A stretch of DNA of 64,000 nt from Flavobacteriales bacterium (GTDB lineage: Bacteria > Bacteroidota > Bacteroidia > Flavobacteriales_F > PHOS-HE28), in the NCBI GenBank assembly GCA_030584065.1, contig CP129489.1:3019497-3083496 (forward strand), in the 5' to 3' direction. This document shows positions 1 to 64,000 of this stretch, in pieces. Numbering within the stretch: the stretch's first letter is position 1; every line of letters starts with the position of its first letter. The position numbers and the translations under genes are program-made. The notes under the pieces were generated by a model. It had not been told where the DNA came from. It saw only the letters and a list, made by a program, of their open reading frames with translations, and ran no database searches.

Positions 1-751
1 GCTCATAAGGTACGCCCAGCACACCGAAGATGTTCCCCTGGGCCAGGTTCATGATGGCGATCAGGTCGGCATCAACGGATACCGCGTGCTTGATGACGGA
101 CTTGACGAAATCGCCGCTGTCCTCTTGGGCGATCACCGCATCATGCGTGATGCCGCGCTCGTCGAGGTATTGATTCGCGAACTTGATGTGGTTCATCAGC
201 TGCTTGCGCAGGAACTCATCATTCTCCTTGGGCGTGATGAGATGCACCTTGCTGTTGAAGTACTTGGCCATATCGGCCACAAGCGTCAGCTTCTGGCGCG
301 TCTCCTTGTGGAGGTCCAGCGGCACCACGATGGAATCATAGCCGCCTTCCTTGATGGAGCGCTCCTGCACCACGATGAACGGTACGTTCGAGCTTGTGAT
401 CACGCGGAGGGCCCGGCTGCCGGTCAGGAACTGCATGCCGCGCATGCCGTGGGTTCCCATCACGATGAGGTCGGCCCCGATTTCCGCGGCCGCATCGCCG
501 ATGTCATCGAAGATCGACCCGATGCGCACGAGCTTGTGCACGGCGATGCCGGTTTCCATGGCCTGGGCGCGCTGCTGCTCGAGTTCGAGCTTCCGACGGG
601 TCTCGTCCACCTCGTCCTGCTTCGCCACCACATGCAGCAGGTAGACCTCGGCGCCGGTGTGCTTGGCCAGGCGCATGGCATGGGCAATCGCGTTGTCTGC
701 CACCTTGGTGAAGTCGGTCGGCACGAGGATCTTGTTGGTCTTTCCGCTCAT
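1..751 (-). CDS. Universal stress protein (UspA family), 3' end cut by window
   Basis: Reading minus from the ATG at 749-751 gives an open frame of 250 codons that runs off the left edge. It starts MSGKTNKILVPTDFTKVAD, the usual UspA opening with the ATP-binding domain's first strand, and carries the VMGTHGMRG motif (G-2x-G type nucleotide-binding loop) around residues 90-100. A second Usp-like domain follows (SIVVPLDLHKETRQ), so this is the tandem two-domain form of about 280 residues common in Bacteroidota; roughly the last 30 residues are missing. Role (family knowledge): small cytoplasmic ATP/AMP-binding stress protein; exact role cannot be read from sequence. A -7 element TACATTCG lies 41 nt upstream. 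The plus-strand frames over it are shadows. Confidence 0.9.
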   Translation of the reverse strand, partial: MSGKTNKILVPTDFTKVADNAIAHAMRLAKHTGAEVYLLHVVAKQDEVDETRRKLELEQQRAQAMETGIAVHKLVRIGSIFDDIGDAAAEIGADLIVMGTHGMRGMQFLTGSRALRVITSSNVPFIVVQERSIKEGGYDSIVVPLDLHKETRQKLTLVADMAKYFNSKVHLITPKENDEFLRKQLMNHIKFANQYLDERGITHDAVIAQEDSGDFVKSVIKHAVSVDADLIAIMNLAQGNIFGVLGVPYE

Positions 752-791
752 CGCTCGAATCGTTTTCGTTATGTCTGCTGGAGGCCGGCTG

Positions 792-799
792 CGAATGTA
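792..799 (-). promoter_or_regulatory. -7 element of uspA-like gene promoter (TACATTCG)
   Basis: The plus strand reads CGAATGTA, i.e. TACATTCG on the minus strand, matching the Bacteroidota -7 consensus TAnnTTTG except T to C at position 7. This C variant recurs upstream of many genes in this window. I see no clear -33 TTG partner. Confidence 0.5.
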
Positions 800-977
800 G
801 AGGCTGCTGCCATGCGATGATATCCCGCATGGGATCCGGAAGCCGCAAAACAAACGGAGGCAAACGCAGGTGAACGCCTGCAAACGGAAATCGGACGGAT
901 CAGGACCCGACGACCGGTTCCCTTTGCCGTCGAAAGGGCTGCGGCCCGCGGGACATCAAGAACCAAACGAACAAGCC

Positions 978-1343
978 ATGACAACGACGATGAAGAACAA
1001 GGTGCAGCTGATGGGACATGTGGGCCAGGAGCCCGAGCTGAAGACCGTTGGGAACGGCCAGTCCGTTCTCCGCTTGCGCTTGGCGACCAATGAGCGCTAC
1101 AAATCGGCCCAAGGGGAGTGGAAAGAGGACACGCAATGGCATACCGTTGTGGTGTGGGGCAGGCAGGCGGAGCGCATGGCCGCAGTGGTGCGCAAGGGGA
1201 GCGGTATCGCGGTGGAGGGCCGGCTGGTGCACGGCTCCTACGAAACGAAGGATGGCACCAAGCGCTTCACGACGGACGTGGTCCTCTCCGATTATCAGCT
1301 CCTCGCCGCCAAGCCCGATCAAGGGGCGGCGGCCATGGATTAG
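978..1343 (+). CDS. ssb: Single-stranded DNA-binding protein, short form (copy 1)
   Basis: 121 residues from the ATG at 978; an upstream in-frame start at 870 adds a low-complexity stretch unlike the family and is rejected. The OB-fold hallmarks are present: MKNKVQLMGHVGQEPELK at the N-terminus, DTQWHTVVVWGRQAE in the middle, and VEGRLVHGSYETKDG. It binds ssDNA in replication and repair. The protein stops at QGAAAMD: there is no flexible tail and no acidic DDDIPF-type tip that normally recruits partner proteins. A second, about 55% identical copy lies at 4670. The stop codon overlaps the convergent PKD gene by 4 bp. Confidence 0.93.
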   Translation: MTTTMKNKVQLMGHVGQEPELKTVGNGQSVLRLRLATNERYKSAQGEWKEDTQWHTVVVWGRQAERMAAVVRKGSGIAVEGRLVHGSYETKDGTKRFTTDVVLSDYQLLAAKPDQGAAAMD

Positions 1344-2542
1344 GGCAGCTTCACGATCCGGTTGCTACGCACTCCGGCCGGCTCCTGCACGATGATCGTG
1401 TAGCAGCCGGCCGGAAGCGTGGAAAGGCGGACCAGTTGCGGCTCGGATGAAGGTGCCAGGGTCTGCTGGTGGACGGTTCGGCCGCGGCTGTCCACCACGG
1501 TCAACCACGCGGGTGCCGGCCCGGAAGCCCTCACGCTGACGGCATCGTTGAACGGTGTCGGCCATATCCAGGCTGGGGCATCGTACCATGGCTCTTTCAT
1601 GCCTACGGCGTTCGGCCAAACCGCCCGGCAGACCGTGGTGGTGCAGGTGTCGCTCAGCAGCGGTCCCCATACCCGGAGCGTACCGCACACATTGTACTCC
1701 TGGCTCCAGGCGTAGGCATGCACGGCGATGGTTCCTGTTCCGGTCACTCCGTCGCCGAAATCCCAGTCGACCCGTGCGTTCATGCCCGACGTGCGTGAAG
1801 TATCGAGCACCCCAACCAGGTTGCCATAGGTCAGCGCCTCGAAGCCGTGGCTCACCAGCTCGCTGCAGGGTACATCGCCGGGCCCGAGGTAGAGCCACTG
1901 GCACCGCGTGGCCGTGCAGCTGGTGGGCGGCGCGCCCACTACCGTAAGGCATATCTGGTAGGGCCCCGTGCCCGTGAACGTGTGCGTTGGCGTTGAAGCC
2001 GCCAGTGAGCTACCATCCCCGAAATCCCAATAGGCGTATCCGATCTGTCCACCAGGGAATTGCGAGGTGTTCAGGAAGGTGATGCTACTGCCCTGCACAG
2101 CGCTGATGGTGAAGTCGGACGTCAGGCTCGCGCACGCCTGGTATGCGATCGGGGTGACGACCTTGCAAACCGTGGCGCTGCAGGGCTGGAGGGTCGTCTC
2201 ATTGACCGCTTCGACCGTGTAGCAGATGGGATAGGGTGCGGGTCCCATGTAGGGCACCGTGGGCGATCCGGTGGCCGTCTCCCAGACCGGATCATCGTAG
2301 TAGTACCAAGTGGAACCGGTGATGAGGTGATCGCCCGGAATCACATTCGGCAGGAACTGGCAGGAATAGCCGTCGAGGTAGCTCGTGGAGAAGTCGACCT
2401 GCAAGGAGCTGTTGCAGGTCTGCACAGAGCCGCTTCCGCGCTGGTCAATGGCATCCGAAAGGACCTGGGCCTGCGTTGGGGCCAAAGGGGCGAGCCCGAT
2501 GAGGGGCATAAGGAGAAGAAGGAGGTGGGCGGATGGGCGCAT
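1340..2542 (-). CDS. Secreted PKD-domain protein with T9SS type A sorting domain
   Basis: 400 residues. An N-terminal signal peptide (MRPSAHLLLLLMPLIGLAPLAPTQA, cut after AQ-like site) is followed by two PKD-type beta-sandwich domains with the typical YWDFGDGS and VDWDFGDGVTG motifs (about residues 150-200 and 240-300). The last 80 residues form a T9SS C-terminal sorting domain (WIWPTPFNDAVSVRA at its start, LPAGCYTIIV near its end). Predicted to be exported through Sec and then displayed or released by the T9SS. It is the last gene of a minus-strand operon behind an ECF sigma factor and a membrane/barrel protein (6-bp gap), so it may be the output or client of that regulator; that link is inference. 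Confidence 0.85.
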   Translation of the reverse strand: MRPSAHLLLLLMPLIGLAPLAPTQAQVLSDAIDQRGSGSVQTCNSSLQVDFSTSYLDGYSCQFLPNVIPGDHLITGSTWYYYDDPVWETATGSPTVPYMGPAPYPICYTVEAVNETTLQPCSATVCKVVTPIAYQACASLTSDFTISAVQGSSITFLNTSQFPGGQIGYAYWDFGDGSSLAASTPTHTFTGTGPYQICLTVVGAPPTSCTATRCQWLYLGPGDVPCSELVSHGFEALTYGNLVGVLDTSRTSGMNARVDWDFGDGVTGTGTIAVHAYAWSQEYNVCGTLRVWGPLLSDTCTTTVCRAVWPNAVGMKEPWYDAPAWIWPTPFNDAVSVRASGPAPAWLTVVDSRGRTVHQQTLAPSSEPQLVRLSTLPAGCYTIIVQEPAGVRSNRIVKLP

Positions 2543-2548
2543 CGGTGC

Positions 2549-3886
2549 TCAGAAGGTGTGGCAGAGCTGGAACCGGAGCGAGAAGCGCTCGGGCAAAGCG
2601 ACGACATGCCCGGAGGCCATCCCGCGGATCAGGGCAGTGCTGTAGGATGGTGCAGCAATCAGCGTGAATCGTTCCGATAGCATGAAGCCGAGGTCCGCGC
2701 CGACCATCGCACTGGCCTGCAACGGGTACCGCATCCTGAGCGCGGCCTGGCTCAATTGCCCGGAACGGATGGCATCCTCCTCCGTGTCCTGATAAAGGCT
2801 GGCGGTCGATTGGACGGTCGTGTGCTCGGCAACGATGCTGGCACGAGGGCCAGCGACCCACCGGCGGAACCGCGCATGCCATGCCAGCTCCACCGGGACG
2901 CGCATCCTGATGCGGATATCGTGGGCCTCCATCTGCTGCTCACTCGTCTGGAAGGTGACCACCGTATCGATGTCACTGAAGAATACTTCGGTGTTCAGCG
3001 TGACCCAACTGCTATAGGTCTCCGATTCTTCGACCTGGCGGCGTTCCGTGTGCCGATACCTCTGGACGGACCGGTCCACCTCGAGCCCCGCACCGAGGCG
3101 CAAGCCGGACGGCCATGTCCTCCCGGCGGATAGGCCCCAGGCTATACCGTTATGCCAGCGCTGTTCCCCCTCCAATGCGCGGGCCAGCCGCTCCGGGTGG
3201 CCTTGCCAGTGGTACCTGTACCACTGCACCGTCAACGATGGGGCCAGCCACCACTGGCCGCGTGCCCGGTGGTAATCCGCCGGTTGTCTCCGGGTAGGCA
3301 TGGGCGCATTCGGCGCAGCCGGTCGGACCTCCCGCAAGCTCAGGTATTCCATGGGCGGGCCGCCGTTCCGAACGGTGGCTTCGGTCGATGCCGGCTCGCG
3401 GGTAACGACCAAGGCATGCTCCATGGGCGGCACAGCCGGAGGGTCGCGCTGCGCGGCTGCGGTCGTAGAGAGGCGGGAGGTTGCCGGGTATGGTTCCACA
3501 GGGGGGCGACCGCTTGCTCCTTCGGACGAGCGGTCGGCCATGGGCGGATGGCCCGAGGGCTGCAACCTGCCGGATTCATCACCCACCGGGGTGGCGGGCT
3601 GCTGCAGCGCAGACCGGTGCGCAGAACCTGCATCGCTTCGGGCATCTGCACCAGAGGGATTGACCCCTGTCGGCGCAATGGACCCGCGCTGGAACAGAAT
3701 GGCGCCCACCAGCAAGCTGGCGCCGACCGCGGCTGTCAGGATTGAGGGCAGAATCCAGAATGGAGCGCGGCGGCGCTTGCGGCGCACATGCGCAAGCACG
3801 GCATCGCCGATTTCCGCGGGCGGTTCCACGGAGGCCGAGCTCAGCGCATGCCGGAAAAGGTCGTCAATGGGATGCGTCTCCCGCAT
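2549..3886 (-). CDS. Membrane-spanning protein with anti-sigma-like N-terminus and putative barrel C-terminus
   Basis: 445 residues. The first ~45 residues are charged and cytoplasmic-looking (HPIDDLFRHALSSASVEPP, then VLAHVRRKRRRA), followed by one membrane helix (FWILPSILTAAVGASLLVGAI). A proline/serine-rich linker (about 70-190) leads to a C-terminal domain with alternating aromatic strands (WWLAPSLTVQWYRYHW, then GWGL-type turns) ending in F (RFQLCHTF), typical of Bacteroidota outer-membrane barrel-like domains. It overlaps the ECF sigma gene upstream by 23 bp, the usual position of an anti-sigma factor. No ASD zinc motif (HxxxCxxC) is visible. Interpretation: sigma-factor partner that may span the envelope; function is inferred from position and topology. 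Confidence 0.7.
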   Translation of the reverse strand: MRETHPIDDLFRHALSSASVEPPAEIGDAVLAHVRRKRRRAPFWILPSILTAAVGASLLVGAILFQRGSIAPTGVNPSGADARSDAGSAHRSALQQPATPVGDESGRLQPSGHPPMADRSSEGASGRPPVEPYPATSRLSTTAAAQRDPPAVPPMEHALVVTREPASTEATVRNGGPPMEYLSLREVRPAAPNAPMPTRRQPADYHRARGQWWLAPSLTVQWYRYHWQGHPERLARALEGEQRWHNGIAWGLSAGRTWPSGLRLGAGLEVDRSVQRYRHTERRQVEESETYSSWVTLNTEVFFSDIDTVVTFQTSEQQMEAHDIRIRMRVPVELAWHARFRRWVAGPRASIVAEHTTVQSTASLYQDTEEDAIRSGQLSQAALRMRYPLQASAMVGADLGFMLSERFTLIAAPSYSTALIRGMASGHVVALPERFSLRFQLCHTF

Positions 3887-4427
3887 GAACCGGTGTGGAT
3901 TTGGCGTTGATCTTCAGTTGGAGCAGGCGACGGGCCTTGGCCAGTTGGCTCCGGGACGTGCTCTCTCCGCACCCGAGGAGCTCAGCGATCTCCGCGTGGT
4001 CATAACCCTCAATGGCGAACAGGTTGAACACCATCCGGTATCCATCCGGCAGGGCCGCTACCATCGCCATCAACTCCGCTTCCCCGAGCCGTCCGAGTGC
4101 ATCGGCCTCAACGGCGTGTTCCGGCAAGCGCTCAAGCCCGAACCGCTCCTGCTGGAAGCTCTTGCGCCGATACTGGTTGATGGCGGTATGCACCATGATT
4201 CGTCTGACCCAGCCCTCCAGCGAACCCTCCATGCGGAAGTCCCTGAGCTTCTCAAACACGCGGATGAAGCCCTCTTGCATCAGGTCCTGCGCCTCCAGTT
4301 CATGACGTGCGTACCTCAAGCACACCGCATACATGCGGCGTGCGTACCGTGTGTAAAGCGCTTCCTGGCAGCGGCGTTCGCCCCCCAAGCAGCCCTTTAC
4401 CAGTTCACGTTCGCTGAGTTCACGCAA
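3864..4427 (-). CDS. ECF-type RNA polymerase sigma factor
   Basis: 187 residues, a typical ECF length. Region 2 is visible at about 20-90 (ALYTRYARRMYAVCLRY, AQDLMQEGFIRVFEKL, GWVRRIMVHTAINQYRR) and region 4 at about 125-175 (ALPDGYRMVFNLFAIEGYDHAEIAELLG followed by SRSQLAKARRLL, the helix-turn-helix that reads the -35). It directs RNA polymerase to a specific set of promoters. It heads an operon with the overlapping membrane protein (23-bp overlap) and a PKD/T9SS secreted protein. Such sigma factors are normally held by a co-encoded anti-sigma factor. Confidence 0.95.
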   Translation of the reverse strand: MRELSERELVKGCLGGERRCQEALYTRYARRMYAVCLRYARHELEAQDLMQEGFIRVFEKLRDFRMEGSLEGWVRRIMVHTAINQYRRKSFQQERFGLERLPEHAVEADALGRLGEAELMAMVAALPDGYRMVFNLFAIEGYDHAEIAELLGCGESTSRSQLAKARRLLQLKINAKSTPVHAGDASH

Positions 4428-4669
4428 CCGGAGGCCTCTCTAGCGCCAAGACGCGGGTTGGGATGATTCCGCTGCTTGGGCCCAAGGCAACATGAATGTA
4501 TGGCGCACGGGGTCCCGCCAGATGAAAGCAAACGACAGCAAACGGCTGCAATCGCATACAAGCGGGGACTGGCCGAATCTGGGAGGGGGGCTGCGAAAAG
4601 GTTTGCACCGTCGGTCGGAATCAGCACCGGTCGGCGAAGCAGAAGTCAAACAATTAAAACCCCAATCCC

Positions 4670-5026
4670 ATGAACACGCTGAAGAACAAAGTCCACCTCG
4701 TCGGCAACCTCGGCTTCGACCCCGAAGTGCGCGAGATCGCGAAAGGGCGGAAAGTAGCCCGGCTCTCCGTGGCCACCCACGACAGCTACCGCAATGCCAG
4801 CGGTGAGCGGGTCACCGATACGCAGTGGCACACCGTGGTGGCCTGGGGCCAGACGGCGGAGATGGCGGAGCGCCTCCTTCGCAAAGGCTCGCCGGTGATG
4901 CTCGAGGGCCGATTGGTGCATCGCAGCTACGAGGCCAAGGACGGTACCAAGCGCTACATCACGGAGGTGGTGATGAGCAACTTCCAGCTTCTCCCGGGCA
5001 AGCGGGAGGAGGCAGCCGCAGCCTAA
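4670..5026 (+). CDS. ssb: Single-stranded DNA-binding protein, short form (copy 2)
   Basis: 118 residues, OB-fold SSB: LKNKVHLVGNLGFDPEVRE at the N-terminus, DTQWHTVVAWGQTAE in the core, LEGRLVHRSYEAKDGTKRY near the end. Like copy 1 at 978 it lacks the acidic C-terminal tip (ends KREEAAAA). Start at ATG 4670 matches family start. The 242 bp upstream contain no other gene I can support. A strong hairpin follows 17 bp after the stop. Confidence 0.93.
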   Translation: MNTLKNKVHLVGNLGFDPEVREIAKGRKVARLSVATHDSYRNASGERVTDTQWHTVVAWGQTAEMAERLLRKGSPVMLEGRLVHRSYEAKDGTKRYITEVVMSNFQLLPGKREEAAAA

Positions 5027-5043
5027 GGGCAATCGTCAATCAG

Positions 5044-5079
5044 GCGGAAGGGGGAGGCCGTGCGGCCTCCCCCTTCCGC
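5044..5079 (+). terminator. Perfect 17-bp hairpin downstream of ssb copy 2
   Basis: Bases 5044-5060 and 5063-5079 are exact reverse complements (17 bp each arm, GC-rich, 2-nt centre). It sits between the ssb stop (5026) and the next start (5101). No U-tract follows, so classic intrinsic termination is not certain, but position and stability fit a transcription end or mRNA 3'-end stabiliser. Confidence 0.75.
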
Positions 5080-5100
5080 ATTCTCCCATAACTTGCATGA

Positions 5101-7386
5101 ATGGCGCGGCGTGCGGTGGGATGGCTCATGAGGAAGTGGCACATCTGGCTGGGCGCTGTCCTTCTGGCGTTGGCGGCCGCTGCGTGGCTATTCCCATACC
5201 TGCTGAAGCGCTATATCGAGGCACACAGTGAGGAGTGGATCGGTCGGAAGGTGAGCATTGGCCGAATCGTGCTCAACCCCTTCTCTGGGGTGTATGCGGT
5301 TGATCGGTTCACCTGCACCGAGCCCGGTACCGATACGGTATTCGTCCGGTTCGACCGGTTGAGCATGAAGGCAGATGTAATAGCAGGCCTCCGCACAGGC
5401 CGATGGGGGTTCAAGGAGGCGCGGCTCGAAGCTCCCTATGCGCGGATCGTGCAGCATGGAAACCGGTTCAACTTCAGCGACCTACTGGAGCTTGGCGGGG
5501 ACGACTCCGTCGATGTGCGGTCAAGAGAGCCGTCCGAGGCCGCCTTCTCCGTGGTGGACATGCTGCTCAGCGACGGAGCAATCGCGTACCAGAGCGATGT
5601 GCTGCCAGCGCCGATTGCGGTGCAGGACCTCCGCGTGGCATGCACGGAAATCTCCTCCGGCCAGGCGACCATGGACTTCCTCGTCGGATTCTCCATTGCG
5701 GGCGGCGGCCGCGCTGATGGCGGGTTCACGATCAATACCCAAGCCGGGTCCTATGGCGTTGATGCGCGCCTGCGCGACTTCCGCCTCGCACAGCTCCGGC
5801 CTTACCTGGAGGAATTCATGCGGTGCGGCGGATTGACCGGTGAGCTGGACCTGGATGTGAGGGTTGATGACAACTACCTGAACACCACAGGATTCGCCCT
5901 CGGGGCCTCCATGGACCTGCGCGGCCTGGAACTGAGCGATCCGGATGGCCAGCGCCTGCTTCAGGTGGGACAGCTCCGGGCACGGCTGGATACCCTTATC
6001 GCAGCGGAGCGGCGGCTTGAGGTCGGGGAGGTGCTGCTGGACCGCACAGAGGCCTGGTTCACGATGCTCAACGACGGGAGCGACAACTGGACCCGGCTGC
6101 TCAAGCTCCGCACGGACTCCGTAGATGCGGGAGGGGCGGTTTCCGTATCGGCAAGCAACGTCTTCGTGATGCTGGCCGACTACATCAGGTACCTGGGCCA
6201 GCAGTTCGTGGCCAGCGCCTATTCCGCCCGCAGCATCCGCATCACCGATTGTGCCGTGCACTTCGAGGACTATGCGCCCAGGCGACCGTTCCGGTATGCA
6301 ATCACCGGGCTCAATCTGGCATCGGACCGCATCACCACGGAGCAGGATACCGGTCGGATTGCGGTATCGGCGAGCCTGAACGGATCCGGAGCGTTGACGG
6401 GCGCCGCTGCGTTCGACCCATCCGACCTGCGCAACGTGCGGCTCGATCTTGGTATCGACGGGCTGCTGCTCACGGGGTTCGATTCCTACGGGCGTTGGTA
6501 TGCGGCTCATCCCGTGCAGGAGGGAGTACTGGCTTATCATACCTCCACCGCAATCCGCGATGGTCGGATCGACTCCCGGAACAGCATCCGGATAGAGGGA
6601 TTGCGTTTCGGTAAGAAGATTGAGGACCACGCGCCCGACATCCACATCCTGCCGCTACGGCTGGCTGCCGGGCTGCTGAAGGATGTGAAAGGAGCGATTG
6701 CCTTCGATGTGCCGGTGAGCGGCGATTTGAATGACCCCGCTTTCAAGCCATGGCCCTTGGTTTGGCAGGTGGTGAAGAACCTGGTGGTGCGGGCGGTAAC
6801 CGCGCCTGCTCGCCTGCTCGTTAGGGCATTCGATGGAATGGAGGAGAAGGAATTGGAGGGCCTGCGGCTCGAGCCAATGCAGGCCGCACCCGACGAGCGG
6901 GCCCTCAAATCCCTTCGGCAGTTGGCACGGGTACTCAAGGCCAAGCCCGATCTGCGCGTCGACCTGGTGCCCTTGGTGGATGCAAGGACGGAGGCCGAGG
7001 AGCTTGCCCTGCATGCGGCCAAGTGCCAATACCTATTTGGCAGCCAGGTGGTTACGCCTTCAGATAGCGCGCGCGCCGCCGCGTTGGCGAATGCGGACAC
7101 GCTGTTCCTCCGATTCGTGGAGGAAGCCGTGCCGGCCACCGCAGGGAAGCCATTGCAGCAGCGGTGCGCCATCCTCATCGGACCCGAGGCCCTAGGCGAG
7201 CGTCAGCGGCAACTGGAGCGGACCCGGCAGGAAGCCGTCATGCGCCACCTCGCCTCCCTCGGCGCCGACTCCACCCGCGTCGGAATCAGGACCGGTTCGC
7301 CCGAAGAGGTCGGTGGCCGTACCGGTCAACCAGGATACAGGTTCATCTTCGATGCGGCGGAGGTGCCGGAGGCATCGTTGCCATAG
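5101..7386 (+). CDS. DUF748 / AsmA-like envelope protein
   Basis: 761 residues. One N-terminal membrane helix (WLGAVLLALAAAAWLFPYLL) is followed by a large periplasmic part with the DUF748 signatures: EWIGRKVSIGRIVLNPFSG at 40-60, VRFDRLSMKADV and APYARIVQHGNRFNFSDLLE at 110-130. The family belongs to the AsmA/bridge-like superfamily of elongated beta-groove proteins; related members move or organise lipids between inner and outer membrane, but the DUF748 role is not established. The C-terminal 150 residues are helical and charged. An alternative start is Met10 (MRKWHIW). A TAACTTGC sequence, close to the -7 consensus, ends 5 nt before the ATG. Confidence 0.85.
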   Translation: MARRAVGWLMRKWHIWLGAVLLALAAAAWLFPYLLKRYIEAHSEEWIGRKVSIGRIVLNPFSGVYAVDRFTCTEPGTDTVFVRFDRLSMKADVIAGLRTGRWGFKEARLEAPYARIVQHGNRFNFSDLLELGGDDSVDVRSREPSEAAFSVVDMLLSDGAIAYQSDVLPAPIAVQDLRVACTEISSGQATMDFLVGFSIAGGGRADGGFTINTQAGSYGVDARLRDFRLAQLRPYLEEFMRCGGLTGELDLDVRVDDNYLNTTGFALGASMDLRGLELSDPDGQRLLQVGQLRARLDTLIAAERRLEVGEVLLDRTEAWFTMLNDGSDNWTRLLKLRTDSVDAGGAVSVSASNVFVMLADYIRYLGQQFVASAYSARSIRITDCAVHFEDYAPRRPFRYAITGLNLASDRITTEQDTGRIAVSASLNGSGALTGAAAFDPSDLRNVRLDLGIDGLLLTGFDSYGRWYAAHPVQEGVLAYHTSTAIRDGRIDSRNSIRIEGLRFGKKIEDHAPDIHILPLRLAAGLLKDVKGAIAFDVPVSGDLNDPAFKPWPLVWQVVKNLVVRAVTAPARLLVRAFDGMEEKELEGLRLEPMQAAPDERALKSLRQLARVLKAKPDLRVDLVPLVDARTEAEELALHAAKCQYLFGSQVVTPSDSARAAALANADTLFLRFVEEAVPATAGKPLQQRCAILIGPEALGERQRQLERTRQEAVMRHLASLGADSTRVGIRTGSPEEVGGRTGQPGYRFIFDAAEVPEASLP

Positions 7387-7474
7387 GGCACAGGGGGCGC
7401 TGCACGGCCCTTTCACGACTAGTCGGGCTGTCCGGCTTCTGGAGGGACTCCAAGGGGCGTTCGGGCATGTGGAG

Positions 7475-7506
7475 TTTGTCCCATGTCCCGGTCCGTGTTA
7501 CCTTTG
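7475..7506 (+). promoter_or_regulatory. Bacteroidota-type promoter for tRNA-Asn
   Basis: TTTG at 7475-7478 (-33 element), a 20-bp spacer, and TACCTTTG at 7499-7506 (perfect TAnnTTTG -7 element), 23 bp before the tRNA. This is the clearest complete sigma-ABfr type promoter in the window. Confidence 0.8.
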
Positions 7507-7529
7507 CGCTCCCTTTGAAGAAGGGATCT

Positions 7530-7603
7530 TCCCTGGTAGCTCAGCTGGTTAGAGCACATGACTGTTAATCATGGGGTCGCTGGTTCAAGTCCAGCCCGGG
7601 GAG
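7530..7603 (+). tRNA. tRNA-Asn (GTT anticodon)
   Basis: Cloverleaf can be drawn by eye: acceptor stem 7530-7536 pairs with 7596-7602 (one G-T pair), the D-arm contains AGCTCAGCTGGTTAGAGC, anticodon stem 7557-7561/7569-7573 encloses a 7-base loop with GTT at 7564-7566, and the T-arm has GGTTCAAGTCC. Position 73 is G (7603). The next bases are CCC, so the 3' CCA is not encoded and must be added enzymatically. A promoter lies just upstream and a hairpin just downstream, so it is a single-gene unit. Confidence 0.97.
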
Positions 7604-7609
7604 CCCAGC

Positions 7610-7635
7610 AAGAGAGCCGCTAGCGCGGCTTTCTT
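7610..7635 (+). terminator. Terminator hairpin of tRNA-Asn
   Basis: An 11-bp stem (one G-T pair) with a 4-base loop TAGC, arms 7610-7620 and 7625-7635, followed closely by CGTTTT. It lies 7 bp after the tRNA and before the next start at 7696. Confidence 0.7.
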
Positions 7636-7695
7636 CGTTTTGCATCGCACGGCGCCGCAAGCGCCGCCCACCCGGAACGCACCAACCCCCTCCAA

Positions 7696-8625
7696 ATGCA
7701 GCTGATCACCGTAGGTACTGTCGCATTCGACCGCATCGAGACCCCGTTCGGCGTGGCCGAGAAGACTGTGGGCGGAGCGGCCACCTATATCTCCCTGGCC
7801 GCCTCGGTCTTCCTGGATAAGATGGGCCTGGTCAGCGTGGTGGGCGATGATTTCCCAGGGGAGGTGATGCAGCAGCTCAAGGACCGCGGAGTGGACCTGC
7901 AGGGTCTGGAGGTCCTGAAGGGAAAGGAGAGCTTCTTCTGGGCCGGGCGCTACCACTATGACATGAACACGCGCGATACGCTGGAGACGCGCCTGAACGT
8001 CCTGCTGGATCTGGACCCCACCCTTCCCGAGGCATACACCAAGGCCCCATACGTGATGCTGGGCAACCTGGACCCTGGCGTACAGGCCAAGGTACTCGAC
8101 CAGATGGCGGATCGCCCGGCGCTGGTGGTGATGGACACCATGAATTTCTGGATGGACAGCGCCATGCCGAAGCTGAAGGAGGTGATCGGCCGTGTGGATA
8201 TCCTGGCCATCAATGATGCCGAAGCCCGGCAGCTGAGCGGCGAGCACAGCCTGGTTAAGGCCGCCCAGCGGATACTGGCCATGGGCCCGAGGTACCTGGT
8301 GGTGAAGAAGGGCGAGCATGGCGCGCTGCTGTTCAGCGAGGACCGTGTCTTCTTCGCACCGGCGCTGCCGCTTGAGGACGTGGTGGACCCCACCGGAGCG
8401 GGCGACACCTTCGCCGGCGGATTCATCGGCTACCTGGCCCGCACCCAGGACCACAGCTTCGACAACCTGAAGCGTGCGATCATCGTGGGCAGCGCGCTGG
8501 CCAGCTTCACATGCGAGAAGTTCGGCATTGAGCGGCTCGTGGAGATCACCCGCGAGGACATCGACGCCCGCATCCAGCAGTTCGTGGACCTCGTGGACTT
8601 CGACATCGAGCTGGTGGAGGGCTGA
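7696..8625 (+). CDS. PfkB-family carbohydrate kinase
   Basis: 309 residues, the standard ribokinase-fold length. N-terminal VGTVAFDRIETPFG and GGAATYISLAASVF (substrate-binding glycine pair), and the C-terminal PfkB signature DPTGAGDTFAGG with the catalytic base Asp237 and anion hole GAGD. It phosphorylates a sugar or nucleoside using ATP; the substrate cannot be told from sequence. Stand-alone gene between tRNA-Asn and the convergent sod gene, whose stop abuts it directly (8625/8626). Confidence 0.9.
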   Translation: MQLITVGTVAFDRIETPFGVAEKTVGGAATYISLAASVFLDKMGLVSVVGDDFPGEVMQQLKDRGVDLQGLEVLKGKESFFWAGRYHYDMNTRDTLETRLNVLLDLDPTLPEAYTKAPYVMLGNLDPGVQAKVLDQMADRPALVVMDTMNFWMDSAMPKLKEVIGRVDILAINDAEARQLSGEHSLVKAAQRILAMGPRYLVVKKGEHGALLFSEDRVFFAPALPLEDVVDPTGAGDTFAGGFIGYLARTQDHSFDNLKRAIIVGSALASFTCEKFGIERLVEITREDIDARIQQFVDLVDFDIELVEG

Positions 8626-9363
<738 letters not shown>

Positions 9364-9426
9364 GGATCGGTCGGTTTGACGGGCGTAAAGTACCGCCGAA
9401 CCCAGCCCGATTCCGCAGCAATGGCC

Positions 9427-9936
9427 TCAGCCGAAGGCAATGAGCAGCTGGCCCTTTTCCACAGGCCTGCCCTTCTCGGCAGCAACCGCCTTCACAACCC
9501 CGTCCCCTGGGGCCTTGATCACGTTCTCCATCTTCATGGCTTCCAGCACCAGCACCGGATCATTCTTCTTCACAGTGTCGCCCGGCTTAACCAGCACATT
9601 GAGCACGAGGCCGGGCATGGGGGCTTTCAGGTCGCCGGCCTTGCGCGCTGCCTTATCCAGCCCAAGGGTCTGCATCAACCGATCCTGTTCTTCCTCGAGC
9701 CTCACGGTACACGTTCGGCTGCCGATCCTGAGCCGAACGGTGCGGTTCTCGCGGTCCTCCTTCAGCACCAGCACGCGGTGACTGCGCCCGTCGATCACCA
9801 CGCTGAACTGCGCCGGCCCGATGCGCACCACATCGGCGCCTGACGCACCCTGCAACGTCCAGGGTGAGTGGGGCGTGGAGCGTTCCAGCACAACTTCGTC
9901 AGCGGCGCCGGTGATGCAGGCGAAGAGCTTGGCCAT
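9427..9936 (-). CDS. Biotin carboxyl carrier (biotin/lipoyl attachment) protein
   Basis: 169 residues from the ATG at 9936 (MAKLFACITG); a longer frame into rnhA is rejected because a -7 element (TATCTTCG) lies between. The last 75 residues are a biotinyl domain with EAMKMEN, where Lys135 is the biotin attachment site. The N-terminal ~90 residues resemble the lead-in of carrier subunits of acyl-CoA/oxaloacetate-type carboxylases. No carboxyltransferase or biotin carboxylase gene is nearby in the window, so partners must be encoded elsewhere. It shuttles carboxybiotin between the two half-reactions. Confidence 0.88.
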   Translation of the reverse strand: MAKLFACITGAADEVVLERSTPHSPWTLQGASGADVVRIGPAQFSVVIDGRSHRVLVLKEDRENRTVRLRIGSRTCTVRLEEEQDRLMQTLGLDKAARKAGDLKAPMPGLVLNVLVKPGDTVKKNDPVLVLEAMKMENVIKAPGDGVVKAVAAEKGRPVEKGQLLIAFG

Positions 9937-9948
9937 GGCGGAGGCCGG

Positions 9949-9956
9949 CGAAGATA
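9949..9956 (-). promoter_or_regulatory. -7 element TATCTTCG upstream of biotin carrier gene
   Basis: Plus strand CGAAGATA; on the minus strand TATCTTCG, 12 nt from the start codon at 9936. It supports that start and an own promoter rather than read-through from rnhA. Confidence 0.5.
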
Positions 9957-9973
9957 GCAGGCCCGAAGGTCCT

Positions 9974-10453
9974 CTATTCACCGAAGAGGGCGGCATCGCC
10001 CTTCTCATACGCTTCGTCCACTGCCAGCAGGCTCCCGGGCTGCTCGCGTGCGGCAACGGCTAGCCGGTCGCACAGCTCGTTCTGAGGATGGCCGTTGTGG
10101 CCGCGTATCCAATGGAAGCGGACCTTGTGCCTGCGGTACGCCTTCAGGAAGCGCTGCCACAGGTCGGGGTTCTTCTTCTTCGCAAAGCCCTTGCGCTCCC
10201 AGTCGAACACCCAGCCTTTCTCCACGGCGTCCACCACGTACTTGCTATCGCTCACCACCACTACCTCCGTGCCTGGATGCTTCAGCGCCTCCAGGCCCAC
10301 GATCACCGCCAGCAGCTCCATGCGGTTGTTGGTGGTCATTCGGTAGCCGCCCCACAGTTCCTTGCGGTGCCGGCCGCTCTCCAGCACCACGCCATAGCCG
10401 CCCGGACCGGGATTGCCGCTGGCCGCGCCGTCAGAGTAAAGGGTCACGCTCAT
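9974..10453 (-). CDS. rnhA: Ribonuclease HI
   Basis: 159 residues. Catalytic carboxylates Asp8 (YSDGAASGNPGPGG), Glu46 (NNRMELLA), Asp69 (VVSDSKYVVD) and Asp129 (NELCDRLA), plus His119 in RGHNGH, are all in place. It cleaves the RNA strand of RNA-DNA hybrids (R-loops, primers). Start overlaps the marC stop by 4 bp, so it is translated in an operon purN-marC-rnhA. Confidence 0.97.
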   Translation of the reverse strand: MSVTLYSDGAASGNPGPGGYGVVLESGRHRKELWGGYRMTTNNRMELLAVIVGLEALKHPGTEVVVVSDSKYVVDAVEKGWVFDWERKGFAKKKNPDLWQRFLKAYRRHKVRFHWIRGHNGHPQNELCDRLAVAAREQPGSLLAVDEAYEKGDAALFGE

Positions 10454-11061
10454 GCCCGGGGGAACAGGTAGGTTATGTTCCCGGCAAAGAGCTTCACCGC
10501 GATCGCCAGCAGGATGATGCCGAAGGCTTTCTTGATGACGATGAGCCCCACCCGCCCCAGCAGCCGCTCGATGCGGTTGGTGAGCAGCAGCACCAGCACC
10601 ACGGGAACCATGTTGAGGATGATGGCCACCAGGATGTTGGGGCGGTCGAACTCGGCGCGCAGGGACAGCACCGTGGTGATGGTGCCGGCCCCGGCGATCA
10701 CCGGGAAGGCCAGGGGCACGACGCTGAAGACCATCTGGTCCTCCTCGGCGGGCGTGAGCCCAGGGGCGCTCAGGTCCTCCTTGAAGAGGCGCACGCCCAG
10801 GATCATCTCCAATGCGATGAAGAAGAGCACCAGCGACCCCGCCACGGCGAAGCTCCGCACATCGATGCCCACCACCTTGAGGATCGTCTCGCCCAGGTAA
10901 AGGAAGGTGATCATGATGGCCATGCTCACCAGCGTGGCCCTGGCCGGGTAGATCTTACCGGCTTTCTGGCGCACCTGAAGGATGAGCGGAATCCCGCCCA
11001 CGATGTCGATCACCGCGAAAAGGATCAGGAAGGCTTTGCCGATCTGGGCGAGGTCGAACAT
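10450..11061 (-). CDS. MarC-family integral membrane protein
   Basis: 203 residues with six hydrophobic segments, the normal length and topology of the MarC (YchE/YhgN) family; IVGGIPLILQVRQ and FPVIAGAGTITTVLSL are characteristic. The family has no established transport function despite its name (multiple antibiotic resistance C is a misnomer). Middle gene of purN-marC-rnhA; 3 bp after purN. Confidence 0.9.
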   Translation of the reverse strand: MFDLAQIGKAFLILFAVIDIVGGIPLILQVRQKAGKIYPARATLVSMAIMITFLYLGETILKVVGIDVRSFAVAGSLVLFFIALEMILGVRLFKEDLSAPGLTPAEEDQMVFSVVPLAFPVIAGAGTITTVLSLRAEFDRPNILVAIILNMVPVVLVLLLTNRIERLLGRVGLIVIKKAFGIILLAIAVKLFAGNITYLFPRA

Positions 11062-11064
11062 GGT

Positions 11065-11628
11065 TCAGGGGGCGATCAGGGACTCCAGCACGCGCGGATA
11101 GTGCTCATGCTCCAGCGCGTGGATCCGTTCGGCCAGCGACGCGGGCGTGTCCTCCTGAAGCACTGGGCACCGCGCCTGGAAGAGGACGCGCCCTTCGTCA
11201 TAGCGCTCATTCACCAAGTGGATGGTGATGCCGCTCTCGCGCTCTTTGGCGGCGATCACCGCCTCGTGCACATGGTGCCCGTACATTCCTTTGCCACCGA
11301 ACCGGGGCAGCAATGCCGGATGGATGTTCACGATGCGGTCGGGAAACGCATGCACCACCTCCGCCGGGATGAGCCGCATGAATCCGGCCAGCACCACCAG
11401 ATCGATGCGCTGCCCTTGCAGCTCGCGCAGAACGGTTCCATCGCGGAGCTGCTGGCCGCTGAAGAGGTAGGAGGGCACGCCGAAACCCCAGGCTCGCTGC
11501 AGCACCCCGGCCTTGGGCTGGTCGCTGCCCACGAGCGCCACCAAGGCGGCTGGATGGCCGGCGAAGCGCTCCATGAGCTGTTGGGCATTCGACCCTGAGC
11601 CGGAGGCCAGGATGGCGATGCGTACCAT
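11065..11628 (-). CDS. purN: Phosphoribosylglycinamide formyltransferase
   Basis: 187 residues from ATG 11628 (MVRIAILASGSGSNAQQL); a longer start at 11667 adds unrelated residues. N-terminal glycine-rich SGSGSNAQ binds phosphate; FMRLIPAEVVHAF and NIHPALLPRFGGKGMYG contain the conserved Asn-His pair; GITIHLVNERYDEG holds the catalytic Asp region. It transfers formyl from 10-formyl-THF to GAR in purine synthesis. A small hairpin (11633-11649) lies just upstream of the start. Divergent from acpP, an order common in Bacteroidota. Confidence 0.95.
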   Translation of the reverse strand: MVRIAILASGSGSNAQQLMERFAGHPAALVALVGSDQPKAGVLQRAWGFGVPSYLFSGQQLRDGTVLRELQGQRIDLVVLAGFMRLIPAEVVHAFPDRIVNIHPALLPRFGGKGMYGHHVHEAVIAAKERESGITIHLVNERYDEGRVLFQARCPVLQEDTPASLAERIHALEHEHYPRVLESLIAP

Positions 11629-11856
11629 GGCGCGAAGGTGCGACCTTCGGCGCAAGCCGGATGCCATGTGCTGTGCAGGCCATCAAGGAGCGGCCCCCAA
11701 GCCCCGGAGACCGCCGTCGTGCGGCACCAAGCGGAAGTTGGGACTTTCCCGCTGATAACCAAGGCTTTCCGTCCAGGCCGCTCGGTCGGTCAAGCGCACG
11801 CGAGTCCCCTCCGATCAGGCGTTCGCGGTGCATAAGTAGGCCGGCAGGCGCCGGGG

Positions 11857-11885
11857 CTTGCGCATGTGAAAATGTCTTTCCTTTG
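11857..11885 (+). promoter_or_regulatory. Possible acpP promoter
   Basis: TTCCTTTG at 11878-11885 matches the -7 consensus except for the A, with CTTG at 11857-11860 as a weak -33 at 17 bp spacing (slightly short). It ends 26 bp before the acpP ATG. The rest of the 283-bp purN-acpP gap shows no other gene. Confidence 0.35.
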
Positions 11886-11911
11886 GGGCCTCATCACAAA
11901 AACGAACGGAC

Positions 11912-12148
11912 ATGTCGGACATCAAGTCAAGGGTCATCGCGATCATCGTGGACAAGCTTGGCGTGGACCAGGGCGAAGTCACCATGGAAGCGAGCTTCAC
12001 CAACGACCTTGGCGCTGACAGCCTCGATACCGTCGAGCTCATCATGGAGTTCGAGAAGGAGTTCAACATCGCCATCCCCGACGACCAGGCCGAAAAGATC
12101 CAGACCGTGGGTCAGGCTGTGGAGTACGTGGAGAAGAACGCGAAGTAA
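11912..12148 (+). CDS. acpP: Acyl carrier protein
   Basis: 78 residues, acidic. The phosphopantetheine site is Ser37 in [10 protein letters not shown]. It carries growing acyl chains in type II fatty acid synthesis in the cytoplasm. Start at 11912 gives the family-typical [18 protein letters not shown]. First gene of acpP-fabF-rnc-IPExxxVDY-pyk; 9 bp before fabF. Confidence 0.98.
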
Positions 12149-12157
12149 TCCCTGCGC

Positions 12158-13408
12158 ATGCAGCTCAGGCGTGTGGTCGTCACCGGTCTGGGCGCGCTCA
12201 CTCCCCTCGGGAACACCCTCAAGGCATACTGGGAGGGCCTGGTGAGCGGCCGTAGCGGAGCCGCGCCCATCACCCGGTTCGACGCCAGCAAGTTCAAGAC
12301 CCAGTTCGCCTGCGAGGTGAAGGGCTTCAATCCGGAGGACTTCCTTGACCGCAAGGAGGCCCGGAAGATGGACCCCTTCGCGCAGTATGCGCTGGTGTGT
12401 TCGGACGAGGCCCTGAAGGACAGCGGCTTGCTGGAGAGCGGCGTGGACCGCGACATGGTGGGCGTGATCTGGGGCAGCGGGATCGGCGGGCTGAAGACCT
12501 TCCAGGATGAGTGCATCGGGTACGGCAAGGGCGATGGAACCCCGCGCTTCAACCCCTTCTTCATCCCCAAGATGATTGCCGATAGCGCGGCAGGGCTCAT
12601 CAGCATGCGACACACGCTGCGGGGCCCCAGCTATGTGACCGTGAGCGCCTGCGCCTCGAGCAACAACTCGATGATCGATGCCTACAACTACATCCGCCTC
12701 GGCACCTGCGTGGCCGCGGTGACCGGTGGCAGCGAGGCGGCGATCTACGAGGCCGGTGTGGGGGGCTTCAATGCCTTGCACGCCATGAGCACGCGCAATG
12801 ACGACCCGGCCACCGCATCGCGGCCCTACGATAAGGACCGTGACGGATTCGTGCTGGGAGAGGGCGGAGCCGCCATCGTGCTCGAGGACCTGGAGCACGC
12901 CTTGGCCCGCGGCGCACGCATTTATTGCGAGGTGGTGGGCGGCGGCATGAGCAGCGATGCCTATCACATCACCGCCCCGCACCCCGAGGGCCTCGGCGCA
13001 GAGCTGTGCATGAAGCATGCGCTGCGCGATGCCGGAATGCAGCCGGAGGAGATCGACTACATCAACACGCACGGCACCAGCACGCCCATCGGGGACCCGC
13101 AGGAGGTGAAGGCCATCCAGCGCCTATTCGGGGAGCACAGCTACAAGCTGAACATCAGCGCCACCAAGAGCATGACCGGCCATCTGCTGGGCGGGGCAGG
13201 CGCCATCGAGGGCGTGGCCGCCATCATGGCCGTCCACAGCGACATCGTGCCGCCCACCATCAACCACTTCACGGACGATCCCGAGATCGACCCGCAGCTG
13301 AACTTCACCTTCAACCAGGCGCAGCGGCGCACGGTGAATGCAGCGCTGAGCAACACCTTCGGCTTCGGCGGGCACAACACCTCGGTGATCTTCCGCAAGT
13401 ACCGGTAG
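12158..13408 (+). CDS. fabF: Beta-ketoacyl-ACP synthase II
   Basis: 416 residues, full length. Catalytic triad Cys165 (TVSACASSNN), His305 (NTHGTSTPIGD) and His342 (TKSMTGHLLGGAGA), with Lys337 conserved. It condenses malonyl-ACP with acyl-ACP to elongate fatty acids. Directly downstream of its partner acpP and 6 bp before rnc. Confidence 0.98.
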   Translation: MQLRRVVVTGLGALTPLGNTLKAYWEGLVSGRSGAAPITRFDASKFKTQFACEVKGFNPEDFLDRKEARKMDPFAQYALVCSDEALKDSGLLESGVDRDMVGVIWGSGIGGLKTFQDECIGYGKGDGTPRFNPFFIPKMIADSAAGLISMRHTLRGPSYVTVSACASSNNSMIDAYNYIRLGTCVAAVTGGSEAAIYEAGVGGFNALHAMSTRNDDPATASRPYDKDRDGFVLGEGGAAIVLEDLEHALARGARIYCEVVGGGMSSDAYHITAPHPEGLGAELCMKHALRDAGMQPEEIDYINTHGTSTPIGDPQEVKAIQRLFGEHSYKLNISATKSMTGHLLGGAGAIEGVAAIMAVHSDIVPPTINHFTDDPEIDPQLNFTFNQAQRRTVNAALSNTFGFGGHNTSVIFRKYR

Positions 13409-13414
13409 GTCCCC

Positions 13415-14191
13415 TTGATCAAGAGCCTTTTCAGCCGAGCGCGCAACCCCGAGGAGCGTCGGGTGAGGGCTTGGTGCCGCCAGACGCTGGGCCTGACGCC
13501 AGGGGACCTGCCTCTCTACCGGCAGGCGCTGCGCCATGTGAGCGCCGTTTCCGAGGAGCGCCCGGACCTGCCCGACAACGAACGCCTGGAGTTCCTCGGC
13601 GATGCCGTGCTCGATGCCATCATCGGCAACCTGCTATTCACGACCTATCCGGACCGGGGCGAGGGCTTCCTCACACGTATGCGCAGCAAGCTGGTGAGCC
13701 GCGCCCAGCTCAACCAGCTCGCCAAGCGCATCGGCATCGAGCGGGTGATCGAGACCACGGTGGTGCGCGCCCACGAGTCCTCGGTGCCAGGGAATGCGCT
13801 TGAGGCACTGATCGGAGCCCTGTTCCTCGACAAGGGGTTCGAGCGCACACGCAAGGTGGTGGTGCGCCTGATCAAGGATCACTTCGACCTGAAGGAGATC
13901 GAGAAGGAGGACCGCGATGGCAAGAGCCGGTTGCTCGAGTGGGGCCAGAAGCGCCGCCGGAAGGTGGAGTTCGTGGTGCGTGAGGAGGGCGGCGGCCGTG
14001 GGAAGCACTATGTCGCCGAGGTACGCATCAATGGCGAGGTGAAGGGCACGGGGCGCGGCGCCAGCAAGAAGAGCGCTGAGCAGGATGCTGCGCAGAGCGC
14101 TTTCCGAGGCATGCGCTCCCGGCGACCGGCGGGTGCCGGAGCCGAGGCCCACCCGGGTGCGCACGGGGCTTCGCGCCGCCCGGCCCGCTGA
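13415..14191 (+). CDS. rnc: Ribonuclease III
   Basis: 258 residues from a TTG start at 13415, the only start that fits the family N-terminus and the 6-bp gap after fabF. The nuclease signature NERLEFLGDAVLD (about 48-60) with Glu and Asp metal ligands is intact; ALEALIGALFLDKG holds the second acidic pair. A C-terminal dsRNA-binding domain follows (about 165-235, GKSRLLEWGQK to KKSAEQDAAQSAF). The last ~25 residues are an unstructured Arg/Pro/Gly tail. It processes rRNA precursors and other dsRNA. Confidence 0.96.
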   Translation: MIKSLFSRARNPEERRVRAWCRQTLGLTPGDLPLYRQALRHVSAVSEERPDLPDNERLEFLGDAVLDAIIGNLLFTTYPDRGEGFLTRMRSKLVSRAQLNQLAKRIGIERVIETTVVRAHESSVPGNALEALIGALFLDKGFERTRKVVVRLIKDHFDLKEIEKEDRDGKSRLLEWGQKRRRKVEFVVREEGGGRGKHYVAEVRINGEVKGTGRGASKKSAEQDAAQSAFRGMRSRRPAGAGAEAHPGAHGASRRPAR

Positions 14192-14212
14192 GCCAGCGCC
14201 CCGGCCGAGGGA

Positions 14213-14220
14213 TACCTTTG
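14213..14220 (+). promoter_or_regulatory. -7 element TACCTTTG upstream of IPExxxVDY gene
   Basis: Perfect TAnnTTTG, 26 nt before the ATG at 14247 and just after rnc. It suggests an internal promoter for the IPExxxVDY-pyk pair and supports the downstream start. No clear -33 TTG seen. Confidence 0.55.
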
Positions 14221-14246
14221 GCCTGCCCCGCGAACGGGCGCTCCGC

Positions 14247-14663
14247 ATGCCCAAGCACAGGCTCGATGATGCCGCTGCGCTGCCGGATGCCGTGGTTTTC
14301 GGCATCAGCTGCCATGTGCCGGATTACCGTCTCTGCTGGTCGCTGAACCGTGCCTTAGGCCTCGAACTCGAGCGCCGCCGCTCCGACATCGTGGAGCACG
14401 CCCGGGGCAAGGAGCTGCACTACACGGTGTTCGATCAGCGGGACGAGGAGTCCGAGGTGCGCTGGTCGCTTGTGAGCAACACCTGCGGCAAGCGCCGGCT
14501 CATCCCCTCGCAGCGGTCTGCCGATTTCTTCCTGGTGGTCGATCCGGAAGTCGCCGAAGCCCAGGACGGACTCCTCGGGCGCATCCGCGGCGCCGAGTTC
14601 GTGCTTACCGCATTCGCCCTGCCGATGAATGAACTGCGGATGGGGCACAAGTTGTTGCTTTGA
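14247..14663 (+). CDS. IPExxxVDY-family protein
   Basis: 138 residues from ATG 14247 (MPKHRLDDAA); an upstream start inside the end of rnc is rejected. FGISCHVPDYRLCWSLNRALG matches the N-terminal pattern of this Bacteroidota family, which is typically encoded between rnc and pyk, as here. Function is unknown. The second half (SADFFLVVD, LLGRIRGAEFVLTAFAL) also fits. The name motif itself is not clearly visible near the C-terminus. Confidence 0.8.
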   Translation: MPKHRLDDAAALPDAVVFGISCHVPDYRLCWSLNRALGLELERRRSDIVEHARGKELHYTVFDQRDEESEVRWSLVSNTCGKRRLIPSQRSADFFLVVDPEVAEAQDGLLGRIRGAEFVLTAFALPMNELRMGHKLLL

Positions 14664-14670
14664 AGCCCCA

Positions 14671-16092
14671 ATGACAGAGCCCAAGACCAAGATCGTGGCC
14701 ACCATCGGCCCCGCCAGCAGCTCCCGCGAGGTGCTGCGAGAGATGATGCTGAACGGCATGGACGTGTGCCGGCTCAACTTCAGCCATGGATCCTACGACT
14801 TCTACGCCGAGCTGATCGCCAACATCCGCTCGCTCAACGATGAGCTGGGCATGACCACCGCCATCCTGGCCGATCTGCAGGGCCCCAAGCTCCGCGTGGG
14901 CGCCATGGAGAGCGGCCCGATCGAGCTGAAGGACGGCGCGCTGCTCACCATCACCACCGATCCAGTTGCGGGCCGGCCGGGGCTGGTGAGCACGGTGTAC
15001 AAGCAGTTCCCGCAGGATGTGAAGAAGGGCGAGCTGGTGCTGCTCGACGACGGCAAGCTCCGCCTTGAGGTGGTGGGCACCGATGGCCGTACGGAAGTCA
15101 CCACGCGCGTGATCCATGGCGGGATGCTCAGCGCGAACAAGGGCATCAATCTGCCCAACACGCGCGTAAGCCTCCCCTGCCTCACCGAGAAGGATCGCGC
15201 TGACCTGGATTTCGCGCTTGATCATGAGGTGGATTGGATCGGCCTGAGCTTCGTGCGGAGCGCTCGGGACATCATCGAGCTCAAGGGTATCATCCAGCAG
15301 CGGGAGAAGCATGCGCGCGTGATTGCCAAGATCGAGAAGCCCGAGGCGCTCCGGGAAATCGACGAGATCATCCGGGAGGCCGATGCCCTGATGGTGGCGC
15401 GCGGCGACCTGGGCGTGGAGATACCCATGGAGAAGGTGCCGCTGGTGCAGAAGGATATCATCAAGCGGTGCCTGGCCCAGCACAGGCCCGTCATTGTGGC
15501 CACGCAGATGATGGAGAGCATGATCACCTCCATCACCCCCACGCGTGCCGAGGTCAATGACGTGGCCAACGCCGTGCTCGACCACGCCGATGCCGTCATG
15601 CTGAGCGCCGAGACGAGCGTGGGCAAGTTCCCGGTGGAGGTGGTGCGGGCGATGAACCGCATCCTCATGGAGATGGAGAGCAGCGACTCCATGTTCAATG
15701 TGGAGCAGCCCGACCTGCAGGACAACGACCGCATGGTCACGGACACCATCTGCATGGCCGCGGTGCGCATGGCGGCCGCCATCGACATCAAGGCGATAGT
15801 GACCATGACGCACAGCGGCTACACGGCCTTCAAGATCAGCAGCATGCGGCCCAAGGCGCACATCTTCGCCTTCACCAGCAACCGCCGCATCCTCAACATG
15901 CTCAACCTGGTCTGGGGCGTGCGCGCCCACTACTACGACAAGACGGTGAGCACGGACCATACCATCGCCGACATCAAGCACATCCTTCGCAGCAAGCGGT
16001 TCGTGCAGAAGGGCGAGCTCGTGGTGAACGTGGCCAGCATGCCCATCGCCGATCAGGGCATGGCCAACATGCTCAAGCTGAGCCCGGCCTAG
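14671..16092 (+). CDS. pyk: Pyruvate kinase
   Basis: 473 residues from ATG 14671 (MTEPKTKIVATIGPAS). Substrate and metal motifs are intact: CRLNFSHGSYDFY, ADLQGPKLRVG, IAKIEKPEALREIDEII (catalytic Lys and Glu), MVARGDLGVEIP, and VATQMMESMI followed by NAVLDHADAVMLSAET. It makes pyruvate and ATP from phosphoenolpyruvate in glycolysis. It ends the acpP cluster. A 127-bp, 94% identical copy of its 3' end lies at 17724. Confidence 0.98.
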   Translation: MTEPKTKIVATIGPASSSREVLREMMLNGMDVCRLNFSHGSYDFYAELIANIRSLNDELGMTTAILADLQGPKLRVGAMESGPIELKDGALLTITTDPVAGRPGLVSTVYKQFPQDVKKGELVLLDDGKLRLEVVGTDGRTEVTTRVIHGGMLSANKGINLPNTRVSLPCLTEKDRADLDFALDHEVDWIGLSFVRSARDIIELKGIIQQREKHARVIAKIEKPEALREIDEIIREADALMVARGDLGVEIPMEKVPLVQKDIIKRCLAQHRPVIVATQMMESMITSITPTRAEVNDVANAVLDHADAVMLSAETSVGKFPVEVVRAMNRILMEMESSDSMFNVEQPDLQDNDRMVTDTICMAAVRMAAAIDIKAIVTMTHSGYTAFKISSMRPKAHIFAFTSNRRILNMLNLVWGVRAHYYDKTVSTDHTIADIKHILRSKRFVQKGELVVNVASMPIADQGMANMLKLSPA

Positions 16093-16099
16093 AGCGGCT

Positions 16100-17641
16100 T
16101 CATTCAATGATCAGAAGCTGCCCATAGGCCGATGTGCCCGTGCTGACCCGCACCACATAAGCCCCCGGAGCGAGCTGCTCAACAGACAGGCGGTCTTCCG
16201 GCCCCTGCAACAGGAACTCACCCGCTATCCTGCCCCTCGTGTCGCTGATACGGCATTCGGCCGGACCGTTATGCGGCAGCATGATGAACGCCTCGCCCCT
16301 CGCCGGATTCGGCCTGACTCCGAACGAATCCTTCCTGGTCTCCGCCATCTGCGTGAAGTCATCGAGGCGCACCGCCCAGGTGTCTGACAAGCCTGCGTTC
16401 TGCTCCACATCACCGTTGGAGGAGGTGGTATAGCCCGCGAACAAGGTCCCGCCCAAAGGGTCGCTCGAGACCGCGAATGCGCGTTCGACCTGCGTTCCCC
16501 CGAAGCACCGCTCCCACAAGAGGCCGCCGCCCGCATCGACCAGCACCAGCCAACAATCCTCCGAGCCGTGCTGACCAGTCACATTCCCATTCAGGGAGTA
16601 TGTGCTTCCGGCCAGCAGGTAGCGGCCTCCGGACAGGCCGGCAATCGCATTGAACCGGTCGTTCTGGCTACCGCCGAGCATGCGCTGCCACATCACGCCC
16701 CCCGAGTGGCTCAGCCGCAGCACCCATGCATCATAGGCCCCATGGCCGCCGAACACATCCCCGTCACCCGAGCGGGACTCGCCCACCAGGACCGCTCCGC
16801 CATCGGGCGTGGCGAAGGCCCCGTACGCCATGTCGTCCAAGGAGCCACCCAGCGCCCGGCACCACAGCAGCTCGCCTGTGGGCCCCAATCGGCAGGCACA
16901 GGCGTCCTTCAGGCCGTGAGCGCCTACCACGTCGCCATCTTGCGAGTCGGATTCACCCACCACCAGCATGCCTCCATCGGGCATGGCGCATAGCGCCCAT
17001 GCGACATCGGTGAGCGAGCCGCCTACCGCGGCCTGCCAGAGCAGTTGGCCATCGGCCGATAGGCGCGCCACCCACATGTCGCTGGTGGTGCCGTCGCCAT
17101 GAAGCCCGCTCACATCACCATCAACAGAGCGCGTGCTGCCGGCCACGAGCACATCGCCATTGGCCGCCATGGAAACGGCATTCGCCACGTCGCTTCCCGA
17201 GCCGCCTAGCGCGCGGAGCCAAACGATGGATCCTAGGGAATCGAGCCTGGCGACCAGGAAATCGGCCATGCCATGGTGCCCGGACACATCCCCATCATTC
17301 GACTGCGTTTCCCCGGCGATCACGCAACCGCCATCGGGCATCGCCATGATGGCGCAGCCGCGATCGTTGCCGGAGCCCCCGATGAGTCGTTGCCAGACCA
17401 CCGCCCCGTCATCGCTCAGACCGAGCACCCATGCGTCCTGCAGGCCATGACCGCCCAGCACCAACCCATCGTTCGAGTTGGAGGTGCCCGCCAGCGCGAA
17501 GCCGCCGGGGACCACGCATGCACCGCGGGCCTGGTCCGAGAGGCTGCCGCCGAACGTGCGGCTCCATTGGATGCCGAACATGGGTTGAGCCGAGACCTGA
17601 AGGGCCAGGCCGATGGACAGGATTGCTGCGCCGGGCTTCAT
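16100..17641 (-). CDS. Secreted seven-repeat protein with T9SS sorting domain
   Basis: 513 residues from ATG 17641 (MKPGAAILSIGLALQVSAQ, a signal peptide); an upstream start at 17692 is rejected. Seven consecutive repeats of about 57 residues follow, each with W.R.LGGS..D, DGG..AG.S.S.DGDV.G.HG, D.WV.RL...G. Seven copies suggest a closed seven-bladed propeller. The last ~80 residues are a T9SS type A domain (SFGVRPNPARGEAFI, LAPGAYVVRV). Predicted cell-surface or released protein; substrate unknown. Convergent with pyk (7-bp gap). A TACCTTCA sequence at 17664-17671 (minus) is a likely -7 element. Confidence 0.88.
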   Translation of the reverse strand: MKPGAAILSIGLALQVSAQPMFGIQWSRTFGGSLSDQARGACVVPGGFALAGTSNSNDGLVLGGHGLQDAWVLGLSDDGAVVWQRLIGGSGNDRGCAIMAMPDGGCVIAGETQSNDGDVSGHHGMADFLVARLDSLGSIVWLRALGGSGSDVANAVSMAANGDVLVAGSTRSVDGDVSGLHGDGTTSDMWVARLSADGQLLWQAAVGGSLTDVAWALCAMPDGGMLVVGESDSQDGDVVGAHGLKDACACRLGPTGELLWCRALGGSLDDMAYGAFATPDGGAVLVGESRSGDGDVFGGHGAYDAWVLRLSHSGGVMWQRMLGGSQNDRFNAIAGLSGGRYLLAGSTYSLNGNVTGQHGSEDCWLVLVDAGGGLLWERCFGGTQVERAFAVSSDPLGGTLFAGYTTSSNGDVEQNAGLSDTWAVRLDDFTQMAETRKDSFGVRPNPARGEAFIMLPHNGPAECRISDTRGRIAGEFLLQGPEDRLSVEQLAPGAYVVRVSTGTSAYGQLLIIE

Positions 17642-17723
17642 GCGATGGAGCGCTTGGGCGGATTGAAGGTAGTAAACGCCGGTTTCGCCCATTGCGCAGA
17701 ACGCCCGTCGCCACCCACCGTCG

Positions 17724-17850
17724 CATCGCCGACATCAAGCACCTCCTCCGCAGCAACCGGTTCGTGCAGAAGGGCGAGCTCGTGGTGAACGTGGCCAGTA
17801 TGCCCATCGCTGAGCAGGGCATGGCCAACATGCTGAAGCTGAGCCCGGCC
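17724..17850 (+). pseudogene. Diverged copy of pyk 3' end
   Basis: Bases 17724-17850 align without gaps to 15963-16089, the last 42 codons of pyk before its stop, with 7 mismatches in 127 (94% identity). Six of the seven changes fall at third codon positions and only three alter residues (I to L, K to N, D to E), so the copy diverged while coding, not by random decay. The frame lacks the pyk stop and any start. It lies in the 375-bp gap between the T9SS gene (start 17641) and the methyltransferase (18017); I see no other gene there. Confidence 0.85.
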
Positions 17851-18016
17851 CAGCGTGACGTCAACCAAGGATCGTGGATAGCCGTGCTTCCGCAGGAAGG
17901 AGGAAATGCGCGTGATCGGATACCTTGCGGTTTACGAACATATCGCCGTCACGCATCGCCCACCCTCATTGAACGCAGATCCTTCGGCGCGATCGCGGCG
18001 GCCCTTACGCTGACGC

Positions 18017-18763
18017 ATGAACGAGCACGATTGGGACCGGGTGGCAGACCGCTTTGAGCAGGAGATCTTCAATGTGCCGGCCAACGATCGCCGCGGCGTC
18101 ATCCGGGAGGCCTTGGAGGAACTGGCCGGTCCGGACCGCATCGCTGCCGACCTGGGTTGCGGGGTGGGGCGGACGCTGCCGTTGCTATCCACCCTGTTCG
18201 GCCGGGTCTATGCGGTGGATATATCCACCAGGTGCCTGGACATCGCACGCGATGCGCATCCGGAGCTCGGGAACATCAGGTATGTGCAGGCCGACCTGAG
18301 CGCAACACGCAAGGGCTTCCCTCAGGCCCATGTGGTGCTCTGCATCAATACCTGGCTCAATGGCGACCTGCGCACGCGGATGGGCATCATCAGCAACACG
18401 TGCAAGAGCGTGAGGCGCGGCGGTCACTTCGTGCTGGTGGTCCCGGCGCTGGGGTCGGCGTTGCTCGCTGCGTTCAGGCAGGTACAGTGGGAAATGCGGC
18501 TCGGCACGGAGCCCGGTGAGCTGGAACAGCAAGCCGCCAGGCGCGGAGGCGCACTGGAGCTCGGCCTGGTGGAGATCGACAAGGTGGCCACCAAGCACTA
18601 CCTGAAGGAGGAGATCGAGGTCCTGCTGGATGAACAGGGCATGCGCATTGAACGGATGCAGAAGCTCGAGTATCCGTGGACCACCGAGTTCGCGGCGCCG
18701 CCGCGATGGATGCGTGAGCCCTATCCGTGGGATTGGTTCGTGGTGGCGCGCCGTGTGCGGTGA
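18017..18763 (+). CDS. SAM-dependent class I methyltransferase
   Basis: 248 residues. Motif I AADLGCGVGRTLPLLS (about 42-57), motif II acidic YAVDIST, and VQADLSATRKGF for motif III-IV place it in the Rossmann-fold methyltransferases (Methyltransf_11/25-like). It transfers a methyl group from SAM to an unidentified substrate. The C-terminal part (EFAAPPRWMREPYPWDWF) is typical of uncharacterised small-molecule methyltransferases. Convergent with the flavoprotein gene at 18780. Confidence 0.85.
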   Translation: MNEHDWDRVADRFEQEIFNVPANDRRGVIREALEELAGPDRIAADLGCGVGRTLPLLSTLFGRVYAVDISTRCLDIARDAHPELGNIRYVQADLSATRKGFPQAHVVLCINTWLNGDLRTRMGIISNTCKSVRRGGHFVLVVPALGSALLAAFRQVQWEMRLGTEPGELEQQAARRGGALELGLVEIDKVATKHYLKEEIEVLLDEQGMRIERMQKLEYPWTTEFAAPPRWMREPYPWDWFVVARRVR

Positions 18764-18779
18764 CCGGGCGGCTGCTGGC

Positions 18780-20060
18780 TCAGCGGGGCAATCGACGCCC
18801 CAGCACCAGGTCCATGTAGAAACCCGGCCTCTTCAGGCGCTCGCGCAGGTCCAGGTCGGTGAACATGCTGCTGATGGTATCGGCCAGCGCCGGGTTGCGA
18901 TTCGCGCGGTCCACCACGAAGTCGAACAGCCAGGGCTTGTCCGCCAGCTGCTGGAGCCGGGTGCTGATGGCGAGCTCCTTTCCCAGCCGTCGCCAAACGC
19001 GTTCATCATGCTCCTTCAGCCGTCCCGCGGAAGCATCGCCGGAGCGAATCGCCTTGGCGGCCACCTCTGCGGCATGCACACCGCTGATCATGGCATGGCT
19101 GATGCCCTCGCCCGTGAACGGGTCGATGAGGTGGCCGGCATCGCCCACCAGGAGGTATCCGTCGCCGCTAAGGGCAAGGCGCTTGCTGGCCAAAGGAAGC
19201 CCCATGCCCTGGATGGCGCCTTCGATCTGCGCAGCGACGAAGCGATGTCGCAGCTGCGGATGCTCGGTGAGCAGCTTCCTGAGCATGGCCTTCAGGTCCG
19301 CCTTGCGGCGCGCTGCCACATCGCTTCGCAGACCTAGCCCCACGTTGGCGCGGCCACCGGGGAGCGGGAACACCCACAGGTAGCCCGGCAGCAGGTCCTT
19401 GAGGAAAATGAGCTCGATGAATCCTTGCGGGTCGAGCCCGGTCACTCCCGAGCAGTAGGCCCTTACGCCTGCCGCATGGTGGCGCGGGTCCATGGGAAGC
19501 TTGGCCACATGCCTGGCGAAGGCGGAGTTCGCGCCCGCTGCGTCGATGATCAGCTCGGCCTCCACCAGCCGTCCGCGCGAGGTGATGACCCGCCATCCGG
19601 TCGGCGTCCGCTCGAATCCGGTGGCGGCTTCGCCCTCCGCTATCGATACCCCGGCGGAGCCCTTCGCCCGCCGGAAGAGGAGATCGTCGAACCGCAGCCT
19701 GGGAAGGATGGCGCCAGGGGCCTCGCCAAGGCCGGTGGTCCGGGAGAACGGCACGCGGAGCGACCGGCCGCTCGGAGCTACGAAGACCACTCCCCAGCTG
19801 GGCATGGCGAGCGCATCGCGCTTCACCTGCTCGGCCAGTCCCATATCGAGCCGCTCGAGGCTCCGCATCACCTTGCCACTGAGGGCGTCGCCGCAAACCT
19901 TGTCGCGCGGGAACACGGCTTTGTCAAGCAGCAGGGCCGGCACTCCGAGGGCCGAAAGCCGGAGGGCGGCGGACGCTCCGCCCGGCCCCCCGCCGATGAT
20001 GAGGATGCCCGTTCGCACAGCCTCAGCGCTGTGCGAGCCGGTGGTGGGTTGCTCGCTCAT
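18780..20060 (-). CDS. Geranylgeranyl-reductase-family FAD oxidoreductase
   Basis: 426 residues. FAD-binding GILIIGGGPGGASAALRLS near the N-terminus, PRDKVCGDALSG (the PRxKxCG motif of the geranylgeranyl reductase/ChlP family), and YLLVGDAGHLIDPFTGEGI for the second FAD-contact motif. Family members reduce isoprenoid double bonds or act as monooxygenase-like enzymes; the substrate here is unknown. It lies 27 bp after pheS in the same direction, so co-transcription is plausible. Confidence 0.88.
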   Translation of the reverse strand: MSEQPTTGSHSAEAVRTGILIIGGGPGGASAALRLSALGVPALLLDKAVFPRDKVCGDALSGKVMRSLERLDMGLAEQVKRDALAMPSWGVVFVAPSGRSLRVPFSRTTGLGEAPGAILPRLRFDDLLFRRAKGSAGVSIAEGEAATGFERTPTGWRVITSRGRLVEAELIIDAAGANSAFARHVAKLPMDPRHHAAGVRAYCSGVTGLDPQGFIELIFLKDLLPGYLWVFPLPGGRANVGLGLRSDVAARRKADLKAMLRKLLTEHPQLRHRFVAAQIEGAIQGMGLPLASKRLALSGDGYLLVGDAGHLIDPFTGEGISHAMISGVHAAEVAAKAIRSGDASAGRLKEHDERVWRRLGKELAISTRLQQLADKPWLFDFVVDRANRNPALADTISSMFTDLDLRERLKRPGFYMDLVLGRRLPR

Positions 20061-20087
20061 GCGGCTTCAGGAAGTCCATTGGCGCTG

Positions 20088-21125
20088 TCAGCCGCGCAGG
20101 GAATCGGCGCTGAACCGGTCCAGGAAGCGGACATCGTTCTCCCAGTACAGGCGGAGATCCGGAACCCGGTAGATGAGCTGCGCGATGCGCTCCACGCCCA
20201 TGCCCAGCGCGAAGCCGCTGTACCTGTCCGGGTCGATGCCGCAGTTGGCCAGCACGGCGGGGTCCACCATGCCGCAGCCCATGATCTCCACCCAGCCACT
20301 GTGCTTGCACACGCCGCATCCGGTGCCGCCGCAAAGGGTGCAGCTCATGTCCACCTCGGCGCTCGGTTCTGTGAAGGGGAAGTAGCTCGGACGCAGCCGG
20401 ATGGCGACTTCTGGACCGAACATGCTCTTGGCGAAGTAGTCCAAGGTCCCCTTCAGCTCGGCGAAGCTGACGCCCTCGTCCACGTAGAGCGCCTCCACCT
20501 GGTGGAACATGCAGTGCGCGCGGGCGCTGATGGCCTCGTTGCGATAGACCCGCCCAGGGGAGATGGTGCGGATGGGCGGTTTGCTGCCCTCCATCACGCG
20601 CACCTGAACGCTGCTCGTATGCGTCCGCAGCGCCCGTCCGCCCGGCCCGTCCACGAAAAAGGTGTCCTGCATGTCGCGCGCCGGATGGTCGGGCGGGAAA
20701 TTGAGCGCACTGAAATTGTGGTGGTCATCCTCCACCTCGGGGCCCTGGCTCACGGTGAAGCCGATGCGCGCGAATGCATCCACGATGCGCTGGCGGATGA
20801 TCGTAATGGGGTGCAGGGCGCCTGTCGGCCCGGTGAGGGCCGGGGCGGAGGTGTCGAATGCAGCGCGCTCTTCGGCCGTATGCGCACCGAGCCCCGCTTT
20901 CAGCTCCTCCAACCGTGCTTGCGCCCGTTGCTTGAGCTGGTTCATGCGCTGACCCAGCACGCGCTTCTCCTCTGCCGCAACCTGCTTGAACGACTCGAAC
21001 AGTTCGGTTATGGCGCCGTTGCGGCCCAGCATGGCCACACGGAACCGTTCCAGCTCATCGGCGGTGCGGGCTTCGGCCTTGGCCAGTTCGGCTTCCAGCT
21101 GGTTGATGCGTTCGGCGAGGCTCAT
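20088..21125 (-). CDS. pheS: Phenylalanyl-tRNA synthetase alpha subunit
   Basis: 345 residues. N-terminal coiled coil (MSLAERINQLEAELAKAEA), class II catalytic core with HPITIIRQRIVDAFARIGF, FHQVEALYVDEGVSFAELKG, and the C-terminal PSYFPFTEPSAEVDM and GMGVERIAQLIYRVPDLR motif 3. It pairs with PheT (not in window) to charge tRNA-Phe. Start overlaps the upstream isomerase stop by 4 bp, so the two are co-translated. Confidence 0.98.
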   Translation of the reverse strand: MSLAERINQLEAELAKAEARTADELERFRVAMLGRNGAITELFESFKQVAAEEKRVLGQRMNQLKQRAQARLEELKAGLGAHTAEERAAFDTSAPALTGPTGALHPITIIRQRIVDAFARIGFTVSQGPEVEDDHHNFSALNFPPDHPARDMQDTFFVDGPGGRALRTHTSSVQVRVMEGSKPPIRTISPGRVYRNEAISARAHCMFHQVEALYVDEGVSFAELKGTLDYFAKSMFGPEVAIRLRPSYFPFTEPSAEVDMSCTLCGGTGCGVCKHSGWVEIMGCGMVDPAVLANCGIDPDRYSGFALGMGVERIAQLIYRVPDLRLYWENDVRFLDRFSADSLRG

Positions 21126-21835
21126 TCGAGTATGCGCATGAACATCCGTATATCCTGAAGCGGCCGGTCGCGGGCATCGCAGGCCGTCTTGGCGATGGCA
21201 TCCACCGTTTCCAGCCCCTCCACCACTTCACCGAAGACGGTATAGGCACCGTCCAGGTGGGGCGCCCCGCCCTGGGTGGCGTAGATACGCCTCTCCTCCT
21301 CGCTGTAGGGAATGGCCTCCGCGCCCTTTCGTGCGTTGAGGCGCTCCAGTTCAGGGCCCTGCCACGCCTTCCCCTGTACGATGTAGAACTGGCTGCCGCT
21401 GCTGCGCCGATCGGGATTCACATCATCCGCCAGCCGGGCCGCTGCCAATGCCCCCTGGCGGTGAATCAGCCCAGGAACGATCTCCGCTGGCAGCGTGTAT
21501 CCAGGACCGCCTTGGCCGAGTGCCGCGCCAGGTGCAGCACGCCTGCTATCGGGGTCGCCCCCCTGCACCATGAAGCCCGGGATGACCCGGTGGAACAAGA
21601 GGCTGTCGTAGGCCCCGGCCCTTGCCAGGCGCAGGAAATTGTCGCGGTGGGTGGGCGTTTCGTTGAACAGGGCCACGACGATGGGGCCCAAGTCCGTGCG
21701 TATCTCTACGAGCGGGCGGGTGGGCGCCGCCGTGGGCTGCGCGTGCGTCATGGATTGCAGGGCCAGGGCGGCGAACAGGGCCACAGCCCACCCTCGCTTT
21801 TGCCGTGCGTGACGGCCCTCGCTTACATTTGACAT
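21122..21835 (-). CDS. Exported cyclophilin-type peptidylprolyl isomerase
   Basis: 237 residues from ATG 21835 (MSNVSEGRHARQKRGWAVALFAALAL); a longer frame to 22003 would run through the divergent lipoprotein gene and is rejected. After a signal-anchor, the cyclophilin core shows NFLRLARAGAYDSLLFHRVIPGFMVQGGDP and SQFYIVQG, then HLDGAYTVFGEVVEGLE. It catalyses cis-trans proline isomerisation, presumably in the periplasm. A perfect -7 element TACTTTTG lies 24 nt upstream (21860-21867). Confidence 0.93.
   Translation of the reverse strand: MSNVSEGRHARQKRGWAVALFAALALQSMTHAQPTAAPTRPLVEIRTDLGPIVVALFNETPTHRDNFLRLARAGAYDSLLFHRVIPGFMVQGGDPDSRRAAPGAALGQGGPGYTLPAEIVPGLIHRQGALAAARLADDVNPDRRSSGSQFYIVQGKAWQGPELERLNARKGAEAIPYSEEERRIYATQGGAPHLDGAYTVFGEVVEGLETVDAIAKTACDARDRPLQDIRMFMRILE
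21799..21831 (+). promoter_or_regulatory. Promoter of the small lipoprotein gene
   Basis: TTTG at 21799-21802 (-33), 21-bp spacer, TACATTTG at 21824-21831 (-7), 41 nt before the ATG at 21873. It lies inside the start of the divergent isomerase gene, so the two promoters cross over. Confidence 0.7.
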
Positions 21836-21859
21836 CCGCAACGCCTTGGACAGAAGGCC

Positions 21860-21867
21860 CAAAAGTA
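21860..21867 (-). promoter_or_regulatory. -7 element TACTTTTG of isomerase-pheS operon
   Basis: Plus strand CAAAAGTA, minus strand TACTTTTG, a perfect TAnnTTTG match 24 nt upstream of the isomerase start at 21835. It fixes that start against longer alternatives. Confidence 0.6.
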
Positions 21868-21872
21868 CCCCA

Positions 21873-22265
21873 ATGACCTCATCCCTTCTCCGTAGCGCTC
21901 TTGCCAGCGCCATGGTGCTGGTCGTGGCCGCGCTCTTGCTCCCGGCCTGCAACAAGGACAAGCCCACCAAGGCCATCATCACCGTGAAGAAGGAGGATGG
22001 CACCGTGGTGCCCGATGCCTTGGTGAAGCTCTATGCGGACCCCGCGTATCCGTTGGGTGACCCCAACCGGCTCAACAAGGAGAGGAACACCGATGGCAGC
22101 GGCCGCGCGGAGTTCGACTATTCGGAATTCTACAAGAAGGGCCAGAGCGGATTCGCGGTGCTCGACATCCTCTGCACCTACGACACGCTCGTGGGCGAAG
22201 GCATCATCAAGATCGAGGAGGAGAAGGACAACGAGGAGACGGTGATCATCCTTCCCGCTGAGTAG
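21873..22265 (+). CDS. Small lipoprotein, function unknown
   Basis: 130 residues from ATG 21873. A lipoprotein signal (MTSSLLRSALASAMVLVVAALLLPAC) ends at the lipobox LPAC. The mature part (KAIITVKKEDGTVVPDALVKLY, then DGSGRAEFDYSEFYKKGQ) looks like a small beta-sandwich of the carboxypeptidase-regulatory/Ig type that carries a substituent-like insert. No function can be assigned. It has its own promoter and ends 9 bp before the convergent 22275 gene. Confidence 0.85.
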   Translation: MTSSLLRSALASAMVLVVAALLLPACNKDKPTKAIITVKKEDGTVVPDALVKLYADPAYPLGDPNRLNKERNTDGSGRAEFDYSEFYKKGQSGFAVLDILCTYDTLVGEGIIKIEEEKDNEETVIILPAE

Positions 22266-22274
22266 CCGCGCGCC

Positions 22275-22610
22275 TCACGCCGCTTCGAAATAGGCCAGTA
22301 CGGCCTCCTTCATCAGCCGCTCCTGCTCCTCGGGGCCCAGCGGCGGCAGTTCCCTCACACGTTCGAAGTGCGGCCACCCATCGGCATCGCGGCCCAGTTC
22401 GCGGTAGTACCCGTAGGGCATCAGCACCACGCAGATCGCGATGTGCATGAGGTTCACCTTCTCGTCCTTCTTGAACTCACGCGCTCCCTGGCCGAGTTCC
22501 TGCACGCCGATGAGGAAGAGGAGGGCATTCAGGTCCATCGTCCCCGCGTCGAAGCGTTTGGAGAGCGAAGCCACCAAGTCACGCCATCGTTTCTCGAATG
22601 CAAGGTCCAT
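22275..22610 (-). CDS. Hypothetical helical protein
   Basis: 111 residues from ATG 22610 (MDLAFEKRWRDLVASLSKRF); the longer start at 22664 adds residues that overlap the region before cvpA. It is mostly helical with FLIGVQELGQGAREFKKDEKVNLMHIAICVVLM. I believe similar short proteins occur beside cvpA in other Bacteroidota, but I cannot name the family. Divergent from cvpA with 59 bp between starts. Confidence 0.7.
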   Translation of the reverse strand: MDLAFEKRWRDLVASLSKRFDAGTMDLNALLFLIGVQELGQGAREFKKDEKVNLMHIAICVVLMPYGYYRELGRDADGWPHFERVRELPPLGPEEQERLMKEAVLAYFEAA

Positions 22611-22669
22611 GGAGGAGGGGGGTCGGGGCGCGAAGTTCGTCCTCCGCGATTTCATCACCTTCACGGCCC

Positions 22670-23203
22670 ATGAATGGATTGGACCTGGGCATTCTCCTCC
22701 TCTTGGCGTTTGCGGCTTGGAGGGGCTTCAGGCGTGGCTTCATCGTGGAATTGGCCTCGCTGCTGGCCCTGGTGGCAGGCCTCTGGGCGGCGGCACGGTA
22801 CAGCGCAGAGGTCGCTTCGGCGGTCGGCATCGGGGCCAATCAGCCCGCGCTCGGCTTCCTGGTCACCTTCGCTGCGGTGCTGGTGGGGGTGCATCTGCTC
22901 GCCCGCCTGATCACCTCGGCTGTCGACCTCGTGGAGTTGGGCCTGCCCAACCGCATCTCGGGAGCGCTGTTCGCCACGGTGCGCTCGGCATTCACCCTTA
23001 GTGTGCTGCTGAACCTGGTGCTGGGTTATTCCGATGGCGCCATGCCTCCCGCCGCGGTGCGCGAAGGCTCTGCGCTCCATTCTCCCTTGCAAGCCTTTGC
23101 CCCTGTGCTGGTGCCGGCCGTCGGCCAGGCCAAGTGGGTGCAGTGGGCGGTGGAGCAGATTCGCGAGGAAGCGGGCGGGGTGCCATCCGACCCCGTGCCC
23201 TGA
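22670..23203 (+). CDS. cvpA: CvpA-family membrane protein
   Basis: 177 residues from ATG 22670 (MNGLDLGILLLLAFAAWRGFRRGFIVELASL). Four hydrophobic segments and the conserved GFRRGFIVE turn identify the CvpA/colicin V production family, an inner-membrane protein of unclear biochemical role. The last 178 bp overlap, antisense, the 3' part of the convergent GT-C gene. Confidence 0.88.
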   Translation: MNGLDLGILLLLAFAAWRGFRRGFIVELASLLALVAGLWAAARYSAEVASAVGIGANQPALGFLVTFAAVLVGVHLLARLITSAVDLVELGLPNRISGALFATVRSAFTLSVLLNLVLGYSDGAMPPAAVREGSALHSPLQAFAPVLVPAVGQAKWVQWAVEQIREEAGGVPSDPVP

Positions 23204-24498
23204 GCGCTCATTCGGCGGCTGCGGCGCGGCTTGGGCGCGGGTCGTGCGGCCTGTCCCCGAAGCAGCGCCTCCATGAGCGGTGCGAGCCATGCCTCTGCCA
23301 TCCACGCCACGCCCAGCAGCAGGAACGGCATGGCCGGATTCTTGAACCGGGCGTCGGTGGTGGAGATGCCGCCAAGGAACAGCACAGCGAGCGCGATAGC
23401 CGTTACCGCCAACAAGCCTGCCGGGGGGCGGCGGATGATCCACAGCCAGCAGCCCAGGCCGAGCGCCAGGGCCACCAGGCCAGAGTAGATGGCGGAGACC
23501 GCCTGCAGCAAGGCCGATCCGCTGCCGTCTCCGAAGAAGGTCTGGATATGGCCCCTTCCGGGCGCGAGCAGGATGAATGCCGATTCGCGCGCCTGCACCC
23601 GGAGCCACGCCCAAGGATGTGCCGCGAAGGTGATCCGCAGGTCGCCGCGCAGGGCCGTGAAGTAGCCCGTGACGGCCGTGGCGTCCTCCCAATCGGTGCT
23701 GGATGCCCGGGCATCCAGCGTGCTGCGGTAGGCGGTGGCCTGCGGGTCATGGGCGGCGTCGAGCACCTGCGGCACGTGGAAATAGGCCGCAGCCACCGGC
23801 CCGCTGTCGGAAAGGATGAATCGACCGGTCTCCCGCTGATTGCGGACCATCCAGGGCAGCACCAGGAGGATGGCGGTGCCCATGAAGACGGCCATGGCGG
23901 ACACAGGCCTTCGCCACAAGAGCAGCCCTGCCGCGGCGGCACAGGCCGCGAGCGGTAGCCCTGTGGGGCGGAACCAGGCGGCCAGCGCGAAGAGCGCCCC
24001 CGCGACCGCCGCGTGGCGAAGGGACGGTGTGCCGGCCAGGACCACCACTCCTGCAAGGAGCGCTGCGGTGAAACAGGCCTCCGTGAGCACGCTGCCCGCC
24101 AGCAGGATATCCACGGGCTCCACCGCCATGAGCCCGGCTGCCGCCAGCGCGGCCCGGTTCGGGAACCGGAGGAGACCGGCCAAGCGATGGACGAGCAGCA
24201 CCTTGGAAGCGGAGACCAGCACCTGCACACCGAGGACCGCCGGGATGGAGCCACCCAGCAGGTGGATGAGCGCCGGGTAGCCCGGCATGCGGGTGGTATC
24301 GGGGATATGGCGCGGGTGGAAGAGCGAGTATGTGCCGTGGCCGAGGCTCTCCGCGAGCGCGAGGTAGTAGCCGGGGTCGAACCGGAGCTGCCAGCCCAGC
24401 TGCGCGTGGTGCAGCACGAAAGCGGCGCGCAGCACCAGCGCCACCCCGAACAGGAGCCAGAGCGCTCGGCCGGTTCCCGTATTGGTGATGGGTGCCAT
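23026..24498 (-). CDS. GT-C-like multi-membrane glycosyltransferase, 3' end antisense to cvpA
   Basis: 490 residues with ~10 membrane helices. Between helices 1 and 2 lies a long loop with RFDPGYYLALAESLG and the HIPDTTRMPGYPAL motif, as in ArnT/PMT-type (GT39/GT-C) enzymes that use polyprenyl-phosphate sugars. The fold ends near residue 430; the last ~60 residues (after RRSRRMSAQG) are low-complexity and are read from the antisense of cvpA, so the stop may have been lost or the true boundary differs. Acceptor and donor are unknown. Confidence 0.75.
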   Translation of the reverse strand: MAPITNTGTGRALWLLFGVALVLRAAFVLHHAQLGWQLRFDPGYYLALAESLGHGTYSLFHPRHIPDTTRMPGYPALIHLLGGSIPAVLGVQVLVSASKVLLVHRLAGLLRFPNRAALAAAGLMAVEPVDILLAGSVLTEACFTAALLAGVVVLAGTPSLRHAAVAGALFALAAWFRPTGLPLAACAAAAGLLLWRRPVSAMAVFMGTAILLVLPWMVRNQRETGRFILSDSGPVAAAYFHVPQVLDAAHDPQATAYRSTLDARASSTDWEDATAVTGYFTALRGDLRITFAAHPWAWLRVQARESAFILLAPGRGHIQTFFGDGSGSALLQAVSAIYSGLVALALGLGCWLWIIRRPPAGLLAVTAIALAVLFLGGISTTDARFKNPAMPFLLLGVAWMAEAWLAPLMEALLRGQAARPAPKPRRSRRMSAQGTGSDGTPPASSRICSTAHCTHLAWPTAGTSTGAKACKGEWSAEPSRTAAGGMAPSE

Positions 24499-24568
24499 CA
24501 GGCCTCGGCGGCGCGGGCGGAATCAGCGGCAAGGCCGCCTGTCGCGCACCGCACGAAGGTCGGGCATG

Positions 24569-25759
24569 TCACCCCTGAACCGCCGCGATTCCCGGCAGCA
24601 CCTTGCCCTCCAGGTACTCGAGCATGGCGCCGCCGCCGGTGCTCACGTAGCTGATCCTCTCGGCGAGGCCGAATTGGTTCACCGCGGCCACGCTGTCACC
24701 GCCGCCCACGAGCGAGAATGCGCCCTTGCCGGTGGCTTCGGCGACCGCTTGTGCGATGGCCACGGTGCCTTGCTGGAAGGGCTTCATCTCGAACACGCCC
24801 ATGGGGCCGTTCCACAGCAGTGTCCTGCTGCGCAGGATGGCGGCGCGGAAGGCGTCCACGCTCTTGGGGCCGATGTCCAGGGCCATCCAGCCGTCTGGCA
24901 CGGCGTCGGCGGCGCACTGGTCTGTATTGGCCGTCTCGGCGAAGGCGTCGGCCACCACGGCGTCGGTCGGGATGTGCAGTTTCACGCCCTTGGCATCGGC
25001 CTCCTTGATGATGCCGCGCGCGGTCTCGAGCAGGTCGTCCTCCACCAGGCTGGCGCCGGTCTGGCCGCCCATGGCCTTCACGAAGGTGTTCGCCATGCCG
25101 CCGCCGATGATGAGCTCGTCGCACTTGCCGATGAGGTTCTGCAGCACCTCGATCTTGCTGCTCACCTTGCTGCCGCCCACGATGGCGGTCATGGGGCGTT
25201 GGGGGTTGCCAAGCACTTTGCCCACGCTGTCGATCTCGGCCTGCATGAGGTAGCCGAAGAGCTTGGCCGTGGGGAAGAACCTGGCCACGATGGTGGTGCT
25301 GGCATGGGCGCGGTGTGCCGTTCCGAAGGCATCGTTCACGTACACGTCACCGAGCTCGCTCAGCGCCTTGCTGAAGGCCTCGTCGCCGCCCTCCTCCTCG
25401 GGGTGGAAGCGCAGGTTCTCCAGCACCAGCACCTCGCCGGGCTTCAGCGCTGCTGCTTTGGCCTTGGCATCGGGGCCCACGCAATCGGTGGCGAAGAGAA
25501 CGGCCTTGCCGAGCAGCCCGCTGAGGTGCTCGGCCACGGGCCTCAGGCTCATGGCCGGGTTCACCTTGCCCTTGGGGCGGCCCAGGTGGCTCATGAGGAT
25601 GGCGCTTCCGCCGTCGTTGAGGATCTTGTTCACGGTGGGCACGATGGCGCGGGCGCGGGTGTCGTCCGTCACGGTGCCATTGGCATCCTGGGGAACATTG
25701 AGGTCAACGCGCACCAGCGCCCTCTTGCCTGCGAAAGAGTAGGAGTCCATCGTCAACAT
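24569..25759 (-). CDS. pgk: Phosphoglycerate kinase
   Basis: 396 residues. [25 protein letters not shown] aligns with other Bacteroidota PGKs without gap, favouring the ATG at 25759 over 25750 or 25822. Substrate-binding [12 protein letters not shown] and SHLGRPKGK, and the ATP-binding end [13 protein letters not shown] and [14 protein letters not shown], are intact. It converts 1,3-bisphosphoglycerate and ADP to 3-phosphoglycerate and ATP. The -7 element TACTTTCG ends 5 nt before the start, so the transcript could be leaderless. Divergent from holB. Confidence 0.98.
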
Positions 25760-25764
25760 GGCCG

Positions 25765-25772
25765 CGAAAGTA
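25765..25772 (-). promoter_or_regulatory. -7 element TACTTTCG of pgk
   Basis: Plus strand CGAAAGTA. Only 5 nt separate it from the pgk ATG at 25759, implying a leaderless or near-leaderless mRNA if it is functional. Confidence 0.55.
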
Positions 25773-25841
25773 TCCCGCAGGTGCCGTTCACCGAGCGGCG
25801 CTCCGGCCTTCCAGTCCGACACGAGGCATTCGGCGCGCGCC

Positions 25842-25849
25842 TAGCTTTG
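25842..25849 (+). promoter_or_regulatory. -7 element TAGCTTTG of holB
   Basis: Perfect TAnnTTTG match with only 4 nt before the GTG start of holB. No convincing -33 seen. The divergent pgk -7 element lies 70 bp away. Confidence 0.55.
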
Positions 25850-25853
25850 CTCC

Positions 25854-26969
25854 GTGCTCTTCTCACAGGTCATCGGCCATGCGGCGCTGAAGGCGAAGCT
25901 GATCGGCAACATCCGCGAAGGCCGAGTGCCCCATGCCCAGCTCTTCGTGGGCCCGCGGGGCAGCGGCAACCTGCCCATGGCCATCGCTTATGCGCAATAC
26001 CTGCTCTGCGAGGCGCGCGGTGCGGCCGATGCCTGCGGACTATGCCAGGCCTGCCTGCAGACGGCCAAGCTGGAGCACCCGGACCTGCACCTGGCCTTCC
26101 CCATCTTCTTCACGGAGAAGGTGAAGGCCTGCGAGCCCTTCGTGGCGGACTGGCGCGCGGCGGTGCTGACGGAGCCCTACCTCGACATCGAGCGCTGGCG
26201 CGAAGGGCTCGAGAGCGAGAACAAGCAGCTGCGCATGGGGGTGGACATCGCCCAGGAGATCCAGCGCAAGCTGAGCCTGAAGAGCTTCCGCGGCGGCCAC
26301 AAGGTCATGCTCATCTGGATGCCGGAGCTCATGGATCCCCCTGCGGCGAACAAGCTGCTGAAGGTGCTGGAGGAGCCTGAGCCCAACACCGTCTTCCTGC
26401 TCGTCGCCTCGGACCCGGAGCAGCTGCTGGCCACCATCCTCAGCCGGGCACAGCTCGTGAAGGTGCCGACCCTGCCCCCTGATGAGCTGGCAGAAGCCCT
26501 GCGCGAGCGGTTCGCGGAGCTCGGGGCGGAGGAGGCGAAGGCCATCGCAGCCCGCAGCGAGGGGGACTTGTTGGAGGCCATGGAGATGGCCGGCAAGGGC
26601 GAAGAGGAGCACTTCGTCTTCTTCCGCGACTGGCTGCGGGCATGTTACAAGCGGGAGGTGCCAGTGGCTGTCGACCTGGGCGAGGGCTTCGCCAAGTTCG
26701 GCCGCGAATGGCAGAAGGCCCTGATGCGCTACGGCCTGTTCATCATGCGCCAATGCACGCTGCAATGGATGCAGGCGCCGGCCCTGGTGCGCGTGGCGGG
26801 CCAGGAGCTGGAGTTCGTGAACAACTTCAGCCGGCTGCTCAACGAGCGCAACGCCGAAGGCATCCGCCGCGAACTGGAGGCCGCCCACACCCACATTGAG
26901 CACAACGCCAACCCCAAGGTGATGTTCATGGACATGAGCTACCGGATGATGGGGTTGCTGAGGGGGTGA
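25854..26969 (+). CDS. holB: DNA polymerase III delta-prime subunit
   Basis: 371 residues from a GTG start. AAA+ clamp-loader fold: HAQLFVGPRGSGNLPMAIAYAQY is the Walker A position but has Asn where ATPases have Lys, as expected for the non-hydrolysing delta-prime. A zinc-type CGLCQAC follows (about 61-67), then KVMLIWMPELMDPPAANKLLKVLEEP (walker B/sensor region) and a helical collar domain. It is part of the clamp loader that places the sliding clamp on DNA. In Bacteroidota it usually precedes ricT; here a 6.9-kb T9SS operon lies between. Confidence 0.93.
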   Translation: MLFSQVIGHAALKAKLIGNIREGRVPHAQLFVGPRGSGNLPMAIAYAQYLLCEARGAADACGLCQACLQTAKLEHPDLHLAFPIFFTEKVKACEPFVADWRAAVLTEPYLDIERWREGLESENKQLRMGVDIAQEIQRKLSLKSFRGGHKVMLIWMPELMDPPAANKLLKVLEEPEPNTVFLLVASDPEQLLATILSRAQLVKVPTLPPDELAEALRERFAELGAEEAKAIAARSEGDLLEAMEMAGKGEEEHFVFFRDWLRACYKREVPVAVDLGEGFAKFGREWQKALMRYGLFIMRQCTLQWMQAPALVRVAGQELEFVNNFSRLLNERNAEGIRRELEAAHTHIEHNANPKVMFMDMSYRMMGLLRG

Positions 26970-27011
26970 GGGCTTGGCATGTTGAAGGTTGCCGGTTGAA
27001 TCTGCGGTTGG

Positions 27012-27025
27012 GGGTTGCTCAACCC
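27012..27025 (+). terminator. Possible terminator hairpin after holB
   Basis: GGGTTG-CT-CAACCC, a 6-bp perfect stem in the 171-bp gap between convergent holB and the T9SS operon. The surrounding bases carry GTTGAAGGTTG/CGGTTGAA-like short repeats also found, in opposite sense, at 34145-34180. A second imperfect hairpin (27087-27108) lies closer to the T9SS operon. No U-tract. Confidence 0.35.
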
Positions 27026-27140
27026 TGAACCAGCAGGGGATAGATGTGCAATGGCGGCAGCATGCAGCACTGCACCGTGCGGCCCGGTTTACACCGTGGG
27101 TGGCAAACCTCTACGGGCGCTAGTGCTTCTCAACCGAAGG

Positions 27141-28652
27141 TCATGGCTGCACGATGAGCCGCTCAGCTGGTAGCAGGCGCTGGCCCTCTTGAAGCAGCTC
27201 AGCCATGTATGCGCCAGCAGGCAGTCGCCGCGTATCCACCAGCACTTGGCCGTGTGCTTGCCCGATGGCTTCGGTATGCACCACGCGGCCCAGGGCATCC
27301 AGCAGCACCAATTGCGCTTGGCCCTGCAGGGCGGGCAGCTCATAAGAGAAGACCACCCAGGCGTTGGCGGGGTTGGGCTTGATGCTAAGCCGCAGGGCAG
27401 GCTTGGCGCGCTCGGAATCCACCACCCCCAGCCCGATCTCCCCGCCATGCAACCGGGTTACCATGCGCTGTAAGGTATCGTTGGTGGTGCCATCGCTGTA
27501 GCCGTGGTAGGCGCCCCAGATGTAGTAATCGCCGGAGGGGGCGCGCGCAATGCCGTCGATGGACCCATAGCGCTGGATCATCTGGCCGAGCGGGTAGTCG
27601 TAGCTGCCGCAGCCGCCGCCTTGAAAATAGTATGGCACAACGTTCCCCAGCGTATCGAGCATGCAGATTCCGTTGTAGGGCTGGCCCTCCACTTCGGCGA
27701 AAAAGCCCGTGACGATGATTAAGCCGGACTCCAAGGGCAGGAGGTCCACAACACCAGCGTCCCAAAACGTGAAACCCTCACCCTTCACCATGTTGAGCCC
27801 ATTGTTGAAGGTCGGGTCCAAGCTGCCATCGGGCAGCACGCGGATCAGCTGGATCGTGTCCGTCTGATTCTCCAGGCGGAACATCCCGCCCAGGTAGGCC
27901 CGGCCATCGGGCAGGGTTTCCATAGCCCACACGTAGCCCCAGGGTATGGGCGCGTTGAAGCTGTTGTCCAAGCTGCCATCGGCATGCACGCGGATCACCT
28001 TGCTCACCGGCTGGCCTTCGTACATGGTGCCCCACTGATGCACCAGGAACTTCCCGCCCAGGCCCCCGGCCGTGCCCGCCAGGTACTCCTTGATCCCGAA
28101 CACCGCCCCGTTGCCCGTGCGGTGCGTGCGCGTGGTGTCCAAGCGGCCATTGTTGAAGAACCAGACCAGGTTGTACCCGCCTTGGTAGCCGAGGTGCGGA
28201 GCATTAATGGTGTGGTAGCCGCCCAGCAGCACCCGGCCATCGGGGTACACATGGTAGTCGCCACCCTGGGCCGAATTGAAGTAGGGGTCGAAGTTCATGT
28301 GCTGGAAGGACGGGTCGATTTGCCCGTTGGGAAGCAACCGGCGCACCGTCTGGCTGCCCGCCACATAGTAGCGGTCCTGCCACCGGGTGAGCTTTGATCC
28401 ACCTTCGGAATATGGGAACGACTGGTCGTTTTGCCCATTTGCTGATACCCGCGCGAGGTAGCGTGGGTTGGTTTCGCCAGGAAACTCCATTCTACCGGAC
28501 AACAACATTTGCCCATTCGCCAAGAACGCGATGGAGTTGACGTTTCGAGCGGGAAGGTCCATCCTGAACTGCGTGTCAACGCTCAATGGAACCTGAGCGC
28601 CGCTGCTTGAGGCCGCACTTAGTGCGGCTGCAAGCATGATGTTGCGCCTCAT
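27141..28652 (-). CDS. T9SS delta-60-repeat surface protein (paralog A)
   Basis: 503 residues. Signal peptide (MRRNIMLAAALSAASSSGAQ) then repeats of the delta-60 type, e.g. VIRVHADGSLDNSFN and LIRVLPDGSLDPTFN, each with LPDGRAYLGG-like strands, which probably form a propeller. A T9SS domain closes the protein (LRLSIKPNPANAWVVF, LPAGAYMAEL). It is the third gene of a tightly coupled operon; its start overlaps the stop of paralog B by 4 bp. The middle region (about 130-270) and the stretch before the T9SS domain are nearly identical to paralog B, while residues ~290-360 differ. Confidence 0.88.
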   Translation of the reverse strand: MRRNIMLAAALSAASSSGAQVPLSVDTQFRMDLPARNVNSIAFLANGQMLLSGRMEFPGETNPRYLARVSANGQNDQSFPYSEGGSKLTRWQDRYYVAGSQTVRRLLPNGQIDPSFQHMNFDPYFNSAQGGDYHVYPDGRVLLGGYHTINAPHLGYQGGYNLVWFFNNGRLDTTRTHRTGNGAVFGIKEYLAGTAGGLGGKFLVHQWGTMYEGQPVSKVIRVHADGSLDNSFNAPIPWGYVWAMETLPDGRAYLGGMFRLENQTDTIQLIRVLPDGSLDPTFNNGLNMVKGEGFTFWDAGVVDLLPLESGLIIVTGFFAEVEGQPYNGICMLDTLGNVVPYYFQGGGCGSYDYPLGQMIQRYGSIDGIARAPSGDYYIWGAYHGYSDGTTNDTLQRMVTRLHGGEIGLGVVDSERAKPALRLSIKPNPANAWVVFSYELPALQGQAQLVLLDALGRVVHTEAIGQAHGQVLVDTRRLPAGAYMAELLQEGQRLLPAERLIVQP

Positions 28653-30160
28653 GGTTGCACGATGAGCCGTTCAGCAGGCAGCAGGCGGCTTGCTCCCTGC
28701 ACCACTTCCACCGTGTATGCGCCGGCTGGCAGCCCACGCGTATCCATGAGCACTTGGCCATTGCCGCGACCGAGGGAGGCACGCCACGCCTCGCGCCCCA
28801 TCACGTCCCGGACAATCAGCTGCGCTTCCCCGCTCAAGTCGGGCAACTCGCAGGTGAAGACAACCCAAGCATTGGCGGGGTTCGGCTTGATGCCTAGCCG
28901 CAGGGCAGGCTTGGCGCGCTCGGCATCCACCACCCCCAACCCGATCTCCCCGCCGTGCAACCGGGTCACCATGCGCTGCAGCGTATCGTTGGTGGTGCCA
29001 TCGCTGTAGCCGTGGTAGGCGCCCCAGATGTAGTAATCGCCGCTGGGCGCGCGGGTGATGCCCGAGAGTGCGCCATAGGTGACCGTTTGCATGCCCATCT
29101 GATAGTCGTAGTTGCCGCACATGGCGCCATCGGCATAGAAGGGAACCACTTGCCCGGTGGTATCGATGATGCAAAGACCACCGCGCGCGTAGCCTTCGAC
29201 GGTGTTGAAGTCGCCAGCTAGCGCGAGAAGACCGGAGCCCAGCTCACAGACGTCTATCACGCTCGGATGGGTTGCCAAGTGCGCCGTGTCAATTTCAAAA
29301 GCTAGCCAGTTGTTGAACGAGGGGTCCAGGCTTCCATCCGGCAGCAGCCGCACCAACTGGACCCTATCGGTGCCATTCTCCAGATGGTACTCGCCCGCGA
29401 TATACGCCCGCCCATCGGGCAGGGGCAGCATGTCGTAGATGTAGCCCCACGGTATCGGCGCATTGAAGCTGTTGTCCAGGCTGCCATCGGCGTGCACCCG
29501 GATCACCTTGCTCACCGGCTGCCCTTCGTACTGCGTGCCCCATTGGTGCACCAGGAACTTGCCGCCCAGGCCTCCGGCCGTGCCCGCCGGGTACTCCTTG
29601 ATCCGCCAAACCACGCCGTTGCCCGTGCGGTGCGTGCGCGTGGTGTCCAAGCGGCCATTGTTGTAGAACCAAATCAGGTTGTACGCGCCTTGGTAGCCAA
29701 GATGCGGGGCATTGATGGTGTGATAGCCGCCCAACAGCACCCGCCCATCGGGGTAAACATGGTAGTCGCCGCCTTGAAGAGAACTGAAGTAGGGGTCGAA
29801 GTTCATGTGCTGGAAGCTGTTGTCCAGCGTTCCGTTCGGCAGCAGGCGCCTTACGGTCTGGCTGCCGGCCACATAGTAGCGATCCTGCCATGGGGTGAGC
29901 TTGGCGCCTCCGTAGGTGAATGGGAAGCTCAAATCTCGGCTGCCGTCCGGATTGATGCGGGCAAGAGGCCACACATTGGCCTCGCCGGGAAACCGCATAT
30001 TGCCGGAGAGCAGCAATTGCCCATTCGGCATCGTGACCAAGGAATAGACATTCTGGGCGGGCAGGTCCATTCTGAAGCCAACATCGATGCTCAGCGGCGC
30101 TTGCGCCACCGTGCTGCTGGCAGCGCTGAGCGCCGCCAGCAGCATCAAATGGCTCTTCAT
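28649..30160 (-). CDS. T9SS delta-60-repeat surface protein (paralog B)
   Basis: 503 residues, same length and design as paralog A: signal peptide MKSHLMLLAALSAASSTVAQ, delta-60 repeats (VRLLPDGSLDPSFN), T9SS domain ending ERLIVQP. Its T9SS domain is closer to that of the 1280-residue protease upstream than to paralog A (CELPDLSGEAQLIVRDVMG versus CELPELTGDAQLIVRDMMG), pointing to gene conversion or recent domain copying. Starts overlap by 4 bp on both sides (ATGA), so translation is coupled across the operon. Confidence 0.88.
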   Translation of the reverse strand: MKSHLMLLAALSAASSTVAQAPLSIDVGFRMDLPAQNVYSLVTMPNGQLLLSGNMRFPGEANVWPLARINPDGSRDLSFPFTYGGAKLTPWQDRYYVAGSQTVRRLLPNGTLDNSFQHMNFDPYFSSLQGGDYHVYPDGRVLLGGYHTINAPHLGYQGAYNLIWFYNNGRLDTTRTHRTGNGVVWRIKEYPAGTAGGLGGKFLVHQWGTQYEGQPVSKVIRVHADGSLDNSFNAPIPWGYIYDMLPLPDGRAYIAGEYHLENGTDRVQLVRLLPDGSLDPSFNNWLAFEIDTAHLATHPSVIDVCELGSGLLALAGDFNTVEGYARGGLCIIDTTGQVVPFYADGAMCGNYDYQMGMQTVTYGALSGITRAPSGDYYIWGAYHGYSDGTTNDTLQRMVTRLHGGEIGLGVVDAERAKPALRLGIKPNPANAWVVFTCELPDLSGEAQLIVRDVMGREAWRASLGRGNGQVLMDTRGLPAGAYTVEVVQGASRLLPAERLIVQP

Positions 30161-33100
30161 GGCTGTACAATCAGCCGCTCGGCCGGCAGAAGTCGGCTAG
30201 TGCCCTGCACCACCTCTGCGGAATAAGTACCGGCAGGCAGCCCGCGCGTATCCATAAGCACTTGGCCATTGCCACGGCCTATGGCACCGCGCCAAGCCTC
30301 GCGCCCCATCATGTCACGCACGATCAGTTGCGCGTCGCCTGTAAGCTCAGGCAACTCACAGGTGAAGACCACCCAGGCGTTGGCCGGGTTGGGCTTGATG
30401 CCTAAACGCGGCTGCTCCTTGTTGGCAACCACCGGACGGCGTACACGCGCTTTCGGCTCCGCTCCCGCATCGCCGGTGTAGGGGCTGCGGCAGTTGCCAT
30501 AGTTGTAGCAGAGCAGATGGCTGGCCCATTGCGTGGGGCGGTCGTGCTCCACATCAATGAACAACTGCAATTGCGCCACCTCTGCGCCAGTGAGCTGCGC
30601 CGTGCTGCGGCCATCGGCATGCACCGCTTCCAGGAAGTCGATGTAGGTCAGCATGCGCGCGCGCTCATCCACCTGCTTGCCTTTGAGCTCGTGCTCGCCG
30701 GGCAGGGCGGTGATCAGGTCGCGGGCCTGGGCGTACTGGTTGCGGCCCACCAGCAGCAGGGCCTCATCGTAGCGCGCCTCCGCCGTGCGCAGCAATTGCA
30801 GCGCGGCCAGCTCTTCGGCCTGATCGGTGCCGTTCTCCTCATCGTCGGCGGCCAGCAGTTCGGCCAGCGCGTAGGCGGCCTCGCTCATGCGCAAGTGCTC
30901 CTGCCCCATCTGCATCTCCAGGGTAGCGCGGTAGGTCTTCACGGTCCAACTGGCCTCGACGGCCTCCAACAGCGACTCAGGCAGGGGCTGGGTGCATTCG
31001 GTCTCGAGCCATTTCAGGAAGCCCTCCTTCTGGGTGGCTTCGGGATTCGCGATACAGATCTCAGCGCGCATGGCATCGGGGAAGCCCTCCTTCTCCATGG
31101 CTTCCTTCAGCACGTCAACGCTCAGGTAGGGGCTCTTGCTCAGCAGGTAGGCGCGCAGGTCCCAGTAGTCCTGCGGCCAGGCTGCCGCGATCTCATCCAG
31201 CACCACATCGGTGCTGCCGCCATCGATCAGGTTGGCGTAGAGGAAGCGCAGCCCGGCGTAGGCCTGCCGCGCCTGCTCCACTTCGCCTTGCAGGGCCAGT
31301 TGGTCGCTGGCCCAGCTGACGAGGATGGGGCAGCCGTAGAGCACCTGCGGACCGCTGAGCGTGGGCGCCACGAGGCCCTGCACCGTGGTGGGTGCGTAAT
31401 GGGGCGCGCTCACATGCCAATAGGTGATCAGGCTCTGGGTGCTCACACGGATGTCCAACGCGCTGTTGGTGCCATTGTCCAGGTAGTTCAGCGCGGGCAC
31501 GTTCTGCCAGCCTTGGTTCAGGCGGATGGTGTGGTTCTGCAACTCGTTTGCTTGCGCCCCTTGCGCCTGCCTGCTCCAGATGTTCCACCCGTTGGCGTTG
31601 TTGGTGTTGCAAAGGAATTGCAGCCCAATGGCGGCGGGGTTGCCGGTGTTGGCGCTCACGCCTTCGCCCACGTAGCCGCGGTCCATGCCGCTCACGGTAT
31701 TGCTGCGGATGCTCTCGCTGGCGGTATTGGTGTAGCCGATCACGATGCCCTCAGTATCAGCGAACGGCTCGCTGGCCTCAGTGAGCGCATTGTCCATAAC
31801 ACGCAAGCCGTTGCAATGCGTGAAGAAGATGCCGCGGTGGAACTGCTCCCAAAAGACTTCATCCGGGGCATCCAGCGTCACCGCCCGCTCGCCCACGTTG
31901 AAGGTGCAATGGCGCACCATCGGGTTCCGCAGGCCCTCGCCATACACGCCGCACACGTTGCTGGCGAACTGGGCGCGGTGCACGCTGAGGCGCGGTAGCC
32001 CCACGCTGGCCGTGGCATGCACGCCGTGGTCGAGGCCGGTGAAGGTGCAGGGCATCTGGGTGGCCACCGGGCAATTGTAGCCGCCATTGGGGCAAGCCGC
32101 CTGTACCCACACCGTGCTGTTGTGCGCCTTGATGCCATAGCCCAGTTGGCTGCTGTATTCTGGGTATTGGCCGCTGTGCTCAAAAGCGCAGGCGCGGAAG
32201 CTCACGCGCACGCCGTTGAGGTCGGCCAAGGCGATGGGGTTGTTGTTGCCGTGGATGTTGTCGAAGTCCTCGGTCCACTCGAAACGGGCGTGGGCGAAGG
32301 TGCTGCGGTTGTTGAGGGCCACCAGGCCATTGCTGGAAAGGCTGGTGTAGGGATCGAACTTCACACCTGTGCGGCAGTTGCGGATAACGCAGGGCGGGTT
32401 GCTCGCCGTGCCCTCGAAGCGGATCACGCCGCCGGCCTTTGTGGGGTCGCCGGGCTTGCCGAGGTAAACGCCGGTCTCGGCGTTCTCGATGATGCCGCCG
32501 TTCTTGATGACGACGAGGCCTTGGTGGGCGAGGTTGGTGACCCCGGGCCACCACCATGATTGCAGTCCATCCTGTTGACCCTGATTCGCGTTGCCCCATA
32601 CCTCGATGCCCCGGAATGGCGCATTGAAGTAGCCCGCCTCCGCATTGTAACTGGCGTTGGTGATGGTGCCGCCATCGATTAGCAAGACGCCACCGGGCTC
32701 CACCACGATCTTGGCCTCGCCGACAAGCTCGGTGCGGCAGGTGATCTTCAGCATCTGCTTGTTCCGCACGTGGACGTTCTGATAGAGCTTCAACGGAAAG
32801 TCCCAGGCCCAAACAGCGCCGTCGTTGAATTGGGTTGGCCAGCTGAGAATGGCGTCGGCGTTGTAGCCTTCTGCGGCTTTGCTCACTTGAGTGACCGATA
32901 GCGTGCGGTGCATCCGGCCCATCTGCAGGTTGCTCGAATGAAAGCCGACGCTCGGCGCCATGACATTGTTGGTACAGATATCGAATTCGTTTGCGGTTGC
33001 ATCGCAACCATTGAAGCCGCCCATGGGACAATAGTTGATGAAGGGAAGCCCCGAAGCGCATTGCGACGCAACATTCTGAACGGTGCACCACGGTGCTTGC

Positions 33101-34030
33101 TGGTAACAGGAGAACACGTCTGGCATGAAATCGAACTGTCCACTATTGAGCGGCGCGGACCAGTCATACACGTGCGTAAGATCCATGGCATGCATGAATT
33201 CATGCGCCCATTGCTGGGCGACAGCACCCCATTGCCAATCCGTAGGTCCCCAGAAATTCGGGTTCTCTGAGCCATGCACCACAACCCAGGCGGGATTGTC
33301 CCAAAAGAAACTACCTGGTGTCGGATTGCAAGCAGTGCCCGAACTCGAGCCGCAGGACCAGGGGCCCACAACGTGCCAGAGCACGGTGTTCTTCAGGTCG
33401 GGTCGATCGGCCAGTGCAGCATTGGAGCACGCCTCCATGACTTGCGAGTCAGTGCATCCAATATTGTTAGCGCTCCACCACCATGTGCTGTTCCGGAACA
33501 CAATATCAGCGAGCTTCAATTGAATGCGGGTGTCCTGCAGGTAATAATCCAGGTCGGGTATGCCGGGATCAGACGGTGGGGCTACGGACTCGAAGTAATT
33601 CTCAGAGATGTAGTCGATCATCATGGCCATCCGTTGACGATTCAGCGGTGTGTCCAACCAATTGTAGTCCCCTTCATCGCGCAACCATATGTGCAGGCTG
33701 ATAGATATCTGCTTGGTCGCGGTTGGTCGATGGTGATACCCTGCTACATCGTTTGACCCGTAGCCAGCTCCGGAGTATCCTGGAGGAAATGGTACATGCC
33801 AGACTTGTGTGCTCCATCCTGGGTTTCCACCGTTATTGTAGAACTCGGTGCTCGATTGATTACATCCCGCCCCCCCTCCTCCGCGTTGGTAGAATGGGAC
33901 TTCTGAACCTGAATATCCGCAGCCCTCTACCTGCGCATATGCACTAGTGATCAGCAATAGCCCCGTTGGGGGGGGGGGAGGCAATAAACGCCGCCGCAAG
34001 CGCGGCTAGCCAGAGCCTTCTCGTTCTCAT
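30157..34030 (-). CDS. Secreted metzincin-like protease with beta-helix and T9SS domain; frameshift in C11 tract
   Basis: The body is a 1280-residue frame open from 33999. Its zinc motif HEFMHAMDLTH (His266, Glu267, His270, His276 in that frame) fits HExxHxxGxxH but with Asp at the usual Gly; a Met-turn follows (NNVMAPS, then QMGRMHRTLS), as in pappalysin-like metzincins. About 430-880 reads as a parallel beta-helix (FRGIEVWGNA, GVKFDPYTSL, FRACAFEHSG), then a helical region with AYALAELLAADDEE, then a T9SS domain. The apparent TTG start lacks a signal peptide; ATG 34030 in another frame gives MRTRRLWLAALAAAFIA, and removing one C from the 11-C tract (33968-33978) joins it to LLLITSAYAQ. A promoter lies 37 nt upstream of that ATG. 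Confidence 0.8.
33968..33978 (-). repeat. C11 homopolymer tract inside the protease start region
   Basis: Eleven consecutive G on the plus strand (C on the coding strand), 17 codons after ATG 34030. With 11 C the signal-peptide frame stops 12 codons after the first Ser of the tract; with 10 C (or 13) it continues into the protease. This is the arrangement of a slipped-strand contingency tract; a homopolymer sequencing error would look the same. Confidence 0.85.
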
Positions 34031-34066
34031 GGTGGAGGGTTTGGATGGTGGTTCTGAAGGGTATGC

Positions 34067-34097
34067 CGAAGGTAGCAGCACGGTTGAGGTGTGCAAC
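34067..34097 (-). promoter_or_regulatory. Promoter of the T9SS operon
   Basis: On the minus strand: GTTG at 34097-34094 (-33), 19-bp spacer, TACCTTCG at 34074-34067 (-7). It ends 36 nt upstream of ATG 34030, which supports that ATG as the true start. A 7-bp hairpin (34114-34129, CCCGGGT arms) lies further upstream. Confidence 0.6.
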
Positions 34098-34188
34098 CGG
34101 TTTGCAGGGTCAACCCGGGTGTACCCGGGCTCGGCACACCAGCAACCTGCCAAACCTCAACCTTCCAACCCTCAACCTGAGTCCCTTC

Positions 34189-34196
34189 TATCTTCG
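34189..34196 (+). promoter_or_regulatory. -7 element TATCTTCG of ricT
   Basis: TAnnTTCG form, 5 nt before the ricT ATG at 34202, implying a very short or absent leader. Confidence 0.5.
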
Positions 34197-34201
34197 CCCC
34201 C

Positions 34202-35527
34202 ATGGCATGCGGCAATTGCGGATCGGGGGCTGACGGGAAGCCGGCAGGGTGCAAGAGCAACGGCTATTGCAGCACCAGCGGCTGCAACAAGCTGGGCGTC
34301 TTCGATTGGCTCACAGGGGTGCCCCTCCCGCAAGGGCAGCAGCCGTTCGACGGGGTGGAGGTGCGCTTCAAGAACACGCGGAAGGCCTTCTACCGCAACA
34401 CCTCCGGCCTTACCCTGATGCCGGGCGACCTGGTGACGGTGGATGCCGCTCCGGGCCATGATGTGGGCATGGTGAGCCTCGCCGGTGAGCTCGTGCGCGC
34501 CCAGATGGCACGGCGCGGCGCGGCGGCGGAGACCTACGAGCTGCGCAAGATCCTGCGGAAGAGCACCCAGGAGGACATCGACCGCTGGCACGAAGCCCGC
34601 AAGCGCGAGGACGACACCCTCTTCGCGGCCCGCCAGATGGTGCGCGATGCCCGGCTGGACATGAAGGTGACCGATGTGGAGTTCCAAGGGGACGGCACCA
34701 AGGCCATCGTGTACTACACCGCTGAGGAGCGCATCGACTTCCGCGGCATCGTGCGCACCATGAGCGACCGCTTCAAGGTGCGGCTGGAGATGAAGCAGAT
34801 CGGCGCGCGGCAGGAGGCCGGCCGCATCGGAGGCATCGGCAGCTGCGGCCGCGAGCTGTGCTGCAGCACCTGGCTCACGGATTTCCGCAGCGTCACCACC
34901 AGCGCGGCGCGTTACCAGCAGCTGGCGCTCAACCCGCAGAAGCTCGCTGGCCAGTGCGGCAAGCTGAAATGCTGCCTGAACTACGAGCTGGACATGTACA
35001 TCGAGGCGATCAAGAGCTATCCCTCGCAGAACGCAAAGCTCAGGACCCAGCAAGGCACCGGCACACATATGAAGACGGACATCTTCGCCGGCAGGATGTG
35101 GTACGGGTTCAAGAAGCCGGGCGAGCCTTTCGTCATGGCCGGCTTCCCGGTGGAGGTGGTGCGCGACATCCTGGCCCAGAACAAGCAGGGCGTGGAGCCG
35201 GAGGTGGACCTCAACATGACGGATGAGCCCGTGGAGGAGGTGAAGAAGCCGGACTACGAGAACGTGGTGGGGCAGGACGACCTGACGCGCTTCGACAGCA
35301 AGATCAAGAGCGGCAAGAAGCGCTCGCGCAGCAAGGGGCGTGACAAGAAGCCAGGCGGCCAGGGCCCTCGCCCGCAGCCGGGTCCCAAGCCGCAGCAGGC
35401 GCAGGCGGCCGGCCCCAAGCCGGAGGGAGATGCCGCTGGCCGCAGCGATCGTCGGCGACGGGGCCGCGGCCGCCGCAGCGACCGCCCGCCCGGCGGCAGC
35501 GCCCCGCCAACACCGCCCGCCGCGTGA
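34202..35527 (+). CDS. ricT: PSP1-domain protein, RicT-like
   Basis: 441 residues. The N-terminus is Cys-rich (MACGNCGSG, CKSNGYCSTSGCN). The PSP1 core carries GRIGGIGSCGRELCCSTWL and KLAGQCGKLKCCLNYEL, whose cysteines coordinate an Fe-S cluster in the Bacillus RicT/YaaT homologue. That protein works with RicA and RicF in RNase Y-dependent mRNA processing; the role in Bacteroidota is less clear. A charged 110-residue tail rich in Lys/Arg/Pro follows (KKRSRSKGRDKKPGG). It starts the ricT-gldH-pbp1A group; stop overlaps the gldH GTG by 4 bp. Confidence 0.9.
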   Translation: MACGNCGSGADGKPAGCKSNGYCSTSGCNKLGVFDWLTGVPLPQGQQPFDGVEVRFKNTRKAFYRNTSGLTLMPGDLVTVDAAPGHDVGMVSLAGELVRAQMARRGAAAETYELRKILRKSTQEDIDRWHEARKREDDTLFAARQMVRDARLDMKVTDVEFQGDGTKAIVYYTAEERIDFRGIVRTMSDRFKVRLEMKQIGARQEAGRIGGIGSCGRELCCSTWLTDFRSVTTSAARYQQLALNPQKLAGQCGKLKCCLNYELDMYIEAIKSYPSQNAKLRTQQGTGTHMKTDIFAGRMWYGFKKPGEPFVMAGFPVEVVRDILAQNKQGVEPEVDLNMTDEPVEEVKKPDYENVVGQDDLTRFDSKIKSGKKRSRSKGRDKKPGGQGPRPQPGPKPQQAQAAGPKPEGDAAGRSDRRRRGRGRRSDRPPGGSAPPTPPAA

Positions 35528-36003
35528 GGCCCGCGTACGCCTTGGTGCCGCTGCTCGCCCTATGGGGCTGCGCCGACAACCTCGTCCACCAGGCCGATGC
35601 GCCCATCCCCAACGGGGCGTGGGACAACGGGCTGAAGCCCGCGTTCGCATTCGACATCAGCGACACGGTGAGCAAGCACGACGTGTATATCGATGTACGG
35701 CATACCGGCGACTATGCCTACAGCGACCTGTACCTCTTCGTGGACCTCGAGGGGCCCGGCGGCCGCGCGCAGCGCGATACCGTGGAGTGCATCCTGGCCG
35801 ACCCCACCGGCCGCTGGCTGGGCCGGGGTACGGGCTTCATCTTCGCCAGCCGCACCCGCCATGCCAAGGTGCTCTATCGCCTGGGCAACCGCTTCCCTGC
35901 CGCCGGGCGCTACACCATCACGCTCGAGCAGGCCATGCGCGAGAACCCCCTGCCCGGGGTGCTCGATGTAGGCGTGACCGTGGAGCGGAGCGCAGCGCAA
36001 TAG
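35524..36003 (+). CDS. gldH: Gliding motility lipoprotein GldH
   Basis: 159 residues from GTG 35524, overlapping the ricT stop. Lipoprotein signal with lipobox LWGC at about residue 16. The core shows W..GLKPAFAFDISDTVSKHDVY followed by RHTGDYAYSDLYLFVDLEGP, matching the GldH pattern (NRxDYPYSNL-type). GldH is an outer-membrane-associated lipoprotein needed for gliding and T9SS-linked motility in Flavobacterium; its genomic place right after the PSP1 gene and before a PBP1A is the usual one in Bacteroidota. Presence does not prove motility here. Confidence 0.85.
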   Translation: MRPAYALVPLLALWGCADNLVHQADAPIPNGAWDNGLKPAFAFDISDTVSKHDVYIDVRHTGDYAYSDLYLFVDLEGPGGRAQRDTVECILADPTGRWLGRGTGFIFASRTRHAKVLYRLGNRFPAAGRYTITLEQAMRENPLPGVLDVGVTVERSAAQ

Positions 36004-36070
36004 GGCGGCGGTCACCGCCCGTCTGTTGAAAGCCAGCGGGCACCCCTCCGGCGCCCCCGTCCCGCACGGG

Positions 36071-36078
36071 TAACTTCG
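36071..36078 (+). promoter_or_regulatory. -7 element TAACTTCG of pbp1A
   Basis: TAnnTTCG form, 7 nt before the pbp1A ATG. Suggests its own promoter despite the 82-bp distance from gldH. Confidence 0.45.
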
Positions 36079-36085
36079 CACGCCG

Positions 36086-38491
36086 ATGAAGAAGCAGACC
36101 GAGACGAAGGGCCGGCGCCGCCTGCTCTGGTGGGGCCTGGTGCTGGCGCCGGTGCTGGGCCTCTACCTGATGCTCCTGGCCGCCTCGCTCAGCGACCTGC
36201 CCACCATCGAGGACCTGGAGAATCCGCGCAGCGACCTGGCCACGGCCGTGCTCTTCAGCGACGGCACCCAGATGGGCCAGTTCTTCCGCGAGAACCGGAT
36301 CCCAGTTGACTATGAGCGCATCAGCCCGAACGTGGTGAATGCGCTGGTGGCCACCGAGGACGAGCGCTTCCGCGAGCACAGCGGGGTGGACCTGCGGGGC
36401 ACCCTGCGCGCTGCTGTCTTCCTGGGCAGGAAGGGGGGGGCCAGCACGCTCACCCAGCAGCTGGCCAAGATGCTCTTCACCGACCGAAGCGGCAATGTGG
36501 CGAAGCGCATCTTCCAGAAGTTCCAGGAGTGGATCATCAGCGCCCGGCTCGAGCGCATGTATACCAAGGATGAGATCATCGCCATGTACCTCAACCGCTT
36601 CGACTGGATCAACCAGGCGGTGGGCATACACAGCGCGGCGCGCATCTACTTCAGCACCACACCCGATTCGCTCCGCATCGAGGAGGCGGCCATGCTCGTG
36701 GGCATGTGCAAGAACCCCGCGCTCTTCAACCCCATCAGGCGCCCCGACACCACCCTGCACCGGCGCATGGTGGTGCTGGACCAGATGCGCAGGAACGGAT
36801 TCCTCAGCGTGGCGCAGTACGATTCGCTGAAGGCCCTGCCCTTGGGCCTGCGCTTCCAGAGCGTAAGCCATACCGAGGGCCCGGCGCCCTACTTCCGCGA
36901 GGTGCTGCGCGAGCGACTGCAGGCCCTGCTCAGCAGCACTGACGAGAATGGTGAGCTGCGCTACCCCAGGCCCGATGGCAAGCCCTACGACCTCTATACC
37001 GACGGGCTCAGGGTGTACACCACCATCGACCGGCGCATGCAGGCCTATGCCGAGTGGGGCCTGCGCGAGCACCTGGCCCAGGAGCTCCAGGCGGATTTCT
37101 TCAAGGACCTCGCGCGGAAGAAGAACAGGCCATTCGATGCGCGCGTGAGCCAGGACGAGATCAAGGGCATTCTCGCGGCATCCATGAAGCGCACCGCACG
37201 CTACAAGGTAATCACCGGCAAGCAGTGCGGCGTGTGCGAGCGACCCGCCTCCTACATCCGCAAGGAGATGCACGATGGCGCGATGCACTATCACTGCGAT
37301 CCGGCCAAGGGCGGCTGCGACGCCTGGTGGCCCGTGGTGGCCGAGGAGGACATTCCCAAGGTCTTCGACACCCCGGTGAAGATGCGCGTGTTCAGCTGGA
37401 AGGGGGAGATCGACACGGTGATGAGCCCGATGGACTCGATCCGCTACTACAAGAGCTTCCTGCGCAGCGGTCTCCTGAGCATGGATCCGCACACGGGCTT
37501 CGTGAAGGCATGGGTTGGCGGCCCGGACTTCAAGCACTTCCAGTACGACCATGTGGACAAGGCACGCCGCCAGGTAGGCTCCACCTTCAAGCCCTTCGTC
37601 TATGCCACCGCTATCCGCGAGGGTATGGAGCCCTGCCGGGAACTGCCCAACCAGAAGGTGTGCTTCGACATGCCGCCCGGCCAGCCGGACTGGTGCCCGG
37701 AGAACAGCGATGGCGAATACGGCGGCATGGTGACGGTGGAGTATGCGATGGCCAACTCGCTCAACACCATCACTGCCTGGCTCATGAAACAGTACGGCCC
37801 GCAATCGGTCACCGTGCTGGCCCGCCACATGGGCGTGAAGAGCCCGCTGGAGCCGGTGCCCTCGCTCTGCCTGGGCGTGGCCGACCTCACCCTGATGGAG
37901 ATGACCGGGGCGTTCAGCTCATTCGCCAACAAGGGGGTCTACATCGAGCCCATCCTCTATACACGCATCGAGGACAAGAACGGGAACACCATCCTGGACG
38001 TGGTGCCGAGCACCTATGAGGCGCTGGACGAGCGCACGGCCTACATCATGCTGAAGATGATGAAGGGCGTGGTGGACGGTGCCTACAACCCCAGCACGGG
38101 CAAGGTGGTCGGTACGGGCATGCGCCTGCGCACCAGCTGGGGGAACCGGCAGAAATACGCCAACATCCGCTTCCCCACGGCGGGCAAGACGGGCACCACG
38201 CAGAACAACAGCGACGGCTGGTTCATCGGTATCACGCCCGACCTGGTGACCGGCGTATGGACGGGTGCCGAGGACCGCAGCGTGCGCTTCAGCACCACCG
38301 ACAAGGGCCAGGGCGCGAACATGGCGCTGCCGATCTACGGCTACTACATGAACAAGGTGTATGCCGACCCCGCCATCGAGATCAGTACCGGCGATTTCGA
38401 GCGGCCGGAAGGCGAGCTGGGGGTGGAGATCGACTGCCGGGCAAAGGCGAAGGCGGGACCGGGCAATGGCAAGCCCAACTGGGGCGACTGA
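36086..38491 (+). CDS. pbp1A: Bifunctional penicillin-binding protein 1A with Cys4 insertion
   Basis: 801 residues. N-terminal membrane anchor, then the GT51 transglycosylase with ATEDERFREHSG (catalytic Glu91) and ASTLTQQLAKML. The transpeptidase has GSTFKPF (Ser499-Lys502), SLN (Ser558) and KTGTTQNN (Lys701). It polymerises and crosslinks peptidoglycan in the periplasm. Between the two domains lies an insertion with Cys381-x2-Cys384 and His403-Cys404/Cys411, which resembles a zinc ribbon; cysteines are rare in periplasmic enzymes. It ends the holB-side housekeeping group. Confidence 0.95.
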   Translation: MKKQTETKGRRRLLWWGLVLAPVLGLYLMLLAASLSDLPTIEDLENPRSDLATAVLFSDGTQMGQFFRENRIPVDYERISPNVVNALVATEDERFREHSGVDLRGTLRAAVFLGRKGGASTLTQQLAKMLFTDRSGNVAKRIFQKFQEWIISARLERMYTKDEIIAMYLNRFDWINQAVGIHSAARIYFSTTPDSLRIEEAAMLVGMCKNPALFNPIRRPDTTLHRRMVVLDQMRRNGFLSVAQYDSLKALPLGLRFQSVSHTEGPAPYFREVLRERLQALLSSTDENGELRYPRPDGKPYDLYTDGLRVYTTIDRRMQAYAEWGLREHLAQELQADFFKDLARKKNRPFDARVSQDEIKGILAASMKRTARYKVITGKQCGVCERPASYIRKEMHDGAMHYHCDPAKGGCDAWWPVVAEEDIPKVFDTPVKMRVFSWKGEIDTVMSPMDSIRYYKSFLRSGLLSMDPHTGFVKAWVGGPDFKHFQYDHVDKARRQVGSTFKPFVYATAIREGMEPCRELPNQKVCFDMPPGQPDWCPENSDGEYGGMVTVEYAMANSLNTITAWLMKQYGPQSVTVLARHMGVKSPLEPVPSLCLGVADLTLMEMTGAFSSFANKGVYIEPILYTRIEDKNGNTILDVVPSTYEALDERTAYIMLKMMKGVVDGAYNPSTGKVVGTGMRLRTSWGNRQKYANIRFPTAGKTGTTQNNSDGWFIGITPDLVTGVWTGAEDRSVRFSTTDKGQGANMALPIYGYYMNKVYADPAIEISTGDFERPEGELGVEIDCRAKAKAGPGNGKPNWGD

Positions 38492-38514
38492 CGGAGTGCC
38501 ATGCCCGCAGCGGA

Positions 38515-38522
38515 TATCTTCG
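38515..38522 (+). promoter_or_regulatory. -7 element TATCTTCG of scoA
   Basis: TAnnTTCG form, 20 nt before ATG 38543. It lies downstream of the alternative start at 38501, which therefore would not be transcribed and is rejected. Confidence 0.55.
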
Positions 38523-38542
38523 TCGCCACTGACCGGAAAGAC

Positions 38543-39241
38543 ATGAACAAGGTGGTGGCCAACGCCGATGCGGCACTCGAAGGCATCGAGGACAACATGA
38601 CCCTGATGGTGGGCGGCTTCGGGCTGTGCGGCATCCCGGAGAACAGCATCGCTGCGCTCGTGCGGCGGGGCGTGAAAGGGCTCACCTGCATCAGCAACAA
38701 CGCCGGGGTGGACGACTTCGGCCTGGGGTTGCTGCTGCAGACCCGTCAGATCCGCAAGATGATCAGCAGCTACGTGGGCGAGAATGCCGAGTTCGAGCGG
38801 CAGATGCTCAGCGGCGAACTGGAGGTGGAGCTGATCCCGCAGGGCACGCTGGCCGAGCGCTGCCGGGCAGGGGGGGCCGGCATCCCGGCCTTCTTCACGC
38901 CGGCCGGCTACGGCACCGAGGTGGGGGACGGCAAGGAGTCGCGCGAGTTCAACGGGAAGATGCACGTGCTGGAGAGCTGGCTGCGCGCCGACTTCGCGCT
39001 GGTGAAGGCCTGGAAGGGCGATCGCTTCGGCAACCTGGTGTACAAGCGCACGGCCCGCAATTTCAACCCCATGATGGCCATGGCCGGCAAGGTGACCGTG
39101 GCCGAGGTGGAGCAGCTGGTGGAGCCCGGCGAACTCGACCCCGATGAGATCCACACGCCAGGGATCTTCGTGCAGCGCCTCTTCCAAGGCACCGGCTACG
39201 AGAAGCGCATCGAGCAGCGCACGGTGCGCAAGCGCGGCTGA
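38543..39241 (+). CDS. scoA: 3-oxoacid CoA-transferase subunit A
   Basis: 232 residues from ATG 38543 ([12 protein letters not shown]). The family pattern is clear: [17 protein letters not shown] near residue 25, [17 protein letters not shown], and [20 protein letters not shown]. With subunit B it moves CoA between succinyl-CoA and acetoacetate (or similar acids). Unusually, the B subunit is not next door but 3.6 kb downstream behind two membrane-protein genes on the same strand. Confidence 0.95.
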
Positions 39242-39247
39242 CCGACC

Positions 39248-40999
39248 ATGGTGCGCGAGCGGGCGGAACGCCTGCTGTTCATGGGATTCGCCCTCGCCGG
39301 GTTCACCCTTGTGCTGGTTCGGGCGGCTAAGGTGCCGCTGGTGCACGATGAAGCCACCTCGTTCCTCGCTTACGCGCAGACCGGGCGTTTCCTGCCGTTC
39401 GCGTCCATGTGGGATGCGAACAACCACCTCCTCAACAGCGCGGCCGGCCATCTCGGTTACCGGCTGTTCGGCCTGGAGCCCCTCTCCCTGCGGTGGGCCA
39501 GCGTACTGAGCTATGGCTTGTTCGCTGGGGTTGTCTTCCGGTTGGGCCGGTCGTTGGCCCACCCCATGGTGCGGTGGAGCTATTGGCTAGCCTGCCTCGG
39601 CTGCCCCTTCCTGCTCGATTTCTTCTCGCTGTTCCGCGGGTATGGACCGGCCATGGCGCTTTTCCTGTGCGCCATGCACCAGGCGCACCGATTCACGGTG
39701 ATGGGCCATGCGCGCCACCTGCGGTGGGCGCTGTCCTGCATGGCACTGGCCACGGGTTTCCTGCTTGCGCTGGTGCCCGTCTGGGCGTTGCTGCTCGGCG
39801 TTCTCCTGATGGGCTGCCGCACGCGCGCCGCCCTCGTGCAATGGGGGGTCCTCGGCGGGCTTCCGCTGCTGCTCGCCGGAGCCCTTGCGCTGCAATACGC
39901 CCGCCTGGGGCTGCTCTACCACGGCAGCACCGAAGGCTTCATCCCGGTCTCCGTCGGGTCGTTGGCGCTGCGGGTCATCGGCATGGACGGCACCCTGCCG
40001 CGTGCCGCACTCCTCGCACCCGCAGCCGCGGCCATCGGCCTCCTGCTCTGGCACGCGTGGCGGCGACGGTCAAGTGCCTCGCCGGGCTTTCTGGCGGCCG
40101 TGCTGCTCTTGGGGGAGGCCCTGCTGCGCATCCTGCTGGCCGAGGCGTTCGGGATCAATCATGCCGAGGACCGCGCTGCGCTGCACCTGCTGCTCGCGGC
40201 TCTTCTGGCCGTGGCTGCTGCCGCTGACCTCTTGGCAGCGCGCACCGCTTGGGGCGGGCTCGTCGCCATGCCGCTGCTGGCCCTGCCAATATGCACCGTC
40301 TCCAGGGCCAACCTGACGCATACGGTGCTCTGGCCCGAGCAGTCTCTGCCGCATCGGTTCGCCGAGCGGGTGGAGCGATTGGAAAGGGTGCTGAGCCGCC
40401 CCGCCGTGGTGGGCATGCATCGCCTGGCTGGGCTTCCTTGGAGCTTGGAGCGGCGGATGCGCGGCGGTGAAGGGGATGGCACGGCGCAGGATTGGCCGCT
40501 AGGGCTGAACGATGCACGGGTCGTCCAGCACGCGCAGCTTGCTGCAGCCGGTAATGGGTACACGGTGGCGGACAGTGCACCGGACCAGGGCTTGTGGTTG
40601 CTCATGCGCCAGCCAGCGATGCGGACGGAACCCGTACATGACACCCTGTTCTCTTGGGAGGCCGCTGGCCAGGAGCGGTCGCCCTCCCTTTGGCTGCCGA
40701 TAGGGCCGATCCGCAGCGGCGGGGCGTTAGTGGACATCAGTGCGTCTATGCGCACTGGGGTGAATCCGGCGGAGCTTCGCCTGGGAATCGCAGTGCGCGA
40801 TGACGAGGGCGCCATCATCCACGGGGATCTCGTTTTCCTCAGCACGCGCCGAGCGGTGTGGGCTGGTGAATCCTGGCGTTCGGTGCGGCCGGTTCCCAGG
40901 CTGCCCCGCGCCGTGTCGGCAGAAGTGTTTCTCTGGTCGCCGGCAGGAGAAGCTTATCGACTGGATGAGGGGCGCCTCCGGCTGCTGAAGGTCCATTGA
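39248..40999 (+). CDS. GT-C-like multi-membrane protein (paralog 1) inside sco operon
   Basis: 583 residues. About 10 membrane helices over residues 10-370 with an early loop VPLVHDEATSFLAY and WDANNHLLNSAAGHLGYRL, a layout like GT-C polyprenyl-sugar transferases (acidic residue after helix 1). The last ~200 residues are soluble with a beta-sandwich look (IGPIRSGGALVDIS, ELRLGIAVRDDEGAI). Paralog of the next gene (shared DE, WDANNH and EDRAALHLL motifs). Starts 6 bp after scoA. Substrate unknown. Confidence 0.75.
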   Translation: MVRERAERLLFMGFALAGFTLVLVRAAKVPLVHDEATSFLAYAQTGRFLPFASMWDANNHLLNSAAGHLGYRLFGLEPLSLRWASVLSYGLFAGVVFRLGRSLAHPMVRWSYWLACLGCPFLLDFFSLFRGYGPAMALFLCAMHQAHRFTVMGHARHLRWALSCMALATGFLLALVPVWALLLGVLLMGCRTRAALVQWGVLGGLPLLLAGALALQYARLGLLYHGSTEGFIPVSVGSLALRVIGMDGTLPRAALLAPAAAAIGLLLWHAWRRRSSASPGFLAAVLLLGEALLRILLAEAFGINHAEDRAALHLLLAALLAVAAAADLLAARTAWGGLVAMPLLALPICTVSRANLTHTVLWPEQSLPHRFAERVERLERVLSRPAVVGMHRLAGLPWSLERRMRGGEGDGTAQDWPLGLNDARVVQHAQLAAAGNGYTVADSAPDQGLWLLMRQPAMRTEPVHDTLFSWEAAGQERSPSLWLPIGPIRSGGALVDISASMRTGVNPAELRLGIAVRDDEGAIIHGDLVFLSTRRAVWAGESWRSVRPVPRLPRAVSAEVFLWSPAGEAYRLDEGRLRLLKVH

Positions 41000-41032
41000 G
41001 CGAAGGCCTCGTCGCATCTTCGTGCGCTTCCC

Positions 41033-42811
41033 ATGGCCCCGCAACCGCCCATCCGCAGCGCCGAACGGTGGATCTACCTGTGCTGGGCGCTCCTGGTGCT
41101 GGCCTACCTCACCTTGCGGGCGGCCTCTGTGCCCTGGGTGAATGATGAGTGCGCCTCCCTTCACTTCTATGTGGAGAAAGGGGAGTTCCTGCCGTACCGT
41201 GCTCACTGGGATGCGAACAACCATGTGCTCAGCTCGGCCGTCGGCACCGGTCTATATCAGTTGTTCGGGCTCTCACTGGTCGCGTCGCGCGTTGGCAGCC
41301 TGCTCGCTTTCGTGCTCTTCGCGGGGTGCGCTTGGCTTCTCGCCGCGCGGGTGCGTGAGGCGGTGATCCGCTGGGGCCTGCTGCTGGCGCTCACGGCCTG
41401 CCCATTCATGCTCGACTTCTTCGCGCTCTTCCGGGGCTATGCGTTTGAGCTGGCCTTCCTGCTGCTTGCCGTTCTAGGCCTGGTGCGCCTGCTGGAGCGC
41501 TGGCGCACGCGCAACCTGCTGCTGACGCTGCTGGCGCTCCTGTTGGCGAATGCCTCCGTGCTGGCACTGCTGCCCACATGGGCGGCCCTGGTCGCTCTGC
41601 TGGGCGCCGGCATCGGCTGGATGTGGCCGCGCCTGGGAGCGCGGCAGCGTGCCGCACAGTGGGCCGTCTGGCTGCTGGCCGGTGGGCTGCCGGTCGGTGC
41701 CGCAGTGCCATATGCCATGGAGCTCCGCGAGCGCGGGCTGCTCTACCACGGCGGCACCGATGGTCTTTTCCGGATCACGGTGGGCCCGCTCAACTACCAT
41801 GTGCTCGGCGTGGATACGCCCGTGGTGCGGGGGCTCCTGCTCGGGCTGCTAGCTGCGGCCTTCCTTGCCTTGGCCATCAGGGGCGGCAGGGTGCCGGCTT
41901 TCGTCGCCATCGGTCTGTTAGGGCTTGATGTGGCGCTCCGTGTCTTCCTCGCCCTGGCCATGGACGTGAACTATCCGAAGGATCGGGCTGCGCTGCACCT
42001 CGTCCCCTTGGGCCTGTTGGCCATTGCCTACGGGCTCGACCGCTGGGCCATCCGCCACCGGGCGGTGCGTTTTGCCGCGTTGATCCTGCTGGCGCTTCCG
42101 CTACGGTCTGTGGTGGGCGCCAACCTTAGCACGACGCTGCTGTGGCCCGAAGAGGCGCTTCCTGAAGCCTTCCTGCGCGCGGTGGCGAACCGCACTTGGG
42201 AGAACCCCGCCGTGCTCCAATGCCCGCCACGCTGGTCGCTGACGCTGCCCATGGGCATCCGGCGCCTTGGCCTAGATGCACCGTTGACAGCCAGTGATGC
42301 ACACGGCGCGCCGGCAGAGGAGCTGCGCATCACCGACATAGGCGAGGTGCCCGATACCATGGCCTTCGCGCTGCTCGCCAGCGCGGGCCCATCCGGGCCC
42401 CATTTGCTGGAACGGCGCCACCCCCTCTCGCTGCTGCCGGTGTGGAGGGGCGAGGGGCCGGTCAGCGAAGGGGATTGGGAATTCCTCGATGCGTGGCGCA
42501 CCGACTCCCTTGGCCACGGGGATCACGTGGTGGACCTTCTGATCACAGCGGATTCCGACGGCCGTCCCGTGCTCTGCAACCTGGTCGTCGACCTGCATGA
42601 TGCAAGTGGCGCAAACGTCTACTACCGCACGTACCCGCTCGACCTGCAGCGGCCCGTTTGGACACCGCGGCCGTTCGCCATCCGCGCGCGGATACCCGGC
42701 GAGGCAGGGGCCTCGCGCGCTGCGATCTACTTTTGGCAACCTCGCCACCGTCACGCACGCCTGCAACGAGCGCAGATCGGTGTTTCGCGTGTGGCCGACC
42801 CCGAACACTGA
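41033..42811 (+). CDS. GT-C-like multi-membrane protein (paralog 2) inside sco operon
   Basis: 592 residues, same design as paralog 1: [35 protein letters not shown], many helices, [12 protein letters not shown], then a soluble C-terminal part with [14 protein letters not shown] strands. The pair probably arose by tandem duplication and then diverged well beyond 50% identity. It ends 7 bp before scoB, so all four genes look like one transcript. No sugar or acceptor can be inferred. Confidence 0.75.
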
Positions 42812-42818
42812 ATCGCCC

Positions 42819-43475
42819 ATGGCGCTCACCAAGGAACAGATGGCCAAGCGCATCGCTCGCGAGCTGCGCGACGGCTACTACGTCAATCTGGGCATCGGCA
42901 TCCCCACGCTGGTGGCCAACTACATCCCGGAGGGCATCAACGTGGTGCTGCAGAGCGAGAACGGCATCCTCGGCATGGGTCCCTTCCCCTACGAGGGCGA
43001 GGAAGACGCCGATCTCATCAACGCCGGCAAGCAGACCGTGACCCTGCTGCCCGGCAGCAGCATCTTCGACAGCGCCACCAGCTTCGCCATGATCCGCGGC
43101 CAGCACGTGCAGCTCACCGTGCTCGGCGCCATGGAGGTGGCCGACAACGGGGATATCGCCAATTGGAAGATCCCCGGGAAGATGGTGAAGGGCATGGGCG
43201 GCGCCATGGACCTGGTGGCGAGCGCCGAGAACATCATCGTGGTGATGATGCATACCAACAAGGCCGGTGAGAGCAAGCTGCTCAAGCAGTGCACCCTGCC
43301 GCTGACCGGCGTGCGGTGCGTGAAGAAGGTGGTGAGCGACCTGGGTGTCTTCGACATCACAGCTGATGGCTTCCGCCTGCTCGAGCGCGCCCCGGGCGTG
43401 AGCGTGGAGGAGATCAAGGCCAAGACCGAGGGGCGGCTGGTGACGGAAGGCGAGGTGCCCGAGATGACTTTCTGA
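42819..43475 (+). CDS. scoB: 3-oxoacid CoA-transferase subunit B
   Basis: 218 residues from ATG 42819 ([19 protein letters not shown]); the longer frame into the upstream gene is rejected. [17 protein letters not shown] and the active-site motif [10 protein letters not shown], whose Glu forms the glutamyl-CoA thioester, are intact; [20 protein letters not shown] follows. Works with scoA (38543). The next gene begins 2 bp later. Confidence 0.96.
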
Positions 43476-43477
43476 GC

Positions 43478-44191
43478 ATGACCATCCGCACCCTTTCCAT
43501 CGTCATCCCGGCCTACAACGAGGAGCGCACGATCCATCTCATCCTCGACAAGGTGCGCGATGCCGTGCTCGATCAGGGCATCGCCAAGGAGGTGATCATC
43601 GTGAACGACGGCAGCACGGATGGCACCGTGCAGGCGGTGAAGCGCTATATGGACGCCAACCCCTCCATGGGCATCAAGTTCTACGAGCAGCCCCGCAACA
43701 TGGGCAAGGGCGCAGCAATCCACCGCGGCATCCAGGAGGCGAAGGGCGAGTACCTCATCGTGCAGGATGCCGACCTCGAGTACGATCCGCGCGAATACAA
43801 CCTGCTGCTGCGTCCGGTACTCGAGGGCTTCGCCGATGTGGTGTACGGCTCACGCTTCATGGGCCATCACCCGCACCGCATCCTCTTCTTCTGGCACAGC
43901 ATCGGCAACAAGTTCCTCACCTTCCTGTCCAATGCGTTCAATAACCTGAACCTAACGGACATGGAGACCTGCTACAAGCTCATCCGCAGCGACATCGCCC
44001 AAGGCCTCGACCTGCGCGAGAAACGCTTCGGGTTCGAGCCTGAGGTCACCGCCAAGCTGGCGCGCGTGAAGGGCATCCGGATATACGAGGTGGGCATAAG
44101 CTACTACGGCCGAACCTACGCCGAGGGGAAGAAGATCGGCTGGCGGGATGGCTTCAGGGCCATCTGGTGCATCATGAAGTACGGCCTCTGA
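43478..44191 (+). CDS. Family 2 glycosyltransferase, DPM1-like
   Basis: 237 residues. LSIVIPAYNEERTIHLIL, VIIVNDGSTDGT, NMGKGAAIHRGI and QDADLEYDP (DxD) are the GT-A motifs of dolichyl/polyprenyl-phosphate mannose synthase-like enzymes; GRTYAEGKKIGWRDGF is typical of their end. No membrane helices. It likely makes a polyprenyl-phosphate sugar donor that nearby GT-C membrane proteins could use (inference). Its last 20 bp overlap the convergent gene at 44172. Confidence 0.9.
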   Translation: MTIRTLSIVIPAYNEERTIHLILDKVRDAVLDQGIAKEVIIVNDGSTDGTVQAVKRYMDANPSMGIKFYEQPRNMGKGAAIHRGIQEAKGEYLIVQDADLEYDPREYNLLLRPVLEGFADVVYGSRFMGHHPHRILFFWHSIGNKFLTFLSNAFNNLNLTDMETCYKLIRSDIAQGLDLREKRFGFEPEVTAKLARVKGIRIYEVGISYYGRTYAEGKKIGWRDGFRAIWCIMKYGL

Positions 44192-45773
44192 CGGCGCCAT
44201 CCGGGCTTCCGGCGGGCTCCGGCCGAATGCGGAGGTACACCGCATTGGATGCCACGCGGGCAGCCAGGCGATAGTGGCTGCGGAGCAGCTCGGACAGGGC
44301 GCGCCACGGCACGGCCGGTGCGTTGAGCGTGTCACCGGTGATGAGTATGGCATCGGCCCCGCGCACCCAGGCCCCGGGAACGTTGGTGAGCGGGATGAGA
44401 CCGTCCAAGGGATCCGGTGGCGGCGGGTTCAGGAGGGGGTCGTGAACGGGCGACCAGCGCAGCGGGAAATGCGGATTGATGAACTCGTAGTTCGAGAGCA
44501 GCAGCGCATCACGGTCGGCCAGCCCGAGCTCCAAGTGGTGCATGACCATCCAATGGCAGGGCAAGGTTACCACTCGCGCGCCGCGAGGTACCTGTACACT
44601 GGCCTCATATGCCTGGCGCTGCTGATGGCTGCGGAGCTCCTGGCCCGGGCGTCGTACTTGCGAGAGGCACAGCAGGAGGGTGATCACGGAAGCGGGAAGC
44701 AGGAGTGGGGCGGGTCCCGCACGGAGACGGCGCGCGAGCAGAAGGGCCAGGGCGAGGTAGAGAAGCAAGGCAAGCCGGATCGAAAGGCCGCTGCCCTTGC
44801 CGACACGGTCGGGCATGATCACGAACAGGAGCGCGGTGAACGCCACTGCCCAGCCCTCGGCCCCGATCGAGGCTGCGGCCCGCCCCTGCGTGCCGTGTCG
44901 CACACGGTTCAGCAAGACCATCACACCCAGCAGCGCGGCAAAGGGCGCCCAGCAGCGCAGCTCGGCCCGGTCGGAGGCGCACAGTGCATCCAGCAGCGGG
45001 GCCACCAGGTTGTCCGGAGGCGCCAGCATGGGCTCATTTGCTCCATGCCCAGGGCTCAGCGCAAGGTAGGCGGCCAGGCAGGCAAGGGCCGGCGCAGCCG
45101 CGAGGCCGAGCCGTGGAAGCATCTGCCGCAGGGCCCGCCGTTCCTCACTGGCAGGCGGGGCAGTGGAATAGGCCTCCGCCCAATGGAGAAGACCCCATGC
45201 CAGTGCAATGGCGAACGGCACCAGATGCGATGCATAGAGGAGCAGTAGCAGTGCCGCGAGCCTAAGCCAACCGAGTGCGGTGGCGCTTCTGGAAAGCATA
45301 CCCCGCCACATCCTCATCACCAGGAGCAGGCCCACCAAGCCGAGCGAGAAGTTGAGGAAGCCCATCTGGAACGGCCCGTGCATCGCGAGCGGGAGCCCAA
45401 GGAAGCCGCCCCAAGGCGGTTGATCGCCCGCTTCGTTCAGACTCCAGCGGAAGGCCAGCGGAAGGCCCAAGAGGCAGAGCAGGTACAGTGCCTTCAGGGC
45501 CTCCGGCGCGTCGAGCACCTGCATTGCAGCGGCGAGGACCGCGTGTCCGCTCCAATTCGGCACGGGTACCGGATTGAGCTCCCACTGGCGGTCATCTGCA
45601 GCAGTCCCGGAGATCAAGCGGCCCAGGTAGTGCGCATTGAGCGCATGGGAGGGGCCGTCGTGTGTGACGTGGAAGCGCGTGGAGGTGACGGGTTGGATGA
45701 CCAGTAGGAGGCCTATGGCGAACAGGATCCGCTCCACCCAGGCCATGCCTTGGTGCGAAGCCCATCGCTTCAT
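44172..45773 (-). CDS. Multi-membrane protein, GT-C-like
   Basis: 533 residues from ATG 45773, which overlaps the upstream stop (ATGA); the longer start at 45824 is rejected. About 11 hydrophobic segments. After helix 1 comes FHVTHDGPSHALNAHYLGRLI, an acidic loop as seen in GT-C enzymes. The final soluble part has WSPVHDPLLNPPPPDPLDGLIP and DAILITGDTLN. No family name recognised; a role in envelope glycan assembly fits the neighbours. Confidence 0.7.
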   Translation of the reverse strand: MKRWASHQGMAWVERILFAIGLLLVIQPVTSTRFHVTHDGPSHALNAHYLGRLISGTAADDRQWELNPVPVPNWSGHAVLAAAMQVLDAPEALKALYLLCLLGLPLAFRWSLNEAGDQPPWGGFLGLPLAMHGPFQMGFLNFSLGLVGLLLVMRMWRGMLSRSATALGWLRLAALLLLLYASHLVPFAIALAWGLLHWAEAYSTAPPASEERRALRQMLPRLGLAAAPALACLAAYLALSPGHGANEPMLAPPDNLVAPLLDALCASDRAELRCWAPFAALLGVMVLLNRVRHGTQGRAAASIGAEGWAVAFTALLFVIMPDRVGKGSGLSIRLALLLYLALALLLARRLRAGPAPLLLPASVITLLLCLSQVRRPGQELRSHQQRQAYEASVQVPRGARVVTLPCHWMVMHHLELGLADRDALLLSNYEFINPHFPLRWSPVHDPLLNPPPPDPLDGLIPLTNVPGAWVRGADAILITGDTLNAPAVPWRALSELLRSHYRLAARVASNAVYLRIRPEPAGSPDGAVRGRTS

Positions 45774-47050
45774 CCGAGGAAGAAAGCGCGCCCCATTTCC
45801 TCCCAGAACCGGGCCCACGTCCAATCAGGTCCGTCCCATGGTGAGGCATAGATGATGCTGAGGCGCAGGTTCATGAACACCAGCACCGCGGCGATGCCTG
45901 CGGCCATGCGGCGAGGAGCCGGCTTCAGTGCAACGGCATGCCCTACCAGTCCGGACAATGGCAGCGCGAGGAATGCCGAATACTCGATGAAGCCGCGGTA
46001 GCCGAAGGCACCGCCGAGCCACCAGGCCCACCAGCAGCCGTACAGGTACCATGTGATGCACCACACCACGAGGACGGTACGAGCCCCCGTGCCGAGCCGT
46101 CGTGCTTGCCAGAGCAGCGTGAGCAGCACGGCGGCCATCAGGGGGGTATAGATGAACCATCCGTTCTGGTGGCTCACCAGCAGGTCGAAGAGGTGCGGCG
46201 CGCTGAAATCGAAGGACTCCTGCTTGGTGCCGTAGGTGAAGAGCACCCACTTGCCGGCGATGGCATGCCAGTAAGTGAGCTGTGGCAGGACCAGGGCGGC
46301 GACGAATAGCGCTCCCAGCGCCAGCGCCGGTCGCATGGCCAGGAGCGGCCGCCATCGCTCAAGGACTCCCGTGATGCCGGATGTGCGGTAGAGAACCGGC
46401 AGCAGCAACGCCACGGCGTTCAACGGCCTCACCAGGATGATGAGGGCGCCCGTCACCATCAGGGCGATGAGGGTCTCCGGTCCAGGCATCCGCATCCAGC
46501 GCTCCGTGAGTGCCAGCAGCGCGGCGAAGAGGAAGAAGGAGTAGACATGCGACATGCCCGCTTCGAACGAGCCGTAGTAATAGAGGTTGGTGGCCAGGTA
46601 GAGCAGGGCCACGGTGATCAGGGCGGTTCGCGCCTCTGTGCGGCGAGCGAGCACTCCGAAGAGCAGGCGGCATCCGACGGCCAGGTAGGACGCGGCGCCC
46701 ACCAGCTGCATCACCGCATAGGGGGCGGAATAGCCGTTGGCCTCCGCGCCGGAGGCACTGGCCCATGCATGCCCCAGGAAGAAGAAGGGCAGCTGCAGGT
46801 AGGCGACGCCCACGCTGAAGATGCTCAGGCCCTTGCCGTTCTCCAGCAGATGCACCCAGGGCATCCGCCCCAGGTCGTGGTCGATGAGCACCGCGGGCAG
46901 GAACTGGTAATAGCCCAAGCTGTCGGATCCCCAGCGAAGCAGCTCGTGCAGGTGGTCCTGGTGCTTGAGCAGGCCGGAGATCAGGGCGAAAGCACCGATG
47001 GCAAGGGCAAGCGCGCTTCCGGCGCGGCGGTTGATGGCGGGAGGTGGCAT
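45770..47050 (-). CDS. Multi-membrane protein, GT-C-like
   Basis: 426 residues, about 10 helices. The first loop reads LLRWGSDSLGYYQFLPAVLID, with the acidic SDSxGYYxYLP pattern common in uncharacterised Bacteroidota glycosyltransferases; SHVYSFFLFA and ILVRPLNAVALL also recur in that group. Divergent from the GT2 gene at 47134 (83 bp between starts) and coupled to the next gene by 4 bp. Confidence 0.72.
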   Translation of the reverse strand: MPPPAINRRAGSALALAIGAFALISGLLKHQDHLHELLRWGSDSLGYYQFLPAVLIDHDLGRMPWVHLLENGKGLSIFSVGVAYLQLPFFFLGHAWASASGAEANGYSAPYAVMQLVGAASYLAVGCRLLFGVLARRTEARTALITVALLYLATNLYYYGSFEAGMSHVYSFFLFAALLALTERWMRMPGPETLIALMVTGALIILVRPLNAVALLLPVLYRTSGITGVLERWRPLLAMRPALALGALFVAALVLPQLTYWHAIAGKWVLFTYGTKQESFDFSAPHLFDLLVSHQNGWFIYTPLMAAVLLTLLWQARRLGTGARTVLVVWCITWYLYGCWWAWWLGGAFGYRGFIEYSAFLALPLSGLVGHAVALKPAPRRMAAGIAAVLVFMNLRLSIIYASPWDGPDWTWARFWEEMGRAFFLG

Positions 47051-47133
47051 CGGTCGGGGCTTGCTTCGCGCCGCTTGCCGTTCCTTTGAAGGCGACGTTC
47101 AGCGCCGCCTCGGCGGAGGCGTGGCAAGATAGA

Positions 47134-47859
47134 ATGCCCCCCAACGAGCACATACGCCTCGTGGTACCCTGCTACAACCCGGCTGCCGGCTGGGTGGACC
47201 GGCTTGCGCAGCGCGTCGGCGAACTGCGTGCGGCCCTGCCCGGAATCGCCATTACCGTCACCCTGGTCAACGACGGCTCGCTCAGCGGTATCGCGCCCGG
47301 CGACCGCGCCAGATTGGGCGAGGCGCTCCATGGCGTGCACTGGATCGATCATCCGGAGAACCGTGGCAAGGGCGCGGCCCTGAGAACGGGCGTGGCGGCG
47401 GCGCCACCGGGCCCCTGCCTGATCACGGACGTGGACCTGCCCTATACCATCCGGAGCATGCGGGAGGCCTGTGCGGAGCTCCTGGCGGGAAGCGATGTGG
47501 TGCTCGGGCATCGCCGACCGGACTATTACGCACGTGTGCCGTGGGCCCGCAGGGTCATCTCCCGCACGTTCCGCTGGGTGCTGCGCAACATCATGCGCTT
47601 CCCCATCAGCGACACCCAATGCGGACTGAAGGGATTCGGCGACCGGGGCCGCTCCCTGTTCATGGCCACCACCATCGACCGTTTCCTCTTCGACATGGAG
47701 TTCGTGATGCTGGTGGCGAGGGAGCGCGGCCTCCGGGTCGGTGTCATCGATGCGCAGCTCAGCGAGGGTGTGCGCTTCTCCCGGATGAACTACCGTATCC
47801 TGCTGCGCGAGTCGGCCAACTTCCTCAGCGTGGCGCTGCGGAGCCTCTTGCGCCGCTGA
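47134..47859 (+). CDS. Family 2 glycosyltransferase
   Basis: 241 residues from ATG 47134; the upstream start at 47044 is rejected because it would overlap the divergent gene. RLVVPCYNPAAGWVDRLAQ, TLVNDGS, NRGKGAALRTGV and ITDVDLPY (DxD) define a GT-A fold; GLKGFGDRGRSLF follows. Polyprenyl-phosphate glycosyltransferase-like, similar in design to 43478 but only loosely related. The last 35 bp overlap the convergent 47825 gene. Confidence 0.88.
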   Translation: MPPNEHIRLVVPCYNPAAGWVDRLAQRVGELRAALPGIAITVTLVNDGSLSGIAPGDRARLGEALHGVHWIDHPENRGKGAALRTGVAAAPPGPCLITDVDLPYTIRSMREACAELLAGSDVVLGHRRPDYYARVPWARRVISRTFRWVLRNIMRFPISDTQCGLKGFGDRGRSLFMATTIDRFLFDMEFVMLVARERGLRVGVIDAQLSEGVRFSRMNYRILLRESANFLSVALRSLLRR

Positions 47860-50134
47860 GCGGCGCGTTGTTTAGGAACACCGTGCGCGTGCCCTCCCAC
47901 GGGCCCTCGCGCCAGGCATCCACATCCAGCGGGCGCAGCAGCACATGGCGCACCACGTATGGCGCATCACTCGCCGCAGGCCCGTTCAGGATGAACCTGT
48001 AGGTGCGCTCCGGATGCCGTGGCTTGAAGACGACGGATGCCACCGCGGCCCGGTCGCCGAGCTGCATAGGCATGCCGCGGATGCCATGGAGCGATTCCCA
48101 TTGCGCATCCCAGCGCTCGCCCATGTAGTGCTCCAGGATGACATTGATGTTGATGGCTGCGGGGTCATCGCATCCATAAAGGAAGCCGAGCTCATAGGTG
48201 AGCGCGGTATCCAGTTCGCCGGGTGCCAAGCGGAGCAGTTCGGCGAACTCGTTCACCTTGCCCGAAAGGCTGTCGGCCCCGAACCGGATGCGGGCCATGA
48301 GCGCTTCGGGCGCCGGTTCGCCCCGGTGGGAGAAGCGCCAGCCCCTGAGCCCGGGCCAAGCGGCAGCGCGTTGGGCATGCTCCTCGATCCGCGATTCGCG
48401 GTCGTTGCGCAAAAGCTCGCCGGCGGTGATCACGCGGAGGTTGCCTTCCGGATTGTTGTACAGATGGGTGGCCCGGAACCAGAGTGACTCCTGGTGCGGC
48501 GGCACATCATCCCAATGCCGGAACAGAAGGATCCGCGTGTCGGAAGGGATGCGCTCCGCCAGTCCTTTCGGGAAGTGGAGCGGCGCGAAGAGGGCGAGCA
48601 GGTCGCGGGTCTGCTGGAGCGATGTGCGGCTCGTGAGGCCGGCCATCAGGGGCACGCCGCTGTGGTAGGCCATCGGCAGCATGAAGGCCAGCTGCCCGTC
48701 AGGGGCGGATACGGAGTAGCGCTCGCTACCGGAGTGCATCCAGGGCAGGGGGATGATGGCCGCCGCGTCAGCGCCCTTGATCGCCTCCACCAGGGCGCGT
48801 TGATCGGCATTGAGGGCCTCGGCGCGGAAGGGGTTGGCCGAACGACCGATGACATCACGCATGTGCCGATGGTAGGCCCAGCCCTCCACGGCCATGAAGC
48901 CGACCACCCCGGTGAAGGCCGCCACCGCCGCGTACCGCCGAACAAGGGGCTGGTGGAACAGCCCGTGATAGAGCCGCACCGCGGCGAAGGCCGCCGCGGC
49001 ATGGTAGAATACCCAAGCGAAGCGCCCGCTGCCCCTGAACTGGGCGAGCGCCGGAAGCCAACCGCCGGCCCACTCCTGCCAGATGCCCATGGCGAAGAGC
49101 AGCACCAGGAATGCGGAAGCGAGCAGCACCCCGGCGGGGTCGAGCGGCGTTCGCGTGCCTTGAGCCGACCACCGCCTCAGCTGCATCCCGCCGGCCACAG
49201 CGATCACCAGGATGGTCGAGAGGCCGAGGTAGCACCAGGTTTCCCAATCGAGCCGGTCGTACCGGAAGAACTCGCGCAGCGGCGTGGCAAAGGGATCGTG
49301 CGTGGGCACGATGAGGCTGAGGAAGCGCGTGGCGTACTGGTCAGCGCCAAGGGGAGCCGAAGGACGGTCCGCCACTGTATCGCCCCAGCCGAGGAGCCCG
49401 ATGAATAGGAGCATTGGGAGCAGGGCCATCACGACGGTGCGGAGCGCGACCTGCCTCATCGCAGGCCACCGCCACGTGCCGAACAACGCTGAACAGGCTC
49501 CGTGGGCCACGAGGAAGAGCACGGCCATCAGGCCCATGTAGGGATGCGTGAGGAAGGCGATAAGCACCACGGCAGCGCCAAGGACCCCCGGGTACAGCCA
49601 GTGCTCCCGGGCTGCAGCCCGCACCGCGAGGAACAGGACCATGGGCACCATCCAGGCATGGGCCAGTGAGAAGTGACCGCCCATGCGAAGCACCTGCGGC
49701 TGCAGGAGGGTGATGCTGAAGGCACCAATGGCCGCCGCCCATGGCGGCAGGCCCAGTTCGCGGAGCAGGGCGAAGACGCACCAGGCACAGAGGAGGAGCC
49801 CTGCCAGCATCAGCGTGTTCAGCAGCCCGACCCCATGGTCCGCGAGGGAAGGAGCGAACCGGACGACCCAGCTCAGCAAGGGATGGCCGTCGGTGTAGAA
49901 CACCCGGTCGCCGAAGGGATATCCGGACCCGCTGTAATGCAGAGCGGAGGCATCATGCTTCACGTGCCAGAGGAAGGTGAAGTAGTTCTTCAGCCCATCG
50001 CCGGTGCCGGTGAAGAGGACCCGATCGGGCGCCTCCAGCACATGACCGTAGAAGGAGGCGATGAAGGCCGCCATGCCCGCCGTGAGCAGGGCCGTCCAAA
50101 CAGAGGTGCGCGCGAAGGGGGATGCGGCTGGCAT
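47825..50134 (-). CDS. Large multi-membrane protein, GT-C-like
   Basis: 769 residues from ATG 50134; the longer frame to 50362 reads through the exonuclease gene antisense and is rejected. N-terminal ~540 residues hold ~12 helices with an early loop DGLKNYFTFLWHVKHD and FYTDGHPLLSWVVRF, in line with membrane mannosyl/oligosaccharyl-transferase-like proteins. The last 230 residues are soluble (RFGADSLSGKVNEFAELLRL). No recognised family. Confidence 0.72.
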   Translation of the reverse strand: MPAASPFARTSVWTALLTAGMAAFIASFYGHVLEAPDRVLFTGTGDGLKNYFTFLWHVKHDASALHYSGSGYPFGDRVFYTDGHPLLSWVVRFAPSLADHGVGLLNTLMLAGLLLCAWCVFALLRELGLPPWAAAIGAFSITLLQPQVLRMGGHFSLAHAWMVPMVLFLAVRAAAREHWLYPGVLGAAVVLIAFLTHPYMGLMAVLFLVAHGACSALFGTWRWPAMRQVALRTVVMALLPMLLFIGLLGWGDTVADRPSAPLGADQYATRFLSLIVPTHDPFATPLREFFRYDRLDWETWCYLGLSTILVIAVAGGMQLRRWSAQGTRTPLDPAGVLLASAFLVLLFAMGIWQEWAGGWLPALAQFRGSGRFAWVFYHAAAAFAAVRLYHGLFHQPLVRRYAAVAAFTGVVGFMAVEGWAYHRHMRDVIGRSANPFRAEALNADQRALVEAIKGADAAAIIPLPWMHSGSERYSVSAPDGQLAFMLPMAYHSGVPLMAGLTSRTSLQQTRDLLALFAPLHFPKGLAERIPSDTRILLFRHWDDVPPHQESLWFRATHLYNNPEGNLRVITAGELLRNDRESRIEEHAQRAAAWPGLRGWRFSHRGEPAPEALMARIRFGADSLSGKVNEFAELLRLAPGELDTALTYELGFLYGCDDPAAININVILEHYMGERWDAQWESLHGIRGMPMQLGDRAAVASVVFKPRHPERTYRFILNGPAASDAPYVVRHVLLRPLDVDAWREGPWEGTRTVFLNNAPLSGARGSAAPR

Positions 50135-50159
50135 GCGGCGCCGAAGATCGCACCGGCGG

Positions 50160-50888
50160 CTACACGAAGGCGATGCGGTCGGCCGGCAGCAGCTCGCGTC
50201 CGGTGAGCCGGAGGAAGAGTTGCGCCGTGGCGGCCACGTCCTTCCGGCAATAGGCTGCGATGCGCTCCAGGTCCTGGTCCTCGTAATACACGCGCGCCAC
50301 GTCCGCGCCGCTGATGTCGTCCTTCGGAGTGGGAATGCCGAGGATGTGTGCCAGTAGCGCAAGGGAGGTGTAGGCCTTGCGGTCGCCGAAGCTCCAGAGC
50401 TGCATGGTGTCCACGTGCCCTACCTCCCAGGGCTTCAGGCCGGCGATGTCCAGCAGGCGCGGAAGCTTCACGCGGTTCACCACGCAGCGCCGTGCGATCC
50501 AGGGGAAGTCGAACTCTTTGCCGTTGTGTGCGCAGAGCCAGTGCTCCTCCGTAGAGTAGCGGCGCTCCAGCAGGTCGGTGAACCGCGTGAGCAGGTCGTA
50601 CTCATCGTCGCCATGGTAGGAGGTCACTCGCAGGTGCAGGCCATCGGTATCCTTGTGCAGGCTGCCGACCCCGATGCAAACGATGCGGCCGAACTCCGCG
50701 AGGATCCCGCCTTTTTCCTGCCAGAGCTGCGCGGCGTCCTTGCCTTGGCGCTCCTGCTCGTAGCGGGTCTTCTCGCTGAAGAGGGCGGCGCTGCGCTCAT
50801 CAAGGCCCTCCCAGCGGTAGGCCTGCGGAACGGTCTCGATGTCGAGGAAGAGCAGCTTGGTGAGGTCGCGGATGCTTTCGTGGCGCAC
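50160..50888 (-). CDS. Predicted 3'-5' exonuclease (DnaQ/PolB-like)
   Basis: 242 residues from a GTG at 50888. FLDIETVPQ is the DEDD motif I (Asp, Glu), HNGKEFDFPWIARRC is motif II, and YCRKDVAATAQLFLRL holds the last Asp. This is the PolB-type exonuclease-like family of stand-alone predicted exonucleases; DNA or RNA substrate is unknown. A -7 element TATATTCG lies 47 nt upstream. Spacing to the next gene (50952) is 63 bp. Confidence 0.85.
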   Translation of the reverse strand: MRHESIRDLTKLLFLDIETVPQAYRWEGLDERSAALFSEKTRYEQERQGKDAAQLWQEKGGILAEFGRIVCIGVGSLHKDTDGLHLRVTSYHGDDEYDLLTRFTDLLERRYSTEEHWLCAHNGKEFDFPWIARRCVVNRVKLPRLLDIAGLKPWEVGHVDTMQLWSFGDRKAYTSLALLAHILGIPTPKDDISGADVARVYYEDQDLERIAAYCRKDVAATAQLFLRLTGRELLPADRIAFV

Positions 50889-50935
50889 GATGCTTTCCGG
50901 GACGGCCCTTGATTGGAGCGCGTGCCCGGCTAAGG

Positions 50936-50943
50936 CGAATATA
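50936..50943 (-). promoter_or_regulatory. -7 element TATATTCG of exonuclease gene
   Basis: Plus strand CGAATATA; 47 nt upstream of the GTG start at 50888. Confidence 0.45.
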
Positions 50944-50951
50944 CCGATGGC

Positions 50952-51356
50952 CTATTCGATCATCACCCCCTTGGCCTGCATGAGCGGCAACGTGGTGAAG
51001 TTCGACTCGTCGATGCTGCCCGCGAGGAAGATGTATTTCTTGTCGTGCAGCACGCGGCCCACGTAGAAGCTGAGCCAGTATTGGTTGCTCAGGGGGAAGA
51101 CGTCCTCCACGATGCGCTCGATCCGGGCCCAGCTCTTGGCCTCGAGCCTGCCCAGGAAGTGCCGCATCTCGCTCGTTCGGCGTGCCTCGCCGCCGAGTTC
51201 GCCGTAGCCGCGAGAGCTCACCAGCACATTCTCGATGGCCTCATCACGCTGATTGATGAGGTAGACGTACCAGGCATCGCCGCCCTCAGCGTCCTGCTCG
51301 CGCACCACGGCCATGGCGATGCCCTCCACCTTGGGCGGTCGGATGTCGCTGCGCAT
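50952..51356 (-). CDS. Conserved hypothetical protein
   Basis: 134 residues from ATG 51356 (MRSDIRPPKVEGIAMAVVRE); longer frames are antisense to the hydrolase. A mixed alpha/beta domain with GDAWYVYLINQRDEAIENVLVSSRGYGELGGE. I have the impression of a conserved Bacteroidota family of unknown function, sometimes mislabelled as a tRNA-synthetase subunit, but I cannot confirm it. Two bp from the serine hydrolase stop, so probably co-transcribed. Confidence 0.75.
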   Translation of the reverse strand: MRSDIRPPKVEGIAMAVVREQDAEGGDAWYVYLINQRDEAIENVLVSSRGYGELGGEARRTSEMRHFLGRLEAKSWARIERIVEDVFPLSNQYWLSFYVGRVLHDKKYIFLAGSIDESNFTTLPLMQAKGVMIE

Positions 51357-51358
51357 CG

Positions 51359-52528
51359 TCAGGCTGGCTGCTGGCGCGCCAGGCTGCGCGCGATGGCGAT
51401 CCACTTGAACACATCGGTGGGGTGGCCGGTGGCATTCACCTCCTCGCGCTTCATTCCGGTGCGGACCAACACCAGGCGCTCGTGGGGGATCACCACCACG
51501 TATTCGCCGTGGAATCCCCGGCAGTACCAGACGGGCTGGCCGTCCAACTGGGCCAGCCACCAGAAGTAGCCGTAGCGCTGGTTCGGCTCGCCCTTGTCCA
51601 GGAGTTTGGCCGGTGTGATGCTGGCCTCCCAGTACTCGCGCGGCACGATCTGCTTTCCGCGCCACCTGCCGCTGTCCAGGTAGAGCTGGCCGATGCGCCC
51701 GAAGTCGCGCGCCGTGGCGTAGAGGCAGCAGAAGGCCTTGAAATCGCCGTCCGTGCGGTCCTTGCCCCAGTACGCATCGTGCTCGCAGCCCAAAGGCCCC
51801 CACACCTTTTGGCGCACCAGCGCATCGAGTGGCTGCCCGTAGGCCGCCTCCAGAACCTCGGCCATGATCTGCGTGCTCCCGCTGATGTAGTCGAACGCCT
51901 GCCCGGGCTCTTCGCGGCAGGGCTGGCCAAGGGAGAGCGACCGAACGCTGTAGCCGTAATAGCCCTTGGCATTGTCACTGAAGGGGTCCGCGCCGCTCTC
52001 GCTCCAGTCCAGGCCGGTGCTCATGGTGAGCAGGTGCCAGAGGTTGAGCTTGGAATGGCATCCTTCCCGGTATTCGGGCAGAAAGTCGCCCACCGGCTGG
52101 AATACGCTGTTGATGCGCCCTTCGCCCATGGCGATGCCGGTGAGCACGCTGATGTAGCTCTTGGCCACGCTGAAGCTGTTGCTCACGCTGTCGGCATCCC
52201 ATCCGTTCCAGTAGCGCTCGAAGAGGAGGCTGTCGTGCTGGAAGACGGCGAACCCCACGCTATGGAGGTCCTTCAGCTCCTGCTCCTGTCCTGCGGTGAG
52301 GGCTACCTGGCCATAGCGGCTGCTCAAGGGCCATGGCTGCGGATCGGTTGCGGGTATCGTGGCGTAGGGGAAGAAGTCCCTGTCGTCGATCTCGGGGCTA
52401 GTGCGGCCGATGAGGTAGGTGTAGCGGACGCCGCGCGGTATATGGCCATTGCCGGTGAGGTAGGCCAGGCCCACCAGGCTGGCAAGGACCAGAACGGACC
52501 AGAGGAGGAGCTTCTTCAGGGTGCGCAT
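51359..52528 (-). CDS. Serine hydrolase (class C beta-lactamase/DD-peptidase fold)
   Basis: 389 residues from ATG 52528 (MRTLKKLLLWSVLVLASLVGLAYL, a signal anchor). The catalytic SVAK (Ser-x-x-Lys) sits in NSFSVAKSYISVLTGIA, the YxS motif in FDYISGSTQI, and a KTG-like region near GYFWWLAQ. Family members include esterases, D-aminopeptidases and beta-lactamases; substrate is not decidable. The -7 element TACCTTCG lies 9 nt upstream. Divergent from 52589. Confidence 0.88.
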   Translation of the reverse strand: MRTLKKLLLWSVLVLASLVGLAYLTGNGHIPRGVRYTYLIGRTSPEIDDRDFFPYATIPATDPQPWPLSSRYGQVALTAGQEQELKDLHSVGFAVFQHDSLLFERYWNGWDADSVSNSFSVAKSYISVLTGIAMGEGRINSVFQPVGDFLPEYREGCHSKLNLWHLLTMSTGLDWSESGADPFSDNAKGYYGYSVRSLSLGQPCREEPGQAFDYISGSTQIMAEVLEAAYGQPLDALVRQKVWGPLGCEHDAYWGKDRTDGDFKAFCCLYATARDFGRIGQLYLDSGRWRGKQIVPREYWEASITPAKLLDKGEPNQRYGYFWWLAQLDGQPVWYCRGFHGEYVVVIPHERLVLVRTGMKREEVNATGHPTDVFKWIAIARSLARQQPA

Positions 52529-52537
52529 GAGGGTTAG

Positions 52538-52545
52538 CGAAGGTA
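52538..52545 (-). promoter_or_regulatory. -7 element TACCTTCG of serine hydrolase
   Basis: Plus strand CGAAGGTA, 9 nt before the ATG at 52528. It lies back to back with the -7 element of the divergent membrane gene (52561-52568). Confidence 0.5.
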
Positions 52546-52560
52546 CGTGCGCCTCCCGGC

Positions 52561-52568
52561 TAGATTTG
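52561..52568 (+). promoter_or_regulatory. -7 element TAGATTTG of membrane protein gene
   Basis: Perfect TAnnTTTG, 20 nt before ATG 52589. Because it lies downstream of the alternative start at 52547, it argues for 52589. Confidence 0.55.
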
Positions 52569-54008
52569 GCGGAGCCCGCTACGGGCGCATGGCCATGATC
52601 GCCAAGCTGCTGCACATCATGCGGGCGCTGCCCATGCCGGGGAGATGGCGGCCATGGCTGCTGGCCGCCCTGGCGATGAAGCTGTCCTATTTCGCCATTT
52701 CCTTGCAGCAGCCCGATGCGGCCTACCCCGGCAGCTTCGCCCGGTGCAACGCGGAGTGCCCGAGCTACACCTGGCCGATGGACTCCCTGGTGGAGAGCGG
52801 GGCCTACGCGCCGGACTTCCGCATGCCGGGCTATGCCGTGCACTACCTCCCGCTGCGGCTCATCCTGCCCAAGCCGATGGCGATGAATGCCGTGGTGGTT
52901 GCGCAGATGATGCTGGACGTGCTAGCCACGGTTGCCTTGGCGATGGGGGCCTACCTGCTCACCGGCTCACGCGCCGTGCACCTCATCATCTTCCTGCTCT
53001 ATGGGCTGGCCCCCACGGTATCCGGGTTCAGCATCTTCGCCATGTCCGAGAGCCCGTGCGCATCGGCCATGGCCCTGTCATTCTATGCCGGAGCACGCTA
53101 CGAACGCAGCGGCGATCCACGCCTGCTTCTGCTGGCATCCGCACTCATGACCTGGGCCTATTTCCTGCGGCCCGTGGCTGCGGTGTTCCTCATGATGGGC
53201 GGCCTGGCGCTGGTGCCGCTGATGCTGAGGCAGGGCCGGCGCTCGGCATGGCATCTGGTCGTGGCGGCCGCACCTGTGGTGCTGGCACAGGGTGCATGGA
53301 CATACCGGAATGCGCAGAAGACGGGACGGCTCTTCCTCTTCACGCGCTCCACCTATCATGAGATGTACAACAGCACCACCTTGGCCATGTGGCGCTTCGT
53401 GGGCACGTTCGACGATAAAACGGCCTACTACGGCTTCTACTGCGCCGACTATGCGGCCCCGTGGCGCATCAAGGGCGATCCCGAACGAGAGTTCCCTGAC
53501 TGGATCTTCACGGAGGCCTTCAACGCGGATAGCCTGCAGGAGCTGCGGAAGCTTTGCCCGTTGCTGCTCGCCGATACGGTGGCTGCGGCCGAACGGGACC
53601 GGATCGATGCACAGCTTGCGGAACGGTTCACGCGGTATGCAGATTCCATCCGGGAGGAGCACCCTTGGCGGGTGCGCATCGTTACACCAGCGCGTAGGGT
53701 GGCGCAGCAGCTCATCGGCTCCTCCGGCGTGCTTCATCTCTTCCGCGCCACTTTCTCATCCCTAGCGCCATGGGAGAAGGCCGTTAAACTAGGCGGGGCG
53801 CTGGTCTACAAGCTCGCGCTGCTCGGGGCCCTGTTCTTCATTCCCTGGGCCTTCTACCGCCGCACGTGGCCGGGCATTCTGCTGGCCGTGGCCATGGCCT
53901 ATGCCCTGGTGATCCATGCCGGTATCATGGGCTTCGGCGATGTGCGCTACCTCTATGTGTTCTATCCGTTGATGTGCCTGTGTGCGGGCCTGGTCTTCGG
54001 GGGATGGC

Positions 54009-54737
<729 letters not shown>

Positions 54738-54746
54738 AGGGTTTGG

Positions 54747-54771
54747 CCGCAGAGGCGCAGAGGAGCGGAGA
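54747..54771 (+). repeat. Left 25-bp inverted repeat of GxxExxY cassette
   Basis: Matches the reverse complement of 55176-55200 at 21 of 25 positions. GC-rich GCAGAGGCGCAGAG core. It lies between the lipB start and the GxxExxY stop. Confidence 0.7.
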
Positions 54772-54779
54772 ATGCTGAT

Positions 54780-55166
54780 TCAGGACTCATCCAATCCATT
54801 CGCAACGCGACGTGCACTGCCGGTAAGCAAGGGCTCGTTGAAGTCGATGAGCAAGCCGAGCTTGCACCCGGTCAGCCTAAGGTAGCTCAAGGGCTGGGCA
54901 CGGTGGATTCCCTGCAACAGGTCTATGGCCTTGATCTCCACGATGATGCGTTGGTCCACCCAAAGGTCAAGTCGGAAGCCCATGTCCAGCTGCTCGCCCT
55001 TGCAGCGGACAGGTACGGGGTGCTGCTGCAGGAAGGGCACTCCTGCCGCCCTCAACTCGCGCGCAAAGCAATGGTCATAAACGCTCTCGGGCAGTCCCGG
55101 CCCAAGCTCACGATGCACCTCGATGGCGGCTCCGATGATGGTCCCGGAGGGCTCGAGGTACAGCAT
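54780..55166 (-). CDS. GxxExxY protein (PDDEXK-like)
   Basis: 128 residues. Hallmark GPGLPESVYDHCF (GxxExxY) near residues 22-34, then LDLWVDQRIIVEIKAID, the D...E.K PD-(D/E)XK-like nuclease core. The family is widespread, often near horizontally moved DNA, and has no settled function. Here it is enclosed by 25-bp inverted repeats (54747-54771 and 55176-55200), suggesting it moved as a unit. Confidence in family is high, in function low. Confidence 0.85.
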   Translation of the reverse strand: MLYLEPSGTIIGAAIEVHRELGPGLPESVYDHCFARELRAAGVPFLQQHPVPVRCKGEQLDMGFRLDLWVDQRIIVEIKAIDLLQGIHRAQPLSYLRLTGCKLGLLIDFNEPLLTGSARRVANGLDES

Positions 55167-55175
55167 GCTTGGGGT

Positions 55176-55200
55176 TCTCCGCGACTCTGCGCCTCCGCGA
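55176..55200 (-). repeat. Right 25-bp inverted repeat of GxxExxY cassette
   Basis: Partner of 54747-54771 in opposite orientation, 21 of 25 identical. It begins 9 bp upstream of the GxxExxY start codon and ends 6 bp before the isomerase stop. Confidence 0.7.
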
Positions 55201-55206
55201 CAATGA

Positions 55207-56193
55207 CTACTTCACCTCCGCCAGCTTCCCCTTCAGCATGTTGATCACCGCGATCTCGCTCGGGTCCACGCCCTTCTTCTCCGCCCAGTAGTAGCTCACC
55301 CAGTCGCCGAGGTTGATCAGGTGCAGCTGGCGCGCGAAGGCCGTGTCGCCCTGGCTCCACACATCGTGGATGTGCGGCGTGTACTTGCGGAATACATCCT
55401 TGTTGATCTCCATGCGGATCTGGCTGCGCTCATGGTCCTCCTTGTGGCGGAAGATCACCACCGCGATATCGTCCTTCCCCCCGGCCCAGCCCACCAGCTC
55501 GTTGTGGTTCATCTCGGGGATGGCATGGTGCCAGCACAGCTCCTTGCTGTTCTCGTTCACCTGCTGCCGGAAACGGATGCTCACCGCCTCGGTGCTCGCC
55601 TCGCTGTAGATGACCAGGCGCTTGCCGAAGAGCTTCTCGGTGAGCTCCTTGGCCGCCGCCTGGATCCGGGTCTTCTCATCCTCGAGCATGTTCGCGGCGG
55701 TCTTGATCGCGCCCTCGAAGCCATCGCCGATGATGCCAAAATGATGGAGCACGAAGAACTGCTGCACCAACGAATAGGCCAGCATGGTGCGCGGTGGGTT
55801 GCCGCCCGGGATCACGATGTGGTCCAGTCCCTTCGCCTTGGCCATCTCCAGCATGGTGCCGCCACTGGTGATCACCACCACGCGGGCGCCCTTGCCCAGC
55901 GCCTGCTCCATGGCGGCGATGGTCTCCTCGGTGTTTCCGCTGTAGCTGCAGGCGATCACCAGGCTCTTGTGGTTCACGTAGCCGGGCAGGTAGTAGTTGT
56001 TGTAGACCTCGATGGGGCACCTGGCCTCCTTGGCTACCAGCTGCGCCGCGATGCGTCCGCCGATGCCGCTGCCGCCCAATCCGGTGACGACCACGTTGCC
56101 GTAGGGTCCGCCGGGGGCCTTCAGTTGGGCCTTGCGGCCGATCTCCAAGGCTTCCTTCAGTTGCTTGGGGAAGGCATCGATGAGGTTGTACAT
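55207..56193 (-). CDS. Bifunctional phosphoglucose/phosphomannose isomerase
   Basis: 328 residues, two SIS domains. GNVVVTGLGGSGIGGRIAAQ and SYSGNTEETIAAM bind the sugar phosphate; EMNHNELVGW holds the catalytic Glu-His region of the PGI/PMI (archaeal-type) family; HLINLGDWVSYYWAE is the conserved end. It interconverts glucose-6-P/mannose-6-P and fructose-6-P. Own -7 element TAATTTCG 19 nt upstream. Confidence 0.95.
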   Translation of the reverse strand: MYNLIDAFPKQLKEALEIGRKAQLKAPGGPYGNVVVTGLGGSGIGGRIAAQLVAKEARCPIEVYNNYYLPGYVNHKSLVIACSYSGNTEETIAAMEQALGKGARVVVITSGGTMLEMAKAKGLDHIVIPGGNPPRTMLAYSLVQQFFVLHHFGIIGDGFEGAIKTAANMLEDEKTRIQAAAKELTEKLFGKRLVIYSEASTEAVSIRFRQQVNENSKELCWHHAIPEMNHNELVGWAGGKDDIAVVIFRHKEDHERSQIRMEINKDVFRKYTPHIHDVWSQGDTAFARQLHLINLGDWVSYYWAEKKGVDPSEIAVINMLKGKLAEVK

Positions 56194-56212
56194 GGGGTGG
56201 GGTATGCGGGGT

Positions 56213-56220
56213 CGAAATTA
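56213..56220 (-). promoter_or_regulatory. -7 element TAATTTCG of the isomerase gene
   Basis: Plus strand CGAAATTA, 19 nt upstream of ATG 56193. Confidence 0.5.
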
Positions 56221-56287
56221 GGGGCGTGTTACGCAGCATCGCGTTTCCGGGTTGTTTGGCCCTTGCGCATGGGTTGCTATAGGGATA

Positions 56288-56301
56288 TCATTCCGGAATG
56301 A
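56288..56301. repeat. Perfect 14-bp palindrome TCATTCCGGAATGA
   Basis: Two 7-bp half-sites without spacer, 68 bp from the isomerase -7 element and 338 bp from the lysS one. Could be a dimeric regulator site or recombination target; no further evidence. Confidence 0.5.
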
Positions 56302-56638
56302 GGACCACGCTCTCCCTTTAGGCGGAGAACGGGATCAAGCGAAAGTCCAAGACTTCGGCCAAGGGGCCCGGGATCGGCGTGCCGCAGCCATTCTCCGGAC
56401 CCATCGATCTGGAGTCGGAGCGGATTCGCCACCCCTACGGGAAGCTTTGGTAGCATGTGCGCTGGTCGGGACATCGATATGAAGAGGAGCGGCGAGGTGG
56501 CGTTTCGCTGTCAATGATGAGGTCACTGGTAGGTGGCCCGTCCCACATGACCACGATGCGATTCCTGTGATACCGATCGGTCAGTAGGCGACGGTTCGAT
56601 CTGGCGAACAACCTTCGACCCCATCTTTACCCACCCGG

Positions 56639-56646
56639 TATCTTCG
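56639..56646 (+). promoter_or_regulatory. -7 element TATCTTCG of lysS
   Basis: TAnnTTCG form, 23 nt before ATG 56670. TTCG at 56614-56617, 21 bp upstream, may serve as a -33 variant. Confidence 0.55.
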
Positions 56647-56669
56647 CGGGCCATTTTCCTCATTCCGTC

Positions 56670-58202
56670 ATGTTTCACGCCCTTTCCGATCAGGAAATCG
56701 TACGTCGTGAGGCCCTGCAGAAGCTGCGCGCCCTAGGCATCGAACCCTTCCCGGCCGCCGAATACCCGGTTTCGCACACCGCCACCACGGTGAAGAGCGG
56801 CTGGCAGGAGCCCACCGGTGAGGACGCCCCCAAGCAGGAGGTGGCCCTGGCCGGCCGCCTGATGAGCGTGCGGTTGATGGGCAAGGCCAGCTTCGCCGTG
56901 CTGCGCGACCACACCGGCGACCAGCAGATCTACATCGCCCGCGACGGCATCTGCCCCGGCGAGGACAAGACCCTCTACGACGAGGTATGGAAGCACCTGC
57001 TCCACCTCGGCGACTTCATCGGCGTGAAGGGCCATGTGTTCAAGACCCGCACCGGCGAGATCACCGTGCATGTGGAACAGCTCACCGTGCTGAGCAAGGC
57101 GCTGCGCCCGCTGCCCGCGGTAAAGACCGACGAGGAAGGCAACGTGCACGATGCCTTCAGCGACCCCGAACTGCGCTACCGCATGCGCTACGTGGACCTG
57201 GTGGTGAACCCTCACGTGAGGGAGACCTTCCTGAAGCGGACGCGCATCTTCGACGCCATGCGCAGCGCCTTCCAGCGGGCCGGGTATCTGGAGGTGGATA
57301 CGCCCGTGCTGCAGGCCATTCCCGGCGGCGCGGCGGCCCGGCCCTTCACCACGCACCACAATGCGCTTGATGTGCCCTTCTACCTGCGCATCGCGAACGA
57401 GCTCTACCTGAAGCGCCTGCTGGTGGGTGGATTCGACGGCGTGTTCGAGTTCAGCCGCAACTTCCGGAACGAGGGCATGGACCGCACCCACAACCCGGAG
57501 TTCACGGTGATAGAGCTCTACGTGGCTTACAAGGACTACCGCTGGATGATGGACTTCATCGAAGGCGTGTTCCAGCGCGTGGCCACCGCTGCCAACGGAT
57601 CGCCCAAGGCCAGCTTCCAAAGCAAGGAGATCGATTTCACCGGTCCGTTCCGGCGCATCACCATGGTGGGCAGCATTGAGGAGAAGATCGGCATGAATGT
57701 GCTCGACATGGAGGAGGACGACATCCGTGCGCTGTGCATGAAGCATGGGGTCGAGGTGGCGCCCAGCATGGGCAAGGGCAAGTTGATCGACGAGCTGTTC
57801 AGCACGTTGGTGCAGCCCGAGCTGATCCAGCCCACCTTCGTCACCGACTTCCCGGTGGAGATGAGCCCCCTTTGCAAGAAGCACCGCGAGGACCCGCGCC
57901 TCACCGAACGCTTCGAGCTGTTCGTGGCCGGCTTCGAGGTGGCCAACGCCTACAGCGAGCTCAACGACCCGATCGACCAGCGCGAGCGCTTCGAGGAACA
58001 GCTGAAGCTGCAGCAACGCGGCGATGACGAGGCCATGTACATCGATCAGGACTTCCTGCGTGCGCTGGAGTTCGGCATGCCGCCCACCAGCGGCATCGGC
58101 ATCGGCATGGACCGCCTGGTGATGCTGCTCACGGACAATCCCGCGATCCAGGAGGTGCTGCTGTTCCCGCAGATGCGGCCGGAACGCTTTGAGCAAGGCT
58201 AG
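56670..58202 (+). CDS. lysS: Lysyl-tRNA synthetase, class II
   Basis: 510 residues. OB-fold anticodon domain (VALAGRLMSVRLMGKASFAV), then the class II core: RYRMRYVDLVVNPHVRETF, FEFSRNFRNEGMDRTHNPEFT (motif 2), FEVANAYSELNDPIDQRERF, and GMPPTSGIGIGMDRLVMLLT (motif 3). Charges tRNA-Lys. Monocistronic by appearance: own promoter, a hairpin 40 bp downstream. Confidence 0.98.
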   Translation: MFHALSDQEIVRREALQKLRALGIEPFPAAEYPVSHTATTVKSGWQEPTGEDAPKQEVALAGRLMSVRLMGKASFAVLRDHTGDQQIYIARDGICPGEDKTLYDEVWKHLLHLGDFIGVKGHVFKTRTGEITVHVEQLTVLSKALRPLPAVKTDEEGNVHDAFSDPELRYRMRYVDLVVNPHVRETFLKRTRIFDAMRSAFQRAGYLEVDTPVLQAIPGGAAARPFTTHHNALDVPFYLRIANELYLKRLLVGGFDGVFEFSRNFRNEGMDRTHNPEFTVIELYVAYKDYRWMMDFIEGVFQRVATAANGSPKASFQSKEIDFTGPFRRITMVGSIEEKIGMNVLDMEEDDIRALCMKHGVEVAPSMGKGKLIDELFSTLVQPELIQPTFVTDFPVEMSPLCKKHREDPRLTERFELFVAGFEVANAYSELNDPIDQRERFEEQLKLQQRGDDEAMYIDQDFLRALEFGMPPTSGIGIGMDRLVMLLTDNPAIQEVLLFPQMRPERFEQG

Positions 58203-58240
58203 GGCATCATCTACAACCGCGATCCTCGGGAATTGCACCT

Positions 58241-58268
58241 GTAGCGTCGACCCACCGGGTCGACCTAC
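58241..58268. repeat. REP-like palindromic hairpin after lysS
   Basis: Arms GTCGACCC (58246-58253) and GGGTCGAC (58257-58264) with loop ACC, extended by GTA/TAC outside one mismatch. It could end lysS transcription. The GTAG...GTCGACC composition recalls REP/RAYT-type intergenic repeats, but I see no second copy in the window. Confidence 0.55.
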
Positions 58269-58289
58269 CCGAGCGACGGCGTTTCTGAA

Positions 58290-58814
58290 ATGTCAGCCAT
58301 CGAACATCCCCTGCTGGTATTGACACCACGGCCGTGGAAGTGGCTGGGTGTAATGGCCATTGGCGTGTTGTTCGTGGTCGCGGGCTGGTGGATGGCCCAT
58401 CACGCCACGGAACCGTTCAAGCGTGGTGTCGGCTGGTTCGGCCAGGTCTTCTTCGGTCTGATCGCCGTGGTGGCGGTGATCCAGCTGATACCCGGGACCT
58501 CCCGTGTGGTGATCACCACCCAGGGTCTTTATGTGAAGACCTTCCTGCGGCACAGCCACTATGCGTGGCAGGAGATCGAGCGCTTCGGTGTGGCCGAATG
58601 GACCCGGTGGCACGGACCCTTCCGGCAACGGCACCGCTACGTGGGCATCCTGTTCGTCGAAGGCTCAAAGCCCCTGTCAAGCCATCGCCGTTGGCAGGCT
58701 TGGAACACGGCCTTCTGGGGTTACCACGCAGCCCTGCCCGACAACTACGGCTACCAGCACCAGGAGTTGGCCGACCTGTTGAACGGCTACCTGGAAGCGA
58801 GCCGGAAGGGCTGA
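58290..58814 (+). CDS. Small two-helix membrane protein (PH-like)
   Basis: 174 residues. Two membrane helices (WLGVMAIGVLFVVAGWWM and VFFGLIAVVAVIQLI) after RPWKW, then a soluble part with SRVVITTQGLYVKTFLRHSHYAWQEIERFG, like the PH-like STM3941-type proteins. Function unknown. Stand-alone; converges with the gene at 58837 (22-bp gap). Confidence 0.7.
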   Translation: MSAIEHPLLVLTPRPWKWLGVMAIGVLFVVAGWWMAHHATEPFKRGVGWFGQVFFGLIAVVAVIQLIPGTSRVVITTQGLYVKTFLRHSHYAWQEIERFGVAEWTRWHGPFRQRHRYVGILFVEGSKPLSSHRRWQAWNTAFWGYHAALPDNYGYQHQELADLLNGYLEASRKG

Positions 58815-58836
58815 ACGATCGCCGCATCCCATCAGC

Positions 58837-60672
58837 TTATTCCACGCGTTCCACGCTCACCATCACATCCCCCACCTGCAGCCGCCACAGCACATCCATG
58901 CCCTCCACCACCTCACCGAAGCGGGTGTAGCGGCCATCCAGGTGCGGGGTGGCGCTGTGGGTGATGAAGAACTGGCAGCTCTCGGTGTCGCGGCCTGCGG
59001 AAGCGAGCCCCACGGAGCCTGCGGTGAAGGGTTTGCGGCCGATCTCGGTACGTAGCGTCCACGGCATGCCGCCGTAGCCATCGCCGCGTGGGCAGCCGCC
59101 CTGCACCACGAAGTTGGGCACCATGCGGTGGAAGGCCTTGCCATTGTAGTACCCTGCGGTGACAAGCGAATCGAAGGCGAGGCTGCTGCCGGGGCATTCG
59201 TCCACATCGGTGGCGATGAGGATGATGCCCTTGGTGGTGGTGATGCGGTAGCGCTGGCCCTGCTTCAAGGCGCGCAGCCTCTCCTTGTTGATGGGGTGGT
59301 TGAAGGGCGGGCCCGCGTGCGTTGGCGGGGGAAGCCCATCGCGCTTCGCGGCGGCCTGCCTCAACAGCAGGATGGCCTCAAGGTCCCGGATGGGGTGCAG
59401 CGGAGCGAGGGCCTTCTCATCCATCGTTGGTGGCAGAAGAAGTCGGATGGTGGCGGCCTCCTCCTGTTGGAGGAACTCGGCCGCGGCGCAGACCAACCCC
59501 GCATCCTTCGTATGGATGGCCGATCGGATCACGTTGCCCAGTTGGCGATAATGGTCTTCCACCGTAGCGTATCGTGAGCGCGCCATGATGGACCTGGTGA
59601 TGCCGACCAGGCCCTCGAATGCCGCTTGCCGCACCGCAGATGGTGCATCGCTCTGCATTACGGATAGCAGCTCCACGTGGTACCCTGGCGCCCATGCTGC
59701 GGCCAGTGAGCGCATCGCAGCGGCGCGACGCTGGGGTGCCGAAGCGCTGTCGCAGAGCGCATGAAGCATGTGGCGTGCGCGCTCCACTTCGTTCTCCGCC
59801 CCGTGCCGCATGGCAAGGCCGAGCAGCTGAATGCGGAATAGCGTGTCAGCGCCGCTCTCGGCCAAGCGCAGCATGGCCGCAGCATCACCCGATGGCAGGC
59901 CCGAGAGCGCTTCGAACGCAGCCTGGCGAACACCGGTCACCCTGTCGGTCAGGGCATCATGCAGCTCCTGCGTGGGCGCTTCAGCGCGCTTCGCCAAAGC
60001 CCTGATCGCCGCGATGCGGACACCAGCGTCAGCATCGGCCGCGATCCATCTGCGAAGTGAATCGAGCGAGGCCGGTAGCGATCCGCGGCGCAAGGAGAGG
60101 ACGAGGGATGCGCGCACTTCCGGATCGTCCTCGACATGCGCCGCGTGCAGCACGCCATGCTCCATGTCATTGAGCGCCGGTGTGCTGCGCGACAGTTTCT
60201 GCGCAGCGAGCAGGCGGATCATCGCGTCATCGCTTTCCAGGAAGCCGATGAGCCATTGCGCATCGTGCTCACGGGTGCTGAGCTCGGCGCGGAAGGCCGC
60301 ATGGAGCAAGGCGCGGCGGGCGGCGCTGTCATGCTCGGCGGTGAAGGCATCACTCAGCAGCCGGGCGACCATGGTATCCGCCACCAATGCCAGCGAGGAG
60401 GCGGCAGCAGCGCGAACATGGGGCTCAGGATCGTGCAGCGCGGCCATCAGGCAACGGCGGGCAGCGGAGTCCTGCACGCTTGCGAAGGCCAGCGCAGCGG
60501 CCTCGCGCACCGCATGGGTTCCGTGCTTCAGCAGCGCGCACAGGGCTGGCGTATCACGATGCTCCTGTGCTTCGAGCACGGGCCAGAGGCGGTCATCGGC
60601 CCATCGGTTGAGTGCCTCGCGCCGCACTGCACCGCACGCGGTGATCAGCAGCAGGAAAAGCAAGGGGCGCAT
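58837..60672 (-). CDS. Lipoprotein with HEAT repeats and C-terminal cyclophilin domain
   Basis: 611 residues. Lipoprotein signal with lipobox ITAC (Cys13). Residues ~25-420 contain many HEAT/armadillo-like helical repeats (AVREAAALAFASVQD, VRASLVLSLRRGSLPAS, VRIAAIRALAKR). The last ~150 residues are a cyclophilin-type peptidylprolyl isomerase (GKAFHRMVPNFVVQGGCPRGDG, SCQFFITHSATPHLDGRYTRFGEV). A scaffold joined to a folding enzyme on the outer envelope is plausible. The 81-residue gene precedes it by 6 bp. Confidence 0.9.
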   Translation of the reverse strand: MRPLLFLLLITACGAVRREALNRWADDRLWPVLEAQEHRDTPALCALLKHGTHAVREAAALAFASVQDSAARRCLMAALHDPEPHVRAAAASSLALVADTMVARLLSDAFTAEHDSAARRALLHAAFRAELSTREHDAQWLIGFLESDDAMIRLLAAQKLSRSTPALNDMEHGVLHAAHVEDDPEVRASLVLSLRRGSLPASLDSLRRWIAADADAGVRIAAIRALAKRAEAPTQELHDALTDRVTGVRQAAFEALSGLPSGDAAAMLRLAESGADTLFRIQLLGLAMRHGAENEVERARHMLHALCDSASAPQRRAAAMRSLAAAWAPGYHVELLSVMQSDAPSAVRQAAFEGLVGITRSIMARSRYATVEDHYRQLGNVIRSAIHTKDAGLVCAAAEFLQQEEAATIRLLLPPTMDEKALAPLHPIRDLEAILLLRQAAAKRDGLPPPTHAGPPFNHPINKERLRALKQGQRYRITTTKGIILIATDVDECPGSSLAFDSLVTAGYYNGKAFHRMVPNFVVQGGCPRGDGYGGMPWTLRTEIGRKPFTAGSVGLASAGRDTESCQFFITHSATPHLDGRYTRFGEVVEGMDVLWRLQVGDVMVSVERVE

Positions 60673-60678
60673 GCACGC

Positions 60679-60924
60679 TCAGCTCGCCAGGCTCTCCACC
60701 GCCACGATCTCCTCGGGCTGCATGGCGATGACCTGTACCGGTGCACCGACGCGCTGCAGGCGTTCGTAGTCGCGCACGCTGGCGAAGAAGAGGCGCTTCA
60801 CACCCTCGGCGCCGGCGGCTTCGCTGGTCTCCACCTCCCACACCACGCCGAAGACCTCCTTGCCGCTCCGGAGCTTGAAGCGGCAGTGCTGGTGGGCGTA
60901 TTGGCGGAGGTGGGCGAAATCCAT
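60679..60924 (-). CDS. Hypothetical protein
   Basis: 81 residues from ATG 60924 (MDFAHLRQYAHQHCRFKLRSGKEVFG); the start at 60972 is rejected since a -7-like TACTTTTC lies 10 nt upstream of 60924. Compact beta-rich protein (VFGVVWEVETSEAAG, VQVIAMQPEEIVAVE). It recalls small Sm-like or conserved Bacteroidota proteins, but I cannot name it. Six bp before the HEAT-cyclophilin gene. Confidence 0.7.
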   Translation of the reverse strand: MDFAHLRQYAHQHCRFKLRSGKEVFGVVWEVETSEAAGAEGVKRLFFASVRDYERLQRVGAPVQVIAMQPEEIVAVESLAS

Positions 60925-61036
60925 GGGTGCAGCCGAAAAGTAGGCGCAGTGCCTGTGGTCGTCGGCGTTCATTTTTCAACACGCGCGACCGCGCTGTGGA
61001 TAAAACGCGCCGTGCGGTAGCACTATTGCTTGACGC

Positions 61037-62059
61037 TCAAGGAGTGGCCCCGGACTCCATGCGGAGCGAGAACAGCAGTGCCTCTAGCTCGCGCACGTAA
61101 GGGCGCTTGTCGAATTGGGGCGCATAGGCAAAGCCTTCCACCGTGATGATGCGCGTGCCCGAGGGATCGAGCGTGGAAAGGCTCACGAAGGGGCCGCCCA
61201 TCTTGGCGCCCTGCATGCCGAAGAGCCCGTGCATGAGGTAGGCGAAGCGGCCATTGAGTTGAACGGCCCTGCCCGTCGGCATCAGGTCAAGCTGCTCGAA
61301 GCCGCGCTGCACGATCATGTAGGAGCCTGGGTCGGGGCCTTCCACGTGGGCCCGCGTCACGCTGTCGCGGAGGTCCACCAGGTAGCGCACGTTCCAGGTG
61401 CTGTCGCTCGTGTAGGGACGGGAATGGATGAGCACGCCCTCGATGACATTGTGCTCCAGGCCGCTGCCGCTCATGATCCGGTCGCGCTGGAGCCAGGCGA
61501 AGCCGTTCTCCTGCTTCACCACGCGATAGCCGCCGGGGATATCGAGCGCGATCCCCATCGCGGAGCGGATGCTGCCGCTCACTGCGGCATCGCGCTCGCG
61601 GCGGAGCCGCTCACCGGTCCGGGCGCGCTGGTGGTCCTCCAGGGCGGCCACGGCCTCATGCCCCTTGGCCTGCCAGAGCTCGTTCCATGCCCCGGGCCGG
61701 GGAGCGGCCACGCGGATCATCAGCTGCCCGCGGGCGTGCGCATCGCGCAGGGCGGTGAAGGCTGTGCTGTCGCTGCCGATGTCGGCGCGGATGACGCTGT
61801 GGTGGACCCGTAGCAGCGTAGAGAAGTCCTCCGGGCGGCAGTGCGCCACGCGGAATCTCGGCTCCGGCTGCGGTACCCCGGCCATGGGCTGTTCGAGCAG
61901 GGCCCGCACCGCGGCGCCGGGTTCGCTCTCCCAATGGCCCTTGGGCATCACCACCAGCACTTCATCGGGGCCGCCGGCGCTGTCGGGCAGCCGCTGTTCC
62001 CGGCTTCCGCAAGCGAACAGGAGGAGGCACAGGGCCAGTGCGGTCGTTGCCTGCTTCAT
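61037..62059 (-). CDS. DUF4837-family lipoprotein
   Basis: 340 residues. Lipoprotein signal with lipobox LFAC (Cys17). EVLVVMPKGHWESEPGAAVRALLEQ, then VHHSVIRADIG and the later GLEHNVIEGVLIHSRPYT match DUF4837, a Bacteroidota family of unknown function that usually sits next to a LysM lytic transglycosylase, as here. ATGA overlap (62056-62059) with it. Confidence 0.85.
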   Translation of the reverse strand: MKQATTALALCLLLFACGSREQRLPDSAGGPDEVLVVMPKGHWESEPGAAVRALLEQPMAGVPQPEPRFRVAHCRPEDFSTLLRVHHSVIRADIGSDSTAFTALRDAHARGQLMIRVAAPRPGAWNELWQAKGHEAVAALEDHQRARTGERLRRERDAAVSGSIRSAMGIALDIPGGYRVVKQENGFAWLQRDRIMSGSGLEHNVIEGVLIHSRPYTSDSTWNVRYLVDLRDSVTRAHVEGPDPGSYMIVQRGFEQLDLMPTGRAVQLNGRFAYLMHGLFGMQGAKMGGPFVSLSTLDPSGTRIITVEGFAYAPQFDKRPYVRELEALLFSLRMESGATP

Positions 62060-63510
62060 CCCCGCGGAATGCGCACCTTGATCCGTGCGCCGGGCTTGAG
62101 TCCATGCACGAGCCCGTCATTCAGGCGCCGCAGGTCCTCCACGCTCACCCCTGGGTACCGCTGCGCGATGCCCCAGAGCGTATCGCCCGGCTGCACGATG
62201 TGGTAGTCGGCCTGCCCCTCGCTCCTGGGCTCGGGATCGGCCGTGCGGTCAACGGCCTTGGCCGCCCCCCGCCGTACGAGGAGCTTCTGGCCCGGATGGA
62301 TGGTGTTGCTGCGAAGGCCATTGAGCCGCTTCAGTTCGGTGACCGAGAGGCCGTACTTGGCCGCAATGCCGCCCAGCGATTCGCCCCGTCTCACCACGTG
62401 ACGCTTCTCCTCGGGAGGCGCTGGCGCCAAAGGGGCGGGTGCTGCAGAGCCGGGATTAGCAGCATAATAGCTGTAGCGGAGGGCCTCCTCGTTGCTGAGG
62501 AACACGGGAACGGCATCCTTGGGAAGATAGAGGCTCACGGGCTGGTCCACATCCGGCACGATGCCGAGCTTGAAGGTCGGATTGAGGTCCCTGAGCTCCT
62601 GCACTGTGCCACCGGTCAGCACGGCGATGGCGGAGAGGTCGAGCGGGTAGCACACGCGTACGGTGTCCACCTCATAGGCGCAATAGGTTGGTGCCACCGG
62701 ATACAGGTTGTGGTCGGCGTGGTGGTTGAAGATGTAGTTGACCGCGATGAAGGCCGGCACATAGCCCCGGGTCTCGCGCGGGAGATGATCGTAGATGCGC
62801 CAGTAATCCTTGGCTCCGCCGCTGCGGCGGATGGCCTTGTTCACGTTGCCGGGGCCGCAGTTGTAAGCGGCCAGGGCCAGCTCCCAATCGTTGTAGATGC
62901 CATGGAGGTGCTTGAGGTACCGGCAGGCCGCTTCGGTGCTCTTGAACACATCGTGGCGCTCGTCGATATAGCTGTCGGCCTTCAGGCCGTAGAGACGGCC
63001 CGTGGGGAGCATGAATTGCCAGAGGCCCACGGCGCCGGCACGTGAGCGTGCGCTCGGGTTGAGCGCGCTCTCCACCACGGCCAGGTACTTCATCTCCAAG
63101 GGAATCCCGTGCCGGTCAAGGTGCTCCTCGAAGGTGGGGAAGTAGAGCTCGGCAAGGCCCAGCATGCGCGAGGTCATCTCCCGCTTGCGCACTGCATAGA
63201 GGTCGATGTAGGACTGCACCACGCGGTTGTGCACCAGGTCGAACGGGGTGGCGGCATCGAGCACGGCCAGCCGCTGGCGCACGGTCTCCTCCGGCCAAAC
63301 GGGCACCTGGTCGGGGGCGAAGCCGTGCACATTGTGGTGGGCGGTGTCGGTGGTGAATGGGGAATGCTTGATCCAGTGCAGTGCGGCCAGGTCGTCGAGC
63401 CGGGCGATCACCGGGTCGTCCGAGGGGAGCGTCAGCGGCGCTTCGTGCTGGGCGCTCAGCGCCGGGTGCAGCAGCGCGGCCGCGATGGTGATGCGAAGGT
63501 GCAGGGCCAT
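62056..63510 (-). CDS. mltD: Membrane-bound lytic transglycosylase D-like, LysM repeats
   Basis: 484 residues. Signal peptide (MALHLRITIAAALLHPALSA), then the SLT/goose-lysozyme-like domain with MKYLAVVESALNPSARSRAGAVG (catalytic Glu) and LALAAYNCGPGNVNKAI. After a linker domain come two LysM modules: HVVRRGESLGGIAAKYGLS and YHIVQPGDTLWGIAQRY. It cuts peptidoglycan glycan strands in the periplasm. The -7 element TAACTTCG ends 5 nt before its ATG. Confidence 0.95.
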   Translation of the reverse strand: MALHLRITIAAALLHPALSAQHEAPLTLPSDDPVIARLDDLAALHWIKHSPFTTDTAHHNVHGFAPDQVPVWPEETVRQRLAVLDAATPFDLVHNRVVQSYIDLYAVRKREMTSRMLGLAELYFPTFEEHLDRHGIPLEMKYLAVVESALNPSARSRAGAVGLWQFMLPTGRLYGLKADSYIDERHDVFKSTEAACRYLKHLHGIYNDWELALAAYNCGPGNVNKAIRRSGGAKDYWRIYDHLPRETRGYVPAFIAVNYIFNHHADHNLYPVAPTYCAYEVDTVRVCYPLDLSAIAVLTGGTVQELRDLNPTFKLGIVPDVDQPVSLYLPKDAVPVFLSNEEALRYSYYAANPGSAAPAPLAPAPPEEKRHVVRRGESLGGIAAKYGLSVTELKRLNGLRSNTIHPGQKLLVRRGAAKAVDRTADPEPRSEGQADYHIVQPGDTLWGIAQRYPGVSVEDLRRLNDGLVHGLKPGARIKVRIPRG

Positions 63511-63515
63511 GGCGC

Positions 63516-63523
63516 CGAAGTTA
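63516..63523 (-). promoter_or_regulatory. -7 element TAACTTCG of mltD-DUF4837 operon
   Basis: Plus strand CGAAGTTA, 5 nt upstream of ATG 63510. Predicts a leaderless or near-leaderless mRNA. Confidence 0.5.
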
Positions 63524-63587
63524 CCCGCATTACGCGCGGGGACCGCTCTTGGTATGCAAGCGGCTCTTCCACAGCGAGGTGTGGACG

Positions 63588-64000
63588 TCAGGCGCCGAAG
63601 AGCGCCTTCGCGGCGGCGAGCAGCAGCGGCTCGCCGAAGGGCCGCGCCATGAGCTGGACTCCGAAGGGGAGGCCGTTGCTGTGCGTTCCGGTGGGGATGC
63701 TGATGGCGGGTGTTCCGGCAAGGTTGGCCTGCACCGTGAAGATGTCCTGCAGATACATGGCCACCGGATCGGTGATGGCGCCGTGGGCGAACGCCGTGGT
63801 GGGGCAGGTGGGACCCAGCAGCAGGTCGAATCGCTCGAAGGCCTCCAAGGTGCGGTTGCGCAGTATGCGCCGTACACGCTGCGCCTGGGCATAGTAGGCG
63901 TCGTAGTACCCGGCGCTGAGCACAAAGGTGCCGAGCAGGATGCGCCGCTTCACCTCGGGGCCGAAGCCTTCCGTTCGGCTTAGGCGATAGGTCTCCTCGA
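63588..64000 (-). CDS. gatA: Aspartyl/glutamyl-tRNA amidotransferase subunit A (C-terminal part)
   Basis: 137 codons, running in from the right edge. [35 protein letters not shown] and [24 protein letters not shown] are the C-terminal amidase-signature parts of GatA. The Ser-cis-Ser-Lys catalytic residues lie upstream, outside the window. With GatB and GatC it amidates mischarged Glu-tRNA-Gln or Asp-tRNA-Asn. Ends 77 bp before mltD. Confidence 0.93.

Follow-up and report, generated by a model that had tools for sequence, protein, structure and literature searches.

A poly-C tract that splits a signal peptide suggests slipped-strand phase variation of a secreted, probably type IX, protein in an uncultured genus of Flavobacteriales

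The window, by which we mean the whole 64,000-nt stretch of DNA analyzed here (contig CP129489.1, positions 3,019,497 to 3,083,496), belongs to a Flavobacteriales genome assembled as a single contig of 3.92 Mb and 99.97% complete. On its minus strand, three overlapping ORFs follow a promoter-like sequence, and a run of 11 cytosines is found at the 5' end of the first of them (Table 1). The run begins 52 nt downstream of the first base of ATG 34030. Reading from this ATG yields MRTRRLWLAALAAAFIASPPPNGAIADH and then a stop. The charged and hydrophobic parts of a signal peptide, MRTRRLWLAALAAAFIA, precede the tract, which is placed inside the signal-peptide coding sequence, between the hydrophobic part and the cleavage region. 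The gene-body frame, ending at the stop 30157, is joined to ATG 34030 only if the tract has one C fewer or two more, that is, 10 or 13 Cs. A first-pass annotation of the window had described a C11 tract separating the signal-peptide frame from a protease frame, and its position and frames agree exactly with ours; its statement of which base changes would join the frames is confirmed by the translations. It had also claimed that the downstream ORF has no signal peptide of its own. This is true of the N-terminal parts, which are upstream of the tract, but a cleavage region of the SAYA/QVEG type lies downstream of it. The signal peptide is split by the tract rather than missing from the downstream ORF.

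Table 1. Features of the locus, in window coordinates
Feature	Coordinates	Strand	Description
C11 tract (G11 on the plus strand)	33968..33978	-	proposed slipped-strand switch
Signal-peptide start frame from ATG 34030	33944..34030	-	28-residue peptide, TAG just past the tract in this allele
TTG opening the gene frame upstream of the tract	33997..33999	-	may serve as a weak alternative start here
Gene body, about 1,270 codons	30157..33967	-	out of frame with ATG 34030 in this genome
Zinc-binding motif HEFMHAMDLTH	33172..33204	-	metzincin-like HExxHxxGxxH, D for G
Promoter-like GTTG-N19-TACCTTCG	34067..34097	-	36 nt between the TACCTTCG box and ATG 34030
Second ORF	28649..30160	-	ATGA overlap with the stop of the first ORF, own signal peptide, delta-60/DUF5122 repeats, similar C-terminus
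Third ORF	27141..28652	-	ATGA overlap with the second ORF, architecture as in the second ORF

The gene body encodes the cleavage region TGLLLITSAYA/QVEG, a zinc-protease-like domain, a beta-helix-like part, and a C-terminus common to it and the next two ORFs. The product had been called a metzincin, and a metzincin-like motif with D for G is present, its counterparts in homologs being canonical (HEYGHALGLHH, HELMHAFGLSH, HELGHSLGFAH); however, the window protein has no match in Pfam or NCBIfam, and the name describes the motif only. In a search for a Met-turn, NVM was found later in the protein than the zinc-binding motif. The AlphaFold model of the N-terminal domain has a pLDDT of 35 and was set aside. 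The C-terminus is 84% identical to that of the second ORF, whose Por_Secre_tail score is below the cut-off, and the sorting-domain match of the third ORF (E 0.001) is likewise below it. The C-terminus common to these two weakly scoring, below-cut-off ORFs suggests that the window protein may be a type IX substrate.

The promoter-like pair with a GTTG box that had been noted upstream of ATG 34030 is present, with the spacing given in Table 1, and three homologous loci carry TTTG-N19-TAAGTTCG about as far from their own tracts. Both downstream ORFs encode their own signal peptides. It is plausible that their translation, if coupled to that of the first ORF, would be lost in the off state.

Long G/C runs are rare in this genome: 21 are of at least 9 nt, 7 of at least 10 nt, and 3 of at least 11 nt. 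Three of the seven runs of at least 10 nt, namely the window tract and those at C1:2658808 and C1:3598865, start 43-52 nt past the ATG of a signal-peptide ORF, and all three are out of frame. Long ORFs that contain C9 runs stay open. Like the repeats of contingency loci, the window tract is pure, lies near the 5' end of an ORF, and is, with its 11 Cs, long for the genome.

The longest G/C run of the genome, a G17 at C1:1556045-1556061 (L014, L038), is found at the extreme 3' end of a ~200-codon ORF that by eye looks like a helix-turn-helix protein. Upstream of the gene at C1:3598865 (L037) there is a ~190-bp stretch (~4599-4789) with a 90% identical copy about 4.4 kb downstream (~9047-9237). 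By eye, this stretch is possibly the end of alaS, and the gene looks as if it had been inserted with a duplication.

A genus search yielded a genome of the same species, G058, a fragmented assembly that is 83% complete and whose contig ends about 100 bp past the window tract. The flanks of the tract are 99.5% identical in the two genomes over 1,137 bp, while the tract region is ATTGCCT-C11-AACG in this genome and ATTG-C10-AACG in the other. In G058, the signal peptide and the gene share one frame, MRTRRLWLAALAAAFIAPPPTGLLLITSAYAQVEG, and the signal peptide is complete. A point against phase variation by slippage is that more than one simple step separates the alleles, as they are 4 nt apart and one of the four is a T. 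At the sister locus C1:2658808 (L036; L295 in G058), the tract is C11 here and C9 in G058, the latter being in frame at the tract. A second, non-repeat frameshift further downstream is common to both genomes, and therefore this gene is probably decaying. The third tract locus, C1:3598865, was not found in the 83% complete G058. All 10 orthologous C9 runs outside signal peptides are equal in length in the two genomes. The length thus differs at two of two signal-peptide tracts and at none of the 10 other runs (Fisher p 0.015), although the control runs are all C9, shorter than the varying tracts, so that length is confounded with position. At the window locus, then, the repeat length differs between close strains, and the change toggles the frame, in in G058 and out here, in a gene that is otherwise intact, both as expected for a contingency locus. 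The comparison with close genomes proposed by the first-pass annotation has accordingly placed an in-frame tract length between near-identical flanks in the same species.

Two other runs in G058 are found a few bases before an ATG each, a C10 (L311, ~1499) and a C9 (L324, ~34). If these runs changed in length, the effect could be on translation initiation and not on frame.

Purifying selection acts on the gene body. In comparison with its counterpart in G058 (L297), dN/dS is 0.19 over 1,155 codons, and there is a single open frame in both genomes, with indels that are compensated or 18 nt long, no stop, and no net frame-breaking indel. A decaying pseudogene would not be expected to look like this. 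Over about 1.3 kb directly after the tract the two genomes are near-identical. The middle and C-terminal part (window 30370-32470 vs L297) shows patchy divergence, roughly 4-25% per 150 bp, with a sharp onset, which suggests that these parts of the gene have recombined.

Homologs of the window protein are present in many genomes of the genus. Of about 35 homologs that include the gene start, 14 have a repeat within the signal peptide or immediately upstream of it. These repeats are C runs of 8-15, some with one other base interrupting, a perfect (CCTT)12.75 array inside the signal peptide (L205, 3503-3553), and a perfect (AC)16.5 array just before it (L179, 3452-3484). Loci with near-identical flanks (CTTCTGAAACCCTTGCTGGTAGCGGC..., then GCTGAACCCCTTGG...) have tracts of C8, 9, 9, 9, 11, 12, and 12, plus one interrupted run. 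Three homologs that have the metzincin-like N-terminal region in common carry C12 (L175), the AC array (L179), and C13 (L190). It had been reasoned that a conserved, non-repetitive sequence at this site in homologs would speak against a switch; what occupies it are varying repeats. Where the genomes of the relatives have named records, these are MAGs labeled Flavobacteriales or Bacteroidetes, at least one of them with an activated-sludge-type name (Gw_SlAct_bin_418). The phage collection gave no match.

We counted frames at 22 repeat-bearing loci, comprising homologs and secreted-protein genes found by pattern (L036, L037, L215-L220, L298), with G058 excluded. As assembled, 21 of these are out of frame, more than the two thirds expected by chance (binomial P about 0.002); for L199, an ambiguous case, the closest ATG was used, and two of the loci, L036 and L216, appear to be decayed. 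This excess counts against phase variation, which needs a mostly-off repertoire or another reason to accommodate it. We infer that a mostly-off repertoire may account for the excess.

Taken together, these data make translational phase variation by slipped-strand mispairing the best and a highly probable reading of the locus. The proteins concerned would be secreted, probably by the type IX route, and the mechanism would resemble that of neisserial opa. The tract would be a hypermutable contingency site, at which DNA polymerase slippage would alter how many Cs there are. A tract of 10 Cs, or of 10 plus or minus a multiple of three, would join the ATG start of the signal peptide to the gene body, and the protein would be made and exported; at other lengths translation would end after about 25-30 codons. 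This genome would carry the out-of-frame allele and G058 the in-frame one, and the locus would belong to a genus-wide set of secreted proteins with repeats at their 5' ends. The sequences show that the alleles differ at the tract, that this changes the frame, that the gene body is conserved and that repeats recur; we infer that slippage is the cause of the length changes, that these are reversible, and that the protein is lost out of frame. Expression of the two overlapping downstream genes would presumably be lowered as well, and the benefit might be, for instance, varied exposure to phages, predators or substrates. A candidate phase-variable switch had already been proposed from the window; it is now supported by the in-frame tract in the same species and by the repeats at this place throughout the genus.

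Other explanations are weaker, and we rank all of them below phase variation. If the tract length were a homopolymer sequencing or assembly error, this genome too would in truth have the gene in frame. The lengths of C runs are often wrong in long-read consensus, a one-contig genome is probably a long-read one, and the allele of G058 is in frame, all of which favors an error. Still, what separates the two alleles is not a single C but 4 nt, one of them a T, the 10 other C9 runs agree exactly between the assemblies, and the C9 runs in long ORFs of this genome leave these ORFs open. Moreover, other species have repeats with different unit sizes at this site, and out-of-frame tracts are also found repeatedly in assemblies that seem, from their contig names, to come from short-read assemblers. 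The first-pass annotation had taken an error to be the main alternative; given the 4-nt allele difference and the equal C9 controls, we now consider it unlikely.

Under programmed recoding, RNA polymerase would slip, or ribosomes would shift frame, on the C run; the frame would be restored in some of the products, and expression would be steady and low at any tract length. Recoding would agree with nearly all homologs being out of frame, as if the frame at the DNA level were immaterial, and with purifying selection on the gene body despite its out-of-frame state here. However, the homologs need shifts of both +1 and -1 and lack the constant offset of a programmed frameshift gene, and the (CCTT)n and (AC)n arrays found in this position would be unusual slippery sites. 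Indifference to frame also predicts one third of the loci in frame, while fewer are observed. Known transcriptional slippage occurs mostly on A or T runs (PMC3711429). We regard recoding as improbable.

The gene could also be an ordinary pseudogene, inactivated by an indel in this strain and now decaying, as might be thought from its being out of frame and from the second frameshift of the sister locus L036. The selection and indel pattern of the gene body stands against this, as do the repeats that recur at the corresponding site in other species, and we give it very little credence. Finally, it is most improbable that the true start is TTG 33999, the gene being on in this allele and the tract merely encoding a proline stretch: with C11 the TTG frame does stay open and encodes MRRRLLPPPPPTGLLLITSAYA/QVEG, but five prolines interrupt its short hydrophobic part, the promoter-proximal ATG frame gives a much better signal peptide, and the homologous tracts have no such start in the gene frame.

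Beyond the single locus, phase variation may extend to the whole genus, and we lean slightly towards the view that this uncultured, free-living lineage has a slippage-based phasome, in which large secreted, probably type IX, proteins are each gated by their own poly-C, CCTT or AC repeat and are mostly off. Most work on slippage-driven phase variation concerns pathogens with small genomes, and what Bacteroidota are known for is DNA inversion. The principle is an established one; the lineage and the cargo look new within the literature searched. In this search, with most subscription journals outside its scope, nothing turned up on type IX cargo that varies in phase by slippage, nor on slippage repeats of the kind seen here in Bacteroidota. 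If true, repeat-gated secreted proteins throughout the genus would widen the known range of the strategy to include type IX-type cargo and free-living, seemingly wastewater bacteria. Repeat gating would also explain why such genes look broken in assemblies, where they are likely misannotated as pseudogenes.

Among known systems, the closest is that of the Neisseria opa genes, with CTCTT repeats in the signal-peptide coding sequence (PMC4534519). In both cases the repeat lies within the part of the gene that encodes the signal peptide, the frame depends on copy number (at the window locus, as proposed), several loci are present per genome, and the products are surface or secreted proteins (PMC4534519). 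Unlike opa, the window locus has poly-C in place of the CTCTT pentamer, comes from Flavobacteriales, and encodes a large secreted protein unrelated to the Opa barrels, and its switching is proposed from sequence. With neither the pentamer nor a barrel protein, the window locus is best read as probably working like opa and not as a member of the opa family. In pilC, the homopolymer is a poly-G in the signal peptide, and the window locus resembles it in that a secreted-protein gene has a homopolymeric G/C run close to its 5' end, although the protein, the phylum, and the secretion route are different. Neisseria pilC varies by slipped-strand mispairing (PMC4534519). In Haemophilus influenzae (PMC2651432), there are loci with tetranucleotide arrays at gene starts, as in the homolog L205 with (CCTT)12.75; their products are mostly LPS-related, however, and the window locus uses poly-C. 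Bacteroides, named for inversion systems in a review (PMC11868660), shares with the window locus the phylum and, as we propose, the random switching of surface functions, in its case by invertible promoters. There, DNA inversion by recombinases alters transcription (PMC11868660), whereas at the window locus repeat length would alter the reading frame.
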